A DNA stretch of 64,000 bases, taken from NCBI GenBank assembly GCA_947501445.1, contig CANMVS010000015.1, positions 62,001-126,000 of the forward strand, written 5' to 3'. Shown in pieces: positions 1-64,000 of this stretch (position 1 is the first letter of the stretch; each line of letters opens with the position of its first letter). A program made the translations under genes and the position numbers. The stretch is from an uncultured Rhizobiaceae group bacterium. Lineage in GTDB: Bacteria; Pseudomonadota; Alphaproteobacteria; Rhizobiales; Rhizobiaceae. A model generated the notes under the pieces. The model had not been told where the DNA came from, made no database searches, and saw nothing but the letters and a program-made list of their open reading frames with translations.

Positions 1-1
1 C

Positions 2-343
2 GGGGTCTCTCCGCGTATTATGGGCATTGGACCAGCGCCAGCGACACAAAAACTGCTGAGCCGTATTGGCCTGTCTATTGCCGACATTGGTGTTATCGAA
101 CTCAATGAGGCTTTTGCCAGTCAGGGTATTGCTGTTCTGCGTCAACTGGGTGTTGCCGAAGATGCTGAATTCGTCAATGCAAATGGTGGTGCCATTGCAT
201 TGGGACACCCTTTGGGCATGTCCGGTGCACGTATCACCGGAACCGCGGCACTGGAGCTTGGTGAGCGTGATGCGCGCTATGCAATTGCCACCATGTGTAT
301 CGGTGTCGGGCAGGGCATAGCGATTGCACTGGAGCGGGTGTGA
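2..343 (+). CDS. Thiolase C-terminal part, beta-ketoadipyl-CoA thiolase-like (5' end outside window)
   Basis: The reading frame is open from base 2, so only the last 113 or so residues are present. They carry the thiolase C-terminal signatures: [18 protein letters not shown], the active-site histidine block [11 protein letters not shown] and the second active-site cysteine in MCIGVGQG. The family cleaves 3-ketoacyl-CoA with CoA in the cytoplasm. The wording of these motifs and the nearby pobA favour a PcaF-type enzyme (3-oxoadipyl-CoA to succinyl-CoA plus acetyl-CoA), the last step of the protocatechuate branch. A general acetyl-CoA acyltransferase of fatty-acid oxidation is the alternative. 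It lies 60 bp before the OsmC-like gene on the same strand. Confidence 0.85.
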
Positions 344-403
344 AAGCAACCTGCTGCAGGCGGTGGCGCGCGGAATACGAAATTTCCAAGGGGAGAGTGG
401 CCT

Positions 404-1600
404 ATGCCAATTGGCGAAAACATTATTGATCAGAGCGGGTTGGCACCGTTTTTCAAGATTTCGAATCCGCATGCGCTGGGCCTTGAGGCTCCGCAGATCC
501 GCCACGGTGATGCATTGCAGACCTGGGTTCGTTCGTTTTCCGGTTTTCAAAAAGAAGCCCTGGTCGTTTCGGCGCAAACGGGCCTGGCATGGCGACTGGT
601 GAGTGACGAAGGCCCCTATCTTGATGGTCATGATGCGGCGCCTTGCCCGCTGGCGTTTTTGACCGCTGGCATGATCGCTTCCTATATGAATGAGATTCTT
701 GCACTTGCAAAAACGCAGAATGTGACCATCACAAAACTGCGCCTGTTGCAGGATAATTTTTACACAATGAAAGGCTCGATGCCCAGGCGCACGATGATTG
801 GTGGCGCACTGCCGGTTGAGTTGACGGTTGAAATCGATTGCGATCTGGAAGGTGCAGCACTTAATCAGTTTTTGATGAATGCCATCCATGCATCCCCTTT
901 GAATGGCCTGATGCGTGGTCAACTCACCAGCCTGTTTGCGCTGGCCAAAAATGGCACTGCACTTGCGACCGACAAGGTGGCTGCACTTGATAGAGAGATT
1001 TATCCGGACCCGGGCGACAGGTTTGATGGTGCACAAGCCGCCGAGGGGCAGGTCAGCCTCATGGAGCGGGTTGGTTTGACGCCCAAAAAGGAGGTTGCAG
1101 GTGGAACTTCAGCGGCTTCCTCAAGCCTGGCAGATGAGCAGAACCGGACCCTGAATATTGGCGCGATCTGCACGTTGCGTGATGATGGTCTCAAGGAAAT
1201 CACCCAATTGCAAAACAGCCCTCACGGAACCTCCTTTCGATTTTTGTCGGAAGAGGCACCAATCAATGGCGGGCAGGGGCGGGCTCCCGATGCCAACAGT
1301 CTTATTTCTGCAGGTATTGCCTTTTGTTTCATGACGCAGTTTGGCCGGTTTGTAAGCATGCTTAAACTTGATCTGGAGGAATATCGCATTATACAGGACA
1401 CGCATTTTTCTCTGGGCGGCGCTTCAGGTGGAACCGGCAAAGCGGGCCATGCAGACCCGGTTGAAACCCATGTGTATTTGAACACGGGTGAAAGTGATGC
1501 CGTTGCCCGCGAAATGCTTGATATAAGCGAACAGACCTGCTTTCTGCATGCCTTTTGCCGCACGGACCTGAAAACAAAACTATCAATCGTAAAGGTCTGA
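404..1600 (+). CDS. Tandem OsmC-like domain protein, 398 aa
   Basis: The protein appears to hold two OsmC/Ohr-like units instead of the usual single domain of about 140 residues. The first (about residues 40-200) has the helix PCPLAFLTAGMIAS with one cysteine, but the position of the usual second cysteine reads SPLNGLMRG. The second (about 245-398) has AFCFMTQ and CFLHAFC, so the redox cysteine pair seems kept only there. OsmC proteins reduce organic hydroperoxides through such a pair. It sits between a thiolase and pobA, with only 1 bp before pobA, which suggests co-expression with aromatic-ring hydroxylation. Domain type is reasonably sure from motif layout; the actual role is unknown. Confidence 0.7.
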   Translation: MPIGENIIDQSGLAPFFKISNPHALGLEAPQIRHGDALQTWVRSFSGFQKEALVVSAQTGLAWRLVSDEGPYLDGHDAAPCPLAFLTAGMIASYMNEILALAKTQNVTITKLRLLQDNFYTMKGSMPRRTMIGGALPVELTVEIDCDLEGAALNQFLMNAIHASPLNGLMRGQLTSLFALAKNGTALATDKVAALDREIYPDPGDRFDGAQAAEGQVSLMERVGLTPKKEVAGGTSAASSSLADEQNRTLNIGAICTLRDDGLKEITQLQNSPHGTSFRFLSEEAPINGGQGRAPDANSLISAGIAFCFMTQFGRFVSMLKLDLEEYRIIQDTHFSLGGASGGTGKAGHADPVETHVYLNTGESDAVAREMLDISEQTCFLHAFCRTDLKTKLSIVKV

Positions 1601-1601
1601 C

Positions 1602-2792
1602 ATGTCCGCATCGCGCCAGCGCACACAAGTGGCTATTATTGGCGGTGGACCTGCTGGGCTGCTGCTGTCTCATATACTTGATCAACAGGGCATTGATACC
1701 ATCGTACTGGAGCGCCAGTCGAAAGACTATGTGCTGGCGCGTATCCGCGCCGGGGTGCTGGAAGCCGGTTCTGTACAGTTGTTGCGGGATGTGGGGCTTG
1801 GTGCGCGCATGGACCAGCATGGCAAACCCAAGGATGGCACGGGTATCGTGTGGCAGAATAAGCCTGCGTTCTACATCAATACAGCTGAGTGGACCGGCAA
1901 GCAGATCATGGCCTATGGCCAGACGGCGATAACCGAAGACCTGTATGCAGCGCGGGAGCGTGATGGTGGCCACATCATCAACGAAGCTGCCAATGTCGCG
2001 CTGCATGACCTTACGTCCGACACCCCCCATGTCACCTATGAGAAGGATGGGGTGATATGCCGGATCGACTGTGACTTTGTGGCCGCGTGCGACGGGTTCC
2101 ACGGTATTGGTCGCCAATCCATACCATCTGATGTTCTAAAAACCTTTGAACGTGTCTATCCGTTCGGTTGGCTTGGCATCATGGCTAAGGTGCCGCCCCT
2201 GCCTGACTTCGTCTATGCCTATCATGAAAAAGGTTTTGCACTTGCAGCTCAGCGCAATCCGATGTTGAGCCGCTATTATGTTCAATGTGACGCCACCGAC
2301 ACCATTGATGCCTGGTCAGATGACCGGTTTTGGGATGAATTGCTCGCCCGGTTTCCAAGCGACATGGCCAGCCAAATTGTAACAGGACCATCCATAGAAA
2401 AATCCATTGCGCCACTGCGCAGCTTCGTTGCAGAGCCGATGCAATATGGGCGCATGTATCTTGCGGGTGATGCAGCCCATGTTGTCCCGCCAACCGGAGC
2501 CAAGGGGCTCAATCTGGCGTTTTCCGATATCTACTATCTGTCGCGCGGGTTCATTGAACACTATAAAAATACCCGAGCACATTATCTGGAAACCTATTCT
2601 CAAATGGCGCTCAGGCGTGTTTGGAGTGCGGTCAATCTGTCCTGGCGGCTTACAAAACTGTTGCACAGATTTCCGCAGGAAGACCCATTTGACGAGCGCA
2701 TTCGTCAAAACGACTATGATCTTTTGTTGACATCACCGGCGGTTCAAAGCGCTCTGGCCCATGAGTATGTCGGTTTGCCCTATGAGGATTAA
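1602..2792 (+). CDS. pobA: 4-hydroxybenzoate 3-monooxygenase
   Basis: This FAD enzyme hydroxylates 4-hydroxybenzoate to protocatechuate using NADPH and oxygen in the cytoplasm. The 396-residue length fits PobA (about 390). Visible are the N-terminal FAD fold IIGGGPAGLLLS, the DG motif in ACDGFHG near residue 162, the second FAD/ribityl motif YLAGDAAHVVPPTGAKGLNLA near 287, the substrate-side block PFGWLGI and SRYYVQ, and the family ending YVGLPYED. It follows the OsmC-like gene by 1 bp and converges on a GntR regulator gene 18 bp away. With the upstream thiolase it marks a 4-hydroxybenzoate/beta-ketoadipate region that continues outside the left edge. Confidence 0.95.
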   Translation: MSASRQRTQVAIIGGGPAGLLLSHILDQQGIDTIVLERQSKDYVLARIRAGVLEAGSVQLLRDVGLGARMDQHGKPKDGTGIVWQNKPAFYINTAEWTGKQIMAYGQTAITEDLYAARERDGGHIINEAANVALHDLTSDTPHVTYEKDGVICRIDCDFVAACDGFHGIGRQSIPSDVLKTFERVYPFGWLGIMAKVPPLPDFVYAYHEKGFALAAQRNPMLSRYYVQCDATDTIDAWSDDRFWDELLARFPSDMASQIVTGPSIEKSIAPLRSFVAEPMQYGRMYLAGDAAHVVPPTGAKGLNLAFSDIYYLSRGFIEHYKNTRAHYLETYSQMALRRVWSAVNLSWRLTKLLHRFPQEDPFDERIRQNDYDLLLTSPAVQSALAHEYVGLPYED

Positions 2793-2810
2793 CGACCAGA
2801 CGGCAATGCT

Positions 2811-3608
2811 TCAGCCTGTATCCGCATGGGCTCCGGAAAACAGCTGAGCGTAATTCAGTGTCGCCTGTGAGTGTTCGTGCATCATCGCTTCTGCGCGGGC
2901 TGATTGTCCTTTGCAGATGGCGTCAAATATTATCACATGCTGCGCATGGCCAACGCTCAGTCGCATCTGCTCACGCTTCGGGTTTTGTGTGTCAAAAGCC
3001 AATGTACCCAGTGCTGCCATGGGCAGATGCCGAATACGCTCATATGTATGCGCAATGAGATCATTGCCACATTCATGCATGATTGTCCTGTGGAACAAAA
3101 CATTGGCCTCATGGTACCCACCCATCAGGTCATTGCTGGGATGCTCGGCCTCCACCAGCGCTGCTGATTGTTTGATGCAATTTTCAAGCACCGTGCGCGC
3201 GTGTTTGGAAATGCCATCGCGGGCCATTGTACGCGCAGCCAATCCTTCCAGCACGCTGCGAACATCAATTGTCTTGGCAACATCTTCCGTTTGCACGGCT
3301 CTTGCCCGATACCCGCGCCCGGTGCGTTTTTCAATCAGACCCTCGGCTTCCAGTGCTGCCAATGCGGTGCGGGCAGGTGTGCGCGATACGCCAAGTTCCT
3401 GGGCGATGGCAACTTCAGATATCCTGTCATTGTCCTGGTAGTCGCCTTGCAGTATTTTTCGCCGGACGATCGCCAGAACCCGTTGTTCATTCGATTGCAA
3501 TTTTGTCACCGTGGCGGTTACATTTATGGATACACAATGGCTGTATTTGATGAAATTCTGGATGACATCGGACGTAAATGCAATCATAATGTATGCAAAA
3601 ATGGGCAA
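2811..3608 (-). CDS. GntR-family transcriptional regulator with FCD domain
   Basis: N-terminal winged helix (ISEVAIAQELGVSRTPARTALAALEAEGLI) followed by an all-helical FCD ligand domain, typical of FadR-subfamily repressors of acid catabolism. The given start is a TTG with GGAGG 10 nt upstream, but it adds about 33 residues of unusual leader. A GTG at 3509 would give 232 residues, the normal family length, and is a serious alternative. The gene is divergent from aldehyde dehydrogenase and the TRAP operon, so it probably controls them; a perfect dyad CCACGTAACGTGG lies between. It might instead serve pobA, with which it converges. The ligand cannot be told from sequence. Confidence 0.88.
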   Translation of the reverse strand: MPIFAYIMIAFTSDVIQNFIKYSHCVSINVTATVTKLQSNEQRVLAIVRRKILQGDYQDNDRISEVAIAQELGVSRTPARTALAALEAEGLIEKRTGRGYRARAVQTEDVAKTIDVRSVLEGLAARTMARDGISKHARTVLENCIKQSAALVEAEHPSNDLMGGYHEANVLFHRTIMHECGNDLIAHTYERIRHLPMAALGTLAFDTQNPKREQMRLSVGHAQHVIIFDAICKGQSARAEAMMHEHSQATLNYAQLFSGAHADTG

Positions 3609-3621
3609 TCTGCAAAATCCT

Positions 3622-3634
3622 CCACGTAACGTGG
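3622..3634. promoter_or_regulatory. Candidate operator dyad CCACG-TAA-CGTGG
   Basis: A 13-bp inverted repeat with perfect 5-bp arms lies in the divergent region between the GntR gene and aldehyde dehydrogenase. Its position suits a regulator site for the neighbouring GntR protein. No binding data; inferred from symmetry and position only. Confidence 0.4.
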
Positions 3635-3686
3635 CGTATTTTCCGATGTTTGCAGCAGCGCCTTATTCGACAGGGAGCAGGCCGTC

Positions 3687-5177
3687 ATGAATATCCAGAA
3701 TGTCGATTCACCGATTACAACACAGCTGTTCATACGGGGTGAAACCTGTGATGCACATGATGGTGCCACCTATGCGATCCAGAATCCGGCGCGCCCTGAT
3801 GAACTGGTGGGCTATGCGGCAAAAGGCAACGCCGAGGATGTTGACCGTGCTGTAACCGCAGCCAATGGCGCATTTCCGGCGTGGTCCGCATTGTCCTATG
3901 AGGCCCGGGCCGATCTGTTGATGAAAATAGCCGATACATTGGTTGCGGATGAAGATGATGTTGGATTTCGCTCGCGGCTGTTTTGCCGTGAGCATGGCAA
4001 GATCATCAAGGAAACCCTTCTGGAAATGACCCGTCTGGGAGATCGCTTTCGCCAATCCGCCGGATATGCAGCCCGTCTTGCGGCAGATGAGAATATTGCC
4101 GGTCCACCATTCGATACGATTGTAACGCGGCAGGCGCGCGGTGTTGCAGCACTGATTGTCCCCTGGAACTGGCCGCTTTCCATACTGGGCGCAAAGCTGC
4201 CGCAAGCACTGATTGCCGGTAACACGGTGGTGGTTAAACCATCACGCAATTCTGCACTCGCGCCATCTTTGACGTTGCACAAAATCGCAGCCATGCTTCC
4301 GCCCGGAGTGGTTAATGTCATAACCGGGGATGCCTCTGAAATCGGCGATGCGCTGGTAACGCATCCTCTGGTACGCTTTGTCAATTTCACCGGTTCGGTG
4401 AATGTCGGCAAACATGTGATGAAAATGGCGGCAGAAAATATCACGCCCGTCACTTTGGAACTGGGGGGTAATGATGCCGCCATCATATGCGCGGATGCGC
4501 AATTGGACGCGGGTGCCTTCATGCGCATGTACATGGGAGCGTTCATGTCATCAGGGCAAATCTGTATGGCATTGAAAAGGCTTTATGTGCACCGTTCACG
4601 CTATGACGAATTGATCGATGGAATGACTGCGACCTGCAACAAAATGGTGGTTGGTGATGGTTTGCTTGACGAAACCAATATGGGGCCGGTCAATAATGCC
4701 AGGCAATTGAAGGTTGTGACGGACATGATCAGCCAAGCGCGTCAGGCTGGTGCTGAAGTCCACGAATGTGGGCAGGTGCCAGATGAGGAACTTTATCAAA
4801 AGGGTTATTTCCAAAAACCAACACTCGTCTATAATCCCGATTCACAACTGGACATTGTAAAAGAAGAACAGTTTGGACCAGCCTTGCCCATAATGCCCTT
4901 TGACACAGACGATGAAGCCATTGCATTGGCAAATGACAGTCGGTTTGGCCTGTGTTCATCGGTGTGGACACCGGACCGGGACCGCGCTGTGGCTTTGGCG
5001 CGACGTCTTGAGGCTGGCTACACCTATTTGAATGCGCATGGTCCTGCGGCGCAGGACGGGCGTGGCCCCTTCGGCGGCTTCAAACAATCCGGTATCGGAC
5101 GCAATCTGGGATATGAAGGCGTCATTCAGTTTCAAGGATATCATTCAATCTCCGGCCCGGCGGGCTGGCTGTCCTAA
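3687..5177 (+). CDS. NAD(P)-dependent aldehyde dehydrogenase
   Basis: A 496-residue member of the aldehyde dehydrogenase superfamily, oxidising an aldehyde to the acid through a thioester on cysteine. The oxyanion asparagine is in VPWNWPLS, the general base Glu258 in LELGGND, and the catalytic Cys293 in SSGQICMA; the C-terminal GPFGGFKQSG block is present. The ATG follows a GGGAGCAGG ribosome site. It is first in an operon with a TRAP transporter (dctP 23 bp downstream), and a GntR gene is divergent. The aldehyde therefore probably arises from the compound taken up by that transporter, which cannot be named. Sequence SSGQICMA resembles succinate-semialdehyde and benzaldehyde-type enzymes only in a general way. 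Confidence 0.9.
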   Translation: MNIQNVDSPITTQLFIRGETCDAHDGATYAIQNPARPDELVGYAAKGNAEDVDRAVTAANGAFPAWSALSYEARADLLMKIADTLVADEDDVGFRSRLFCREHGKIIKETLLEMTRLGDRFRQSAGYAARLAADENIAGPPFDTIVTRQARGVAALIVPWNWPLSILGAKLPQALIAGNTVVVKPSRNSALAPSLTLHKIAAMLPPGVVNVITGDASEIGDALVTHPLVRFVNFTGSVNVGKHVMKMAAENITPVTLELGGNDAAIICADAQLDAGAFMRMYMGAFMSSGQICMALKRLYVHRSRYDELIDGMTATCNKMVVGDGLLDETNMGPVNNARQLKVVTDMISQARQAGAEVHECGQVPDEELYQKGYFQKPTLVYNPDSQLDIVKEEQFGPALPIMPFDTDDEAIALANDSRFGLCSSVWTPDRDRAVALARRLEAGYTYLNAHGPAAQDGRGPFGGFKQSGIGRNLGYEGVIQFQGYHSISGPAGWLS

Positions 5178-5199
5178 TGGACGTTTTGGGAGGAACGAA

Positions 5200-6186
5200 A
5201 TGAATAAGTTGGTTGCAATACTGGCGGCCGGGTTTGTCGCAATGGGTATAACGACACCCATGGCGAAAGATTTGAGCCTTTCCTACTTTATGGGCCCCAA
5301 GCACCCGATGAATGGTGCGGTGTTCAAACCCTTTGCCGACAAGCTTGCTGAATTGTCCGAGGGCAATTTGACAGTGACGCAATTCCCCGGCGGTGCACTG
5401 AACTCGGTGCCACCAAAACAATATTCCATTTTGCTTGATGGTGTCGCCGATATTGCCTTTCATCTGCCCGGGTATACGTCACAGCTTTTTCCGATGACAA
5501 ATGTGGTTACCGTGCCGACGCTTTGTGACAGCGCTATTGCCTGTACAGAGGGGCTGCTGCGCGCCCGTTCAGAACTGGAGAAGGAATATAACGCGAAAGT
5601 TCTCGCCATATGGGCGAACTCGCCACCGGTGCTGATTACCCGCGACAAGCCGGTGCGCAGCCTGAAGGATCTGGAAGGCATGAAGGTACGTGTCACATCT
5701 GCGACTGATGTGCCCTTTACCGAGGCGCTTGGTGCATCGGCTGTGTCTCAGCCGGTTTCGGTGATCAACCAGAATCTGACAAATGGCGTGATTGACGCGA
5801 TTGCCATCGACCCGTCAGCGATCCGGTCCTTCAAACTGCATGAAGCCGGAAACTATGTAACGACCTGGTATCCCGGCTCCGGCTCTGCATTTGTGTTGCT
5901 GATGAACCGCGGCATCTATGACGCATTGTCTGATCAGGAAAAGGCCTGGATTGATGCGGCAGCAGACGACAGCCTCTCCATGAGCGGCGGACGTGTCTAT
6001 GAAGCAGCGGCCTCAAAGGGCATTGAGGCTGCGCGGCAGGCCGGCAATGAAATCATCGACCTGCCTGATGATGAGAAGGCAAAATTCAATGCCGCCATTG
6101 CCGATGAACTGGCCAAATTCAAGGCAGCCGAGTTGAAAGACGGTGTAACGGGAGCACAGGTTATTCAGTTGATGCGCGGCAACTGA
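5200..6186 (+). CDS. TRAP transporter solute-binding protein (DctP family)
   Basis: A periplasmic extracytoplasmic solute receptor of the tripartite ATP-independent transporter family, 328 residues from the ATG at 5200, which follows GGGAGGAA; the longer ORF start at 5032 lies inside aldehyde dehydrogenase and is rejected. Residues 1-22 are a Sec-type signal (LVAILAAGFVAMGITTPMA). The DctP fold is visible through PMNGAVFKPFADKLAELS at the start, LKDLEGMKVRV near residue 155 and the helix GVIDAIAIDPSAI. It is followed by GTG-started dctQ 1 bp later and then dctM. Substrate is unknown; an organic acid or an aldehyde precursor handled by the upstream dehydrogenase is the likeliest class. Confidence 0.9.
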   Translation: MNKLVAILAAGFVAMGITTPMAKDLSLSYFMGPKHPMNGAVFKPFADKLAELSEGNLTVTQFPGGALNSVPPKQYSILLDGVADIAFHLPGYTSQLFPMTNVVTVPTLCDSAIACTEGLLRARSELEKEYNAKVLAIWANSPPVLITRDKPVRSLKDLEGMKVRVTSATDVPFTEALGASAVSQPVSVINQNLTNGVIDAIAIDPSAIRSFKLHEAGNYVTTWYPGSGSAFVLLMNRGIYDALSDQEKAWIDAAADDSLSMSGGRVYEAAASKGIEAARQAGNEIIDLPDDEKAKFNAAIADELAKFKAAELKDGVTGAQVIQLMRGN

Positions 6187-6187
6187 C

Positions 6188-6715
6188 GTGCCAACGGGTG
6201 GCTTGTTCAGTACCATAGATCGGGGGCTCGGCAGACTGGTCGGGCTCCTTTCAATTGTCGGCTCCCTATGCCTTATTGCGCTCGTGGCTATCACTGTGGT
6301 TGCTGTGGTCGCGCGCTATTTCTTCAATGATCCGATATTTGGCATTGAGGATGTGTCGACCATGGCATTGACTGTCGTTGTTGCAGCAGCTGTTGCCTAT
6401 GGCGGTCAACACGGGGCGCATGTTTCCGTTAATGTTATCGGTTTTTTTGCCGGGCGGAAGACGACAAGGATTACCGATATTCTGGCCCGGTCGTTGGGCG
6501 TCATGACGATTGCGATCGCAGCCTATGCTCTCTTTGCAAAAGGGCAGTGTGGTTTCGAATGCGGTGCATTTACCGCCAATTTGGAAATTCATCACAAGAT
6601 ATTTTATTATACGCTTGGTATTGCCATGGCCTTGTACTGCGCGCAGTTGTTGGTTCATCTCATTGCAGGTATTGTCCATTTCAATGGTGAAGACCCGCAT
6701 GAAATTGCAGATTGA
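6188..6715 (+). CDS. TRAP transporter small permease (DctQ family)
   Basis: A 175-residue membrane protein with four hydrophobic segments (about residues 17-39, 55-75, 95-115 and 135-160), the standard DctQ layout. The DctQ-typical block VVARYFFNDPIFGIEDVS follows the first helix. It starts with GTG one base after the dctP stop, so translation is probably coupled. DctQ is the small subunit that joins the large DctM permease and the periplasmic receptor in a sodium-driven importer. Assignment rests on topology and operon order. Confidence 0.88.
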   Translation: MPTGGLFSTIDRGLGRLVGLLSIVGSLCLIALVAITVVAVVARYFFNDPIFGIEDVSTMALTVVVAAAVAYGGQHGAHVSVNVIGFFAGRKTTRITDILARSLGVMTIAIAAYALFAKGQCGFECGAFTANLEIHHKIFYYTLGIAMALYCAQLLVHLIAGIVHFNGEDPHEIAD

Positions 6716-6746
6716 TGAGCAACGATCCCATGGCTGGATGGTGTGA

Positions 6747-8051
6747 ATGAGCAATTTTGATATCGGTCTTTTAGGGTTTGCCACGCTCTTCATCCTGCTC
6801 CTTATTCGCATGCCGGTGGGCACAGCCATGCTTCTGGTTGGCGGTGCAGGCATCTGGATCATCAGACCACCAGCGATGATCCCGGTCATAGCGGGCGAAA
6901 TTTTTGGCGAGGCGTCCAATTATTCTCTGACGATATTGCCGCTGTTTATTCTGATGGGCAATCTGGCCGGTGTCTCCGGCATGAGCAGGGATTTATACGA
7001 TGCTGCCCACAGTTGGTTTGGCCATCTCAAGGGGGGCCTTGCCTCGTCAACGATCGTCGGGTGTGCCGGATTTTCCGCCCTTTCAGGATCTTCGCTGGCG
7101 GCAGCGCTGACAATGGGGCGGGTCAGCCTGCCTGAAATGCAGCGTTACAAATATGACAATGGGCTTGCAACCGGCGCGATCGCTGCCGGCGGAACGCTGG
7201 GGATATTAATTCCGCCATCTGCCGGTTTTGTTGTTTATGCCATTTTGACCGAGGAGAGTATCGGGCGCCTGTTCATTGCCGGTGTCATTCCGGGCATTTT
7301 GCTGACCATGCTGTTTGTGGCGGCCATTCGATTGATAGTTGGCCTCAATCCGGCAAAGGCACCGGTCGCTCTTGCCGCAGAACCCTTAGCCCGGCGGTTT
7401 GCTGCCCTGCTGCGTGCGTCATGGATACTTGGCATTATTTTCATAACGATTGGCGGTATTTACATAGGTGTTTTTTCCGCCGTTGAAGCCGCTGGCATTG
7501 GCGCGTTCTTTGCCTTTTTGGTCGCGCTTTTGCGTCGATCGCTGGGCTGGAAAAACTGCCGTGATGTATTGAGCAGCACACTGCGTTCAACCGGAACAGT
7601 CTTTCTGATCCTGTTTGGTGCTTTCGTTTTCAAAACCTTTATCGCTTTTACCGGTATCCCGTTTCAACTCGTCAGTCTGGTCTCCGAAAGCGGCCTTTCG
7701 GCGATGGAAATCGTCCTCATCATTTTGGTGATTTTCATTGTTCTGGGCACATTTCTTGAAGGGTTCGCCATCTTGGTTTTGACGATCCCGCTGGTGCAGC
7801 CGATATTGCAGGATCACGCGGTGAATATGATCTGGTTTGGTGTTTTGATGGTCATCGTCCTGGAAATGGCGCTGATATCACCACCGGTCGGGCTGAATGT
7901 TTTTGTGGTCAAGGGGATTGCCCCGGACGTGCCCATGAACACAATTTTCCGCGGCATATGGCCGTTCTGGTTCGCCATGCTGCTCGCCGTGGTCCTTATT
8001 CTGCTGATTCCAGCCTTGGCACTTTACCTTCCAAACACCATGTTTGGATGA
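6747..8051 (+). CDS. TRAP transporter large permease (DctM family)
   Basis: A 434-residue polytopic inner-membrane protein, normal length for DctM. The family blocks are visible: MPVGTAMLLVGGAG at the start, LTILPLFILMGNLAG near residue 60, SGSSLAAALTMG near 113, and GTLGILIPPSAGFVVYAI near 150, the conserved segment of the transport domain. The second half repeats the pattern (FLEGFAILVLTIPLVQPI, ISPPVGLNVFVVKGI). It imports the ligand of the preceding DctP using an ion gradient. It is the last gene of the aldehyde dehydrogenase-dctPQM operon and converges with the AlaRS-like gene 14 bp away. Confidence 0.93.
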   Translation: MSNFDIGLLGFATLFILLLIRMPVGTAMLLVGGAGIWIIRPPAMIPVIAGEIFGEASNYSLTILPLFILMGNLAGVSGMSRDLYDAAHSWFGHLKGGLASSTIVGCAGFSALSGSSLAAALTMGRVSLPEMQRYKYDNGLATGAIAAGGTLGILIPPSAGFVVYAILTEESIGRLFIAGVIPGILLTMLFVAAIRLIVGLNPAKAPVALAAEPLARRFAALLRASWILGIIFITIGGIYIGVFSAVEAAGIGAFFAFLVALLRRSLGWKNCRDVLSSTLRSTGTVFLILFGAFVFKTFIAFTGIPFQLVSLVSESGLSAMEIVLIILVIFIVLGTFLEGFAILVLTIPLVQPILQDHAVNMIWFGVLMVIVLEMALISPPVGLNVFVVKGIAPDVPMNTIFRGIWPFWFAMLLAVVLILLIPALALYLPNTMFG

Positions 8052-8065
8052 ACACAAGTCAGGGT

Positions 8066-8944
8066 CTAATTCGCCTCAAACAGTATTCGACCAGAAGGTG
8101 GATTGTTGCCGCCACTAAATCGGTCAATATGTTCGAATAAAAGGCCAAGGCGGTCCTGCCAATCGGGAATTTGGCCGGTGGTGGCCAGCGCAAATCGCTC
8201 CGTACCTAGTCCAAAGGCAAATTGTACGGTGGCGTCAGTGGACGCTTCGCCAATCTCGCTCCAGCCTGCGGTTTGCGGATAGGTTGAAAAGACCGGCGGG
8301 TCACCTTCATCAATCCAATAGTAAATGCCAACTGTTGCAAACGCATGTGCAGAAGGATCCCCCGGGAAGCGGTAGAATCCGGACCCGTCAGCGGCAACCT
8401 GAGCCTCTTTTGTGTCTCTGAAAAATACCTGTCTATCCGTATCGATGCCGTGTTCGGCCAAAATCGGCAGAAAGGGCTCAAATTCCGATGTACTGACAAA
8501 CTGCAAATGGCTCTTTTTCAATCCGTCATTGACATCCAAGTACGCCATCAATTGTTTGAACGTATCCATCTTGCTGTGGTCTGGCGGTGCAAAGCAACAG
8601 AAAATGTGAAAGAGCGGCAATACATCCCTGCGGTGTTTGCGGGCAATATCCTCAACGCGAACACAGGGTTGAATAATCATCTGGCCGGGAAGAACATCAA
8701 CCCCGGTTTCGTCATAACGAAGGCCTGCATTAAAACTCTCATCACCGGTTATTGTCGGCAACGAACCGGCCATCCTGTAGCCTTTGTCGGCGAAATAATC
8801 GATCATTGATACATGGACGAGATGAGTTGGCCCATCAAGCCCGCTGCCTTTTGCTTCATCAGCTGAATAGGTCCTTGAGGGCAAAACCGAACTTGCCGCG
8901 ATAAGCGCGCTGGCCTTCAAGAGTGCACGACGTTGTTTCAACAC
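8066..8944 (-). CDS. Alanyl-tRNA-synthetase-core-like protein with twin-arginine leader
   Basis: The first 30 residues look like a Tat signal: QRRALLK, a hydrophobic stretch, then a possible cleavage site near SRTYSADEA. From about residue 42 the protein follows the order of the class II AlaRS catalytic core: VSMIDYFADKGYRMAGSLP (compare the AlaRS start helix), IIQPCVRVEDI with an arginine at 96 in the motif 2 region, an LPLFHIFCCFAP strand where AlaRS has its FFEML block, and FGLGTERFAL (Arg250) like motif 3. No tRNA-binding, editing or C-Ala domain is present (292 residues against about 870). It is divergent from znuC-znuB-zur, and zinc-site-like dyads lie between. Function unknown; export and relation to AlaRS are inferences from reading alone. 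Confidence 0.6.
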   Translation of the reverse strand: MLKQRRALLKASALIAASSVLPSRTYSADEAKGSGLDGPTHLVHVSMIDYFADKGYRMAGSLPTITGDESFNAGLRYDETGVDVLPGQMIIQPCVRVEDIARKHRRDVLPLFHIFCCFAPPDHSKMDTFKQLMAYLDVNDGLKKSHLQFVSTSEFEPFLPILAEHGIDTDRQVFFRDTKEAQVAADGSGFYRFPGDPSAHAFATVGIYYWIDEGDPPVFSTYPQTAGWSEIGEASTDATVQFAFGLGTERFALATTGQIPDWQDRLGLLFEHIDRFSGGNNPPSGRILFEAN

Positions 8945-9033
8945 AATGAAATTCCTTTATTCCAAAATGTTCAATAGCCCAATTGTGCATGCCTGCCCAG
9001 CAAAGATGCGTTGTCTGGTGACAGATTGAGATC

Positions 9034-9046
9034 GTAATATTATTAC
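9034..9046. promoter_or_regulatory. Candidate Zur operator 1, GTAATATTATTAC
   Basis: A perfect 13-bp dyad (GTAATA-T-TATTAC) in the region between the AlaRS-like gene and znuC. AT-rich dyads of this form resemble Zur/Fur-family sites, and zur is the last gene of the adjacent operon, which suggests autoregulation by zinc. Not verified by binding or motif search. Confidence 0.5.
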
Positions 9047-9055
9047 ATGAATTGC

Positions 9056-9068
9056 GTTACTCTATAAC
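9056..9068. promoter_or_regulatory. Candidate Zur operator 2, GTTAC-TCT-ATAAC
   Basis: A second, less perfect dyad (GTTA-N5-TAAC) lies 22 bp centre-to-centre from the first, about 40 bp before the znuC start, and runs into another near-dyad TAACATATGTAA. Two turns of helix between the sites would let two Zur dimers bind the same face and control both divergent genes. Confidence 0.45.
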
Positions 9069-9106
9069 ATATGTAATACACGACAGATCGAAATTTCAAA
9101 GGATAT

Positions 9107-9967
9107 GTGCCTGTGCCAGATGCACGTGAACCACTGATTTGTCTGAAGAATGCTGGACTGGAGAAGGCAGGGCGCTGGCTGGTGCGCGGTATTGAGTTTT
9201 CTGTCCGACCCCGTGAAATCGTCACGCTGATCGGTCCAAATGGTTCCGGCAAATCAACGACCGCAAAACTTGCGCTTGGTATTCACAGGCCCAGTGAAGG
9301 TGAGGCGCAAAGAAAGAATGGGATAAAAATCGGGTATGTGCCCCAAAAAATTGCGATTGACTGGACATTGCCGTTGAGCGTTGAACGCTTCATGCAACTG
9401 ACACAATCATTGTCGCCCGCGCAAATTTCAGCGGCTCTTGAGGCGACAGGTATCGCGCATCTTGCCAAAGCCGAGGTGCGGAATTTGTCCGGCGGGGAAT
9501 TTCAGCGCGCCATGCTGGCTCGGGCGATGGCTGCGAAGCCCGACTTTCTGGTGCTTGATGAGCCGGTGCAGGGGGTTGATTTTGCCGGTGAAATTGCCCT
9601 GTATGAATTGATTGGTAAAATACGTGACGAGCTGGAATGTGGGATATTGCTGATTTCCCATGATTTGCATGTGGTCATGGCAGCCACCGACCAGGTTATT
9701 TGCCTGAACGGTCACGTATGTTGCAAGGGAACCCCCGATGCCGTGGTGGAGAGCGCCGAATATCGTAGATTGTTTGGAGATCGTGCAGCGCCAGCACTGG
9801 CGATCTATCAGCATCAGCATGATCACACCCATCTTCCCGATGGTACAGTCAGGCACGCCGATGGTTCTGTAACTGATCATTGTCACCCGGACGATGGTCA
9901 TCACCACCATGAAATTGACCACAGCGAACCAGTGACAAATGCAAATCGGAAAAATGATCATGTTTGA
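9107..9967 (+). CDS. znuC: Zinc ABC transporter ATP-binding protein
   Basis: A 286-residue ABC ATPase that powers zinc import from the cytoplasmic face. Walker A is GPNGSGKST, the signature is LSGGEFQR, Walker B is FLVLDEP and the H-loop is LLISHDL. The C-terminal 60 residues form a histidine-rich tail (HQHDHTH, HCHPDDGHHHHEIDH), typical of ZnuC proteins and probably metal sensing. The start is GTG. The stop overlaps znuB by 8 bp. The usual periplasmic znuA is not in the cluster, so the binding protein must be encoded elsewhere or replaced. Candidate Zur sites lie just upstream. Confidence 0.95.
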   Translation: MPVPDAREPLICLKNAGLEKAGRWLVRGIEFSVRPREIVTLIGPNGSGKSTTAKLALGIHRPSEGEAQRKNGIKIGYVPQKIAIDWTLPLSVERFMQLTQSLSPAQISAALEATGIAHLAKAEVRNLSGGEFQRAMLARAMAAKPDFLVLDEPVQGVDFAGEIALYELIGKIRDELECGILLISHDLHVVMAATDQVICLNGHVCCKGTPDAVVESAEYRRLFGDRAAPALAIYQHQHDHTHLPDGTVRHADGSVTDHCHPDDGHHHHEIDHSEPVTNANRKNDHV

Positions 9968-10787
9968 TGATTTTTTTACACGCGCAATCATTGCAGGTGT
10001 AGGCGTTGCCATTGTTGCTGCGCCGCTTGGATGTCTGGTGATATGGCGACGCCTGGCCTATTTTGGAGACACCTTGTCCCATGCCGCTTTGCTGGGTGTC
10101 GCATTGGCGTTTTTGCTGCAGGTGAACATAACACTGGCAGTCTTTGTGGTTTGCGCTCTGGTAGCGCTGGCACTGGTTGGACTGCAGCGTCATGCGACGC
10201 TTTCGTCCGATTCACTTCTCGGTTTGCTTGCTCATTCGTCACTGGCCCTTGGTCTGGTTGTTTTGGCTTCGATGACGTGGCTGCGTATTGATCTGATGGG
10301 GTTTCTGTTTGGCGATATCCTGTCCGTATCTATCGTTGATATCGGTATTATCTATCTGGGTGGTGCGGCAGTACTGGTTGTATTGGCTGTGATCTGGAAG
10401 CCGCTCTTTGCAGCAACCGTGAACCGGGAGCTTGCAGAGGCAGAAGGACAGAACCCGGATCGAACGAATTTGATTTTCATGCTTTTGATGGCCGTGGTTA
10501 TTGCAATCTCCATGAAAATAGTAGGTGTATTGCTCATCACAGCCTTGCTGATCATTCCCGCAGCCACCGCAAGGCGTTTTTCTACCGGGCCAGAGCAAAT
10601 GGCGGTAATAGCTGCAATCGTGGGCGTGGCGGCAGTCGTATCCGGCCTTTTTGGCTCGCTGAAATGGGACACCCCGTCGGGACCATCCATCGTGGTCGCA
10701 GCACTGGCACTGTTTCTTGTCAGTCTGTCGCCTGTGGCAGGGATCATCATCAATCTCAGCAAGCGCTCATTGGGAGAAAAACTGTGA
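9960..10787 (+). CDS. znuB: Zinc ABC transporter permease
   Basis: Membrane subunit of the zinc importer with about eight hydrophobic segments. The family block APLGCLVIWRRLAYFGDTLSHAALLGVA occurs near residue 20, and SDSLLGLLAHSSLALGLVV and RIDLMGFLFGDIL follow as in ZnuB. ATGs at 9939, 9954 and 9960 are in frame; the one at 9960 (MFDDFF) is chosen because a CGGA site stands 9 nt before it and the length then matches the family. It overlaps znuC by 8 bp and zur by 4 bp (GTGA), so the three are translationally coupled. Confidence 0.93.
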   Translation: MFDDFFTRAIIAGVGVAIVAAPLGCLVIWRRLAYFGDTLSHAALLGVALAFLLQVNITLAVFVVCALVALALVGLQRHATLSSDSLLGLLAHSSLALGLVVLASMTWLRIDLMGFLFGDILSVSIVDIGIIYLGGAAVLVVLAVIWKPLFAATVNRELAEAEGQNPDRTNLIFMLLMAVVIAISMKIVGVLLITALLIIPAATARRFSTGPEQMAVIAAIVGVAAVVSGLFGSLKWDTPSGPSIVVAALALFLVSLSPVAGIIINLSKRSLGEKL

Positions 10788-11194
10788 AATTGCAGCAGAA
10801 TTCCAAACTCACCAAAAACCAGGGGCTTGTGTACGATGCGCTCTCAAAGGCTGATGGGCCGCTGAGCGCCTATACGATACTGGATGGATTGCGCGATCAC
10901 GGGATCCGTGCGCCACTTCAGGTATATCGTGCTTTGGACAAGTTACTTGAATTTGGAATGGTACATCGTCTGGAGAGCCTCAATTCATTCGTTGTTTGCC
11001 GACATCCCGATTGTGAAACGCAAAAAACCATGGTTTTTGCAATCTGTGAAAGTTGCGAAAATGTGTTGGAGCTTGCCGATGATGGACTTGTTGGACAACT
11101 CGCAACATTGGCTGATGCGCGAGGATTCAGCGTAAAAACCACCACGATAGAGATGTCGGGACTGTGCTCTGATTGTAGTGCAGTCCAGCCCTGA
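10784..11194 (+). CDS. zur: Zinc uptake regulator of the Fur family
   Basis: A 136-residue Fur-family repressor that shuts off zinc uptake when zinc is sufficient. The start is the GTG at 10784 overlapping the znuB stop; the longer ORF at 10664 only runs into znuB. A winged helix occupies about residues 10-75 (LTKNQGLVYDALSKADGPLS, APLQVYRALDKLLEFG). Metal-site cysteines are in CRHPDCE, CESCENV and the C-terminal CSDC, the structural zinc pattern of Zur. Likely binds the dyads before znuC and so controls its own operon. Confidence 0.92.
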   Translation: MKLQQNSKLTKNQGLVYDALSKADGPLSAYTILDGLRDHGIRAPLQVYRALDKLLEFGMVHRLESLNSFVVCRHPDCETQKTMVFAICESCENVLELADDGLVGQLATLADARGFSVKTTTIEMSGLCSDCSAVQP

Positions 11195-11318
11195 TTACAG
11201 GCCAATAGCCTGATTTTTCAAGCGAAATATATCACGCAGAACATTTAGCGATCTTCTTGAGCCTATTGAAATGCCAGCCTGGTTTCCAATTTTGCCCATA
11301 ATATTGTATTGATTTTTC

Positions 11319-12722
11319 ATGACAATATGGCAACCCAAATCAGGACAATTGACACGCCCCATCTATTTATCGCTTCAAAAACAATTTATTGCAGCGATTG
11401 ATAGTGGTGAGCTCGCTCCCGGCGAACAATTGCCGACCCACAGGGATCTGGCTTACACACTGGATGTTTCAGTACAAACAATTTCAAGAGCCTATGAGGC
11501 ACTTCGGGATCTGGGCTACATTACCGGTGAAATTGGTCGTGGCAGTTTTGTCTGTGCCAGGTCTGGTGATATCCCAATGCCGTTTCTTCCTGACAGGGAA
11601 GAGGAACTGATTGATCTGTCTCTGCTAAAGCCGGCTATCGACGATACACACACAAAAGCGATGAAAGAAGCACTGCATGGATTGGGAAGACGGGTTGAAG
11701 CCAACCTGATCCGGGCCTTTAGACCCGAAGCTGCTGTCAGGCCACAAGTTGAGGTATTGTCCAATTGGCTGTGCGACAAAGGTATTCCAACACGCAGTGA
11801 CGTGCTGGTTCCGACAAATGGCGCAGCCTCCGCCCTGACGACCGCTCTTATGACAGCGGTGCCCCCGGGGGCGGCGGTCGTATCAGAGGAAATCAGTTTC
11901 CATACGCTCAAACCGCTTTGCCGCTATTTGGGACTGCGTTTGTACGCTGCCAGTGCCGATGCTCAGGGGCTTACTCCGGATGCATTTGAACAAGCATGCC
12001 TGAAACATCATCCACGGGCAGTGTTTTTAATGCCGAGCGCTGCCGGTCCGAAAGCCGGACTAATGGATGAGCAGCGAAGAAAATCGCTATTGGCCATTGC
12101 AGAAAACCATAGTGTTTTCATCATTGAAGATGATGTTCTTGGAACGATGATTGAAGACGCACCCGCTACTTTCTACGCCCGCGCACCGGAATTGACCTTC
12201 TATCTAAGCTCGTTCAGCAAGACAATCATTCCCGGATTGCGCTTTGGCTTTCTGCTTACGCCGGAGGCATCGATTGTAGCCGCGCGCAACAGACACATGG
12301 TTACCAATTGGATGGCCACCCCACTGATGGCCGACATTGCTGCCCAATGGCTGGCGGATGGAACTGCAGATCGGTTGATTGCCTGGCAACGTCGCGAGTT
12401 GACAGTTCGTCAGGCCATTGTTCGTGAGATCATCGGGCACTGCGATTATTGCAGTCACACCTGCGGCATGCATATCTGGTTGCATCTGCCCGTAAGTTGG
12501 AGTGAGACTGAATTTATGCTGCAACTGCGACGGCAGAATATTGCAGTTGCCGGCAGTTTGCCATTTGTCATGGGCGATAGAAACAGTGAAGGTGAGCCTC
12601 GGGCTGATAATGCGGTTCGGATAGCGATTGGTGCGACCAGTCAGGCAAACCTTCGGCGGGCCCTGATTTCAATACGGGATCTTCTGGATGGCCATTCGGA
12701 AAAACTACTCCCGGCATTTTGA
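11319..12722 (+). CDS. MocR-family regulator (GntR winged helix plus aminotransferase-like domain)
   Basis: Residues 1-80 form a GntR winged helix (LPTHRDLAYTLDVSVQTISRAYEALRDLGYI). After a linker, residues 115-460 resemble a class I aminotransferase, with the PLP-binding lysine expected in YLSSFSKTIIPGLRFGF near residue 300. MocR/GabR proteins use PLP bound to an amine ligand to sense a substrate. The next gene on the same strand is ectoine hydrolase, and ectoine-catabolic clusters often carry the MocR-type regulator EnuR, which senses a diaminobutyrate derivative. An EnuR role here is inferred from that context and not shown by the sequence. Confidence 0.88.
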   Translation: MTIWQPKSGQLTRPIYLSLQKQFIAAIDSGELAPGEQLPTHRDLAYTLDVSVQTISRAYEALRDLGYITGEIGRGSFVCARSGDIPMPFLPDREEELIDLSLLKPAIDDTHTKAMKEALHGLGRRVEANLIRAFRPEAAVRPQVEVLSNWLCDKGIPTRSDVLVPTNGAASALTTALMTAVPPGAAVVSEEISFHTLKPLCRYLGLRLYAASADAQGLTPDAFEQACLKHHPRAVFLMPSAAGPKAGLMDEQRRKSLLAIAENHSVFIIEDDVLGTMIEDAPATFYARAPELTFYLSSFSKTIIPGLRFGFLLTPEASIVAARNRHMVTNWMATPLMADIAAQWLADGTADRLIAWQRRELTVRQAIVREIIGHCDYCSHTCGMHIWLHLPVSWSETEFMLQLRRQNIAVAGSLPFVMGDRNSEGEPRADNAVRIAIGATSQANLRRALISIRDLLDGHSEKLLPAF

Positions 12723-12782
12723 TCCGGATTACCCGGCGGCCACGATGACCCCGATTGAAATTTTGGGGGTTGACGGTAAATC

Positions 12783-12798
12783 AAGATGTATATATCTT
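12783..12798. promoter_or_regulatory. Candidate operator dyad AAGAT-GTATAT-ATCTT upstream of doeA
   Basis: A 16-bp inverted repeat with perfect 5-bp arms stands in the 289-bp gap between the MocR gene and doeA. It could be the MocR binding site. The rest of the gap shows no convincing gene; an ORF at 12821-13009 has no family features. Confidence 0.35.
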
Positions 12799-13011
12799 CC
12801 TTTGAAATTGTCATGGTTCAATGTTTCTATTGACGGCACGGCTTCTCACTGTAATTTACGCGTTGAGCAATAACGATGGTGCCTATGCACCACGAACGTC
12901 CATGATGGTAGTGATGTTTGCTCTTGCATCATATTTGATGGAAATATACGACGCGTATAATGCCGGGGGGCGTTTATATTCGGGATTGCTTAAGGAGGAC
13001 GGGTTCTGACA

Positions 13012-14199
13012 TTGCAAGAATCGGTAGCGGATCTAAATTTTACGCTCACAGAATATGCCATGCGACTTGCAGGTACGCGCGGCGCCATGGAACGCGATGG
13101 CATAGATTGCCTGATCGTCACTGACCCATCCAACATGAATTGGCTGACCGGCTATGATGGCTGGTCCTTTTACGTTCATCAATGTGTTGTTGTGCTGCCT
13201 GATGGTGACCCGATATGGTTTGGACGCGGACAGGACGCGAACGGCGCGTTGCGAACCTGCTATATTTCGCCAGACAATATAATTGGCTATCCGGACAATT
13301 ATGTGCAGTCGAATGAACGCCATCCAATGGACCTGTTGTCATCCATTCTTGCTGACAAAGGGCAGGGCAACAAAGTTGTCGGCGTCGAGATGGATAATTA
13401 CTATTTCTCCGCCGCGGCCTTCGCCTCACTAAACCAGAATATGCCCAATGCACGTTTCAAGGACTGTCGCAGTCTGGTGAATTGGCAAAGGGCAATCAAA
13501 TCACCACGCGAACTTGCCTATATGAGAGAGGCTGGCCGCATTGTCGGCGCGATGCATCAGCGTATTCGCGAAACCATCAAGCCCGGCATGCCCAAACATG
13601 AGCTAGTTGCGGAAATTTATGATGCAGGGTTGCGCGGTGTTGAGGGGCTGGGCGGTGATTATCCGGCCATTGTCCCGCTGCTGCCGTCGGGACCGGACGC
13701 GTCCGCCCCTCATTTGACCTGGGATGACAAACCAATGAAATCGGGAGAGGGAACCTTTTTCGAAATTGCCGGGTGTTACAAGCGATATCATTGTCCCCTG
13801 TCACGCACAGCCTACCTTGGAAAACCCGATCAGAAATTTCTTGATGGCGAAAAAGCGGTTCTTGAGGGCATGGATGCCGGATTGGAAATGGCCAGGACCG
13901 GCAATCGATGCGAAGATATCGCCAACGCTTTTTTTGCTGTTTTGAACAAATATGGGATCGTCAAAGACAGCAGAGCTGGCTACCCGATTGGCCTGTCCTA
14001 TCCACCGGATTGGGGCGAACGGACCATGAGCCTGCGTTCGGGAGACCGAAGTGTGCTGGAGACCGGAATGACATTCCATTTCATGACAGGGCTCTGGCTT
14101 GAAGACTGGGGTCTTGAATTGACCGAAAGTATTGTGATCGGTGAAAATGGCCCGGAACTGCTTGCCGATGTGCCACGCGAAATCTTTGTGCTGCCCTGA
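13012..14199 (+). CDS. doeA: Ectoine hydrolase (M24 peptidase-fold)
   Basis: DoeA opens the ring of the compatible solute ectoine to N-acetyl-diaminobutyrate, the first catabolic step. The 395-residue protein has the creatinase/prolidase N-domain with NWLTGYDGWSFYVHQ and GRGQDANGALRT, and a pita-bread C-domain with YPAIVPLLPSGPDA, EIAGCYKRYHCPLSRTAYLG and GYPIGLSYPPDWGE, wording I recognise from DoeA/EutD proteins. The annotated start is TTG, 13 nt after AAGGAGG; an in-frame CTG at 13006 has better spacing and may be the true start. It is followed 2 bp later by an M20 deacetylase gene. Substrate assignment is strong by motif memory but not by search. Confidence 0.85.
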   Translation: MQESVADLNFTLTEYAMRLAGTRGAMERDGIDCLIVTDPSNMNWLTGYDGWSFYVHQCVVVLPDGDPIWFGRGQDANGALRTCYISPDNIIGYPDNYVQSNERHPMDLLSSILADKGQGNKVVGVEMDNYYFSAAAFASLNQNMPNARFKDCRSLVNWQRAIKSPRELAYMREAGRIVGAMHQRIRETIKPGMPKHELVAEIYDAGLRGVEGLGGDYPAIVPLLPSGPDASAPHLTWDDKPMKSGEGTFFEIAGCYKRYHCPLSRTAYLGKPDQKFLDGEKAVLEGMDAGLEMARTGNRCEDIANAFFAVLNKYGIVKDSRAGYPIGLSYPPDWGERTMSLRSGDRSVLETGMTFHFMTGLWLEDWGLELTESIVIGENGPELLADVPREIFVLP

Positions 14200-14201
14200 T
14201 T

Positions 14202-15386
14202 GTGAATGTTAGTGGCATGACAAAACAAGAAACACTTGCTTCGGCGAAAAACATTCTGTCGGAGCTCGTATCTTTTGAAAGCATTTCAGGCATCAGCAAT
14301 CTTGAGATGATTGCCTATATTCGTGCCTATCTTGAAAACCTGGGCATTGAATCATCCATCAGTTATGATGATACGGGTGAGCGTGCAAACCTTTTTGCGT
14401 CCATTGGGCCCCGTGTTGCTGGCGGCGTATTGCTCAATGGTCACACAGACGTGGTTCCCGTTGTCGGGCAATCATGGAGCGACGATCCATTCCAGCTTGT
14501 TGAACGCGATGGCCGTCTTTACGGCCGTGGCAGTGTCGATATGAAAGGTTTTCTGGCGTGCATGCTGGCCATGGCACCCGTATTTCAGGACCACGACCTC
14601 AAGACACCGATATTGATCTCCTTTTGTTTTGATGAGGAAATCGGTGGCTATGGTGCACCCATTCTGGCCAAGGACATCCTTGATAAAGACATCAAACCAC
14701 GGGCGGCGATCGTGGGTGAACCAACAGGTATGCAATTGATTTGCGGCCACAAGGCGGGACTGGAAATGCGTACGGAGTTTGTTGCTTCAGAAGTGCATTC
14801 TTCCAATCCGTCCAAGGGTGTCAATGCGATTGAATATGCATCCCTCTATGTGGCCAAAATCATTGAAATTGGTAAACGTCTTGCGGCTGCGCCCGTAGCA
14901 GACTGCCCATTTGAGCCCCCTTATACCACATTCAACGTGGGGACAATTTCCGGTGGCGCTGCGCGCAATATAACGGCAGGTTCCTGCGCCATGGACTGGG
15001 AGATACGTCCTTTGCCGGAGGAAGATGTCTGCGCCATCATCGAAGAAATAGATGACTATGCCAATAATGTTCTGTTGCCCGAAATGCGCAAAACCGCACC
15101 CCTGGCGCAGATAAACACCATCCGCGAGGCCTATGTGCCGGCACTGCATGCAGCGCCGGATTCACCGGCCGTAATACTGCTCAGGCAACTCACTGGAAGT
15201 AATTCCAGCAATGTCGTGGCCTTTGGAACTGACGCAGGACATTTCCAGGCCGTTGGCATTTCAACCGTTGTCTATGGTCCAGGCAGCATCGATCAGGCTC
15301 ATAAACCAGACGAGTTCATTGAAGTTTCTCAACTGGAAAGATGTCTTGGTTTTTTGCACCAATTGGCCCGTCATCAGGCGCATTGA
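14202..15386 (+). CDS. M20-family deacetylase, acetylornithine deacetylase-like (ArgE)
   Basis: A zinc-dependent M20 amidohydrolase of 394 residues. Metal and catalytic motifs are visible: GHTDVVPV near residue 85, GRGSVDMKGFLA near 112, FDEEIGGYG near 146 and GEPTGMQLICGHKAG near 177, the ArgE pattern. It directly follows doeA. The usual DoeB that removes acetate from N-acetyl-diaminobutyrate belongs to the AstE/AspA family, so this enzyme may do that job here, or may act on acetylornithine. GTG at 14202 or ATG at 14217 could be the start. It converges on cysQ with a 6-bp gap. Confidence 0.85.
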   Translation: MNVSGMTKQETLASAKNILSELVSFESISGISNLEMIAYIRAYLENLGIESSISYDDTGERANLFASIGPRVAGGVLLNGHTDVVPVVGQSWSDDPFQLVERDGRLYGRGSVDMKGFLACMLAMAPVFQDHDLKTPILISFCFDEEIGGYGAPILAKDILDKDIKPRAAIVGEPTGMQLICGHKAGLEMRTEFVASEVHSSNPSKGVNAIEYASLYVAKIIEIGKRLAAAPVADCPFEPPYTTFNVGTISGGAARNITAGSCAMDWEIRPLPEEDVCAIIEEIDDYANNVLLPEMRKTAPLAQINTIREAYVPALHAAPDSPAVILLRQLTGSNSSNVVAFGTDAGHFQAVGISTVVYGPGSIDQAHKPDEFIEVSQLERCLGFLHQLARHQAH

Positions 15387-15392
15387 TACAAC

Positions 15393-16163
15393 TTATTGTG
15401 CCTGAGCGTGCCCCTGGGCAATGAAGGGGCCGTTGCGAAACGCTGGTTTTCCATAGAGGAACGGCCGGTTGTCGGGCGTTGATACCAAACCGCCAGCGGC
15501 GCGTAAAACGGCATCACCGGCTGCCGTATCCCATTCCATCGTCGGGCCGAACCGCGGGTATATGTCAGCCTCACCACACGCCAGAAGACAGAACTTCAAT
15601 GACGAGCCAATGGAAACAGTGTTGCAAATCTCGTGTTTGTCCAGCCATTCATCGGTCTGATTGTCGCGGTGTGAGCAGCTTGCAACTGCGACCGGTCCCG
15701 ATGGCGGGACTGCGCGAATGGAAACGGAACTGCACACACCCTTGACCGTCTCGGTCGCACCGCCATCCACTGTGCCGGCAAACAGGCGATCAAGTGCGGG
15801 TGCGTATACAACACCCAGCACGGGAACGCCTTCTTCAATCAGGGCTATATTGACGGTGAATGAACCGCTGCCATCATGTTTGAGAAACTCTTTGGTGCCA
15901 TCCAGCGGATCAACCAGGAAAAACCGTTTTGGCACTTTCATGCAATGACTGGCTTCGTGCTCTTCGGATACAACCGGTATCTTTGGCGCGTGTTCCATAA
16001 GGCCAGTCAGGATGATTTTTTCTGCCGCTTCATCTGCTGCTGTGACCGGTGATCCGTCATTCTTGAGCTTGGCCAAGGGAACGTCGTTGTAGATTTTCAT
16101 GATAGCTGCGCCAGCGGATACAGCAATCCGGGTCAATGGCAGAGTAAGCGCGGCATAGTTCAT
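15393..16163 (-). CDS. cysQ: 3'(2'),5'-bisphosphate nucleotidase
   Basis: A member of the inositol monophosphatase superfamily that hydrolyses PAP/PAPS by-products of sulfate assimilation. The ATG at 16163 (MNYAAL) gives 256 residues, the normal length; the longer ORF start adds 19 residues without homology. Metal-site motifs are VTAADEAAE near residue 40, VSEEHE near 66, DPLDGTKEF near 84 and EWDTAAGDAVLRAAGG near 210. An inositol-phosphatase activity is possible, but KEFL after the DPLDGT motif is typical of CysQ. It is a single gene converging on the M20 gene. Confidence 0.9.
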   Translation of the reverse strand: MNYAALTLPLTRIAVSAGAAIMKIYNDVPLAKLKNDGSPVTAADEAAEKIILTGLMEHAPKIPVVSEEHEASHCMKVPKRFFLVDPLDGTKEFLKHDGSGSFTVNIALIEEGVPVLGVVYAPALDRLFAGTVDGGATETVKGVCSSVSIRAVPPSGPVAVASCSHRDNQTDEWLDKHEICNTVSIGSSLKFCLLACGEADIYPRFGPTMEWDTAAGDAVLRAAGGLVSTPDNRPFLYGKPAFRNGPFIAQGHAQAQ

Positions 16164-16413
16164 TGGCGTCTTGTTTCGTTGAGCGACATAAACCAGCTTG
16201 ATAGTCAAGCAACGGTTCAATCATCGCTATCTCACAATTTGCTACATTTGAGCAGTTGCAAATTTTATTGGTTCTGTCGACAAAATTTTCACTCAAGTGT
16301 TAAAATTGGGTCAATAAAACTAATATTGGTGAAGTTTCAGGCGTTTCAATGGGTATTGCTTTATATCCGCTGCGCAGTTTCGCGTGTCATGGAATGCGCT
16401 GTGGAAAAAAATC

Positions 16414-17319
16414 CTAACTCAGAACATGGTTCCTGGGGGCCAATGCGGCGGGCACGTCCTTGCCAAGCGCTTCACAGGCCGAAATTTCAACCACCCTGCA
16501 CATGGCATCCATTGGCAGTCCATTTTGCGTGTGCGAGAATGGATGCTCCAATTCATTGGTAACGGCCTGGAGGCCAAAAAACATATAGGCGACTGCGGCG
16601 GCAAAGAGTGGTGCCAGCCAATTGGTGGATTCGATCAGAGCGAAAGGCAGCAGGAAACAATACAGATAGGTCGTTCGTCGAACGAGCAGGGAGTAAACAA
16701 AGGGCAGGGGTGTTGTCACGATCCGTTCGCAGCCTGCCTGAACTGTACCCAGTGTGGACAATGTCTGCGCGATTGTCATTTGGCCATAACCACTGATGGT
16801 ATCGTTGCGATTGAGATTGCCAAGACGTGTCGCAATCGTTCTGAGTGTTGCATCAGCCGGATTACTTGATGCGGTCAAACGAACAGCATCTTCCTGACCA
16901 ATCCAGTCGGTAATATCATTGTGTACACCGACACCTCGCAGAAAGCCGCGGTGCAAATGCACAAATGCAACGGCATGGGACAAAACATATCCACGTTCAG
17001 AGTTATCGTCGCAAAAGACACTCATATGCCGTCCCAGATTGCGGGTCTCGGCAATGATTGTTCCCCACAACCGACGGGCCTCCCACCACCGGTCGTAGGC
17101 GGCATTGTTTCGAAAGCCCAAAAACAGGGAAAGAGCGACGCCGAACACCCCCATGGCTGACATTGATATATGCGGTAAAGGTACAACATGCAGATCGAGA
17201 AGAAGGATAATGGCGGATAACAGGGCCACGCCCAGTATTTTGCCCACGATGCGTGGCACGACTGACCCCTGCATTACAAAAAACAGCTGCAGGGAAGATG
17301 GCTGCTTCATGACAATCAT
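16414..17319 (-). CDS. Bestrophin-like (UPF0187) anion channel family protein
   Basis: A 301-residue membrane protein from the ATG at 17319 (MIVMKQPSS), preceded by AAGGTG; an earlier in-frame start would add 44 residues without membrane character. It has four hydrophobic segments, the block LSLFLGFRNNAAYDRWWEARRLWG near residue 65, and NWLAPLFAAAVAYMFFGLQAV with the C-terminal ELEHPF signature that define bacterial bestrophin homologues. Family members are pentameric ion channels. It is a monocistronic gene; the stop TAG is followed at once by GATTTTTTT, a T-rich tract that may aid termination. Confidence 0.9.
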   Translation of the reverse strand: MIVMKQPSSLQLFFVMQGSVVPRIVGKILGVALLSAIILLLDLHVVPLPHISMSAMGVFGVALSLFLGFRNNAAYDRWWEARRLWGTIIAETRNLGRHMSVFCDDNSERGYVLSHAVAFVHLHRGFLRGVGVHNDITDWIGQEDAVRLTASSNPADATLRTIATRLGNLNRNDTISGYGQMTIAQTLSTLGTVQAGCERIVTTPLPFVYSLLVRRTTYLYCFLLPFALIESTNWLAPLFAAAVAYMFFGLQAVTNELEHPFSHTQNGLPMDAMCRVVEISACEALGKDVPAALAPRNHVLS

Positions 17320-17640
17320 GAGAACACCTTGTGTGTATTGGACCGATGATAAAGGGCTGGCAAATGCTTGCCCTGACTTTGGATGGATGTGTGCGTAATG
17401 GCGAAATTGAGGAACGCTTCTGTGTATTCCCGTTGCCTGTGATTTGTGCAATCCAGATTTCGGACAAATTCCATTGCGATTGTGACACTCACGCGCCGCA
17501 CAATTTGAAAAAACGAAGTCACCCCATCAACAGGTTGGTCGCCACCCTTTAATTGTAGCCGTGAACCAACAGGAAATCGCACAGCAGATTGCCCGGGCCT
17601 TGAGTGTTGTCACAGGTGCCTATAGTGCCAGCGAGCACCG
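17320..17640. other. Gene-free gap of about 320 bp
   Basis: Between the bestrophin start and the GntR stop, both on the minus strand. Short ORFs here (for example 17316-17582 minus and 17331-17552 plus) show no domain features or ribosome site. It presumably holds the bestrophin promoter; I see no clear dyad, terminator or RNA. Confidence 0.5.
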
Positions 17641-18264
17641 TTATTCTATATATTGAGGATCCAGTCTGCCCAGTTCCGCAATGAGGTGCTCGATGTGCCT
17701 GAGATGGTCGCCCATAGCCTTTGCTGATGCCTTGCAGTCGCGCCTTGAAAGTGCTTCCAGAACCCGGCAATGGTCTTCGATCGCGCGCTCCGTCGTAGCA
17801 GCCGGGCCAAGTGTAATGATCCGTGCCCGATCAACATGCAGCTTGCTGGGCTGCAATGCCTGCCACACGTGCTCCCTGCCGGCCGCCTTGAACAGCGTCA
17901 GGTGGAAGGCCTCATCAAGCGCGTGAAAATCGCCCCGGTCGCCAACCCCGACTGTTTGTCGTTGTCGGTCAATCAGAGCCTCCAGTTCACCAAGCGTTTG
18001 GGGCGTGATATTTTTCGCGAGTTCGCGGACGTTTTCCTGCTCTACCGCGCGTCGTATGAATGCGCCGTCCTTGACCAAATGCGAAGACACCGGTGTCACA
18101 TAATTACCCGACTGCGCCTGGCGGCGCACAAGGTTTTCGATTTCCAGCAGTCGTAGTGCTTCGCGAACATGCGCCCGACCGACCCCAAAGGCATCGCACA
18201 CCGCCGATTCCGGAATTGGTGAGCCTGGCATCAGGCGGGCCGCGATTATGTGCTGGCGCAACAC
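17641..18264 (-). CDS. GntR-family regulator (FCD), probable regulator of glucuronide operon; start likely upstream
   Basis: Winged helix (IPESAVCDAFGVGRAHVREALRLLEIENLV) plus FCD ligand domain, as in UxuR/ExuR-type and other FadR-subfamily repressors. The GTG at 18264 cuts off the first helix of the DNA-binding domain: in-frame sequence upstream (SESLGDYLAAVLRQ) matches the family. No ATG, GTG or TTG exists further up, but a CTG at 18369 lies 7 nt after AGGGG and would give 242 residues, starting 10 bp after the beta-glucuronidase stop. That start is my preferred reading. The gene ends the ABC-glucuronidase operon and probably controls it and divergent uxaC. Confidence 0.82.
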   Translation of the reverse strand: MLRQHIIAARLMPGSPIPESAVCDAFGVGRAHVREALRLLEIENLVRRQAQSGNYVTPVSSHLVKDGAFIRRAVEQENVRELAKNITPQTLGELEALIDRQRQTVGVGDRGDFHALDEAFHLTLFKAAGREHVWQALQPSKLHVDRARIITLGPAATTERAIEDHCRVLEALSRRDCKASAKAMGDHLRHIEHLIAELGRLDPQYIE

Positions 18265-18379
18265 AGCAGCCAGATAGTCGCCAAGGCTCTCCGAGCGCGG
18301 ACAGGCACCGGGATCAAATCCGTCTGCCAGCGTGGTGTCAAATTTCTGTTTCTGCCTTCCCGATACCAGCGTCTTTCCC

Positions 18380-20143
18380 CTATTTTCTGCGGTAGAAATC
18401 CGCGATGACCGAAAATGCCTGCTTGACGGTCTCCTTATCCTCAGCGATCAGCCCCTTGCGGTTCCATCCTTTTTGCACCGGATTTTGTCGGCGCTCGGAA
18501 CGAAAATCATATAGGAGCCATGGTACAATTCCCTTAACCACGTCATAGCGGTCAATGACCTCTATTTGATCATGATAGTAGCAAGCACCAAATGCTTCAG
18601 AATTCTTTTTTGTGGCAGGTCCCCCGTCGCCAGCAACAATGTCGCACCCTGTTTCCGATATCACAAGTGGTTTGCCAAGATTGTAGTTGGAAAGAATCTG
18701 GGCAAGATCCGCGATATCATTGTCGTACCAACCAAAATATTCGTTAATCCCGATGATGTCGACATAGGAAGCCAAAGTGTCCTCGATACGCAGGCTCTCC
18801 TGATTGAACAGACAAGCCGCCGAAAGCGGGCGGGTTGGATCGAGAGCACGTCCGGTATCGGCAAGGGCGCGCATGAAGGCGTTGCGGTCCTCCGTGTCAG
18901 CGGTTTCGTTCGCCAGCCCCCAGGTCAGGACGCTTGCGCGGTTCCGGTCGCGCAGAATAAGCTCTGATAGCTGGTTTGTTGCGTCGGCCAGGGTGGTTGG
19001 TGAGGCAAAGTCCAACGCCCAGTAAGCCGGGATCTCCTCCCAAAGCAATAGCCCTTCCTCGTCGGCGATTTCAGCTGCCCATTCGTGATGCGGATAATGC
19101 GCAAGACGCAGGAAGTTTGCGCCCAGGGTACGCGCATGCCGGTATCGCCGCCTGATGTCATCCCTGCTCGTTACCCGGCCGGCATCACGGTCATCTTCGT
19201 GTACGCACACGCCCTTCAGAAAAATGGGCTTGCCATTGAGCAAAATGTCTTCACCAGAAATTTCTATGGTACGAAAACCGATCCGCTCTCTTATGTGATC
19301 ATCACCAAATGTCAGCAGGATTTCATAGAGCCGCGGGTTGTCAGGTGACCACAGGACAGGTGATGCGGGCAAACGCATTGTGCCAATGCCGTCTTTGATA
19401 ACGACGACCTGGGACAGGTTCAACGCCGGGATATCAACCTTCGCCTGACCGGCGGCGCAGGACGTATGGATTTCGGCGACAATCTCGCCCGCTGAGGTAT
19501 AATGAATGAAGGTATCGCGGATGTGTTCATGCGGGACGATGAAAAGGGCGACATCGCGATGCAGGCCGCCATAGTTGAACCAGTCGAAGTGATGGCAGGG
19601 CACGCGGCCGGGATCGCGCTCATTTTCGACATGGACCATCAATTCCGCAGGCTTGGGACCAATAAGCTCGGATATATCGAAGAAAAATGGGGTTGATCCA
19701 CCCATATGACGGCCAACGAATGCACCATCCAGGAAAACGCGGGCACAATAATTGGCTGCGCCGAAGCGCAATATCAGCCGTTGATTGTGCGATGTTCGCG
19801 GGTCTTTGATCGTGCGTGTGTACCATGCGCCACCCTCATAGTGGTGTAGCTCGGGTCGCACCAAATTCAATGACGAAGGAATGGGTGTTTCTTCCGCATC
19901 ATACGGGTTCCAGTCGGTTGGTTGGGGGATCGCGTCCCTTTCAATTGCAAACCATCGTTGACGGAACCCGGTGTCAAATGGATCCAGTGCGAAACGCCAA
20001 TCACCTGACAACAGGACAGGTTCTCGCCCGGCGGTTGTCATGAATGATGATGCGCCGACCATAGGTTCTGCGAATTCGTCAAGGTAGTTTTCCTCGTGGA
20101 GGAATGTAACGGCGTTGCCCGCCAGGTCGCTCTTTTGCATCAT
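18380..20143 (-). CDS. uidA: Glycoside hydrolase family 2, beta-glucuronidase-like
   Basis: A 587-residue GH2 enzyme, close to the usual 600 for beta-glucuronidase. It has the N-terminal jelly-roll domain (LLSGDWRFALDPF, RLILRFGAANYCARVFLDG), an immunoglobulin-like domain, and a TIM barrel from about residue 290 (GKPIFLKGVCVHEDDRDAGR, NFLRLAHYPHHEW). The acid/base Glu is in WGLANET near 412 and the nucleophile Glu in VISETG near 495. There is no signal peptide, so it acts in the cytoplasm on imported glucuronides. The barrel wording and the divergent uxaC favour glucuronide over galactoside. It abuts the toroid gene with no gap. Confidence 0.88.
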   Translation of the reverse strand: MMQKSDLAGNAVTFLHEENYLDEFAEPMVGASSFMTTAGREPVLLSGDWRFALDPFDTGFRQRWFAIERDAIPQPTDWNPYDAEETPIPSSLNLVRPELHHYEGGAWYTRTIKDPRTSHNQRLILRFGAANYCARVFLDGAFVGRHMGGSTPFFFDISELIGPKPAELMVHVENERDPGRVPCHHFDWFNYGGLHRDVALFIVPHEHIRDTFIHYTSAGEIVAEIHTSCAAGQAKVDIPALNLSQVVVIKDGIGTMRLPASPVLWSPDNPRLYEILLTFGDDHIRERIGFRTIEISGEDILLNGKPIFLKGVCVHEDDRDAGRVTSRDDIRRRYRHARTLGANFLRLAHYPHHEWAAEIADEEGLLLWEEIPAYWALDFASPTTLADATNQLSELILRDRNRASVLTWGLANETADTEDRNAFMRALADTGRALDPTRPLSAACLFNQESLRIEDTLASYVDIIGINEYFGWYDNDIADLAQILSNYNLGKPLVISETGCDIVAGDGGPATKKNSEAFGACYYHDQIEVIDRYDVVKGIVPWLLYDFRSERRQNPVQKGWNRKGLIAEDKETVKQAFSVIADFYRRK

Positions 20144-21274
20144 TTATCCGTGTTTGAAATAACCGAGGCCGATCATCTTGCGAAAAGTCCAGCTGTGATT
20201 ATCGCGATAAAGAACCCGAGAGATCATCGCCAGCGCAATCCATCGGAAGAAAGTTCCGAAGCCGCAGGAAATGCCCTGTGGCTCTTCATACCCGCCCACC
20301 CAACCATCGAAACGGCGTATGCCCGCGCTCTGGTCTGCGAAACCGCCGTCCTGGTTCTGGAACGCAACAAGCGCGGAGGCGATCTCGGTGAGCCAGTCGG
20401 TAATCTCGTTTTTTCTGTAGTCGCTCAAAAAGGCGGCATTGGATAGTATGTCGACCAGATCTGCATCGATACAGGCCGAAACGACCTGCGGTGGCTGCGT
20501 CAGACAATAGTCGACGGATTTTTCAAAGTTTGGCACGGGACGGCCGAGCCGGAAGAAGATATGGAAATTATGCGTTGCGCCAGCCATCGCATGAAGAAGT
20601 CCTCGTGATGAAACCTGATCGTTGCCCCAAAACCCGGTTTCGGGGTTGGTTTCACTTTCATGCCATTTGAGCATCCATTCGAGTGCAACCCGTGCCTGGG
20701 TTGCGACTTTCGGGTCTGTACTATCCATGAGGACCAGAAAAAAGCTGGCCAGGTTGACGATATTATTGCCTTCCTGCCATGGGTCATCCCAGTCACGCCG
20801 ATCCATCCAGTTGCGTAGCGGTTCAATGTCGAGCAGTGCCTGTGCAAATATTGGCTGAGGCAGCGGGTGCCTGCATAACGCCTCCAATGCGCCCAACGTA
20901 TAGTTGGTGATATGCCCGGTGAGATAGGAACGGGTCTCAACCGGGTCCGGTTTTTTGTAGGTGTCACTCTCCCGCATCCCCTGCAGCCACCAGGAGCCGT
21001 CGGTACGACGCTGGCGCATGATCCAATCGATGAGCGCCTGTTGACGAGACGGGTTGATATCCATCCTGTCGCCAATCAGACGCAGGCACATTGCATTGTT
21101 GTAGGTGCCCGGCAGTGCCATTCCCGGGAATGCGACCAGATCAGTGGATTTGCTTTCCCGCCAGATCATGGTCCCTTCGTGTTCGGTTGCCATGGATGTG
21201 ATCCAATCCAGACTGGCTGCCCGGGCGCGGTGAATATCATTGGCAAGCGCGTTGGATACTGTGCGGGTTCTCAT
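20144..21274 (-). CDS. Unknown protein with alpha/alpha-toroid (terpene-cyclase-like) repeats
   Basis: A 376-residue cytoplasmic-looking protein without signal or membrane segments. Repeated motifs such as RTDGSWWLQG near residue 90 and FQNQDGGFAD near 310, each after a predicted helix, are the QW-type repeats of alpha/alpha-barrel proteins (squalene cyclases, prenyltransferases). No DXDD or DCTAE cyclase motif is seen, so cyclase activity is unlikely. Acidic and tryptophan-rich patches (RRDWDDPWQEGNN, FDGWVGGYEEPQG) could be a carbohydrate active site. It lies between the ABC permeases (4-bp overlap) and beta-glucuronidase (adjacent), so it probably acts on the glucuronide or its aglycone. 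I do not recognise a named family. Confidence 0.65.
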   Translation of the reverse strand: MRTRTVSNALANDIHRARAASLDWITSMATEHEGTMIWRESKSTDLVAFPGMALPGTYNNAMCLRLIGDRMDINPSRQQALIDWIMRQRRTDGSWWLQGMRESDTYKKPDPVETRSYLTGHITNYTLGALEALCRHPLPQPIFAQALLDIEPLRNWMDRRDWDDPWQEGNNIVNLASFFLVLMDSTDPKVATQARVALEWMLKWHESETNPETGFWGNDQVSSRGLLHAMAGATHNFHIFFRLGRPVPNFEKSVDYCLTQPPQVVSACIDADLVDILSNAAFLSDYRKNEITDWLTEIASALVAFQNQDGGFADQSAGIRRFDGWVGGYEEPQGISCGFGTFFRWIALAMISRVLYRDNHSWTFRKMIGLGYFKHG

Positions 21275-22104
21275 CCTTTAACGGCTCCAGAGATCATGCC
21301 CTCGATCACATATTTTTGGGTCAACAAATAGATGACGACCACCGGTGCCGTGGTGAGTGTTGCGAGCGCCATAATGCCCTGAAAGTTCACCCCCAGCTCC
21401 GAATTGAGCGAAAGCAGTGCAACGGGCAGCGTGTAGGTGTCGGTGGAGCGCGAAATGACAAGAACCGGAAACCATTGTGCCCAATTCAGCAGGATGGTGA
21501 TCAGGGTTACTGTCATCACCACCGGGCGCGACATGGGCGCGACCACGCGCAGAAGAATTTTTGCCTCGCTGGCATTATCCATCTGCGCGGCTTCTATCAC
21601 CTCATGCGGGATCGAACGGAAGAACTGTTCGAAAAGAAAAAACTGAATGGGACCGACACTGAGGAAGAGGATAATGCCCGTCATCGTGCCGAGCAGGCCG
21701 AGCTTGAACATGACGAGATAAACGGGAAGGATCAAAAGCATATACGGATACATGATGACGAGCAGGAACCCGACCCGCAGAATGTTGAAACCCGGAAGCT
21801 TAGGGGCCCGGTAAAGCGCATAGGCTCCGAATGCGGTTGTTACCAAAGTAAAGATTGTCGAAGCAAAGGTGATCCAGAGCGAGTTCCAGACATAGGTCGA
21901 CAGCGGTATGCCAGACATGATGGCCAGACTTTCATAGGCCTTGAAACTGATGACATCCGGAATCAGTTGCAACGGTCTGGTCAGGATAGCTTCGGTGCTC
22001 TTGAACGAAGCTGACACCATCCACAGGTAGGGAAAGACGAAAAAGACGGATACAAGTGTTGCCGCCGCATAGGCCAGCAGCTTGATGGGCAAAGAGTGTT
22101 TCAC
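21271..22104 (-). CDS. Sugar ABC transporter permease, MalG type
   Basis: A 277-residue CUT1 permease with six hydrophobic segments. The EAA loop that contacts the ATPase is EVIEAAQMDNASEAKILLRVVAPMSRPV near residue 170. The N-terminal FVFPYLWMVSASFKSTEAI is characteristic of the MalG/UgpE type. It overlaps the upstream MalF-type permease by 4 bp and the toroid gene by 4 bp. The ATPase partner is probably the gene at 25966, beyond uxaC on the other strand. Predicted cargo is a glucuronide or glucuronic-acid oligosaccharide, from neighbours. Confidence 0.93.
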   Translation of the reverse strand: MKHSLPIKLLAYAAATLVSVFFVFPYLWMVSASFKSTEAILTRPLQLIPDVISFKAYESLAIMSGIPLSTYVWNSLWITFASTIFTLVTTAFGAYALYRAPKLPGFNILRVGFLLVIMYPYMLLILPVYLVMFKLGLLGTMTGIILFLSVGPIQFFLFEQFFRSIPHEVIEAAQMDNASEAKILLRVVAPMSRPVVMTVTLITILLNWAQWFPVLVISRSTDTYTLPVALLSLNSELGVNFQGIMALATLTTAPVVVIYLLTQKYVIEGMISGAVKG

Positions 22105-23012
22105 CGCCAGTCCTTCCTTTGGTTAAACCAGTAGAGGCCGAATGCAAGCAACATGATGGTGGCAAAGAGCACTGTCGCCATTGCTGTTGCTTCTCCATAT
22201 TGGGCCTGATCGAATTGCCGGTAGGCATAATAGGAGACGAAATTTGTTGATGTGCCAGGACCACCCTTGGTTACGACAACAATGACTGTGAACGTCTTGA
22301 GAAACTGGATCAATGCATAGATCGAGTTGATGGTGATCGCAGGACGCAGCTGGGGAAGTGTAACGCGGGTGAACTTGCGCCAGAAACCGGCATTGTCCAT
22401 TTGTGCCGCATCATCGAGGGATTTGTCGAGCATGGCAAAATTGGCGAGAAAAATCACGACATAAAAGCCGATGTGGTACCACATTTCGGCAATCAGGATG
22501 GCGGCCGTCACACTCGATGGAGACGAGACGCCCGCAAATTCCGGCAATCCAATAGCGCCAAGGATGGCGTTAACAGCCCCAAAGTCGTTGCTGTACATCC
22601 ATTTCCACACGATATAGCCGGCAACATCCGGTGTGACGACAGGAAGGAAGCAGCACAGTTTGAATATCCAGGCGCCGCGCGACAGGATCGTTGAACTTAG
22701 AAACATTGCGTAGAAAAGTGCGATCGTCAGGTTCGCAACGACAGCCAACAGCGTGTATCGGACGGTAAGATATGCAGATTTCAGGAAGACCGGATCGTTG
22801 AAGATCTTGATGTAATTGCTGAAGCCAACATAGGTAGGCTGCGGGCTCAATGCCGTATAGCTGTCGGTGAAGGACGTCTGGATGGACAGTGCGATCGGCC
22901 ACAGTCCCATGACAATGGTCAGGATCGCGAAAGGTGCCGCAAAAAGATAAAAAATTCCATTCTTCCCGAAGCGCAACGTCAGGTGGTTTCCTACGGCGGT
23001 CAATGTGCTCAT
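22101..23012 (-). CDS. Sugar ABC transporter permease, MalF type
   Basis: A 303-residue CUT1 permease with six membrane segments. The ATG at 23012 (MSTLTAVG) is preferred because AAGG stands about 10 nt before it; the ORF start at 23054 adds 14 unsupported residues. The EAA loop reads KSLDDAAQMDNAGFWRKFTRVTLPQLRP near residue 190, the MalF/UgpA form. It follows the binding-protein gene by 64 bp and overlaps the MalG-type gene by 4 bp. Confidence 0.93.
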   Translation of the reverse strand: MSTLTAVGNHLTLRFGKNGIFYLFAAPFAILTIVMGLWPIALSIQTSFTDSYTALSPQPTYVGFSNYIKIFNDPVFLKSAYLTVRYTLLAVVANLTIALFYAMFLSSTILSRGAWIFKLCCFLPVVTPDVAGYIVWKWMYSNDFGAVNAILGAIGLPEFAGVSSPSSVTAAILIAEMWYHIGFYVVIFLANFAMLDKSLDDAAQMDNAGFWRKFTRVTLPQLRPAITINSIYALIQFLKTFTVIVVVTKGGPGTSTNFVSYYAYRQFDQAQYGEATAMATVLFATIMLLAFGLYWFNQRKDWR

Positions 23013-23075
23013 TCTGGTCGTGCCTTGAAATAGTGTGCCCGGACAGGAGATCACCGGTCCGGGCTGACCTGCAAT

Positions 23076-24347
23076 TTACTTGAGCGAATCCCGCTTGGTG
23101 CGCATGCGTACTGCGAGTTCGTCGACAAAGCTATCCCAGTTCTTCGGTGGCGTCACCAATGCTTCGATCAGCTCGCGGTGGAACTCTGCTTCGAGTTCGG
23201 GGTAGTAGGCATGGACAGATTCAGGGAAATCATAGGCGTTCAGCGTGTGTTCGGGTTTGGCGAAAAAGAGGCGCCGGTCAGACAGGCCGTCAATCTGGAA
23301 ATCACCGCGAACGGCTGCGCCAACGTTTTCAAGCGATGCCTTTTGAGCTTCCTTTGTTAAGAGGAATTTGGCGAATTCAACTGCCAGATCGTGGTTGGGT
23401 GAATTTTCCGGTACGGCTACGCCGCGCATGCCGCCTATTACAACAGCATTTTCACTGTCAGCAAAATGCGAAGGCCATTCACCTATCACAAAGTCACCGT
23501 TCAATACGTCTGCACCGTCCCACTTCTTGACGTTCCAGTCACCGACCCGGAACATGCCGGCCCGCCCGCCTTCAATGTATTGATACATCTCGGGGAAGGA
23601 ATGCGTGATCGTGTCAGGCGAGACAAGGCCATAGTCGGTGAAGGTTTTCAAAAACTCCACAAGAACCTGCTTGTGCCTGGGATCGTCGATGACGATTTCT
23701 CCATCGGTGTCGATGAGCGAGTGCTTCAAACCTGCGCCAAATGTGTACAGATCAAGCATGTGAATAAGGTCGCGAGGTCTGGCCGCCTCCAACGCAAGCC
23801 CGTATGTATCATCCTTGCCATTGGCATCGGGGTCGTCTTCGATGAATTTCTGGCTGACACGGCGGACATCTTCCCAGGTTTGGGGAAATGGTTCACCAAC
23901 CTTCTCAAGCCATGATTTCCTGACCCCAAAGCCCATCTGGACGCGTTGTACCGGCAGCATGATCATATTGCCGTCATAGGTTGCGACCGATATATCCGAT
24001 TGAGTCAGGAATTCCTTTTCCCCGATTGATGCCAATGCGTCCGACATGTCCCGGATTTTACCAGTCTGATCGACAATGCGGATGACGCGCTCGTAGTTGT
24101 TGAAGATCAGATCAGGCGCGGTGTTGGTGTTGATGGCCGCTATGGTCTTGCCGTACCATTGGTCAGTAGGAAAAGAGACCGATTTGACAGTGACATCGGG
24201 GTGTTCCTTCTGAAACTCTGTTGAAACAGCGTTGAACCATGCGATCCCGTTGTCCCCAAGATCGTGCCAGACGACAAGTTCTTCCGCGGCTGCAATTCCT
24301 GTAATGAATGAGAGTGCTGTTGCACCCCACAATACTTTCAATCTCAT
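23076..24347 (-). CDS. Sugar ABC transporter substrate-binding protein (family 1)
   Basis: A 423-residue periplasmic binding protein with a Sec signal (LKVLWGATALSFITGIAAA, cut near residue 21) and the family 1 pattern: VVWHDLGDNGIAWFNAVSTEFQKEHP at the start, DLIFNNYERV near 90, GKDDTYGLALE near 175 and GGRAGMFRVGDWNVKKW near 260. It delivers the sugar to the two downstream permeases. It is first in the minus-strand operon and divergent from uxaC, sharing a 124-bp control region. Substrate is inferred as a glucuronide. Confidence 0.93.
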   Translation of the reverse strand: MRLKVLWGATALSFITGIAAAEELVVWHDLGDNGIAWFNAVSTEFQKEHPDVTVKSVSFPTDQWYGKTIAAINTNTAPDLIFNNYERVIRIVDQTGKIRDMSDALASIGEKEFLTQSDISVATYDGNMIMLPVQRVQMGFGVRKSWLEKVGEPFPQTWEDVRRVSQKFIEDDPDANGKDDTYGLALEAARPRDLIHMLDLYTFGAGLKHSLIDTDGEIVIDDPRHKQVLVEFLKTFTDYGLVSPDTITHSFPEMYQYIEGGRAGMFRVGDWNVKKWDGADVLNGDFVIGEWPSHFADSENAVVIGGMRGVAVPENSPNHDLAVEFAKFLLTKEAQKASLENVGAAVRGDFQIDGLSDRRLFFAKPEHTLNAYDFPESVHAYYPELEAEFHRELIEALVTPPKNWDSFVDELAVRMRTKRDSLK

Positions 24348-24418
24348 CAGATCCTCCCATTTAGTCGTATCGATTTCGATGTGTCCTGTGACAGCCCTTC
24401 TTGCATGTCATCATTTTC

Positions 24419-24429
24419 TTGTATACTAG
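24419..24429. promoter_or_regulatory. Candidate GntR operator around TTGTATACTAG
   Basis: A GTATAC palindrome sits in the 124-bp region between the binding-protein gene and uxaC. Hexuronate regulators of the GntR-FCD class (UxuR/ExuR) bind sites with such a core, so the GntR at 17.6 kb may act here on both divergent operons. Short and unproven. Confidence 0.35.
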
Positions 24430-24471
24430 ATAATATTAATTCGCAAGCGCGGAGCGAAAAAGGAATAACAA

Positions 24472-25908
24472 ATGGTATCACCGATCCAGAATACAGCGAA
24501 GTCGACATTGCATGACGACCGCCTGTTGCCGCAGGGGCAGGCAGAGCTGAAAATCGCCCGTGACCTGCTATCCTCCATGGTTGATCTGCCGATTATCAGC
24601 CCTCACGGCCACGTGCCGGCGGCGTGGTTCAGGTCAGGCTTTCGATTTACCAATGCCACTGACCTGTTGATTCGCCCCGACCACTATCTGCTGCGGATGA
24701 TGGCAAGTCAGGGGCACGGCTACGAGGATTTAGGTGTGCCAGGATCGGATGGGGCGGATGTCGCGGATGCGCGTTCCGCCTTTCGCACGTTTGCCGCCAA
24801 CTATCATCTCTTTTTGGGAACACCTTCCAGGCTCTGGCTGGAACATGCGTTGCATGATGTGCTCTCGGTGCCCAAAAGTCTGGAGGCGGATACGGCAGAC
24901 TGGATTTATGAATTTATCGGTGAAAGGTTGCAGGATGCCGCCTTTTCGCCGCGTCAGCTCTACAAGCGCTTCGGCATTGAATTGCTGGCGACAACAGATT
25001 CGGCCATCGATGAGCTTGATGATCACCGTGCGCTGCATCAGGACAATGACTGGCATGGCAATATTGTTCCAACTTTCCGACCGGATTCAGTGACTGACCC
25101 GGAACACCCGGACTTTATGCGCCATATCAGGCTTCTGGCCGAGCAGACCGGCCGGGATGTCCATACCTGGAGCGGCTATCTGGCGGCATTGCAGGATAGG
25201 CGCGACGCTTTCAAGGCGCTTGGCGCGAAGGCGACGGACCACGGATTTGCAATGCCGGACACAGCAAACTTGCCTGAAGGTGAGTGTCAGGGGCTTTTAC
25301 AAAAGGCTGTGGAGGGCAGGGGCAACAGCCAGGAAAGTGCAAAATTTCGAGCGCAGATGCTGTTCGAAATGGCAAGGATGAGCACACAGGATGGTCTGGT
25401 AATGCAGATCCATGCTGGTTCGTGGCGCAACTTTGCGCCCGATATTGAGCGTCGTTTCGGCTTCGACAGCGGTTATGATATTCCCATGCGCACCAATTGG
25501 GCCGTTGGTCTCAAACCGTTACTTGATGCATTTGGTTTCAATTCAAATCTGCGTATCGTTCTCTTCACGCTTGACGAGAGCGCCTATGGGCGTGAACTGG
25601 CGCCACTTGCAGGGGCCTTTCCGGTGCTGCGTTTGGGTGCACCCTGGTGGTTTTTTGACAGTCCACTCGGCCTGTCGCGTCATTTTGATGCGGTTATCGA
25701 AACAGCGGGTTTCTGGAACCTGTCCGGGTTTGTTGATGACACCCGTGCACTCTTGTCCATTCCGGGGCGTCACGACGTATATCGTCGATGTGTTGCATCC
25801 AAGCTGGCGACAATGGTGGGGCAACGGATGTTTTCCATGGTGCAGGCGGAAGAATTGTGCCGGGCACTCATCCTGGATCTGCCGCGCCAGACCTACCGAC
25901 TGGATTGA
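24472..25908 (+). CDS. uxaC: Glucuronate isomerase
   Basis: UxaC converts D-glucuronate to D-fructuronate (and galacturonate to tagaturonate) in the cytoplasm. The 478-residue length matches. Seen are PIISPHGHVPAAWF near residue 45 (metal-binding HGH), RPDHYLLRMMASQG near 65, FRPDSVTDPEHPDF near 205, VMQIHAGSWRNF near 310 and GAPWWFFDSPLGLSRHF near 390, all family wording. A clear AAAAAGGAATAACAA leader precedes ATG. It is divergent from the ABC binding-protein operon and 57 bp upstream of the ABC ATPase. Later genes of the pathway (uxuB, uxuA, kdgK) are not in the window. Confidence 0.95.
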   Translation: MVSPIQNTAKSTLHDDRLLPQGQAELKIARDLLSSMVDLPIISPHGHVPAAWFRSGFRFTNATDLLIRPDHYLLRMMASQGHGYEDLGVPGSDGADVADARSAFRTFAANYHLFLGTPSRLWLEHALHDVLSVPKSLEADTADWIYEFIGERLQDAAFSPRQLYKRFGIELLATTDSAIDELDDHRALHQDNDWHGNIVPTFRPDSVTDPEHPDFMRHIRLLAEQTGRDVHTWSGYLAALQDRRDAFKALGAKATDHGFAMPDTANLPEGECQGLLQKAVEGRGNSQESAKFRAQMLFEMARMSTQDGLVMQIHAGSWRNFAPDIERRFGFDSGYDIPMRTNWAVGLKPLLDAFGFNSNLRIVLFTLDESAYGRELAPLAGAFPVLRLGAPWWFFDSPLGLSRHFDAVIETAGFWNLSGFVDDTRALLSIPGRHDVYRRCVASKLATMVGQRMFSMVQAEELCRALILDLPRQTYRLD

Positions 25909-25965
25909 CGGACAGTATCCGATTGAAACAAAAAACAATGATGCGATGAACAATGGAGGCCGGTC

Positions 25966-27039
25966 TTGGCAAATTTTGAACTAAGGAATCTTCACAAGAC
26001 TTTCGCAGATGTCGAGGTGATCCGTTCTGTCAGCATGGCTGCAAAAGACGGCGAATTTGTTGTATTGGTGGGCCCGTCGGGCTGCGGAAAATCAACGCTT
26101 TTGCGCATGATCGCCGGGCTGGAGTCGGTTACCAGCGGGCAGGTTCTGATTGGCGGCGAGGATGTTACCCAAAAATCTGCCTCAAGCCGGGGCCTTGCCA
26201 TGGTATTCCAGTCCTATGCGCTTTATCCGCATATGACGGTTTTTCAGAATATGTCCTTCGGTCTTGAAAACATCGGAACACCGAAGGCAGAGATCGCTGA
26301 GCGGGTTAATGAAGCAGCCAGGTTGCTGCAGATCGAACCCTATCTGATGAGGCGCCCGAAGGCGCTCTCGGGCGGACAACGGCAAAGGGTTGCGATTGGC
26401 CGGGCAATTGTTCGCGACCCCAGGATATTTCTGTTCGACGAACCTTTATCCAACCTGGATGCCGAGCTGCGCGTGAGCATGCGCAAGGAACTAGCCGGAC
26501 TGCACGCCAAGATTGGTGGCACAATGGTCTATGTGACACATGACCAGATCGAAGCCATGACCCTGGCTGATCGGATTGTCGTGTTGCGCGATGGGCGTGT
26601 TGAGCAGATGGGGACACCGCTTGAGCTCTATTTTACGCCAAGCAACAAATTTGTGGCGGGTTTTATCGGCTCCCCGGCCATGAATATCATATCTGTTGAG
26701 GCGACAGACGGACACCTTCGGTTGTCAGATGGTGGCATGATTGCAACGCCCGCGGGCCCGGCAGCGGAGATTTCAGAAATTGGTGTACGTCCTGAGCACA
26801 TTACGATTGTCGAAAATGGTGACGGGCAGCTTTCCATGCGTGTGGTTTTAGTCGAAGAACTTGGTGGCGAAACCTATATCTACGGCAGAACGGACACGAT
26901 TGACGAAATACGGGTCAAGTGCCCCGGCGTAAAGAAAGTCGGTCGTGGTGATAATGTCGGCCTGGCGTTTGATCTGGATCGGACAGTTTATTTTTCCGGT
27001 GAACAGGCTTTGCCCCTTATGGACGCCGATCGTCCATAA
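25966..27039 (+). CDS. Sugar ABC transporter ATPase (UgpC/MsmK type)
   Basis: A 357-residue CUT1 ATPase. Walker A is GPSGCGKST, the signature LSGGQRQR, Walker B IFLFDEPLSNLD and the H-loop VYVTHDQIEAM. From about residue 235 a C-terminal OB/TOBE region (IGVRPEHITIV, VVLVEELGGETYIYGR) is present. The start is a TTG 8 nt after GGAGG. It probably energises the MalF/MalG pair at 21-23 kb, since that operon lacks its own ATPase. It follows uxaC in the same operon and ends about 100 bp before the converging acyl-CoA dehydrogenase. Confidence 0.93.
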   Translation: MANFELRNLHKTFADVEVIRSVSMAAKDGEFVVLVGPSGCGKSTLLRMIAGLESVTSGQVLIGGEDVTQKSASSRGLAMVFQSYALYPHMTVFQNMSFGLENIGTPKAEIAERVNEAARLLQIEPYLMRRPKALSGGQRQRVAIGRAIVRDPRIFLFDEPLSNLDAELRVSMRKELAGLHAKIGGTMVYVTHDQIEAMTLADRIVVLRDGRVEQMGTPLELYFTPSNKFVAGFIGSPAMNIISVEATDGHLRLSDGGMIATPAGPAAEISEIGVRPEHITIVENGDGQLSMRVVLVEELGGETYIYGRTDTIDEIRVKCPGVKKVGRGDNVGLAFDLDRTVYFSGEQALPLMDADRP

Positions 27040-27139
27040 AAGGCGCGCACGTTGTGAATTTGTTTGGACGTGTGATCTCGGCGTGGCCGGCTTGGTGCAT
27101 GGCGCGCGGTGGCACGCCTTAATCGGGAAATCAAACTGT

Positions 27140-28288
27140 TTAGTGGACTACGCCCATTTGCCGGATTGCCAGATCTTTCATGATTTCTTCAGAGCCGCCG
27201 CCGATGGCCATGACCTTGACCTCACGGTAAACCCGTTCAACCAGATTACCCCGCAAATAACCGGCACCGCCAAATATCTGCATCGCTTCAGATGCACAAA
27301 ACTCGAGCATTTTGGTTGACAGAAATTTTGCCTTGCAGATTTCTGGCACGGGGAGGGGGCCATCATTGGCCATCCAGCAGATCTGGTTGAGGTAGGCCTC
27401 AACCGAATCGATACGTGCTGACATATCAGCAATTTTGTGTGCAATGACCTGATGTTCAATCAGCCTTTTGCCAAATGTTCTTCGTTCATTTGCATAGGCT
27501 ATCGATTCCGACAGGCATAATTTTGCCATGCCCAACCCCTGCGCGACCATGGACAGGCGTTCATAGTTGAAATTGCCCATGACCGCTGCAAAGCCGCGGT
27601 TTTCAGGCCCCAGCAACGCATCGGCGGGCAAGCGGCATTCATCGAAATAAAGTGTCGCCTGATCTGAACTCCACCATCCCATTTTTCGCTCGAGTGCCGT
27701 GCGTGAGAAGCCTGGTGTCTCTGCCTCGACAAAAAACAGCGACACGCCGGAAAGACCGCTGTCACCGGTGCGGGCAGCAATGACGAAGTAGCGGCTTGTC
27801 ATGCCGCCTGTAATAAATGTCTTTGAACCGTTGAGGACCCATTCATTGCCGTCCTTTCTGGCCGATGTGACAATATTGGCCACATCAGATCCACCGGACG
27901 GTTCGGTTATGCCGAGTGATGCGCCTGCCTCGCCTGAAAGAATCTGCGGCAGTACCCGTTTTTTCAATTCTTCCGAACCAAGTTGTGCAATGGGGCCAGT
28001 GGTGATGTTGCGCGCGCCCAATGCTGCGGCGATGCCGGTTGCGCCGCATTTTCCCAACGCCTCGCCGGCTATGGCCCGCATGAAACAATCATCAAAACCA
28101 AGGCCGCCATAGGCCTCGTCGATACCAAAGCCATAAAGGCCCAGCGCAGCAGCTTTGCCATGCAGTGCCCAGGGAATTCCACCGGCTTCATCCCACTCAT
28201 CTGCGTAGGGACGAATTTCATTCATGACAAACCGGTTGAAATTGTCGCTGAAGGCACGCCGTTCAGGGGTGTCGAATGGGTTTTTCAT
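27140..28288 (-). CDS. Acyl-CoA dehydrogenase
   Basis: A 382-residue FAD-dependent acyl-CoA dehydrogenase that introduces a 2,3-double bond and passes electrons to ETF. Present are the N-terminal helical domain, LGITEPSGGSDVANI near residue 120, KTFITGGMTSRYFVIAAR near 160, and the C-terminal FGGAGYLRGNLVERVYREVKVMAIGGGSEEIM. The glutamate at the MCAD-type base position is replaced (IGGGSEEI), whereas a glutamate is at the isovaleryl/long-chain position (NFNYERLSMV near 252), so the base probably lies there. The gene is monocistronic; the substrate is not determinable. Confidence 0.92.
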   Translation of the reverse strand: MKNPFDTPERRAFSDNFNRFVMNEIRPYADEWDEAGGIPWALHGKAAALGLYGFGIDEAYGGLGFDDCFMRAIAGEALGKCGATGIAAALGARNITTGPIAQLGSEELKKRVLPQILSGEAGASLGITEPSGGSDVANIVTSARKDGNEWVLNGSKTFITGGMTSRYFVIAARTGDSGLSGVSLFFVEAETPGFSRTALERKMGWWSSDQATLYFDECRLPADALLGPENRGFAAVMGNFNYERLSMVAQGLGMAKLCLSESIAYANERRTFGKRLIEHQVIAHKIADMSARIDSVEAYLNQICWMANDGPLPVPEICKAKFLSTKMLEFCASEAMQIFGGAGYLRGNLVERVYREVKVMAIGGGSEEIMKDLAIRQMGVVH

Positions 28289-28472
28289 CGTTCATACCTG
28301 CTGAAAGTGAATTTGAAACTGTCTCGAAGAATATGCGTCAGGTGCACACTGCTGAATAAAGTCTACACAATCGCGTCCGGTAAACAAGACGAACGTTCTG
28401 TTTGTTTTGACGGGATGCACAGTTAACCCGCTGTTGCCGGCGCAACAGCCCTGATGCAAGAACCCGATTGCC

Positions 28473-29126
28473 TCACAATCCCAATTTGCTGGCTATTTTG
28501 GACAGGGCCACGGCATTGCCGCCGCCGGTTTTTTCCCGAATGGACAGCCGGTGGCTTTCAACGGTGCGCACGCTGATATTGAGCTGCAGCGCTATTTGCC
28601 TGTTAGTCATGCCTTTGGATACGGCGGCCAGAACTTGCCTTTCGCGCTCTGTCAAACCGAAGTCATCGTCAGAAAACTGGCGGTCTGTCGAGCGTCCGGC
28701 AAGGGAAGCTGCGGCTGCCGGTCCAAGGTATGTGGCACCACTGGCAACAGATTTGATGGCATTGATCATTTCGAGTTTGGATACGTCCTTCATGACGAAA
28801 CCATTGGCGCCTATGCGCAAAGCTTCCTGCACATATTCTTCATTGTCGTAGACCGACAGAAACAAGATCTTTATGGCAGGCAGAATTTCCTTGATCCGGC
28901 GTGCAGCTTCAAGCCCATTCATATGTGGCATCGAAATATCGAGCAGAATCATATCCGGCTCAAGCGTCCGGCACAGCTCCACCGCCTGAAGCCCATCACT
29001 GCCTTCGCCAACTATGTCGACGAATGCTTCATCAACGAGACGGGATTTTATCCCCTCACGCAGCAGGTCGTGGTCGTCAACGATTACAAGCCGAATCCTT
29101 CTGCCGTCTGATGGTGCAGACTGCAT
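28473..29126 (-). CDS. LuxR/NarL-family response regulator
   Basis: A 217-residue regulator with a receiver domain (residues 10-125: VIVDDHDLLREG, phospho-acceptor Asp63 in MILLDISMP, and the conserved lysine in VMKDVSK) and a C-terminal LuxR helix-turn-helix (LTERERQVLAAVSKGMTNRQIALQLNISVRTVESHR). AAGGGGAACC precedes its ATG. It sits 13 bp after the sensor kinase gene, and the pair is divergent from the TRAP operon at 31 kb, which it probably activates. Confidence 0.94.
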   Translation of the reverse strand: MQSAPSDGRRIRLVIVDDHDLLREGIKSRLVDEAFVDIVGEGSDGLQAVELCRTLEPDMILLDISMPHMNGLEAARRIKEILPAIKILFLSVYDNEEYVQEALRIGANGFVMKDVSKLEMINAIKSVASGATYLGPAAAASLAGRSTDRQFSDDDFGLTERERQVLAAVSKGMTNRQIALQLNISVRTVESHRLSIREKTGGGNAVALSKIASKLGL

Positions 29127-29139
29127 CGGTTCCCCTTTA

Positions 29140-30504
29140 TTATTCAGTTTTTTGTTTTACTATCGGTAAAGTCACCCGTATTGCAAGCCCGCCTGATCGG
29201 GCGCGGGAAAACTGAAGCGTGCCATCAAACGTATCAATACGTTCGCGCATGTTTCGGATACCAAGCCCGCCACCGGTGCTCTGGCGCTCGGAGCCGCGTG
29301 CCATGCCCAGGCCATCGTCTTCCAGACTGAGGATGACTTTGCTGCCCCGTCTGCACAATTTGATTTTGACATTATTGGCGCCCGAGTGTCGGGCAACATT
29401 GGTCAGGGCCTCCTGTGTTATGCGATACAATGCCGTCTTTGCCTTATCCGACAGGGTGTCCTTGACCTGCTGTGCGTCTACCGTGACCTTCAGGCCGCTT
29501 TGTCGCGAGAACTCGCTGCCGAGGCTTTTTACGGCAGCAGCCAGGCCCATATCATCCAATACCGAGGGGCGCAGATCCATTGAAATTCGGCGCACTTCCG
29601 CTATTGCGCCATCGAGTGCATTCATCGATTTTTCGATCGGCTGAGATATTTCAGTGCTTTTGTTGGCATTGTTGAGGGCGTTTTCCAGTCCGTATCGCGC
29701 CGATATCAACAGTTGGCTGATGCTGTCGTGCAACTCACGCGAAACGCGTTTGCGTTCCTGTTCCTGAAAATCCACCTGCCGGGCTGTCAATTCCTTCAGG
29801 CGTGCATCGGCAAAGCGCTGCTCGGAAAAACGCGCCACTGCAATGGTAAGCGCGGTGAGCAATACGGCGCCGAACATGAGAATGAACAGAACGCGTCTTG
29901 TCTCGCTGACATTATTCTGCAATTCGGCCTGAACAACGGAGACCTGTCTGGAAACCTCATCAAGGTAAATACCGGTCCCGATCATCCAGTCCCAATCATC
30001 CAGATAGACCGAATAGCCAAGCTTTTCGACATAATTGCCGGTCGATGGTTTTTTCCAGACATAGGAATAGAACTCACCGCCGGTTTTCGCGCGATCGATG
30101 AGGTCTTTCACCACATGTTTGCCGTCAATATCTTCCAGACCGATCCAATTGCTGCCTATAAGATAGGTCAGGCGCGGATTGACAATGTTGTTGCCCTCTT
30201 CGTCATAGATGAAGAAGTAACTGTCCTCGCCAAAGGTCATTTTCCGGACAATTTCCTTGACTTGTCGCTGGGCCTGCCGCTCGGATTTCAGCTTGGATAT
30301 ATAGATGGGATTGATCGCGTTGCGGGCCAGTGTCACATAATTTTTGAGTTCGGTATGCTTGAGATCCAGAAAAAGATTTTCCACCGTTTGTGCCTGCGAA
30401 ACGGACAGGCGGGATGATTGAAAATCAATGACAAAGATCATTGCTGCCGAGATCAAAATTACCGGCAGAAGCGTAATAAAGAAGAGTTTGGTTTTGAGTT
30501 TCAT
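29140..30504 (-). CDS. Sensor histidine kinase with periplasmic Cache domain
   Basis: A 454-residue inner-membrane kinase. An N-terminal membrane helix (residues 5-27), a periplasmic single Cache domain (about 30-200: EDSYFFIYDEEGNNIVNP, DWDWMIGTGIYLDEV), a second membrane helix (205-225), then HisKA_3 with the phospho-histidine near 259 in SRELHDSISQLL and a HATPase domain (TQEALTNVARHSGA, LEDDGLGMARG, GLGIRNMRER). Cache domains of this type sense small carboxylates. It pairs with the next regulator and faces a TRAP operon, so it probably detects the TRAP substrate. Confidence 0.94.
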   Translation of the reverse strand: MKLKTKLFFITLLPVILISAAMIFVIDFQSSRLSVSQAQTVENLFLDLKHTELKNYVTLARNAINPIYISKLKSERQAQRQVKEIVRKMTFGEDSYFFIYDEEGNNIVNPRLTYLIGSNWIGLEDIDGKHVVKDLIDRAKTGGEFYSYVWKKPSTGNYVEKLGYSVYLDDWDWMIGTGIYLDEVSRQVSVVQAELQNNVSETRRVLFILMFGAVLLTALTIAVARFSEQRFADARLKELTARQVDFQEQERKRVSRELHDSISQLLISARYGLENALNNANKSTEISQPIEKSMNALDGAIAEVRRISMDLRPSVLDDMGLAAAVKSLGSEFSRQSGLKVTVDAQQVKDTLSDKAKTALYRITQEALTNVARHSGANNVKIKLCRRGSKVILSLEDDGLGMARGSERQSTGGGLGIRNMRERIDTFDGTLQFSRARSGGLAIRVTLPIVKQKTE

Positions 30505-30963
30505 TGGCTCGTGCTCAGATGCTGAATTGTGCGATGAATGCCATAGTCGAAACGCAAATGCACCTTTGGTCTGACCGGGTGACTGAAATCCGCGGTGATT
30601 CTTGCGATGATTTGCACCGTTAGATTGCCCGTGTGACCCGTTGTCAGGCGATCATTGGCTCTAATTTCAGCGAAATTCCCGAGGCGAACCTGTTACACCC
30701 CCTGATTGCGACGGTGGAATTAACCCGTGCGTAATGTTCCAGTCAGGCAAAAAATCATTGTTTTGCAGGCATCTTGCGGGCTTGCGGTGTGTGATAAGTT
30801 GCTGCAATCCAACGGATAGACCGAGGGTATGTGCCAATCTCAGTAGTACTACGTATATAATTGGTATTTGCACGAATTGTGAAACTGTTGTCAAATGCCT
30901 ATTGAGGCGCGGCAACCGGGGAAAATACCTTTGGTTGAGACCGGCCACATTGGGAGGATATTA
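30505..30963. promoter_or_regulatory. 459-bp divergent control region between kinase and TRAP operon
   Basis: No convincing gene. It holds the promoters of both operons. A perfect palindrome GTAGTACTAC (30843-30852) stands directly before a TATAAT box (30856-30861) with no good -35 sequence, which suits an activator-dependent promoter driving dctP about 100 bp downstream. GGGAGGATATTA is the dctP ribosome site. Confidence 0.55.
30843..30852. promoter_or_regulatory. Candidate response-regulator site GTAGTACTAC
   Basis: A perfect 10-bp palindrome 3 bp before a TATAAT -10 hexamer, at about the -35 position. NarL-family regulators bind short dyads, so this may be the site for the RR encoded at 28.5 kb. 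Inferred from symmetry and position. Confidence 0.45.
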
Positions 30964-32046
30964 ATGGAACGTCGTAAATTTTTGAAGGGTGCCGCACTTG
31001 CGGGTGCCGCTTCAACACTCGCTGCTCCTGCACTTGCGCAGGGAAAAAAGGAAATGGTTATCGTGTCCACATGGCCACGTGACTTTCCAGGTCTTGGACT
31101 GCCCGCGCAGCGCCTTGCAGCGCGCATTACTGAACTGACGGACGGACGCATCGATGTGCAGTATTTTGCTGCCGGTGAGCGCGTTGGTGCATTTGACTCA
31201 TTTGATGAAGTCGCTTCAGGCAACGCACAGGCCTATATTGCCGCAGACTACTACTGGAAAGGCGTGCACCCCGGCTGGGCACCATTTACAGCTATTCCGT
31301 TTGGCATGACCTATACGGAAATTGACGCCTGGATCAAATATGGTGGCGGCCAGGAACTTTGGGACGAACTGGCTGGTGAATTTGGCCTGAAGAACTTCGC
31401 ATGCGGTAACACCGGTGTGCAGATGGGCGGCTGGTTCAACAAGGAAATTGAAAGCGCAGATGACCTCAAGGGTCTAAAAATGCGCATTCCCGGACTGGGC
31501 GGCGATGTTATGGCGAAACTGGGTGCTTCACCTGTTTCACTGCCAGGCGGCCAGATCTATGAAAACCTGGTTTCCGGCGCGATTGATGCAACCGAGTGGG
31601 TTGGCCCGTATAATGACTACTTCATGAAGTTTTATGAGGCAGCCAAATACTACTACTGGCCTGGCATGCATGAGCCAGGCGCGCAGCTCGCAATGGGCAT
31701 GAACAAAACCTGGTGGGAAGGTCTGACAAAGAATGATCAGGCCATCATCCAGGCTGCGTGTAATGAAGAAAACGCACGCACAATGGCTGAAACCAACGCA
31801 TTCAACGGCGAGTATCTCAACCGCCTGATCAATGATCATGGTGTTCAGTTGCGTGAGTTCAACGACGATGTCTATGACGCGTTTGGTGAAGCTGCTGCGG
31901 AAGTTATCGAAGAAGCACGCGATCACAGCCCGCTGTCGAAGAAAATCTACGACGCTGTACTTGAGAAAAGAGCTGAACTGGGCGCTTGGACAGAGCTGTC
32001 AGAAACAGCTTACGTGCAGAAGCGTAACAATGTGATCAACCGCTAA
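30964..32046 (+). CDS. TRAP transporter solute-binding protein with Tat signal
   Basis: A 360-residue periplasmic receptor. The ATG at 30964 follows GGGAGGATATTA; the ORF start at 30895 has no ribosome site. The leader ERRKFLKGAALAGAAST...APALAQ is a twin-arginine signal, common in the TakP-like branch that binds alpha-keto or hydroxy acids. The mature part has STWPRDFPGLGLPAQRLAARI, LKGLKMRIPGLGGDVMAKLG near residue 180 and AIDATEWVGPYNDYF near 215; the last matches the TakP region contacting the carboxylate. A strong hairpin follows the stop, which may raise its expression over the permeases. Confidence 0.93.
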   Translation: MERRKFLKGAALAGAASTLAAPALAQGKKEMVIVSTWPRDFPGLGLPAQRLAARITELTDGRIDVQYFAAGERVGAFDSFDEVASGNAQAYIAADYYWKGVHPGWAPFTAIPFGMTYTEIDAWIKYGGGQELWDELAGEFGLKNFACGNTGVQMGGWFNKEIESADDLKGLKMRIPGLGGDVMAKLGASPVSLPGGQIYENLVSGAIDATEWVGPYNDYFMKFYEAAKYYYWPGMHEPGAQLAMGMNKTWWEGLTKNDQAIIQAACNEENARTMAETNAFNGEYLNRLINDHGVQLREFNDDVYDAFGEAAAEVIEEARDHSPLSKKIYDAVLEKRAELGAWTELSETAYVQKRNNVINR

Positions 32047-32073
32047 TTGCGCTGATACACATACCAGGAACTT

Positions 32074-32097
32074 GCGAGACGGGTTTACCCGTCTCGC
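32074..32097 (+). terminator. Strong hairpin between dctP and dctQ (attenuator or mRNA stabiliser)
   Basis: A perfect 10-bp stem GCGAGACGGG/CCCGTCTCGC with loop TTTA lies 28 bp after the dctP stop. Only CTTT follows, not a long T run, so partial termination or 3'-end protection is likelier than full stop. This would keep the binding protein more abundant than the permeases. Confidence 0.7.
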
Positions 32098-32259
32098 CTT
32101 TGGAGGAAGTTCCTGTAAATATGAAGATAGAACAAATAAATTGGCACAAGCCATAGGTTCTCAAATTTACGATTTGCGGCGTGTGCAAATTTTTCGATTG
32201 CTGCCTTGCAATTTGAGAATCCATGTCTTGGACCAGAATAAGGTTTTGGGGGAATAATA

Positions 32260-33255
32260 ATGGCGGAATCGCCGACGGCCCAAATGCATCTAACCTCTTC
32301 GTTTACCAATTTCGTACGATTTTTCGGCTGGAGTGTACTGACCATAATGGTTGCATTCCTGGTGAATAATTTTCTTTCGCACGGCGCCGGATTCCCGGGT
32401 GCCGCTGCGGCGCTGGGTGAGAATGGGTCAGCGGGGGCCTATTTGCAGTTGGCGCTGTATCCGCTGGCTGTTGTTGGGGCGATTGTCCACGTGATGCGAT
32501 CTGGCGATACGACTTTGCGTGCCGATGGCGCCCGCATCTCCAATATCAACACGTTTTTAATTCGTGCGGCATTCTGGAGCGTTTTGATCGTTGGTCTTGC
32601 TGATGTCGCCATATCATTCATGCGGGTCGAAGGATTGCTTGACGGTGTGGTTGGTGAGCAATTGACCAAAGAGCTTGGACGCCCTCAGTTTCGCGGGCTG
32701 TATTTGCACGTACCATTAATTGCGACCGGGATCATTTTGGCGGCGTTTACACGAACGTTGGGTTTTCACTGGCTGGCATTGCTGATTGTTGGAGCGGAAC
32801 TTGGAATTGTTTTCATGCGCTTCATATTTTCCTATGAGCAGGCCTTTATGTCTGATCTGGTGCGTTTCTGGTACGGGGCGCTGTTTCTGTTTGCCAGTGC
32901 CTATACCCTGCTGGAAGAGGGACATGTGCGTGTTGATGTGTTTTACGCAGCTTTCTCCGATAAGACCAAAGCGGTCATCAATGCAGTCTGTTCGATCATT
33001 TTGGGATTAACGTTCTGCTGGACCATCCTCATCGTTGGTATGGGGCAAAAGACGTCGATTATTAATAAGCCGGTATTGAATTTTGAAGTGACCCAAGCCG
33101 GCTTCGGACTCTATGTCAAATATATGATGGCCGGATTTCTTGGCATCTTTGCCATTTCGATGATGATTCAATTTGTCAGTTATTTGCTCGAAGCGGTTGC
33201 CAATTATCGTGGTGAACCTGGTGCGCGGGTTATCGAAGAGCCTACCGCACATTAA
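32260..33255 (+). CDS. TRAP transporter small permease, extended DctQ
   Basis: A 331-residue membrane protein, about twice the usual DctQ length. It has roughly seven hydrophobic segments. The C-terminal half (from about residue 195) has the DctQ pattern (FMRFIFSYEQAFMSDLVRFWYGALFLFASAYTLLEEGHVRVDVFY). The N-terminal 180 residues hold three or four extra helices. Larger small-permease subunits are known for keto-acid-type TRAP systems. GGGGGAATAATA precedes the ATG. It is 213 bp after dctP, behind a hairpin, and precedes the large permease by 212 bp. Confidence 0.85.
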   Translation: MAESPTAQMHLTSSFTNFVRFFGWSVLTIMVAFLVNNFLSHGAGFPGAAAALGENGSAGAYLQLALYPLAVVGAIVHVMRSGDTTLRADGARISNINTFLIRAAFWSVLIVGLADVAISFMRVEGLLDGVVGEQLTKELGRPQFRGLYLHVPLIATGIILAAFTRTLGFHWLALLIVGAELGIVFMRFIFSYEQAFMSDLVRFWYGALFLFASAYTLLEEGHVRVDVFYAAFSDKTKAVINAVCSIILGLTFCWTILIVGMGQKTSIINKPVLNFEVTQAGFGLYVKYMMAGFLGIFAISMMIQFVSYLLEAVANYRGEPGARVIEEPTAH

Positions 33256-33467
33256 TGCCGACCGGAGGGGATGTGGTTATGTTGTCAAACAGATCCATCG
33301 TGAAATATGCGACAGCTGCAATGCCGCTCGACCTCTTGTCGGGGCGTTGCCTGACCGAAGGTTCCGGGGGCATGCAGCCCCTTGGGCAAACAATTTTTGT
33401 GAGGCCGGTTTCCCGCCAAAAATGTGAAACTGATCACCGCCGTCTCGGCCAGAAAGTGCATTAAGTC

Positions 33468-36122
33468 ATGGAATTCTATTTTCTCGCCCTGTTGGTCATC
33501 CTGATGGCCGCGGCACTTGGATCAGGATATCCGGTTGCCTTTGCACTGCCCGGTTCTTCGATAATCACCATACTTGCAGCCGCCATTTGTGGTTATCTGT
33601 TTACCGGCAGCCCCGATGCATATTTCGCTCAAGGTGGACCGGGGCAATGGCTGAGTGCGGGTGTAACCAATTTACGTGGGGTCTATTGGGAACCGGAACG
33701 CGATACATTGATCGCCATTCCGCTGTTCATCTTCATGGGCATCATGTTGCAGCGATCAAAGATTGCTGAGGACCTGCTTATTACCATGGCGCAGCTTTTT
33801 GGTCCTGTTCCGGGCGGACTTGGAATATCGGTGGTATTCGTGGGTGCACTCCTGGCCGCAACGACTGGTATTGTTGGTGCGACGGTTGTTGCAATGGGTC
33901 TGATTTCGTTGCCCGCCATGCTGCGCAATAATTATTCACCCTCGCTCGCCAGTGGTACAATCGCGGCGTCCGGCACGCTGGGGCAGATCATTCCTCCGTC
34001 CATTGTGTTGATTATTCTGGCTGACCAGCTTACCAGTGCCGCCGATCAGGCCGGGACAGCCCGAAAAACGCTGTTTCGCGACTCCACCGGCGAGCTATCC
34101 ATGCCGTCCATTTTTGATGTCGGGTCGACGAGCGCCGGAGAAATGTTCCTGGGCGCCATTGTCCCGGGGCTCGTGCTGGTTGGCATGTATATGGTCTATA
34201 TTTTGGTGATCGCTGCCATTCGACCGAAACTGGCACCACCGGTGCACTATGGTGGCAAGTTCGACCGGGCCTTTCTGCTTAAGGTCGTGCTTTCTTTGTT
34301 CCCGCCGCTAATTCTGATATTTTTGGTCCTGGGTTCTATTATTGCAGGTGTTGCTACGGTTAATCAGGCCGGCGCGATCGGTGCGGCTGGTGCTTTGATC
34401 ATGGCCGGATATCGCCTGCATGAAGGCAAGAAGAATGCCTATTATCCAGCCATTCTGGCTATCGGATCATTGGTGGCGATTGGCTTTATCCTTGCCAATT
34501 TCAACACCAACATCAAAAGCATGCGAACAAGCGCTGATGTGACCGGTGTAACACTCGCAATCATTGCCGTTGCTACCCTGACGATAGCCCTCTTCTGGAG
34601 CGGTTGGCGCGCCTTGCGCAACAATAACACCCTGCAGGGCGTGATGATCGAGACGGCCAAGACAACATCACTTGTCTTCATCATCCTGCTGGGTGCGGCC
34701 ATTTTGACAGCGGCATTTCGTGCGTTTGGCGGCGAACATCTGGTGCGTGAATTTTTGAACAGCATGCCAGGCGGCTTCTGGACCAAGTTCATCACGGTGA
34801 TGGCTGTAATATTCGTCCTCGGCTTCTTTTTGGATTTCATCGAGATTGCCGTTGTGGTGGTGCCAATTGTTGCGCCGATACTGCTTGCGGATCCTTCGGC
34901 AAATGTGACCGCAGTTTGGCTTGGCGTCATGATTGGTCTGAACATTCAGACCTCATTTTTGACGCCGCCGTTCGGGTTTGCATTGTTTTATCTGCGTGGG
35001 GTGGCCCCGGCAGCGGTCAAAACGCTGCAAATATACAAGGGCGTTATTCCGTTCATCGGCATACAGCTATTGGCACTGGTTGTCGTTGGCATGTTGCCGC
35101 AACTGGTCAATTATCTGCCAAACCGAGTGGCGCTATTGTCTGAAACAGCGCCGCCGCCGCGCAATCCGCGCCTGACCTATTGTGTTGAACAATATATCAG
35201 CGAGGAGTTGGATGGAAATCGTGGTGCGTTGCTGAGTGATGTGGATAGGGCAAGAGCGCTCGACTACACAGTATTGCCGAAAAAGCTGTCGAAATCCGTT
35301 ACGGGGAGTTTTGATGAGGTAGCGAAGGCCATTGCGCTGCTCGATGACGCCAATGTTGCTGCCGCATCGATCGATATTGCCTCAGCCGGGTTCCGCCCGC
35401 TGCATACGGATGTCCGTGGTATTGAAAGTGATATTCGGGCCATCGACAAGCGCATTGAAGAGCTGGATGTGCAAATCAGCCGGCTGCGTGACGAAACCCA
35501 GGTGATCAGGAAAGAGCGTCTTGAGGCGCGTGTGCTTGCACTTGCCGCGGATCGTGAAGCCCTGAACGCAACGATCCCGGGGAATTGGGATGCGGCCTAT
35601 GGTGAGTTCTCGGCGCTTATTGGAGAAGAGGGTGATTTACGCAGGCAGTACCGCAAGGCTGCTGACAATGCCTATGAGCCGGTTGCCACATTGCTTGCCA
35701 GCCTCAATTCCTATGACACGTTTGTGGCGCTTGGGTCCGAGTTGAACGGGATCGGTGCTCAAATTGAAAGTCAGGAACCTGAGACCATGACGGATCCTTT
35801 GAGCCAGTTGTCGAAAAAATTTGGTGCGATCGAAGGTGCAGACGACATAAAATCTGCCCTTTCCAAGGCACGGCGGGCGCTGCGCTCCAGAACACCCAAC
35901 AAGGAAAAGGCACTTGGCGAGGTCAATGATGCTTTGAAAACCTATGATGAGCAACTGGTGTGGCGTGAGAACGCCCGTGTGTTGCAGCCGGGCATTAAAG
36001 CCTATGTTGATGCCTTGCGTCCCACAATCGGTATTCGCCAGCAGCGTAAACTGACCCGTGAACAGGCACTCTATGTTGCCAGCTGTACGTCAGATCATCG
36101 TGACATTTCCCTGAATTTCTAG
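33468..36122 (+). CDS. TRAP transporter large permease with about 335-residue C-terminal extension
   Basis: An 884-residue protein. Residues 1-550 are a DctM-type permease with inserts (PLFIFMGIMLQRS near 85, ATTGIVGATVVAMGLISLPAML, ASGTLGQIIPPSIVLIILAD near 170, FLDFIEIAVVVVPIVAPILL near 450, FLTPPFGFALFYLRGVAP near 495). The last membrane segment ends about residue 548. After that comes a soluble, charged tail: a segment after SETAPPPRNPRL, a coiled coil at about 651-700 (IESDIRAIDKRIEELD, ISRLRDETQVIRKERLEAR) and a further helical part to the end. DctM proteins are normally about 430-640 residues. The stop codon lies inside a terminator hairpin. Confidence 0.9.
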   Translation: MEFYFLALLVILMAAALGSGYPVAFALPGSSIITILAAAICGYLFTGSPDAYFAQGGPGQWLSAGVTNLRGVYWEPERDTLIAIPLFIFMGIMLQRSKIAEDLLITMAQLFGPVPGGLGISVVFVGALLAATTGIVGATVVAMGLISLPAMLRNNYSPSLASGTIAASGTLGQIIPPSIVLIILADQLTSAADQAGTARKTLFRDSTGELSMPSIFDVGSTSAGEMFLGAIVPGLVLVGMYMVYILVIAAIRPKLAPPVHYGGKFDRAFLLKVVLSLFPPLILIFLVLGSIIAGVATVNQAGAIGAAGALIMAGYRLHEGKKNAYYPAILAIGSLVAIGFILANFNTNIKSMRTSADVTGVTLAIIAVATLTIALFWSGWRALRNNNTLQGVMIETAKTTSLVFIILLGAAILTAAFRAFGGEHLVREFLNSMPGGFWTKFITVMAVIFVLGFFLDFIEIAVVVVPIVAPILLADPSANVTAVWLGVMIGLNIQTSFLTPPFGFALFYLRGVAPAAVKTLQIYKGVIPFIGIQLLALVVVGMLPQLVNYLPNRVALLSETAPPPRNPRLTYCVEQYISEELDGNRGALLSDVDRARALDYTVLPKKLSKSVTGSFDEVAKAIALLDDANVAAASIDIASAGFRPLHTDVRGIESDIRAIDKRIEELDVQISRLRDETQVIRKERLEARVLALAADREALNATIPGNWDAAYGEFSALIGEEGDLRRQYRKAADNAYEPVATLLASLNSYDTFVALGSELNGIGAQIESQEPETMTDPLSQLSKKFGAIEGADDIKSALSKARRALRSRTPNKEKALGEVNDALKTYDEQLVWRENARVLQPGIKAYVDALRPTIGIRQQRKLTREQALYVASCTSDHRDISLNF

Positions 36123-36139
36123 AAAATCAGGGAAATGTC
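36102..36139. terminator. Bidirectional terminator overlapping the large-permease stop
   Basis: Outer arms GACATTTCCCTGA/TCAGGGAAATGTC are perfect over 13 bp and extend inward with one mismatch around TTTCTAGAAA. The TAG stop of the TRAP permease is in the loop. It lies between convergent genes (permease and pccR) and has A/T tracts on both sides, so it can stop both. Confidence 0.75.
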
Positions 36140-36193
36140 CGCCGGTATTGCCGTGTCATTTGGTAGCCCACCAGGTGCGAAATGGTCTCATCC

Positions 36194-37612
36194 TTAATCA
36201 AAGGTATAGGGGATCGTGTTGCGGCTGTTCTGATCAACAGAGAGTTTTCGCTTGAGTGGCGGCACAGCGCGCTGGTGGCAATCTGATCGCTCACAGATAC
36301 GGCAGGAAATGCCGATTGGTTCAAAAGCAGTGTTGCTTTCGACATCGAGATCATCCGCATAGACCAGTGCACCGGCGTGTTTGATTTCACAGCCAAACGC
36401 CAGCGCATGGCGCTGAACGGGATCGCGAAACCCGCCACTTGGCTTGGTCACGGCCGTTGCCAGGCACAAATAACGCACACCATCAGGTGTTTCTGCCAGT
36501 TGCCTGAGGATGCGGGTGGATGTGGCAAAGGCGTTATGGACATTCCAGAGAGGGCAGGCAGAACCGAAACGGGCAAATTGCAATCGGGTCGCACTATGTC
36601 GTTTGGTAATGTTGCCTGCCTGATCAACCCGTGCAAAGAAAAATGGAATACCTTTGTGCCCTGGACGCTGCAGTGTACTCAGGCGGTGCGCGACCTGCTC
36701 GATACTTGCACCAAATTGATCCGCCAGCCGTTCCAGATCATGGCGATGCTCTCCGGCCGCGGCCAGAAAGTCACCATAGGGCAACAATGTACTACCGGCA
36801 AAATAGTTGGCGAGCCCGATACGGCACACAGCTGCTGCATCCTGAGAGCGCAATCCCGCCTTCTGCATGATGGTGTTGACCGTGTCACCATGCTCCAGAA
36901 GACAGATCTGGTGGGCCAGTTGAAATGCATGGGTGGAAGGTGCGTCCTTGGGGTTGACCGACAGCACACGCGAAACAGTGTCATAGCGTCTGATGGCATT
37001 GGTACCGGAGGCGCTGCCACCGATGGCGACCCGAACACGGTGCTTGCGCTCCAGATGGTCGGCAAGAGTGCGGACCCTGTTGCGCGTTGCACCCTTGAGC
37101 TGGGCTGCGAGCTGTTCCGCAGCGACATCCAGTTCGTGTACGTAATTGTTGATATAATGGAAGAAATCGCGAACCTCTTCGTAAGGGGTCGGTTCGTTAA
37201 GACCGCCAGAACGCTCTAGCGTATCATCCAGTTCAGCCAGTTGTTCACCGGCTTTGCGCAGCGCCTGATGCATGGCCAGAAAGGCTCTTGCGACAGTGGG
37301 TGTGTTTTGGGTCACCAGCTTCAGATCCTGTGCTGACGGCTGTTGACCCTTGAACAGTGGATCGGCGATTGCTTCTGCCATATCAGCCAGCAACCGATCA
37401 CTGTCGTTTTCTGAAAGGCTGGCGATGTCGACAGCAAATACTTCTGCAAGTGCAAGCAGAACCGGCGCGGTAACATGACGCTGGTTATTTTCAATCTGGT
37501 TGAGATAACTGGTTGAAATACCCAGCCGCTCGGCAAATTTTGCCTGCGTCAAGCCAGTCTCTTCGCGGATTGTGCGAATGTTTCGACCGATGAAAAGTTT
37601 ACGTGCACGCAT
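36194..37612 (-). CDS. pccR: Short-chain acyl-CoA regulator (PccR/ScfR family, XRE helix-turn-helix)
   Basis: A 472-residue regulator from the ATG at 37612 (MRARKLFIGRN); the TTG ORF start would place its leader inside the operator. Residues 8-65 are an XRE domain (LTQAKFAERLGISTSYLNQIENNQRHV). The middle has an IrrE-like region (AFQLAHQICLLEHG, near residue 230), and the C-terminus four cysteines (CRICERSDCHQRAVPPLKR preceded by FEPIGISCRIC) as in the ScfR/PccR group, which senses propionyl-CoA-type signals. It is divergent from pccB. Repeats with TTTGCAAA half-sites lie between. Confidence 0.9.
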   Translation of the reverse strand: MRARKLFIGRNIRTIREETGLTQAKFAERLGISTSYLNQIENNQRHVTAPVLLALAEVFAVDIASLSENDSDRLLADMAEAIADPLFKGQQPSAQDLKLVTQNTPTVARAFLAMHQALRKAGEQLAELDDTLERSGGLNEPTPYEEVRDFFHYINNYVHELDVAAEQLAAQLKGATRNRVRTLADHLERKHRVRVAIGGSASGTNAIRRYDTVSRVLSVNPKDAPSTHAFQLAHQICLLEHGDTVNTIMQKAGLRSQDAAAVCRIGLANYFAGSTLLPYGDFLAAAGEHRHDLERLADQFGASIEQVAHRLSTLQRPGHKGIPFFFARVDQAGNITKRHSATRLQFARFGSACPLWNVHNAFATSTRILRQLAETPDGVRYLCLATAVTKPSGGFRDPVQRHALAFGCEIKHAGALVYADDLDVESNTAFEPIGISCRICERSDCHQRAVPPLKRKLSVDQNSRNTIPYTFD

Positions 37613-37624
37613 GATGTTCACAAT

Positions 37625-37646
37625 GTTGCAAAAATGAGTTTGCAAA
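37625..37646. promoter_or_regulatory. PccR-type operator, paired TTGCAAA repeats
   Basis: GTTGCAAA and TTTGCAAA are separated by 6 bp, 13 bp upstream of the pccR start and about 127 bp before pccB. PccR-type regulators are known to recognise paired TTTGCAAA half-sites, so this site fits autoregulation and control of pccB. Spacing differs slightly from what I recall for Rhodobacter. Confidence 0.6.
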
Positions 37647-37772
37647 ATTAGCTAAATCAACTTTGTTGCTACTTCAACTCTTTTTAATGGTGCCACGACG
37701 TTGTACACCGCAGGTATGGTGACATAACCGCCGCCAACGGCATGATTTATCACAGATCCTGGGAGCCCTCCG

Positions 37773-39305
37773 ATGCTTGATATTCTGGAACAGCTAAAGG
37801 AAAAACGCCAGGAGGCCCATCTGGGCGGCGGACAACGGCGCATTGATGCGCAGCACAAAAAGGGCAAATTGACAGCGCGTGAACGTCTGGATGTGCTTTT
37901 GGATGAAGGTTCGTTCGAAGAGTACGATATGTACAAGACGCACCGATGCACCGAATTCGGCATGGAAACACAACAGATTGCCGGTGATGGCGTTGTCACG
38001 GGTTGGGGCACCATCAACGGCCGTCCAGCCTATGTGTTCAGTCAGGATTTTACGGTCTTTGGCGGTTCCCTGTCAGAAACCCATGCGGAGAAAATCTGCA
38101 AGGTTATGGATCTTGCTGTTCAAAATGGTGTGCCATTGATCGGATTGAACGATTCCGGTGGCGCGCGCATTCAGGAAGGTGTCGATTCCCTCGGCGGTTA
38201 TGCCGAAGTGTTCTGGCGCAATGTTCAGGCCTCCGGCGTCGTTCCACAAATATCCGTTATCATGGGCCCCTGTGCCGGTGGTGCAGTCTACTCGCCGGCG
38301 ATGACTGATTTCATCTTCATGGTCAAAGATACCAGCTACATGTTCGTTACAGGACCGGATGTGGTGAAAACCGTGACCAATGAAATTGTCACGGCAGAGG
38401 AACTGGGCGGTGCAGGTACCCATACCCGCAAGTCCTCGGTTGCAGATGGTGCCTTTGAAAATGACGTGGAGGCATTGCTGGAAGTGCGTCGCATGTATGA
38501 TTTCCTGCCGCTCTCAAATCGCGAAAAAGCGCCCAGGAGAACTACGGGTGATGGCGCTGCTCGCGAAGACAAAAGCCTTGATACGCTGGTGCCTGACAAT
38601 GCCAACAAACCCTACGATATGCATGAAGTCATCACCAAAATTGCCGATGAAGGTGAGTTTTTTGAAATCCAGAAGGATTTTGCCGGCAATATTCTTTGCG
38701 GCTTTGTGCGCATTGGCGGTGATACAGTCGGTGTGGTCGCAAATCAGCCTACGGTCCTTGCCGGTTGCCTGGATATCGACAGCGCCAAAAAAGCGGCTCG
38801 TTTCGTACGGTTTTGTGATGCATTCAATATCCCGATCCTGACACTTGTTGATGTGCCGGGGTTTCTGCCCGGCACTGCCCAGGAATATGGTGGAATTATC
38901 AAACATGGTGCCAAATTGCTGTTTGCCTATGCGCAGGCGACGGTACCAAAGGTTACGGTTATCACCCGCAAGGCCTACGGTGGCGCCTATGATGTGATGG
39001 CGTCGAAACATATTCGTGCCGATGTGAACTACGCCTGGCCCACCGCCGAAATTGCGGTCATGGGTGCCAAGGGCGCAACGGAAATTCTCTATCGTTCCGA
39101 ATTGGCAGATACAGACAAAATTGCCCAGCGCACCAAGGATTATGAGGATCGTTTTGCCAATCCGTTCGTGGCGGCTCAACGCGGGTTCATTGATGAAGTA
39201 ATCATGCCGCACTCCACCCGTCGTCGGGTCGGAAGGGCATTTGAATTGTTGAAAACAAAAAAAGTGGATGGTCCGGCCAAAAAGCACGACAACATTCCAT
39301 TGTAG
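37773..39305 (+). CDS. pccB: Propionyl-CoA carboxylase beta subunit (carboxyltransferase)
   Basis: A 510-residue carboxyltransferase that moves CO2 from carboxybiotin to propionyl-CoA, giving methylmalonyl-CoA. It has both crotonase-like halves: [45 protein letters not shown] near residue 125, [17 protein letters not shown] near 165, and the C-half [28 protein letters not shown] near 365 with [16 protein letters not shown] near 400. It is first in the operon with two small unknown genes, pccA, an aldo/keto reductase and methylmalonyl-CoA mutase. Confidence 0.97.
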
Positions 39306-39318
39306 GTGATTGGGTCTC

Positions 39319-39780
39319 ATGACACGTCAGCACAATCTGACAAAGGGTTCGGGCGTCATCGTCGTGGCCGGATATTGTGCGATGGTTCTGGGATTGATCT
39401 TACCTGTGACGCAAAAGGGCAGAGCTGATAGTACACAGACACAGTCTTATCGGTTTGAAAGTGCAAATGTGCTGAAGCACGAAACTTACGGGACGGGTAT
39501 GGAGTTGCGGATCAGAGCGAACCGGAGGCCAACAGTGAGCACGCGGGATCTGGCACGGGAGCTGAAAAAATTGTGTGATTTACACGGATCAAAACGATTG
39601 CCCGATCTGTTGAAACAGACGCAGGATGTTGATCCACACTATGTCGCCGTGCGCATTGTTTGGAACAATGCCGCGATCAGCTCAAAATTCAATGCGCTTG
39701 GTGTGAAAGCAGGAGCCTATGCAATTGCGTTTTTCAATATCAAATCAGCTGCCTGCGGCTCAAACATGGTGACCAGATAA
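39319..39780 (+). CDS. Small membrane-anchored or secreted protein of unknown function
   Basis: A 153-residue protein from ATG 39319. It has one hydrophobic segment at about residues 12-31 (GVIVVAGYCAMVLGLILPV), so it is either anchored or exported. The rest is soluble with YGTGMELRIRANRRPT and a helix LARELKKLCDLHGSKRLP. No family recognised. It lies between pccB (13 bp) and the next unknown (TAATG overlap), suggesting co-translation with the carboxylase genes. Confidence 0.65.
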   Translation: MTRQHNLTKGSGVIVVAGYCAMVLGLILPVTQKGRADSTQTQSYRFESANVLKHETYGTGMELRIRANRRPTVSTRDLARELKKLCDLHGSKRLPDLLKQTQDVDPHYVAVRIVWNNAAISSKFNALGVKAGAYAIAFFNIKSAACGSNMVTR

Positions 39781-40139
39781 TGCCAAAGCTTCCACCAATG
39801 ATAAAACACCGCGGATTTCCCTCCCGGCTGCCCGGGACAGATTTTCAGTTCACCATCCGCCGTGCCAATCCAAAACCCACACGGCTTGAAAAGAAGCCAC
39901 GCCCGGCTGATCGCAAGGTTATTTTGCGCGAGGCTGATGCGAATTTTCTCGCCTGCCTGTGGAAGGCGTTCGGTGCTGAGCCTTTTGAGCGCGGTAACCT
40001 GGATGGTGGACGCCTGAACGCACTCTTCGAGCGGGAAGTGGTGCCGATTGAGCCATTTGACCCGCTCTCATATGAGTCGCTTTTGCGCATTGATGTGGCC
40101 GCAGCTCAGATTACCTTTCCTGAAGTTTTCAATCGTTGA
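39780..40139 (+). CDS. Small conserved-looking protein of unknown function between pccB and pccA
   Basis: The ATG at 39780 overlaps the previous stop (TAATG) and gives a basic 119-residue protein without signal or membrane segment. The longer ORF from 39660 overlaps the preceding gene and is not preferred. Features are a basic N-terminus (KPTRLEKKPRPADRK) and LACLWKAFGAEPFERGNL. It ends 12 bp before pccA. No function can be assigned. Confidence 0.65.
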   Translation: MPKLPPMIKHRGFPSRLPGTDFQFTIRRANPKPTRLEKKPRPADRKVILREADANFLACLWKAFGAEPFERGNLDGGRLNALFEREVVPIEPFDPLSYESLLRIDVAAAQITFPEVFNR

Positions 40140-40151
40140 ACGGAGCGGGCC

Positions 40152-42161
40152 ATGTTTAAAAAAATTCTCGTTGCAAACCGTGGTGAGATTGCCTGCAGAG
40201 TGTTTAAAACAGCAAAGCGTATGGGAATTGCAACCGTTGCTGTTTACTCGGAAGCGGACCGCTTGGCTTTGCATGTTGAAATGGCGGATGAGGCGGTTTT
40301 TATCGGCCCGGCACCTGCCAGTGAAAGTTATCTGCTCATCGACAGGATTATTGATGCCTGCAGGCAGGCTGGCGCAGATGCCGTTCATCCTGGATATGGC
40401 TTCCTGTCGGAACGTGCAGAATTTGCTGAACGCCTTGCCGCAGAAGGGATTGCATTTGTCGGCCCGCCTGTCGGTGCCATTCAGTCCATGGGCGACAAGA
40501 TAACATCCAAGAAAATCGCCACAGAAGCCGATGTCTCTACAGTTCCAGGCTATATGGGGCTGATTGATGATGCAGACCATGCGGTGCAAATCGCATCACA
40601 GATTGGCTATCCGGTGATGATCAAAGCCAGTGCTGGCGGCGGTGGAAAGGGTATGCGTATTGCCTGGGACGATGCACAGGCCCGCGAAGGCTTCGCGCGA
40701 TCCAAATCGGAAGCAGCGTCAAGCTTTGGTGATGATCGCATATTCATCGAAAAATTTGTCACCCAACCGCGCCACATCGAAATACAGGTGCTGGCCGATC
40801 AGCACGGAAACTGCATTTATCTGGGGGAACGTGAGTGTTCGATCCAGCGGCGAAATCAAAAGGTCATCGAAGAAGCACCGTCCCCCTTTATTGACGAGGC
40901 CACCCGCAGTGCCATGGGGCAACAGGCCATCGCACTTGCAAAGGCTGTGAATTATACCAGTGCGGGAACAGTGGAATTTATTGTCGACAAGGACCGCAAT
41001 TTCTATTTTCTGGAAATGAACACAAGGCTGCAGGTCGAACATCCCGTGACGGAACTTGTGACCGGGGTTGATCTTGTCGAAATGATGCTGCGCGTTGCGG
41101 CAGGACAAGAACTGCCTATGCAGCAGCAGGATGTTGCACTCAACGGCTGGGCAATCGAAAGCCGGTTGTATGCCGAAGATCCTTTCCGCAATTTTCTGCC
41201 GTCGATTGGAAGGCTGACACGCTATCGTCCTCCCGTTGAGGGGGAAGATGACGCAGGGTGCATCATTCGCAATGATACCGGCGTCTTTGAGGGCGGCGAG
41301 ATTTCAATGTTCTACGATCCAATGATCGCCAAACTATGCACCTGGGCACCAGATCGTAACAGTGCCGTTGAGAAAATGGCAGATGCACTTGATCATTTTG
41401 AGGTCGAGGGGATCGGGCATAATATTCCGTTTCTTTCGGCGGTCATGGACCACGACCGGTTTCGCTCTGGTGCAATCACAACAGCATTTATCGAAGAAGA
41501 ATATCCCGATGGCTTTCATGGTGTCGAAGCCGATCAGCAATTGGCAGTGGATCTGTCTGCGGTGGCCTTCGTCCTGGACACGATAACCAATGAACTGCAC
41601 AGCACACCATCTGACCATCGCTTCACAACCGGCGGATCGGCAAAATTGATAGGTAGAACGGTCAGGATGGACCGGGACAATGTTGCCGCAAGTCTTGAGC
41701 GCGATGGTGCGATGTTCATCGTCACTATCGGCAACCATACAGCCCTGACAATCGACACCGATTGGCGACCGGGAGAGCCATTGGCGCGGCTGTCCATTGA
41801 TGGCACGCCGGTTGCAATCAAGACCGATAGGATCCCGGGTGGATTTCGCTTGCGACATCGTGGTGTTGAACAACGCATACAGGTTCTGTCCGGCCGGGTG
41901 GCGGAACTGGCATCCCTGATGCCGGAAAAATTGGCGCCCGACACATCCAATCTGCTGCTTTGCCCGATGCCGGGTCTCATTGTCGCGCTCAATGTGGATG
42001 AGGGAAATACGGTAGAGGAGGGGCAGCCTTTGGCCATCGTGGAAGCCATGAAAATGGAAAATGTTCTGCGGGCGGAAAAATCCGGAACCGTTGCCAGGAT
42101 CCCGGTAAAAGTGGGTGACAGCCTGGCGGTGGATGCCGTAATAATGGAGTTCGAAACATGA
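40152..42161 (+). CDS. pccA: Propionyl-CoA carboxylase alpha subunit (biotin carboxylase and carrier)
   Basis: A 669-residue two-function subunit: ATP-dependent carboxylation of biotin and the biotin carrier. Biotin carboxylase domain: ILVANRGEIACRV at the start, the glycine-rich loop KASAGGGGKGMRI near residue 160, the ATP-grasp block EMNTRLQVEHPVTE near 290 and YAEDPFRNFLPS near 340. The carrier domain ends the protein with the biotinyl lysine in VEAMKMENV near 634. It is overlapped by 4 bp by the aldo/keto reductase. Confidence 0.97.
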   Translation: MFKKILVANRGEIACRVFKTAKRMGIATVAVYSEADRLALHVEMADEAVFIGPAPASESYLLIDRIIDACRQAGADAVHPGYGFLSERAEFAERLAAEGIAFVGPPVGAIQSMGDKITSKKIATEADVSTVPGYMGLIDDADHAVQIASQIGYPVMIKASAGGGGKGMRIAWDDAQAREGFARSKSEAASSFGDDRIFIEKFVTQPRHIEIQVLADQHGNCIYLGERECSIQRRNQKVIEEAPSPFIDEATRSAMGQQAIALAKAVNYTSAGTVEFIVDKDRNFYFLEMNTRLQVEHPVTELVTGVDLVEMMLRVAAGQELPMQQQDVALNGWAIESRLYAEDPFRNFLPSIGRLTRYRPPVEGEDDAGCIIRNDTGVFEGGEISMFYDPMIAKLCTWAPDRNSAVEKMADALDHFEVEGIGHNIPFLSAVMDHDRFRSGAITTAFIEEEYPDGFHGVEADQQLAVDLSAVAFVLDTITNELHSTPSDHRFTTGGSAKLIGRTVRMDRDNVAASLERDGAMFIVTIGNHTALTIDTDWRPGEPLARLSIDGTPVAIKTDRIPGGFRLRHRGVEQRIQVLSGRVAELASLMPEKLAPDTSNLLLCPMPGLIVALNVDEGNTVEEGQPLAIVEAMKMENVLRAEKSGTVARIPVKVGDSLAVDAVIMEFET

Positions 42162-43081
42162 TTGCTGACAACCAACCCCTGGTGATCCCGTCAAAGAGCA
42201 CGTTTCATGGGCGTGAGATCGGCAGACTTTCGTATGGTTGCTGGCGCATGCCGGGTACGCCGCAGGCCGATGTCGCCGCCAAGATTGATGCGGCCCTGTC
42301 GATCGGTGCCAATATCATTGACACGGCGGCAATCTATGGATTCGGCAAGGATGGATTTGGCGCGGCTGAAAGTATGGTTGGCAAATTTATTGCCGAGCGT
42401 CCTGCCGTGCGCGATGATATCGTGTTGGTAACCAAGGGCGGCATAACACCTCCAGTGCCGTATAATTCGAGCAGGGCGCATATCGTTGCGTCCTGTGAGG
42501 CGTCCTTGCAACGCTTGTGTTGCGAGCATGTTGATTTGTTTTTGATCCACCGGCCGGACCTGCTTGCCGGACACCAGGAGGTTGCTGCCGCACTGGAAGA
42601 GCTCGTTACGAGCGGGAAGGCACGCTCGGTCGGCGTGTCGAATTATTCTTTGGAACAGACACGCGCATTGCAGCATTTTCTGACGGTGCCTTTGACTGTC
42701 ACCCAGCCGGAAATCTCTGCCTGGCAGACAGATGTGCTTTTTGATGGAACATTGGACCACGCTCAGGCAACGGGTCTGCTGCCCATGGCCTGGTCACCAC
42801 TGGCCGGTGGATTGCTGGCCACGGGCATTGCGCCAGCCGAAGGAGGGGAACGATTTGCAAATCTGATTGCTGTGCTTGATCGGCTTGCCGCGCGCAATGA
42901 TACGACAAGAGACATTGTGGCTCTGGCCTGGCTGCTGGTTCATCCGTCCGGCATTGTGCCAATCCTCGGGACACAGTCAGTCGACAATATCGCGGCGTCT
43001 GAAGCAGCCTTCAGCGTCAAACTGACCAGGGCCGACTGGTATGATATTCTTGAGGCCAGCCTTGGCCAGCGGATGCCATGA
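42158..43081 (+). CDS. Aldo/keto reductase
   Basis: A 307-residue TIM-barrel NADPH oxidoreductase. The catalytic tetrad is visible: Asp in [11 protein letters not shown] with the Tyr, Lys in LVTKGG and His in FLIHRPD. C-terminal cofactor block [14 protein letters not shown] is present. It overlaps pccA by 4 bp (ATGA) and precedes methylmalonyl-CoA mutase by 10 bp. Its role in the propionate operon is unclear; it may reduce an aldehyde or keto compound from branched-chain degradation. Confidence 0.9.
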
Positions 43082-43091
43082 GGAAACAATT

Positions 43092-45227
43092 ATGACCAAA
43101 TCATCACGGGACTGGCTTGACCTCGCATCCAGGGAACTCAAGGGCAAAAACCCCGATACGCTCAATTGGAACACGCCCGAGGGTATCACCATCAAGCCGT
43201 TTTACGGGGTGGAGGATCTACCGGCTTCCGCCAATTTGGAATTGCCGGGATATGCGCCATTCACCCGTGGTGTAAAGGCAACCATGTATGCCGGTCGGCC
43301 TTGGACGATCCGCCAATACGCGGGGTTTTCTACGGCGGAGGAATCCAACGCTTTTTATCGAAAAAATCTCGCTGGTGGTCAAAAGGGTCTGTCTGTCGCC
43401 TTCGATCTGGCAACCCATAGGGGGTACGATTCTGATCATCCACGCGTTGTCGGCGATGTTGGCAAGGCTGGTGTTGCCATCGATTCCGTTGAGGATATGA
43501 AAATACTGTTTGATGGCATACCGCTGGATCAAATGTCCGTATCCATGACGATGAATGGCGCGGTCATTCCGGTGCTTGCGATGTTTATTGTTGCCGGAGA
43601 AGAGCAGGGGGTGGCAAGATCAGCGCTCTCCGGCACGATCCAAAATGACATTCTCAAAGAGTTCATGGTGCGTAACACCTATATTTACCCGCCAGAATCC
43701 TCAATGCGTATTGTTGCCGATATCATCGACTTTACCGCCCGCGAAATGCCAAAATACAATTCCATCTCAATCTCTGGCTATCACATGCAGGAAGCTGGTT
43801 CGACGCTGGCGCAGGAACTTGCATACACCCTGGCTGACGGCATGGAATATGTGCGGGCGGCCATGAACAAGGGTCTGGATGTGGACGCTTTTGCGGGGCG
43901 TTTGTCTTTTTTCTTCTGCATCGGCATGAACTTTTTTATGGAGGCGGCAAAATTACGCGCAGCGCGGCAACTTTGGGCGCGGATAATGACAGATTTCGGT
44001 GCCCAGTCAGAGCGATCCAAAATGCTGCGCACCCATTGCCAGACGTCCGGCGTGTCGCTGACGGAGCAGGATCCCTACAACAATGTTGTACGCACCGCTT
44101 TCGAGGCCATGGCGGCAGTGCTGGGTGGAACCCAGTCATTGCATACCAATTCGTTTGACGAAGCCATTGCCTTGCCAACGGAATTTTCGGCGCGGATCGC
44201 GCGCAACACCCAGTTGATCCTGCAAAATGAAACCGGTGTAACCAATGTTGTCGACCCTCTGGGCGGTTCCTATTATGTGGAAGCACTGACGAAAGATCTG
44301 GCAGAGGAAGCCTGGCGGCTGATCGAAGAGGTGGAAAGTCTCGGCGGGATGACCAAGGCTGTCGAGCAGGGTTTGCCAAAAATGCGTATTGAGGAAGCGG
44401 CTGCACGCCGACAGGCACGCGTCGACAAGGGGGAAGACATTATTGTCGGCGTAAACCGTTTTCGCCTTGAGGATGAAGCGAAGGTCGACATTCTGGAAAT
44501 TGACAATGCCAAGGTCCGTGAAGCGCAAATCGCCCGTCTGGACAAAATTCGAAGAAGCCGGGACTCAAAGGCCTGTCAGGCAGCTCTGTCTGCGCTCGGC
44601 ACGGTTGCCACCACCGGCAATGGCAATCTGCTCGAAGCTGCCATAAAGGCGGCGCGGGCGCGCGCAAGCCTTGGAGAAATCTCGGATGCGATGGAGAAAG
44701 CCTTTCACCGGCACAAGGCAACAACACGGGTTATTTCTGGCGTCTATGGCGAGGCCTATAAAGGCGATCCCGAATACGCATTGATACAGCAAAAGATTGC
44801 GGATTACCGGTCCCAGAAACAGCGTGATCCGCGGATACTTGTCGCCAAAATGGGGCAGGATGGTCACGATCGCGGTGCAAAAATCATCGCAACAGCCTTT
44901 GCGGATATGGGCTTTGATGTCTCATTGTCAGACATGTTCGAAACACCGCAGGAAGTGGCTGTCAATGCGATTGACCTTGATATGGATGTCATCGGGGTTT
45001 CGTCACTTGCTGCCGGCCACAGAACACTGGTTCCGGAGCTTATTGAACATCTGAAAGCATCGGGGCGGCAGGATATCATTGTTATCTGCGGCGGCGTTAT
45101 TCCGGAGCAGGACTATCAATTCCTGCAGGATGCAGGTGTCGCGGCGATTTTCGGACCGGGCTCCAATGTTCTGGATGCCGCCAACGTTGTGCTGGCAGAA
45201 GTTGCCGGAATGAAACGTAACAGATAG
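43092..45227 (+). CDS. scpA: Methylmalonyl-CoA mutase
   Basis: A 711-residue B12-dependent mutase that turns R-methylmalonyl-CoA into succinyl-CoA. The ATG at 43092 follows GAGGAAACA; the ORF start at 43041 lies in the reductase gene. The barrel domain is seen through [49 protein letters not shown] near 145 and [13 protein letters not shown] near 345. The C-terminal cobalamin domain has [13 protein letters not shown] with its axial His near 595 and [10 protein letters not shown] near 665. Single-chain form; no separate beta subunit. Confidence 0.97.
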
Positions 45228-45319
45228 AATCAATTTGATCGCTCAAGCGATTGAAAAATTTACTGAAAAGAGTGCGATCAGCCCATATTTCGCCATCGAG
45301 CATTTCAGGCTTTGGCGGT

Positions 45320-45399
45320 ATTGGAAAAACCTGAATGCACCAACAAAATCAAAGGTCGACACCGTTGTCCCGTTTCTGACAATACGTGAAACGGTCTAG
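45320..45399 (-). repeat. 80-bp dispersed repeat, copy A
   Basis: Read on the minus strand, it matches 55951-56030 in 75 of 80 bases. It starts CTAGACCGTTTCACG and has a 7-bp stem CCGTTTC/GAAACGG. It ends 16 bp before the start of the 3-hydroxyisobutyrate dehydrogenase gene. Confidence 0.85.
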
Positions 45400-45415
45400 C
45401 CGAGAGGAAAGTAAA

Positions 45416-46288
45416 ATGAAAATCGGATTTATTGGTCTGGGAAATATGGGCGCGCCAATGGCCAAAAACCTGGTGGCGGCCGGTCATGATGTTATCGGTT
45501 TCGACGTTGCTGGTGTGACTGTGGATGGTGTTGAGCCTGCAGGCAGGGCAGTTGATGCGGTGAAATCGGCTGAGGCGGTTGTTACAATGCTGCCCAATGG
45601 TGCCATCTTGCGGTCGGTCTATGAGGAGATTGTACCGGCAGCCGTTGAAGGTGCTGTGTTGATTGATTGCTCGACCGTAGATGTGGAAAGCGCCCGTGCA
45701 GCCCATAAATTGGCCGCTGATACAAAAAAGCTCAGCGTAGATGCACCTGTATCAGGTGGCATCGGCGGTGCAGCAGCCGGCACGCTCACATTCATGGCTG
45801 GCGGGCAGGATGATGCCTTTCTCATGGCCAAACCACTGTTTGATGTGATGGGGCAAAAAACCGTTCATTGCGGAAAGGCGGGTGCCGGGCAGGCCGCAAA
45901 AATCTGTAACAATATGATCCTTGGTATTTCCATGATCGGCGTATGCGAGTCATTTGCACTGGCTGATAAACTGGAGCTTGACCGACAGAAGCTCTTTGAC
46001 GTTGTGTCAACGTCGTCTGGATCATGCTGGTCAGTAAATACCTATTGCCCGGCACCAGGTGTTGGCCCCGCCAGCCCCGCGGATAATGACTATAAGCCGG
46101 GATTTGCAGCGGAGCTCATGTTGAAGGACTTATTGCTCAGCCAGCAGGCGGCTGAAAATGTTGATGCAGCAACGCCGATGGGCGCCCTTGCCAGCGCACT
46201 TTATCAGGCCTTCGTTGATGGTGGCGGACGTGGTAAGGACTTTTCGGCCATGCTGCCGCATTTGATGAACGCAGGACATAAACAGTGA
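45416..46288 (+). CDS. mmsB: 3-hydroxyisobutyrate dehydrogenase-like NAD-binding protein
   Basis: A 290-residue beta-hydroxyacid dehydrogenase; ATG at 45416 follows GAGGAAAGTAAA. It has the Rossmann motif IGLGNMGAPMAKNL at the start, the substrate block VDAPVSGGIGGAAAGTLTFMAGG near residue 110 and the catalytic lysine in GQAAKICNNMILG near 165, all of the HIBADH type. It oxidises 3-hydroxyisobutyrate to methylmalonate semialdehyde in valine degradation, whose product feeds the adjacent propionyl-CoA pathway. It is separated from the mutase by 188 bp and a dispersed repeat, so it may have its own promoter. Confidence 0.93.
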   Translation: MKIGFIGLGNMGAPMAKNLVAAGHDVIGFDVAGVTVDGVEPAGRAVDAVKSAEAVVTMLPNGAILRSVYEEIVPAAVEGAVLIDCSTVDVESARAAHKLAADTKKLSVDAPVSGGIGGAAAGTLTFMAGGQDDAFLMAKPLFDVMGQKTVHCGKAGAGQAAKICNNMILGISMIGVCESFALADKLELDRQKLFDVVSTSSGSCWSVNTYCPAPGVGPASPADNDYKPGFAAELMLKDLLLSQQAAENVDAATPMGALASALYQAFVDGGGRGKDFSAMLPHLMNAGHKQ

Positions 46289-46437
46289 AGCAAACGGTCA
46301 TATTCAGCTTCAGCATATTTGGTTAGAGTATCCGGAGCAGCCTATCGGTCAATTGTGAATTCTGTCGAAGATTTGTGTTTCTTATTCAATGTATTCGATT
46401 ATTGTGTGCCTGGTGGTAGTGCCGGGGAGTAATTATA

Positions 46438-48615
46438 TTGGCGAGTGCTGGTTTGCGGTCTAAATATCTTCCAATACTTGTGTTATTGGGCTGCGTAAGC
46501 GGTGTACTTATTGGTTTATTTCTGCCGCAACTGGCAAATTTCATTTCCCCGGTTGGACACATTTATATCCGTTTGATGGAAGTTGTGGTTCTTCCATACA
46601 TTATCTCGTCTCTGGTTTTGGGGCTGGGGCAACTTGCACCGCAAACGGCCTTAAAACTTTTCCGCAAAAGTTGGGTGGTCTATGTTGCTCTTTGGACGAT
46701 GTCGCTTGCGGTCATTATCATTGTCGCCTCCACGGTTCCGCTTGTAAAACAGGCTGCGGTGATCAATTTTGCTGCAACGCTGGGTGCGGTGCCAAGCGAC
46801 GCGCCGTCGCTGATCGAACTGTTGATACCGAATAATTTTTTCCAGGCACTCACCAATAATTATGTGCCATCGATTGTTCTCATCGGCATCATCTACGGTG
46901 TTGCGGTGCAACATATCGAAAAGCGCGGTGAATTTCTTAATATTCTGTCAGTGATCCGCGGTGCCAGTGTTCGTATCTGGGGATGGGTTGTCTATCTGGC
47001 GCCGATTGGCGTTTGCTCGCTTTTTGCCGACACGCTCAGCTCAATGGACCCGGACGGGTTGGCCGCGATGTCGCTGTATATGATCGTGGTTACGCTATCC
47101 GCGCTGCTCATCGGACTTTGGCTCCTGCCAATGTTGCTGACATCCTTTTTGCCGATGCGTTATTGGGAAATCATGACGGAACTGAAAGAAGCGTTTCTGA
47201 TTTCCATTGTTACATCCCTGTCTGTGGCGTCCTTGCCAATGATCCAGACCGCTGCTCAAAACATGGCAAAGAAATATTGCGGCAACGAGGATGAGAAGCA
47301 GCAAAAGGAGATCATCCAGACGACATTGTCGATCAGCTATCCGCTGGCACAGGTTGGCAACTTTTTCATAATGGCGTTTTTATTTTACGCATCATTTTAC
47401 TTTTTCGTACCTTTCAGTGTTTCACAGTTGTTCGAACTGCCCTTTGTCACGCTGCTCTCGGGTGTGGGTTCTCCGTCATCTTCAATTGGCGCAGTCGCCT
47501 TTATGGCCGAGTGGTTGAATATGCCCAGTGAAACGACGAATCTCTATGTCGAGACAATGTCGCTGACCCGTTATGCCCAGGTCCTTGCCTCCGTCGCAGC
47601 CTTTGCATTCGTCACCATCCTGGTGACATTTATTTTCTATGGGCGTGTAAGGCTTGATCTGAAACGTCTGATCATGACCTTGGCTGTGACCGCAGTATGT
47701 CTTTCGGGCATCTGGTCTGTCGGTCGCTGGGGCGGCACACATATCCAGTTGCATTCCCTGAACAATTACCTGGCTATGGGATTGCCGGACGAACTTCAGG
47801 CATTCAGCGACGCCAATCTGGTTTCCAATCTGGCGTCCAAACCAGATGAAGAAATCAGTACATCGCAGACCAATCGTGCTGTCGATAAGACAGATGGCAC
47901 CCTCGACAGGATTCAATCCAGCGGCGTGCTTCGTATTGGTATCAATCCAAACGTGATGCCCTTTTCCTACATTAACACGGCCAAAGAGCTGGTGGGCTAT
48001 GATGTGGAGATGATGTATCGTTTTGCCGATAGCATGAATGTTGAATTGAAATTCGTTGCCTATACCTGGCAGGAATTGGTGGATGATCTTGAAAAGTCCA
48101 AATTCGATATTGCCGTCGGCGGCATTTACATAACCGATGATCGTTTGAGAAAACTGACAGTCAGCGACCCCTATTATGAAAACCCATTGGCTTTGATCGT
48201 CAAAACATCGGATGTGGGGAAATTCTCGTCACGTGAACTGATTGACGGCACCGAGGGCGTCAATATCGCTGTCTTCAATGATCCGGTCCTGTTGCCCCAG
48301 GCAAAGCGCAGTTTTCCAAATGCAACTGTTACGGTTCTGGATAATTATGACAAACTGGAATCGCAAACGCATATTGATGCTGCATTGTGGACGCTTGAAC
48401 AGGCGCGCGCCTGGGCCATTTCACACGAGGGATATTCCGCTGTTGTACCCAAAAATACAGCAAGCCGGTTTCTCTTCGGTTATCTCATGGCACCCAATTC
48501 ACCTGGACTTTCCGACTATCTGAATTACTGGATGGGCATCAACGTGCAAGGGGGTGTTCAGGCCGACATGGCCAAGCGCTGGATTGACCCCGCAGCAACA
48601 GATGCAAGACGGTAG
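46438..48615 (+). CDS. Dicarboxylate/amino-acid symporter (DAACS) fused to solute-binding domain (SBP family 3)
   Basis: A 725-residue fusion. Residues 1-430 are a DAACS (SLC1/GltP-type) symporter with eight or so membrane helices: RLMEVVVLPYIISSLVLGLG near 42, NYVPSIVLIGIIYGVA near 140, and SISYPLAQVGNFFIMAF near 300 with SPSSSIGAVAF near 348. After a further helix (about 410-430) and a linker (residues 465-485) comes a type 3 binding domain (490-715: DRIQSSGVLRIGINPNVMPFSYIN, VGYDVEMMYRFAD, FDIAVGGIYITDDRLR). TTG at 46438 is the start, with GGGGAG 8 nt before. The binding domain probably faces the periplasm. Cargo is not determinable. Confidence 0.88.
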   Translation: MASAGLRSKYLPILVLLGCVSGVLIGLFLPQLANFISPVGHIYIRLMEVVVLPYIISSLVLGLGQLAPQTALKLFRKSWVVYVALWTMSLAVIIIVASTVPLVKQAAVINFAATLGAVPSDAPSLIELLIPNNFFQALTNNYVPSIVLIGIIYGVAVQHIEKRGEFLNILSVIRGASVRIWGWVVYLAPIGVCSLFADTLSSMDPDGLAAMSLYMIVVTLSALLIGLWLLPMLLTSFLPMRYWEIMTELKEAFLISIVTSLSVASLPMIQTAAQNMAKKYCGNEDEKQQKEIIQTTLSISYPLAQVGNFFIMAFLFYASFYFFVPFSVSQLFELPFVTLLSGVGSPSSSIGAVAFMAEWLNMPSETTNLYVETMSLTRYAQVLASVAAFAFVTILVTFIFYGRVRLDLKRLIMTLAVTAVCLSGIWSVGRWGGTHIQLHSLNNYLAMGLPDELQAFSDANLVSNLASKPDEEISTSQTNRAVDKTDGTLDRIQSSGVLRIGINPNVMPFSYINTAKELVGYDVEMMYRFADSMNVELKFVAYTWQELVDDLEKSKFDIAVGGIYITDDRLRKLTVSDPYYENPLALIVKTSDVGKFSSRELIDGTEGVNIAVFNDPVLLPQAKRSFPNATVTVLDNYDKLESQTHIDAALWTLEQARAWAISHEGYSAVVPKNTASRFLFGYLMAPNSPGLSDYLNYWMGINVQGGVQADMAKRWIDPAATDARR

Positions 48616-48630
48616 CAAGACATGCCAGTG

Positions 48631-49428
48631 TCATGATTTACTTTGGTCTTGCCCAATTTTTCGCCGCATCAGGTAGGCGTAAAGTGTCGGGGAACACCGG
48701 TTAATCAGCCAGGCCAGTTTTGCAATCCGACCGACAAGAATGTGGCGTGTTTTCCTGTGAAATCCAGCGACGATAATCCGTGCCGCTTCGTCGGCCAGCA
48801 TGCTGTCGATGGCATCTGTCGCTGAGCCAGGACGGGCAATGCCGTCTGGTGTATCAGCTATGCCGCCCGCATTGGTGGCAATAAATGAAGGTGCCGCTAT
48901 CAGGACATGGACACCGAAGGGGGTTTCCTCTGCTCTTAATGTGTTGAAAAACCCCTCCATCGCGTGTTTGCTCGCGGCATAGGCCGTTCGATTGACCAGG
49001 GGTGCAAACCCAGCAACAGAAGAAATGGCCAAATGAGTTCCCTGGCTCATGCGCAGCGCCTGCAGGAAATGCCGAGCCACGATTATGGCGCCAAAATAGT
49101 TGATGTCCATGATCTGGCGATGAGTTGCAGGCTGCGTTTCACCAAACGGTTGAAGCTGTGTGACACCTGCATTGTAGATGACCAGATCAATTGTCGGACG
49201 CTCGGTGATGATCTGCGTGCATACCTGCTCCACGCTCTGCCAGTCTGTCAGGTCGCAGGCATGGGCGGTGATCATGGTTGCGGCTTTGTCGCTACACAGC
49301 TGGTCAAGCTGAGGACCAGGCAGGTCGATCACCACGACGAACCAGCCTTCATCAATCAGCCGAGCCGTCAATGCCTTTCCAAGGCCGCCAGCGCCTCCTG
49401 TAATGACGGCCGTTTGCTGTTGGTTCAT
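48631..49428 (-). CDS. Short-chain dehydrogenase/reductase
   Basis: A 265-residue SDR from the ATG at 49428 (MNQQQTAV), overlapping the preceding epimerase gene by 4 bp. NAD(P) motif TGGAGGLG near residue 11, NAG near 85 and catalytic YAASK near 150 after ISSVAGF. The C-terminal RKTRHILVGRIAKLAWLI is hydrophobic-basic and could touch a membrane, as in some lipid-active SDRs. It is the last gene of the FMO-symporter-epimerase operon. Substrate unknown. Confidence 0.92.
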   Translation of the reverse strand: MNQQQTAVITGGAGGLGKALTARLIDEGWFVVVIDLPGPQLDQLCSDKAATMITAHACDLTDWQSVEQVCTQIITERPTIDLVIYNAGVTQLQPFGETQPATHRQIMDINYFGAIIVARHFLQALRMSQGTHLAISSVAGFAPLVNRTAYAASKHAMEGFFNTLRAEETPFGVHVLIAAPSFIATNAGGIADTPDGIARPGSATDAIDSMLADEAARIIVAGFHRKTRHILVGRIAKLAWLINRCSPTLYAYLMRRKIGQDQSKS

Positions 49429-50363
49429 AGACCGACACTCCGCCGCCACAGGTCAAATGTCGCAGTACTTGATTTTTGCGGATGATAGCCGAAGACTGTT
49501 TTCAGCCGGGTGTTGTCCAGCACCGGGCGAAACTGCAAAAACCGCACCTGTTGAGGGCCGTAGCGTGACAGCCGAAGCGGGTGAGCAATGGACAGGATCG
49601 TTTTGAGTAACCACGCCGGTATATGACGCACCGGTTTGTTCAACGTTGCGGCTATATCCATGACACTCACGGCGCCATCACCTGCAACATTAAAAATGCC
49701 TGCCGGGGCATCAGTCACCGCGCGCGCCAGGATGCGGGCCAGATCCCGGGTCCAGATGAAAACAAAGGGACTGTCGCTGCCGCGAATGGCAAGGATATGC
49801 TTGCGGTGAAACAGCGCCGTAATCTGATTTTCCAGTCCTTCACCAAGCACTGTGCCGACGCGCAGAATAACCTGCTCGAGTTCAGGCGCTGACTGGCGCA
49901 ACTGTTCCGCCATCTCCTCCACCAGCCGTTTGTGATAGGCGTAGGCGAACGCCCGGTTGCCGCGGAGCGGATTTTCCTCTGTGAGCGGAACCGGGTTATC
50001 CGGGTGGTAACCATAGGCAGCTCCGGAACTGGTAATGACAATACGTCCAACACCGTGGCGGGTGCAGGCGTTGAGAACATTTTGTGTTCCGGTAACGTCA
50101 ACAGAATAGGCGAATTCACGGCTGGAGCCCTTTGGTGGTGTTACGATGGATGCAAGATGAATGATTACCTCGGGGCGATATTTTTCCACGACCGCAGCCA
50201 CAGCGCTGCCGCGCACATCCATCTGTTGATAGGTCATGTCAGCTGGTAGCTGCATCGACGTCAGGACGTCCGTGGCAATGACGCTATTATCGGATCCGGC
50301 CAGTTCTTCCAGCAGGGCACGGCCCACGGCACCACCAGCGCCTGTTATTAATATTCTGGTCAT
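49425..50363 (-). CDS. NAD-dependent epimerase/dehydratase family protein
   Basis: A 312-residue extended SDR. Rossmann motif ITGAGGAVGRALLEELAG at the start, ITSSGAAYGYH near residue 105 and the YxxxK pair in FAYAYHKRLVEE near 135. Such proteins act on nucleotide sugars or, in steroid-type catabolism, on hydroxysteroids (3-beta-HSD family); the second is possible because of neighbours. It overlaps both neighbours by 4 bp (ATGA), so the operon is translationally coupled. Confidence 0.9.
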   Translation of the reverse strand: MTRILITGAGGAVGRALLEELAGSDNSVIATDVLTSMQLPADMTYQQMDVRGSAVAAVVEKYRPEVIIHLASIVTPPKGSSREFAYSVDVTGTQNVLNACTRHGVGRIVITSSGAAYGYHPDNPVPLTEENPLRGNRAFAYAYHKRLVEEMAEQLRQSAPELEQVILRVGTVLGEGLENQITALFHRKHILAIRGSDSPFVFIWTRDLARILARAVTDAPAGIFNVAGDGAVSVMDIAATLNKPVRHIPAWLLKTILSIAHPLRLSRYGPQQVRFLQFRPVLDNTRLKTVFGYHPQKSSTATFDLWRRSVGL

Positions 50364-51262
50364 CGGGTCGCCTTCGTGCGTGACAGGTAGCTGGCGAGCG
50401 CTATGCCGGTAATTGCGTGCCAGATGCCCCAGAAAGCAGCCACGACGGCCATGCCGCCCAACCCGCCGAAGAAAGCGAAAATCAGGATAAGCCCCAGACC
50501 GGAGTTCTGTATGCCTGTTTCGATCATGATGGCCCGCCTGTCATAGGCGCTGACCCCCGCCAATGTTGCCACTGCAAAGCCGCCAGAAAGTGCCAGCGCA
50601 TTATGAAGAACAACAAGCAAAGCGACCATACCGGCAAAATTCAAAAAGAAATTCCAGTTTGCAGCAAGCGCCAGCAGCACAAAAGCCACAAATATTATCA
50701 TCGAAAGCCACTGCATTGGCTTGCGTATTCTGGCGGCAAAACCCGGCTTTATACTATTGAGCGCAATGCCTGCGCATAGGGGCAGGGCGAGCATGAGTGA
50801 CAGGGTCAGCGCGACCTGCCAGGGGTCAATGGCAGTTCGCGTCAACAGGGCGTTGGTCGGCGCATACAGACTGCCCCAAAAGGCAATATTAAAGGGTGTG
50901 AGTGCGATGGCACCCATGGTTGCAAAGGCTGTCATGGAGACAGATAGAGCAGTATTGCCCCCGGCGCGGTGGGTGATGAAATTGGAGATATTACCGCCGG
51001 GGCAGGCGGCCACAAGAATGAGGCCGAGTGCAATGCTTGGACGTGGTTCAACTACAATTATCATGAGAAATGTCAGGGCAGGCAGGACGACAAACTGCGA
51101 TGCCAGCCCCACCAGCAACGACTTGGGTGCCCTGGTTACATTATAAAAATCCGCCGGCTTGAGGTCCAGGGCAATGGAGAACATGACAATGGCTAAAATG
51201 GCATTGAGAAGCGTCAGGGATGCCGGGCTGAAATTGAGCGCAATGGCGTCGATGTCGCTCAT
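50360..51262 (-). CDS. Bile acid:sodium symporter (BASS) family transporter
   Basis: A 300-residue membrane protein with about nine hydrophobic segments. The family blocks are MFSIALDLKPADFYNVTRAP near residue 28, LVAACPGGNISNFITHRAGGNTALSVSMTAF near 82 and MIETGIQNSGLGLILIFAFFGG near 245, which form the sodium and substrate sites of BASS proteins. It imports an organic anion with sodium. Neighbouring flavin monooxygenase and two SDRs suggest the cargo is a cyclic or terpenoid/steroid-like acid, but this is inference. Confidence 0.92.
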   Translation of the reverse strand: MSDIDAIALNFSPASLTLLNAILAIVMFSIALDLKPADFYNVTRAPKSLLVGLASQFVVLPALTFLMIIVVEPRPSIALGLILVAACPGGNISNFITHRAGGNTALSVSMTAFATMGAIALTPFNIAFWGSLYAPTNALLTRTAIDPWQVALTLSLMLALPLCAGIALNSIKPGFAARIRKPMQWLSMIIFVAFVLLALAANWNFFLNFAGMVALLVVLHNALALSGGFAVATLAGVSAYDRRAIMIETGIQNSGLGLILIFAFFGGLGGMAVVAAFWGIWHAITGIALASYLSRTKATR

Positions 51263-52611
51263 GAATCCGACCCGCTGAGCGCGCGTATTTTTTTCACAAC
51301 GGCGCTTCGGTAACTGTCCTTGTCCACATAATAGGCCATGCGTGGAATATCGAGGTAATCCATGCCAGCGGTAAGTCTTTCAAACCCGGATTTCTTTTCA
51401 GCCTGCAACTGTGTTGCTGCGCCGTTACCGGATCTTTGACCACCAATAAAACGGGCAACCAGCTCCGCCTGCTCATGGCGGCCCTGCCATCCAAGTCCTG
51501 TCGCCTCAACCATGCCCATGACGAATAGATCGTCGCGGGTCGGATGCATGCAATTGAGGTAGAGATGTGGTGCGAAATGCTGCCAGTTAAGCAGTGATCT
51601 ATCGATGAAAGGATAGTTAAGTTGATATCCGGTTGCCAATAGAATGAGGTCATAGTCACCTTGTGACCCATCCATGAAATGCACGGTATTTTTGTCAAGG
51701 TGGCTGATATCGGCGCGCACCTTCACATCGCCATGTCCGGCATGAAACAGAATGAGCGAATTGACGACCGGGTGAGACTGGTACAGCAGGTAATCGGGTT
51801 TGGGGAAGCCGTATTTTTCCGGATCGCCAACAAACCATTTGAGAACTTGCAGATCAACGCGCCGTTTCAACCACATTGGCAGACGTTTGGAACCGCTTAA
51901 TGTATCCGCCGGTTTTCCAAACAGATATTTGGGAACGAAATGATAACCACGGCGCACGGAGATGTCGCAGCTCTTGCCATGATGCACCGCGTCGATTGCA
52001 ATGTCGCAACCCGAATTGCCGGCACCAACGATCAGTACCCGTTTGTCCTTGAACTGCCGGGGATACCGGTAGGCGCTTGAATGGATGATTTCTCCGGAAA
52101 AATCACCATCGAAGGTCGCCCTGTTGGGATCGGAAAGCGTGCCATTTGCAATCAGCAGACCGGCAAAGACGGCTTCGTGCATTGCACCGGAACCATCACG
52201 CCAGCACACCCGCCAGCCTGCACCACTATCTCCCAGCGGCTCGGTTTCCAGTACCTCACATCCGAAGTTAAAATGGTCACGCAATGCATAATGGTCTGCA
52301 AATTCGTGGAAATATTTTAATATTTCACGGTGAGAAGGATATTCGGCGACGTCGTCGCGCATCGGGTAGTCGGTAAACTCCGTCGTATGTTTCGATGAAA
52401 TCAGATGAGCGGTTTCATACATTGTCGAGGCGGGATTTTCGATGTCCCACAAGCCGCCAATGTCGGTATGTCGTTCAAAACCCTGAAAGGGAATGGACTG
52501 CTCGGCAAGCACTTTTGCACAGGCCAGTCCCATCGGGCCTGCACCGATCAAGGCATATTTTTCTGTTGTGTCCGAGTTATTGTGAACCGTTACGTGCTTG
52601 CTGACCGCCAC
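51259..52611 (-). CDS. Flavin-containing monooxygenase (possible Baeyer-Villiger type)
   Basis: A 450-residue class B flavoprotein. FAD motif IGAGPMGLACAKVL near residue 24, NADPH motif VLIVGAGNSGCDIAID near 195 and the FMO fingerprint FSGEIIHSSAYRYP just before. Such enzymes oxygenate N, S or ketone groups; the fingerprint fits plain FMOs better than true BVMOs. It is first in the operon and divergent from a TetR gene, with the perfect dyad AACGATCGTT between. Substrate unknown; likely the compound brought in by the neighbouring BASS transporter. Confidence 0.92.
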   Translation of the reverse strand: MAVSKHVTVHNNSDTTEKYALIGAGPMGLACAKVLAEQSIPFQGFERHTDIGGLWDIENPASTMYETAHLISSKHTTEFTDYPMRDDVAEYPSHREILKYFHEFADHYALRDHFNFGCEVLETEPLGDSGAGWRVCWRDGSGAMHEAVFAGLLIANGTLSDPNRATFDGDFSGEIIHSSAYRYPRQFKDKRVLIVGAGNSGCDIAIDAVHHGKSCDISVRRGYHFVPKYLFGKPADTLSGSKRLPMWLKRRVDLQVLKWFVGDPEKYGFPKPDYLLYQSHPVVNSLILFHAGHGDVKVRADISHLDKNTVHFMDGSQGDYDLILLATGYQLNYPFIDRSLLNWQHFAPHLYLNCMHPTRDDLFVMGMVEATGLGWQGRHEQAELVARFIGGQRSGNGAATQLQAEKKSGFERLTAGMDYLDIPRMAYYVDKDSYRSAVVKKIRALSGSDS

Positions 52612-52648
52612 GCAGTTTCTCCCTGTTTTTTAGTTTTTTCTTAAATTG

Positions 52649-52658
52649 AACGATCGTT
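52649..52658. promoter_or_regulatory. Candidate TetR operator AACGATCGTT
   Basis: A perfect 10-bp dyad, flanked by TTG and AAA, in the 69-bp gap between the FMO gene and the TetR gene. Its form is typical of TetR-family sites, so the encoded regulator probably represses the FMO operon and itself. Confidence 0.65.
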
Positions 52659-52680
52659 AAAAATAGTGCAAGGTGTTTTT

Positions 52681-53391
52681 ATGGAAATCACGGTTCAAGC
52701 ACAAAAACAACGCCAAAGAGCGCCCTCCAAACGGTCACTCGCCACCCGGGAGAAAATTCTCAACGCGGCTGAGATGTTGTTTGCCCAAACGGGTTATGAG
52801 GGGACTTCAATTCGGGAAATTGCGGAAAGGGCCGGTGTACAAAAGGCGCTGGTCAATTTTCATGGTGGCCCGAAAGAGGATCTGTTTTTCAAGGTTGTTG
52901 AGCGCCGGGCGAAAGAACTGTCGGATTGCCGGATGCAGGCATTGACTGCCATGCTTGCAGGTCAGGAAAAAGTGACAGTGGGCGACATTATTTCGTGCTT
53001 CATTGCGCCCTATATGGAAAAGGCGACAAATGGTGGCATCCACTGGCGCGCCTATGCACGGCTGGTTGCGCAGGTGTCAGCAGACGAACGCTGGGCCGGG
53101 ATAAGTCAGGCCTGCTTTGATCCCACAGCGCAGGTATTTATTGAAGAAATCTGCAAACGCCACCCCATGGCGAACCGGCTGTCGGTGTCTTCAGGATTTG
53201 TATTTTGCGTTGCTTCGATGCTGGCAATGGTGACGTCGATGTGGCGTATGGATGCGCTTTCAGCAACAAAGGGTCTCACCGGGTCGGAGGATACATTTGC
53301 GCGACTGCCGCTGCTTGTGAAGTTTTGCAACGGTGGAATGGAAGACATTCTGCAGTTGGACGGCAATTCGCTTGAAAATGAAACGGTCTAA
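52681..53391 (+). CDS. TetR-family transcriptional regulator
   Basis: A 236-residue regulator from ATG 52681 after AAGGTG. Residues 18-70 form the TetR helix-turn-helix (RSLATREKILNAAEMLFAQTGYEGTSIREIAERAGVQKALVNFHGGPKEDLFFKVV). The C-terminal ligand domain resembles CerR-type members in helix layout only. It is divergent from the FMO operon and the dyad between them is a likely operator. It converges with the FMN reductase gene. Confidence 0.92.
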   Translation: MEITVQAQKQRQRAPSKRSLATREKILNAAEMLFAQTGYEGTSIREIAERAGVQKALVNFHGGPKEDLFFKVVERRAKELSDCRMQALTAMLAGQEKVTVGDIISCFIAPYMEKATNGGIHWRAYARLVAQVSADERWAGISQACFDPTAQVFIEEICKRHPMANRLSVSSGFVFCVASMLAMVTSMWRMDALSATKGLTGSEDTFARLPLLVKFCNGGMEDILQLDGNSLENETV

Positions 53392-53396
53392 ATCAT

Positions 53397-53941
53397 TTAT
53401 TTGTGGCTGGTTCGGGATCGTTCAATCAGCACCGTGAAATCTTCAATGAAAGACCGCATTCGGGCAATGGTCTCCTTTTTTGTCAGGGCAATTCCATCTG
53501 ATCTGAAGACATTCCCATCAGAGGAATTTTCAGGAAATTATCCTCGTCAAAATTGATGGAGACTGTGTTCAATACATTGCGCAGCGAGTGGAGCATGTCA
53601 TCGCCACGATCTGATGCATGAACCAGGCAAATTGGTTTGGCAATGAGTTCTTCGCGTGGAACCAGCCAGTCAATGGCGTTTTTCAGACCGCCAGGCAATG
53701 CGCGGGCATATTCGGGACTGGAGAATATCAGGCCATCGGCATCGCCAACCTGCTGGGCCAGCGAACGGACGGATCGCGGTGTTTCATCCCCATTCACATC
53801 CGGTGAAAAGACGGGCAGTTGGGTAAGTCCGTCATACAGGTTGATCTGATGGTCTGAACCCGACGCCCTGGCAATCGCTGTCAGCAAAGCGCTATTGGTG
53901 GAGCCGATGCGCACACTACCTGAAATCGCCAGAATTTTCAT
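53397..53941 (-). pseudogene. NADPH-dependent FMN reductase with C-terminal frameshift
   Basis: The flavodoxin-like protein starts at ATG 53941 (MKILAISGSVRIGSTNSALL) with the phosphate loop SGSVRIGSTNSA, FSSPEYARALPGGLKNAIDWL near residue 75 and a normal fold. The frame ends early at 53483 (MGMSSDQMELP stop), but another frame continues directly as ALTKKETIARMRSFIEDFTVLIERSRTSHK to a stop at 53397, the usual amphipathic C-terminal helix. One missing base near 53487 explains it. The truncated form (152 residues) may still work, so decay is not certain; a sequencing error is also possible. Confidence 0.7.
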
Positions 53942-54162
53942 TTGCTTGCTGTCCCATGCCAGATTGCCGGTTGGTGTTGGCGGAGATGGAATCACCTCTG
54001 TTTGGGGTGCAATATGGGCAATTTAGCCGTTGCTGTGAAACTGCATTGTAATGGTTTGCTTGCATGAGTTGTTGATCATCGAACGATGGTGATTGATGGA
54101 ACCAAATGAAGATGGGTTGTTCTGCTTATTGATTTTCAGCCAATTCTGCCCATCTTGGGAGT

Positions 54163-55728
54163 ATGAATATTCACAGCGAAACATCCGGTGCCTATCGACT
54201 TGAAGTATTTCCATTGCGCGGTGAAGTTGTTGCGCGCAATGGAAACAGTATATTGGCGGCAAGCCGGTCTGCAAAATTCATGCGGGAAACGCGCCTGGCG
54301 CCGACGATTTATTTCCCGCTTGACGATGTTGCTGCAACACTGCAGGCGAGTGAAAAGAGAACCTTTTGTCCATTCAAAGGAACCGCAACCTATTGGGATG
54401 TCATTGTTGATGACCAGATCATTGCCGATGGCGCATGGACCTATCGAAGCGCACTGCCGGAATCGCGTGAAATAGAGGGTTATGTCAGCTTCACCCAAGA
54501 GGCACTCACCCATCTGGATATGGGCGGGAATGCCGTATCCCCGGGTCAGGAGGGCAATATCTCCGGCCCCATTGTTGACTGGATCATGCGAGAGGCATGG
54601 CTTTGCACGTCTCCGGAAGAACTGACAGCGGCTATTGCGCGCAAATTTGTCGAAGACGGTATCGCTGTTTCCAGAATGAGCGCTCTGATCTGGTCTCTGC
54701 ATCCCATGATTGCCGGTAAAAACTATGTCTGGACCAGTGAGGAAAACAAGGTTGAAACCTATACGCCATCGCATGATCTGTTGACGAACCCGGTTTACGT
54801 CAACAGCCCCTTGCGTCATGTGACCAACGGGCTTGGCGGCGTCCGCCAGAATCTTCAGAACGATAAGGTGGAATTCAATTTTCCCATTTTGGAAGAGCTG
54901 AAAGCAAAGGGCGCCACCGACTATGTGGCCATGCCACTACAGTTCTCAAATGGTCAGATAAATGTTGTCACATTGACCAGCAATCACCCCAATGGTTTTA
55001 CGACAGCCAATCTTGGGCTGATCTTTGAATGCCTGTCGGTGATCAGCAGACTGTATGAAGTCTTTGCCTTGCGTGACAATGCGACGGCCCTTTTGGAAAC
55101 CTATCTGGGCAGGCGCACTGGCGAGCGGGTTCTTGGTGGTGAAATTCGTCGCGGCGACGGGGATCAGATTGATGCGGCAATCCTTTTTTGCGATTTGAGA
55201 GGATCATCGCGACTTGAGGAGCAATTGGGCCGGGAGGCCTATCTGGTTTTGTTGAACCGGTTTTTTGAGACGACAACCGCGATTATCAATGAGCACGGTG
55301 GTGAGGTTCTCAAATTTATCGGTGATGCTGTTCTGGCCATCTTCCCGATGAGTGAGGACAGGGATGTTGCCTGTGGGCAGGCGCTCGCTTCGGCACTGGA
55401 AATTGATCGCCGCCTGCATGATAGCGAAAGTGAAAAAGCCGGCGGAAATATGGATTGTGCGATTGGGCTTGCGTTTGGCAATGTTACCTATGGCAATGTC
55501 GGTTCAAAAGAGCGATTGGATTTCACCGTTATCGGATCCGCGGCAAATGTCGCAGCGCGCCTCGGCGATCTGGGCAAAACTCTGGGGCATGCAATTGTTG
55601 CGACAAAAGAGATTGCCCAGAGCAATCAGGACGTCATGCAATCGCTTGGGGCTCATGAATTGCACAATGTTTCGGTAGCGGTTGAAGCCTGGGCACCACG
55701 CGTACCGGTGCCAACTTCTGTCCAATAG
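54163..55728 (+). CDS. DUF427 domain-adenylate/guanylate cyclase fusion
   Basis: A 521-residue cytoplasmic protein. Residues 10-105 match DUF427 (FPLRGEVVARNG, APTIYFPLDDV, TFCPFKGTATYWDVIVDD, GYVSFTQEAL). A GAF-like sensory part follows (about 135-310). The class III cyclase catalytic domain is about 335-505, with the metal aspartates in LFCDLRGSSRL and FIGDAVLAIFPM and the substrate-specificity part FTVIGSAANVAARL. No membrane segment. It probably makes cAMP in response to a ligand in the DUF427 or GAF-like part. It stands alone, with a TTGGGAG ribosome site before ATG. Confidence 0.88.
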   Translation: MNIHSETSGAYRLEVFPLRGEVVARNGNSILAASRSAKFMRETRLAPTIYFPLDDVAATLQASEKRTFCPFKGTATYWDVIVDDQIIADGAWTYRSALPESREIEGYVSFTQEALTHLDMGGNAVSPGQEGNISGPIVDWIMREAWLCTSPEELTAAIARKFVEDGIAVSRMSALIWSLHPMIAGKNYVWTSEENKVETYTPSHDLLTNPVYVNSPLRHVTNGLGGVRQNLQNDKVEFNFPILEELKAKGATDYVAMPLQFSNGQINVVTLTSNHPNGFTTANLGLIFECLSVISRLYEVFALRDNATALLETYLGRRTGERVLGGEIRRGDGDQIDAAILFCDLRGSSRLEEQLGREAYLVLLNRFFETTTAIINEHGGEVLKFIGDAVLAIFPMSEDRDVACGQALASALEIDRRLHDSESEKAGGNMDCAIGLAFGNVTYGNVGSKERLDFTVIGSAANVAARLGDLGKTLGHAIVATKEIAQSNQDVMQSLGAHELHNVSVAVEAWAPRVPVPTSVQ

Positions 55729-55863
55729 AGCAATTCAGGTTCCTTTGGATATAGGTATCGTGCAGAAACTCCTGATCTGATCTCAAATTTCGCAGCCAAA
55801 TCAGAACGTTTCACCTTACAAAGCGCCACGCGGAAATAGAGCAGTATTATCAGCGTGTTGCAT

Positions 55864-55883
55864 ATTTGCATTCCTATGCAAAA
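55864..55883. promoter_or_regulatory. Dyad 1, TTTGCAT-TCCT-ATGCAAA
   Basis: Perfect 7-bp arms around 4 bp, looking like a regulator dimer site. A second copy lies 53 bp downstream in opposite orientation. May regulate the SDR-LacI operon; the LacI protein in that operon or a cyclase-linked regulator could bind. Confidence 0.55.
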
Positions 55884-55916
55884 TTACCTGTTATCTAAGC
55901 GGATATTCAGTTGTTT

Positions 55917-55936
55917 TTTTGCATAGGAATGCAAAT
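55917..55936. promoter_or_regulatory. Dyad 2, TTTGCAT-AGGA-ATGCAAA
   Basis: Reverse complement of dyad 1, identical over 20 bp, with centres 53 bp (about five helical turns) apart. Looping or cooperative binding is possible, or the pair forms a long RNA hairpin. Confidence 0.55.
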
Positions 55937-55950
55937 GTATGTGACACGTT

Positions 55951-56030
55951 CTAGACCGTTTCACGGTTTGTCAGAAACGGGACAACGGTGTCGACCTTTG
56001 ATTTTGTTGATGCATTCAGGTTTTGCCGAT
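55951..56030 (+). repeat. 80-bp dispersed repeat, copy B
   Basis: Matches the minus strand of 45320-45399 in 75 of 80 bases. Both copies begin CTAGACCGTTTCACG and lie in gene-free DNA before a plus-strand dehydrogenase gene. Confidence 0.85.
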
Positions 56031-56117
56031 TCCGTCAGAACATGAATTGCCCTTTTCGGCCCGTGTCAAAATTAAATCACAAGGTGGGTAATGCCGCCTG
56101 AACATGGAAGAAACAGG

Positions 56118-56885
56118 ATGACCAGATTCCCAATCACCCCCTCATTTCGACTTGATGGCCGCAGGGCTCTGGTTGCTGGCGGAACATCCGGCATCGGGCT
56201 GGGGTGCGCAGCGGCTTTGGCGCAGGCCGGAGCAAATGTATTTTTGGCCGCGCGCAACAAACACCGGGTGGAAGAAACGACTGCAGCATTTATTGAAGAA
56301 GGTTGGAAGGCCAATGGGCTTGTGATGGATGTTGCTGATATCGAGGCGACACAAAATTGCGTGGATGAAAATGGCCCCTTCGATATTCTGGTCAACAGCG
56401 CGGGCCTTGCACGGCACAGCCCGGCAGTCGACACGACACCGGCTGATTTTAATGCGGTGATGGATGTCAATCTGCGCGGTGCTTACTTTTTGAGTCAGAA
56501 CGTTGCAAAGGGCCTTATCAAAGCCGACCGACCTGGTTCTCTTATCAATGTATCGTCCCAAATGGCCTATGTCGGGGGTGTGGACAGGGCGGTTTATTGT
56601 GCGTCGAAACATGCCGTTGAAGGTTTTACGAAATCAATGGCAATTGAGCTGGGCAAGGCCGGTATCCGGGTCAATACAGTCTGCCCCACATTCATACGCA
56701 CACCACTAACAGAAGTGACGTTCGAAAATCCGGAGCGGGTGCGCTGGATCGAAGAGAAAATCAAACTGGGACGGGTTGGCAGGGTCGAGGATATAATGGG
56801 TGCGGTCGTATTTCTGGCCTCTGATGCGTCAGCACTGGTTACCGGCACCGCATTGATGGTTGACGGCGGATGGACCGCTGATTGA
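56118..56885 (+). CDS. Short-chain dehydrogenase/reductase
   Basis: A 255-residue classical SDR from ATG 56118. Cofactor motif AGGTSGIGLG near residue 20, NSAGLARH near 88, catalytic Ser in VSSQMAY and YCASK near 153, and the C-terminal TGTALMVDGGWTAD. The type resembles gluconate-5-dehydrogenase and 3-oxoacyl reductases. It is first in an operon with a LacI regulator and a decayed hydroxypyruvate isomerase, so it probably acts on a sugar acid. Confidence 0.92.
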   Translation: MTRFPITPSFRLDGRRALVAGGTSGIGLGCAAALAQAGANVFLAARNKHRVEETTAAFIEEGWKANGLVMDVADIEATQNCVDENGPFDILVNSAGLARHSPAVDTTPADFNAVMDVNLRGAYFLSQNVAKGLIKADRPGSLINVSSQMAYVGGVDRAVYCASKHAVEGFTKSMAIELGKAGIRVNTVCPTFIRTPLTEVTFENPERVRWIEEKIKLGRVGRVEDIMGAVVFLASDASALVTGTALMVDGGWTAD

Positions 56886-57895
56886 TGGTGCAGGACAGGG
56901 TAACCTCGATTGAGGTGGCAAGGCGGGCAGGGGTCAGCCAGTCGGCTGTGTCACGGGTTTTTACGCCCGGTGCCAGCGCATCACCAAAAATGGCGGCGAA
57001 AATTCGCAAGGTGGCCGATGCCCTCGGCTACCGCCCCAATGTTCTCGCCCGTTCACTGATTACCGGCAAAAGCCGGATCATTGGTGTTGTCGTTGCTTAT
57101 CTGGAAAACCAGTTTTATCCCGATGCGCTGGAAAAACTGTCCATGGCGCTGCAGGCACGTGGTTATCACGTGCTGGTGTTCATGGCCGCACAGGATGCTG
57201 GCAATATTGACCAGGTGCTGGATGAGATCGTCGATTATCAGGTGGATGCACTGGTGATGGCGTCCGTTGCAATGTCCTCAACACTGGTCGAACGCTGCGA
57301 TGCCGCCGGTATTCCCGTTCTGCTGTTCAACCGCCGTCAGGATGATGCACGATTTGCTTCGGTTACCTCCGACAATGTCGCCGGTGGCCGAAAACTGGCC
57401 GAGTTCCTGATTAAGGGTGGGCATCGCAAAATTGCCCATATCGCCGGATGGGAAGGTGCGTCCACACAGCGGGACCGCGAGCAGGGATTTCGCGAGGGGC
57501 TTGCCGCCGGTGGTATGAAGCTGTTCAGCCGGGCGGTTGGAAATTTTGACTTTGAGCAGTCAAAGGATGCGGCGCGTGAATTGTTCAACAGCTTTGATCC
57601 ACCTGATGCTGTGTTTGTTGCCAATGATCATATGGCTTTTGCCGTTATGGAAACATTGCGCAGCGAGCTTGGTTTGCGCATTCCGCAGGATGTATCGGTG
57701 GTGGGATATGATGATGTACCAATTGCCGCCTGGCCCAGTTTCGACCTGACAACGGTTCGCCAACCTTCTGATCTGATGGTGGAGAAAACGGTTGTTTCCT
57801 TGCTGGATAGTATCGACAACCCTTTGTCTGAGCCAAGGCAGGTGGCAATTGATGGCCCGCTGATCATTCGTGGATCCGCACGAAAACCTCAATGA
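56885..57895 (+). CDS. LacI-family transcriptional regulator
   Basis: A 336-residue regulator. The ATG at 56885 overlaps the SDR stop (TGATG). N-terminal helix-turn-helix (VTSIEVARRAGVSQSAVSRVFTPG) and hinge (KVADALGYRPNVLARSL), then the periplasmic-binding-like ligand domain (IIGVVVAYLENQFYPDALEKL, FNRRQDDARFASVTSDNVAGG, VVGYDDVPIAAWPSFDLTTVRQP). It likely senses a sugar or sugar acid and controls its own operon; no classic LacI dyad with a central CG was seen upstream. It overlaps the next ORF by 4 bp. Confidence 0.93.
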   Translation: MVQDRVTSIEVARRAGVSQSAVSRVFTPGASASPKMAAKIRKVADALGYRPNVLARSLITGKSRIIGVVVAYLENQFYPDALEKLSMALQARGYHVLVFMAAQDAGNIDQVLDEIVDYQVDALVMASVAMSSTLVERCDAAGIPVLLFNRRQDDARFASVTSDNVAGGRKLAEFLIKGGHRKIAHIAGWEGASTQRDREQGFREGLAAGGMKLFSRAVGNFDFEQSKDAARELFNSFDPPDAVFVANDHMAFAVMETLRSELGLRIPQDVSVVGYDDVPIAAWPSFDLTTVRQPSDLMVEKTVVSLLDSIDNPLSEPRQVAIDGPLIIRGSARKPQ

Positions 57896-58334
57896 ATGTG
57901 AGAACTATGCTCAATTTTTCCGCCAATTTATCGATGCTATTTTGCGAGCATCCGTTTCTGCAACGGTTTGAAGCCGCCAGCGCTGCGGGATTTCAAGCGG
58001 TGGAGTTTACATTTCCCTATGAATTTTCACCACGGGTGGTGGCTCGGGCGGCCAAGGTGCACAATCTGGCCATCAGCGTTTTCAATTCGATATCTATCAC
58101 CACCAGATTTATCGCGGCGACATCGTGCGCAGTCTGGAACATTATTGGCCGCACATCGGTCATATTCAGATAGCCGGTGTGCCCGACCGTCATGAACCTG
58201 ATAAGGGCGAATAGAATTACCGTCCTATTTTCGATTGTCTCGAGCGCCTTGGCTATGACGGCTGGATTGGCTGTGAATATTACCCCAAGGGCAAAACAAT
58301 TGACGGTCTGGGCTGGATGACAACATTGGCCTGA
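57892..58334 (+). pseudogene. Hydroxypyruvate isomerase remnant (internal deletion, frameshift and stop)
   Basis: The first about 65 residues ([37 protein letters not shown]) match the start of the Hyi/OtnI TIM barrel. About 80-100 middle residues are missing, and the rest resumes in another frame as [20 protein letters not shown], then an in-frame TAG, then LERLGYDGWIGCEYYPKGKTIDGLGWM to the stop at 58334. The catalytic glutamate region of the middle is absent, so the protein is certainly inactive. It is last in the SDR-LacI operon. Confidence 0.85.
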
Positions 58335-58451
58335 TTATCGGTCTTTCTGGTCGGTGCGTAGGGGTAATTTCAAAAAAATTGAAATAGACAACAGAAATAT
58401 CCATTTGATTGAAATTGGCACATGAGGGATTTTAACGTCAAAGGAGTCCCC

Positions 58452-59903
58452 ATGACTGACAATTACAAGAATCTGATCGACGGGCGTTGGCAAGAAGGCG
58501 CATCAACGATCGAAAATCGCAATCCTTCGGACGTATCGGATTTGATTGGCCACTTTGCTCAGGCAGATGACGCGCAACTGGAAGCTGCCGTTTCTGCTGC
58601 GCGTCAGGCGATGCCTGCATGGCGCAATGTTGGCTTGGAACAACGCCAATCGATGCTGGAGCGCATTGGACGCGAACTGATGGACCGTGCCGAGGAACTT
58701 GGCACATTGCTCAGCCGCGAAGAAGGCAAGCCGGTTGCTGAAGGCAAAGGCGAAGTCTATCGGGCAGGGCAGTTCTTTACCTATTATGCGGCTGAGGTTC
58801 TCAGACAACTGGGTGAAAATGCCGATTCTGTAAGACCAGGCGTTGAGATCGACGTGCGGCGTGAACCAATGGGCGTTGTTGCCGTTATTTCCCCGTGGAA
58901 TTTTCCAACGGCAACTGCAAGCTGGAAAATTGCCCCGGCACTGGCCTACGGCAACACCGTCATCTGGAAACCGGCAAACCAGACCCCGGCATCTGCCTGG
59001 GCGCTGGCGGATATCATTATGCGGGCAGGTGTGCCGCAGGGTGCGTTTCAGTTGCTCATGGGCCGGGGCGCGCAAATTGGCAACGGTCTTGCTGCCCACT
59101 CCGGTGTCGATGCAGTAACCTTCACCGGCTCCTACGCGGTAGGGCGCCAGGTGGCCATGGCCGCATCCGCAAATCTGACCAAGTATCAGCTTGAACTGGG
59201 GTCCAAGAATGCGCTGCTGGTTATGGACGACGCGGATATTGATCTTGCCGTTGCAGCAGCGGTTGCCGGTGCCTACTCAGGCTCTGGGCAGAAATGCACC
59301 GCATCGTCCCGTTTGCTGGTTCATGACCCGGTTCATGATCAATTCGTAGACAAGCTGTCGGCCGCCATCGGCGCGCTCAAAGTTGGTCATGCACTGGAAG
59401 AAGGGACACAGATTGGCCCCATCATCAGTGGTGAGCAGTTGCAGTCCAATCTCGACTGGATTGCACGTGCCAAAAATTCCGGCGCGCAGATTGTGACAGG
59501 CGGTGGGGCGATGGAGATGGCCCATGAGGGGCATTATATGGCGCCTTCGCTGCTGGTTGGCACAAGCAATGATGCTGATTTCAATCGGGAGGAAATGTTT
59601 GCTCCGGTTGCCGCCGTTCAGCGGATTGGCTCCTATGATGAGGGGCTGCATATTGCAAATGACACCGAATATGGTCTGGTTGCCGGTATCTTTACAAACG
59701 CACTGGCACGGGCAACCCATTTCCGACGCCATGTTGAAACCGGCTGTGTGACGGTAAATCTGCCGACGGCCGGAACGGACTATCATGTGCCCTTTGGTGG
59801 CAGGAAAAACTCCAGTTCCGGACCGCGTGAACAGGGACGCAGCGCGGCTGAATTTTATACGCAGATAAAAACAGCCTATATTCGCGCCGGGGAGCCCGTT
59901 TAA
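58452..59903 (+). CDS. NAD(P)-dependent semialdehyde dehydrogenase (alpha-ketoglutaric-semialdehyde type)
   Basis: A 483-residue aldehyde dehydrogenase; the ATG at 58452 follows AAGGAG. Asn150 in ISPWNFP, base Glu248 in QLELGSKNALLV and catalytic Cys282 in SGSGQKCTASSRL. The GQKCTA wording and ELGSKN fit alpha-ketoglutaric-semialdehyde dehydrogenase in sugar-acid and hydroxyproline degradation. It is first in a tight cluster with an M19 dipeptidase, two unknowns and an Ldh2 enzyme, each starting within about 12 bp of the last stop. Product would enter the TCA cycle. The substrate is inferred. Confidence 0.9.
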   Translation: MTDNYKNLIDGRWQEGASTIENRNPSDVSDLIGHFAQADDAQLEAAVSAARQAMPAWRNVGLEQRQSMLERIGRELMDRAEELGTLLSREEGKPVAEGKGEVYRAGQFFTYYAAEVLRQLGENADSVRPGVEIDVRREPMGVVAVISPWNFPTATASWKIAPALAYGNTVIWKPANQTPASAWALADIIMRAGVPQGAFQLLMGRGAQIGNGLAAHSGVDAVTFTGSYAVGRQVAMAASANLTKYQLELGSKNALLVMDDADIDLAVAAAVAGAYSGSGQKCTASSRLLVHDPVHDQFVDKLSAAIGALKVGHALEEGTQIGPIISGEQLQSNLDWIARAKNSGAQIVTGGGAMEMAHEGHYMAPSLLVGTSNDADFNREEMFAPVAAVQRIGSYDEGLHIANDTEYGLVAGIFTNALARATHFRRHVETGCVTVNLPTAGTDYHVPFGGRKNSSSGPREQGRSAAEFYTQIKTAYIRAGEPV

Positions 59904-59907
59904 TCCG

Positions 59908-60897
59908 ATGACAAGCCAACCGCTCATTGATTGCCTGCAATATGCCAATTGGTCTGAAACCATCTTTCGGCAAATGCGTGAAGGCGGTGTTCATGCCGTG
60001 CATGCCACCATCGCCTATCATGAGAATTTCCGTGAAACCGTGCTCAACATTGAAGCATGGAACCGTCATTTCGAACAATTTCCCGAACTGATTTTTCATG
60101 GTCGCACCGGCGATGATGTCAGGCGGGCGGCACAGGAGGGCCGTACGGCGATATTCTTTGGATTTCAAAATCCATCGCCCATTGAAGATGACATTGGGCT
60201 CGTGGAGATTTGCCACACGCTTGGTGCGCGTTTCATGCAGTTGACCTACAACAACCAGTCGCTGCTGGCGACGGGCTGTTACGAACAGGATGATACGGGT
60301 ATTACGCGATTTGGGCGTCAGGTCATCGCGGAAATGAACCGCGTTGGCATGGTCATCGACATGAGCCATTCGGCTGAACGCTCGACACTTGAAGCCATTG
60401 AAATATCCGAGCGCCCCATCGCCATCACCCATGCCAATCCACATTGGTGGCACCCGGCACTGCGCAATAAATCCGATATTGTATTGCGCGAACTTACCGC
60501 ATCCGGTGGCATGCTCGGGTTTTCGTTTTATCCCCATCACCTGAACAACGGATCCAACTGCACGATCCGCGATTTTTGTGGGATGATCGCGCAAAGTGCG
60601 GAGCGTTATGGGGTTGGCAGTATCGGTCTTGGATCCGATTTGTGTCAGGATCACCCTGATAGCGTTGTCACCTGGATGCGAAACGGGCGCTGGACAAAAC
60701 AGATGGATTTCGGTGAAGGCTCAGCCAGCGCACCAGGGTTTCCGGAACCGGCAGCCTGGTTCAAGGACAACCGAGATTTTTCCAACATCGCACAGGGTCT
60801 GAAAACAGTCGGCTTTGCTAATGATGACGTGGCTGCCATTATGGGTGGCAACTGGCTTCGCTTTTACGATAACTCATTTGGACCGCCTCAGTCATGA
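59908..60897 (+). CDS. M19-family (renal dipeptidase-like) protein with degenerate metal site
   Basis: A 329-residue TIM-barrel amidohydrolase of the peptidase M19 type. Family blocks: EDDIGLVEICHTLGARFMQLTYNNQ near residue 94, FGRQVIAEMNRVGMVIDMSH near 133, AITHANPHWWHPALRNKSD near 172 and GSIGLGSDLCQDHP near 238. The usual HxD near the start is replaced (LIDCLQYAN) and the metal-bridging Glu of the GVEGG region reads GFQNPS, while the two later histidines and the Asp remain. A mono- or non-metallic function is therefore likely. It is 4 bp after the dehydrogenase and overlaps the next gene by 4 bp. Confidence 0.82.
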   Translation: MTSQPLIDCLQYANWSETIFRQMREGGVHAVHATIAYHENFRETVLNIEAWNRHFEQFPELIFHGRTGDDVRRAAQEGRTAIFFGFQNPSPIEDDIGLVEICHTLGARFMQLTYNNQSLLATGCYEQDDTGITRFGRQVIAEMNRVGMVIDMSHSAERSTLEAIEISERPIAITHANPHWWHPALRNKSDIVLRELTASGGMLGFSFYPHHLNNGSNCTIRDFCGMIAQSAERYGVGSIGLGSDLCQDHPDSVVTWMRNGRWTKQMDFGEGSASAPGFPEPAAWFKDNRDFSNIAQGLKTVGFANDDVAAIMGGNWLRFYDNSFGPPQS

Positions 60898-62585
60898 ACG
60901 ATCATCATGCGATTGAAAATGAAGTTCCTCAAATGCCCCTTCGGGAACCTGATATGGTTATGCGGTTGTCGAGACTTGGCGCGTTTTATCCAACGCGCCT
61001 GAGCTTCATGCGATCGCTGATACGGCAGCTTTCAACGGAAAAAGTTGATGTGCGAAGGCCCGTTTGGGAAATCGACGAGGCAGGTTACGGCCGGGCAGTC
61101 TATGCCATCACGCTTGGTGGATATGTCTACAGCCTTGTTGCATTTTCTACGCGGTTGTCGCCGGATCAACGTACTGACCGGGTCATCGCTGAAGCATGGG
61201 ATACAAGCTACGCATTATTCGATGGTGTGCCGACAGTTGATGATCTGGATCGACTTGAAGCCAATGCACCCAGACAGGAGGCCGGGCGCTTTTCTGCTAC
61301 CGAGCTGGTTATCAGCCGCGCCAACAAGTCGGTGCGGTTTTTTGATCATGTTGTGGATCGGCTAGCTCATGGCCTTCAGCCTGACAGGTCGCTGGTTGAT
61401 TCCGTTGGATATCTGATGCGCACAACTGCGGTGTATGGCAATGGAAAATTCGGTATTGCCGACCGTGCACGCATAGAGGGTCGGTCTCAGCTTTCCGGGT
61501 CATTTCAAGCGGAGATGCTGACGGTATGGTTGATCAGGGGTTTTTCTGTTGATCTTGTTGAACATATTGCCCGATGCCGCTCACCGGAAAAATCCGTGCT
61601 GCTTGATCGCGATTTGAAACGACATCTGGGCATAGGCAATTCCACCGGCCTCGGCATGGCGCCCTTTCTGGTTACACACCCGATTTTGCTCAACAACTGG
61701 ATCATATCGCGCGAAACGGCGCTGGCGCGTGTGCGTGCCATCAAACAGGCCGCACCTGATCGCATTGAGCGGGTCCTGGCGCTGATGCTCAGAGCAAGAA
61801 AGCATCTCCTGCAGTGGTCTGTGCCTGATGAAAGGCAAATGCAGCGCGTGACGATATTGCGCAACGAATGGGACGCGCTCATCGGTGTGGTGACAAGCCA
61901 ATGGCTTGAGGCGGATTATCCATGGGAGCGGATGATGGCCCTATCGCAGGAGCGCTCGCAGGAATGCCAGGAATTGATGGTATCGCTGCTGCTGGAATTC
62001 AACGGTGACCTTGTTGATGGGCTGACCGATTGCATGGTTGCAACCAATGAACCGCGTCTTGTCGCCTCAATGACAGTCGCTGCTCTGCGCGCTTTATGCG
62101 CCCGGCATTTCGATTGGACGCTGAAGATTGACTTTACTGACCGCAGGCAAACAAACCAGTTCTGGTATGTATCTGAGGAAAAATTGGAACCAAGGCTTGG
62201 CAATCGCTATGAGGAGCCAGGCTCCGAGCTGGAAATGCCACTGGATATAGCCCGGCAGGTCCAGGCGCTTGATCATGATCTTGCTGCATTTGATGACACA
62301 AAGAAAATTGCCGAGTTTTTAATCGCAAATCCCAAACATCGTGAGGCAGCGCGCCGGGTCCAATGTGCAGAGCTGCATCCCTATTCCGAAATTCGTGACA
62401 ATCTGCTGGCGGACGATAGTCTTCCGATCGACATGTTACGCTGTAAATTGTCTTTCTTTGGTGCTTCAAAATTTGACCCGAAATCTGATCGCTGGACGCG
62501 CATCACCCTGTATCAGGGCGCGCCTCTTCTGGATGAGATAACCGGTGAGAATGCTGATGACTGGTGGCTGCCGGTGCTGACATGA
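60894..62585 (+). CDS. Protein of unknown function, 563 aa
   Basis: No family recognised. It is cytoplasmic-looking, without signal peptide or clear membrane segment, rich in charged helices. Notable parts: SFMRSLIRQLSTEKVDVRRPVWEIDEAGYGRAVY (residues 40-70), SVGYLMRTTAVYGNGKFGIADR near 165, LGIGNSTGLGMAPFLVTHP near 245 and NQFWYVSEEKLEPRLGNRYEEPG near 420. It overlaps the M19 gene by 4 bp and the DUF3726 gene by 4 bp (ATGA), so it is a required part of the cluster. It may be an enzyme or an assembly factor for the Ldh2 or dipeptidase partner. Confidence 0.6.
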   Translation: MNDHHAIENEVPQMPLREPDMVMRLSRLGAFYPTRLSFMRSLIRQLSTEKVDVRRPVWEIDEAGYGRAVYAITLGGYVYSLVAFSTRLSPDQRTDRVIAEAWDTSYALFDGVPTVDDLDRLEANAPRQEAGRFSATELVISRANKSVRFFDHVVDRLAHGLQPDRSLVDSVGYLMRTTAVYGNGKFGIADRARIEGRSQLSGSFQAEMLTVWLIRGFSVDLVEHIARCRSPEKSVLLDRDLKRHLGIGNSTGLGMAPFLVTHPILLNNWIISRETALARVRAIKQAAPDRIERVLALMLRARKHLLQWSVPDERQMQRVTILRNEWDALIGVVTSQWLEADYPWERMMALSQERSQECQELMVSLLLEFNGDLVDGLTDCMVATNEPRLVASMTVAALRALCARHFDWTLKIDFTDRRQTNQFWYVSEEKLEPRLGNRYEEPGSELEMPLDIARQVQALDHDLAAFDDTKKIAEFLIANPKHREAARRVQCAELHPYSEIRDNLLADDSLPIDMLRCKLSFFGASKFDPKSDRWTRITLYQGAPLLDEITGENADDWWLPVLT

Positions 62586-63217
62586 CGGATATTGAACGCT
62601 CCTCAAATGAAATCTACACCATGTTGCGCAAAGCCGCGATGGGGTGTGGCTATGACCACGGGTCTGCGAGCGATATTGCGCAGGCGGCCGTATGGTTGTG
62701 TGAAAACGGCATGGATGGTGTCGGGGCCTTTGTCGCTGCCTGCAACAGTGGGCCAATCCGGATGTGCCAACCGGAGATCAAGCCGCAGGAGGCGATGTTC
62801 GAAAACTGCATTGTGAGCATTGATGCGCATTCGGTATTTGATTTGCTGTTGGCCGATGCGGGGATTGCCAGCGTTTATGCAACCAACATCGATGTGCCGG
62901 ACCTGTTGATTGGTTTTGCCGGCCTATGCGCACGGGTTCATGGCGTAGAACTGGTGCTGGCGGTGGAGGGCGGTGATAAATTTGCCGTTGCCGCGGATCT
63001 GTTGCCCGGGCAGCATGCTCTTCAAAGTGGGTGCTCGGTTGCCCTATCCATCTCTGGCCGACAGCCGCAGCAGGCAACGCTCTCGCCAATAAGTCCACTG
63101 GTAATAACACCGGCCAATTGGGCGTTCTGTCTGGAACGTGCTTCAAGAACCTATGTGCCCGCAACGGAAGAATCGCGGGCAAAGGGAGCTGGTGCCAGTC
63201 TCACCGATAATGATTGA
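62582..63217 (+). CDS. DUF3726-type protein of unknown function
   Basis: A 211-residue protein; the ATG at 62582 overlaps the previous stop. Its start (SNEIYTMLRKAAMGCGYDHGSASDIAQAAVWLCENGMDG) fits DUF3726 as I recall it: a helix followed by a glycine-rich turn. Later parts (GLCARVHGVELVLAVEGGDKFAVAAD) resemble a small ligand domain. No signal peptide. It is linked with an Ldh2 enzyme 12 bp downstream; a role as a partner of that enzyme is likely by context only. Confidence 0.6.
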   Translation: MTDIERSSNEIYTMLRKAAMGCGYDHGSASDIAQAAVWLCENGMDGVGAFVAACNSGPIRMCQPEIKPQEAMFENCIVSIDAHSVFDLLLADAGIASVYATNIDVPDLLIGFAGLCARVHGVELVLAVEGGDKFAVAADLLPGQHALQSGCSVALSISGRQPQQATLSPISPLVITPANWAFCLERASRTYVPATEESRAKGAGASLTDND

Positions 63218-63229
63218 TAGGGAAATTTC

Positions 63230-64000
63230 ATGACGAATGTAACGTTGAGCCTTGATGAAGTTGGTGCACTTGCAAAACGTGCCCTTGTGGGGGCGGGGGC
63301 GAGCGATGCGAATGCGGCGTCTGTCGCCCGTTCAACGGTATTGGCTGAGCGGGACGGTATTCGCAGCCACGGGCTGCTTTATGTGCCGATTTACGCCGAG
63401 CATGTGGTTTGTGGCAAAGTTGACGGCAAGGCTGAACCACAGGTGGAGCATCCAAGGTCCGGTGCCATATGTGTTGACGCCCAGTCAGGATTTGCCCATC
63501 CGGCCATTGATGCGGGTTGGGATATGTTGAGCGAGGCGGCGCGGCAAAACGGCGTCGCCATCATGACCGTCCACAATTCCTACAATTGCGGTGTTCTGGG
63601 TCACCATGCCCAACGGATGGCTGAATCCGGCCTGATTGGCTTGTGTTTTACCCATGCACCAGCCTCCATCGCTCCGCAGGGCGGTAGTAAACCGGTGGTT
63701 GGAACAAATCCTTTCGCGCTTGCTGTGCCTGATGGCGCAGGGCAGGCCGCTCTGGTTATCGATCAGTCCGCAAGCATTATTGCCAAATCCGAAATCCTGC
63801 TTCGCGCCAGAACCGGCGAACCCATTGAGCCTGACTGGGCACTGGATGCGCAGGGACGTCCAACGACGGATGCCAGTCTGGCGCTCAAGGGATCGATGAT
63901 GCCGGCAGGTGGCTACAAGGGATTTGGCATTGGTCTGCTGGTGGAAATCATGGCTTCCTGTCTTGCGGGCGCCGTGTCCAGTGTCAATGCCAGTCCGTTT
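63230..64000 (+). CDS. Malate/L-lactate dehydrogenase type 2 (Ldh2) family oxidoreductase (3' end outside window)
   Basis: Not in the ORF track because no stop lies in the window; 257 residues of about 340 are present. Starts ATG after AGGGAAATTTC. Family blocks: RDGIRSHGLLYVPIYAEH near residue 47, FAHPAIDAGWDM near 90, VHNSYNCGVLGHHAQRMAE near 112, APQGGSKPVVGTNPFALAVP near 150 and PAGGYKGFGIGLLVE near 225. These NAD(P) enzymes reduce keto acids such as malate, ureidoglycolate, diketogulonate or pyrroline-2-carboxylate; substrate is unknown. It ends the visible cluster. Confidence 0.92.
   Translation, partial: MTNVTLSLDEVGALAKRALVGAGASDANAASVARSTVLAERDGIRSHGLLYVPIYAEHVVCGKVDGKAEPQVEHPRSGAICVDAQSGFAHPAIDAGWDMLSEAARQNGVAIMTVHNSYNCGVLGHHAQRMAESGLIGLCFTHAPASIAPQGGSKPVVGTNPFALAVPDGAGQAALVIDQSASIIAKSEILLRARTGEPIEPDWALDAQGRPTTDASLALKGSMMPAGGYKGFGIGLLVEIMASCLAGAVSSVNASPF

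Follow-up and report, generated by a model that had tools for sequence, protein, structure and literature searches.

A predicted Tat-exported protein family that almost certainly descends from the alanyl-tRNA synthetase catalytic core

Alanyl-tRNA synthetase (AlaRS) is an enzyme of protein synthesis that works inside the cell. As far as we found, the cores of aminoacyl-tRNA synthetases (aaRSs) have been reused many times, in bacteria always inside the cell. Amino acid:carrier protein ligases, which are cytoplasmic and related to SerRS, have a class II core without the tRNA-binding part, and HisZ, a HisRS paralogue that is the regulatory subunit of HisG, reuses a class II core without adenylation. 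The carrier protein ligases are zinc-dependent, and a review of duplicated synthetases mentions no exported one (both PMC9437257). The closest characterised case to the protein described here is AcmF of ascamycin biosynthesis, a truncated AlaRS-like transferase in which the tRNA domain is kept and Glu232 is essential (PMC12945691). In the open-licence papers searched we came upon no account of a bacterial AlaRS-like protein that is exported or periplasmic, in agreement with the original prediction, which knew of none. A family of AlaRS descent that is conserved and exported in two phyla would give an ancient fold a new destination, and raises the question of which ligand sits in an adenylate pocket where ATP is normally absent.

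We analysed a 64,000-nucleotide stretch of DNA, hereafter the window, in which a minus-strand ORF had been predicted to encode an exported-looking AlaRS core. The ORF is confirmed beyond chance by 24 homologues and by dN/dS values of 0.11-0.23 in six pairs of relatives, which place the AlaRS-core-like protein under purifying selection. AAAGGA lies a few bases upstream of the GTG start. Residues are numbered on the 292-aa reading with GTG as residue 1; the alignment and the AlphaFold model begin one codon later, where R95/R249 correspond to R96/R250. The gene and its features, with residue assignments from the family alignment, are:

8066..8944, minus strand: gene of the AlaRS-core-like protein with a Tat-type leader (292 aa, GTG start, TAA stop)
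8864..8944, minus strand: predicted Tat-type signal peptide, residues 1 to ~27, from RR conservation in homologues
8927-8932, minus strand: twin arginines, residues 5-6, at one fixed position in 25/25 members
8069..8833, minus strand: AlaRS catalytic-core-like domain, residues 38-292 (AlphaFold, VIA-align, hhalign)
8729..8731, minus strand: Asn72, the Asn of the AlaRS NAGM element, invariant
8657..8659, minus strand: Arg96, the AlaRS motif 2 Arg, in 24/25
8609..8611, minus strand: Phe112, the second Phe of the AlaRS HTFFEM element, in 25/25
8246..8248, minus strand: Glu233, replacing the invariant Asn of AlaRS EIWN (24/25 Glu, 1 Asp)
8216..8218, minus strand: Ala243, replacing AlaRS Asp235 (E. 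coli numbering); Asp in 0/25 members
8195..8197, minus strand: Arg250, the class II motif 3 Arg, in 25/25

Single-sequence searches of Pfam, NCBIfam and PDB sequences gave no match for the window protein, which would therefore be filed as hypothetical. A search of 101 related genomes yielded five homologues from the genus, 48-49% identical to the window protein, plus a more distant one. Profile searches added members in other Rhizobiales and, in a genome collection, in Roseibium/Labrenzia, Bauldia and Acidimicrobiia-type actinobacteria; a contig scan of this collection with the single window protein found no match, whereas the alignment-based scan did. The family alignment holds 25 full-length members including the window protein, and the 24 homologues, at 24-48% identity to it, keep the RR leader and the AlaRS-core features. 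The family is rare in the order, with matches in 7 of 397 genomes (one of them to the leader only), and in the actinobacterial class, with two full members among 395 genomes; these counts are lower bounds, as the collection scan needs exact short patterns. No family member was found in plasmid and phage records. One order-wide match (L023) was dropped as a member, since only its leader was covered and the core was not found, and an apparent tandem paralogue adjoining the Bauldia gene (L032 6124-6837) proved to be a spurious ORF, clustered through an over-extended frame in L019. Two members come from records titled Candidatus Kuenenia (L042) and Bifidobacterium breve (L043) and cluster with the Acidimicrobiia-type members or come close to matching them; probably the records are mistitled or stem from mixed bins.

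We compared the family with AlaRS by structure and by profile, and both routes reached AlaRS. AlphaFold, given the 25-row alignment, modelled the window protein with a pLDDT of 85.6 and a pTM of 0.83, only model residues 1-34 being poor. Foldseek with this model returned AlaRS catalytic fragments as top matches (E 7e-10), and VIA-align superposed it on residues 2-315 of E. coli AlaRS (3hxu) with a Z of 20.4 and an rmsd of 3.1 over 247 aligned residues. The first 12 rows of the VIA-align ranking were all AlaRS, bacterial and human (Z 18.4-20.4), followed at about Z 14 by archaeal AlaRS, GlyRS alpha and other class II synthetases; HisZ also appeared among the structural matches, at a Z of ~13. 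For the model of a distant actinobacterial member, AlaRS was likewise the best match (Z 19.6). Independently of structure, hhalign matched the family to AlaRS profiles colinearly over the whole core, with E-values of 5.7e-8 (local) and 4.6e-11 (global). When the family profile was run by hmmsearch against unrelated genomes, the next-best matches were mostly frames of 557-1184 aa, hit at the AlaRS N-terminus, and Pfam confirmed tRNA-synt_2c in 9 of the 10 tested. The same Pfam model found no match in the window protein (E up to 10) or in the 25 members (E up to 1); signal-peptide models aside, no Pfam or NCBIfam model matches the family, so that its members will be listed in databases as hypothetical proteins. 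Taken together, the window protein almost certainly derives from AlaRS. The alignment originally made by eye was right, with Arg96 as the motif 2 Arg (CVR) and Arg250 as the motif 3 Arg (GxGxER), and the class II aaRS assignment held in the structure search.

At the residue level, the family and AlaRS conserve the same residue at Asn72, Gly74, Gln92, Arg96, Asp99, Phe112, Gly195, Glu230, Ile231, Gly245, Gly247, Glu249 and Arg250, and share an aromatic at position 191 (Tyr in the window protein, Phe in most members). The nucleotide-side residues are retained, namely the motif 2 Arg, Asp, Phe, Glu and the motif 3 Arg. The alanine side is different. AlaRS Asp235, which binds the alpha-amino group of alanine (PMC12143591), is Ala, Gly, Ser or another residue across the 25 members and never Asp, and the Trp of AlaRS DNFW is Ala or Arg in most members, in the register of a profile alignment at ~17% identity. 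Since the alanine-holding residues are replaced in every member examined, the amino-acid activation that had been proposed is unlikely for alanine. The AlaRS match stops near E. coli residue 315 and the protein ends after the core, so it lacks the tRNA-binding, editing and C-Ala parts, just as had been noted from the sequence. The same genome also encodes a canonical AlaRS, on an 889-aa open frame, so the window protein is a paralogue and not a replacement. Its length and its replaced Asp235 and Asn indicate that the window protein is very probably not a tRNA synthetase.

Set against the known systems, the family has in common with the AlaRS catalytic domain (PF01411, PDB 3hxu/1riq) the whole-domain fold, the order of elements, a NAGM-like element, the Q-x-C-x-R motif 2, the Phe, the E-I and the GxGxER motif 3. 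Unlike AlaRS, it appears to be exported, comprises a ~255-residue core only, with no tRNA-binding, editing or C-Ala part and no Pfam match, and has other residues in the alanine pocket where AlaRS has Asp235, Asn and Trp. AcmF is likewise free-standing, truncated and AlaRS-like, with changes at what are presumed to be the same Asn and Asp. However, AcmF carries Gln and Glu there, whereas the present family has Glu and Ala/Gly/Ser and no tRNA domain; an export signal is not reported for AcmF, in contrast to the Tat-type leader of the family. The amino acid:carrier protein ligases resemble the family in their class II core without a tRNA-binding part but differ from it in origin and place, the present family being AlaRS-derived and predicted to lie outside the cytoplasm. 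HisZ resembles it as a class II core reused without adenylation, yet belongs to another synthetase lineage, is cytoplasmic and has a defined partner.

The N-terminus of the window protein (VLKQRRALLKASALIAASSVLPSRTYSADEAKG) shows RR-x-L-L-K followed by a hydrophobic stretch, and the original reading of QRRALLK plus this stretch as a leader is borne out as a Tat-type signal. The leader is present in every homologue, and in all 25 members the twin arginines stand just ahead of a Tat-style hydrophobic stretch, which in 6/6 actinobacterial members is followed by a lipobox cysteine. The leader is directly followed by the core, which starts at AlaRS residue 2. The Pfam TAT_signal model matches 12 of the 25 members but not the window leader, whose hydrophobicity is only moderate. 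TatC is encoded in the window's genome. On the strength of this conserved pattern, we are highly confident in predicting that the AlaRS-core-like protein is exported.

The gene stands back to back with zinc uptake genes, and a link to zinc had been suggested. The intergenic region and the operon contain:

9107..11194, plus strand: znuC, znuB and zur, a divergent zinc uptake operon (NCBIfam, scores below curated cut-offs)
9034..9046, no strand: GTAATATTATTAC, a palindromic Zur-box-like site between the AlaRS-core-like gene and znuC
9056..9068, no strand: GTTATAGAGTAAC (as read on the minus strand), box-like, the counterpart of the znuC-upstream element in other genomes of the genus

The GTAATATTATTAC palindrome is expected 0.03 times in the window, for a pattern chosen after the region had been seen. 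Together with the 9056-9068 element it probably represents the Zur operators of znuC, and Zur control of the AlaRS-core-like gene by these boxes is possible. A promoter scan gave no match. In the window's genome, znuA lies on another contig (G000:C1:237804-238781), preceded by a Zur-like box and apart from znuC-znuB-zur.

That the protein is a zinc-stress paralogue or a zinc scavenger under Zur control is nonetheless very unlikely. The gene does adjoin znuCB-zur in 5/6 genus loci, Zur-box-like palindromes do lie between gene and operon in the window, and other aaRS paralogues respond to low zinc, for example ThrRS T2 (PMC9437257). Yet the adjacency is confined to one genus, in which znuB occurs in 8/8 genomes and the AlaRS-core-like gene in 6/8: two genomes (G001, G004) carry the operon without the gene, and in a third (G005) the gene lies 2.8 Mb from the operon, no Zur box was found beside it, and znuA takes the divergent place beside znuC. 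At two loci (L008, L009) the gene lies more than 1 kb from the box, with other ORFs in between. Within the genus the stable neighbour is a convergent thiolase. Outside it, we saw no zinc uptake genes near a family gene in the neighbourhoods examined, and the genes that adjoin it in the other clades are unrelated. The His and Cys residues behind the scavenger idea (H, CC and H of LFHIFCCFAPPDH) are not conserved across the family, with CC in the window protein and L010 only and the first H in 11/25. We conclude that the adjacency to znuC-znuB-zur is local synteny and that the evidence does not support the zinc idea. An AlaRS-like protein that stays in the cytoplasm, with an N-terminal stretch that is no export signal, would suit the moderately hydrophobic window leader and its failure to match TAT_signal, but we regard it as extremely improbable, given the twin arginines fixed at one position before the core in 25/25, the actinobacterial lipobox, and a leader of low model confidence that gives way to a core beginning at AlaRS residue 2.

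For the protein outside the membrane, our leading reading, which we hold at an even balance of belief and doubt, is a Tat-exported, single-domain AlaRS-core paralogue that binds or transforms a non-alanine, adenylate-like or anionic ligand. The protein would fold in the cytoplasm and be exported folded by Tat; outside the membrane the old adenylate pocket, its floor newly acidic through Glu230 and Glu233, would be reused for a small ligand other than alanine, adenylate-like or otherwise anionic, which it would bind or transform. The ligand part taken by itself, an extramembrane pocket for such a ligand, we likewise judge a coin-toss. Tat transports folded, ligand-loaded proteins, and ATP is scarce outside the cytoplasm and normally absent from the periplasm. 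A pseudo-enzyme that lies outside the membrane without catalysing a reaction, and uses the AlaRS fold only as scaffold, sensor or partner subunit as HisZ does for HisG, would accord with this scarcity of ATP and with the loss of the alanine-side residues in all members, and HisZ itself is a class II core turned non-adenylating regulator (PMC9437257). This alternative is a serious one but seems unlikely to us, since the retained nucleotide-side residues, from the motif 2 Arg to the motif 3 Arg, belong to the best-conserved of the family, beyond what a pure scaffold needs, and no conserved partner gene was seen in the neighbourhoods examined; the nucleotide-side residues could, however, be kept for the fold alone. 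Their retention could also point to an enzyme that truly works as a ligase or aminoacyl transferase outside the cytoplasm and activates an amino or other acid or passes it to an envelope component, perhaps exported adenylate-bound, as the Tat route would permit, and AcmF, truncated and AlaRS-like, does function as a transferase with its Asn and Asp altered (PMC12945691). But the amino-acid anchor Asp is lost outright where AcmF keeps its essential Glu, AcmF retains a tRNA recognition domain that the present family lacks, and there is no ATP source, so that we find this alternative doubtful; we are equally sceptical of an AlaRS-core enzyme exported folded by Tat, possibly substrate-loaded, that modifies an envelope or extracellular molecule. 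Under the leading reading, the protein may act by binding, by transfer or by sensing only.

Several features of the surroundings deserve mention. In the window, an aldehyde dehydrogenase gene and, after it, a three-part TRAP transporter (dctP, small subunit, dctM) occupy 3687-8051, a block that looks like an insertion, since in three other genomes of the genus that lack it the thiolase adjoins the AlaRS-like gene. The frame at 11319-12722 encodes a MocR-like regulator whose NCBIfam score for EhuR (ectoine utilisation) exceeds the cut-off. Outside the genus, neighbourhoods vary by clade and we saw no shared partner gene: a choline sulfatase adjoins the family gene in most Roseibium/Labrenzia, DUF922 in Bauldia, DoxX and DsbB in G383, and PhyH and carotenoid-type genes in the actinobacteria. 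PhyH is the upstream neighbour at L040, with a related gene at that place at L036 and L041, and at L103 (G905:C92, ~1501-1644) a remnant of a family member (GGGSGIGVERVAVARSG...) directly follows a PhyH-type-dioxygenase-like frame. In G383 (L123 7415-9171) the DoxX-type gene and the AlaRS-like gene share a strand, the first ending ~15 bases ahead of the second, and possibly form one operon.
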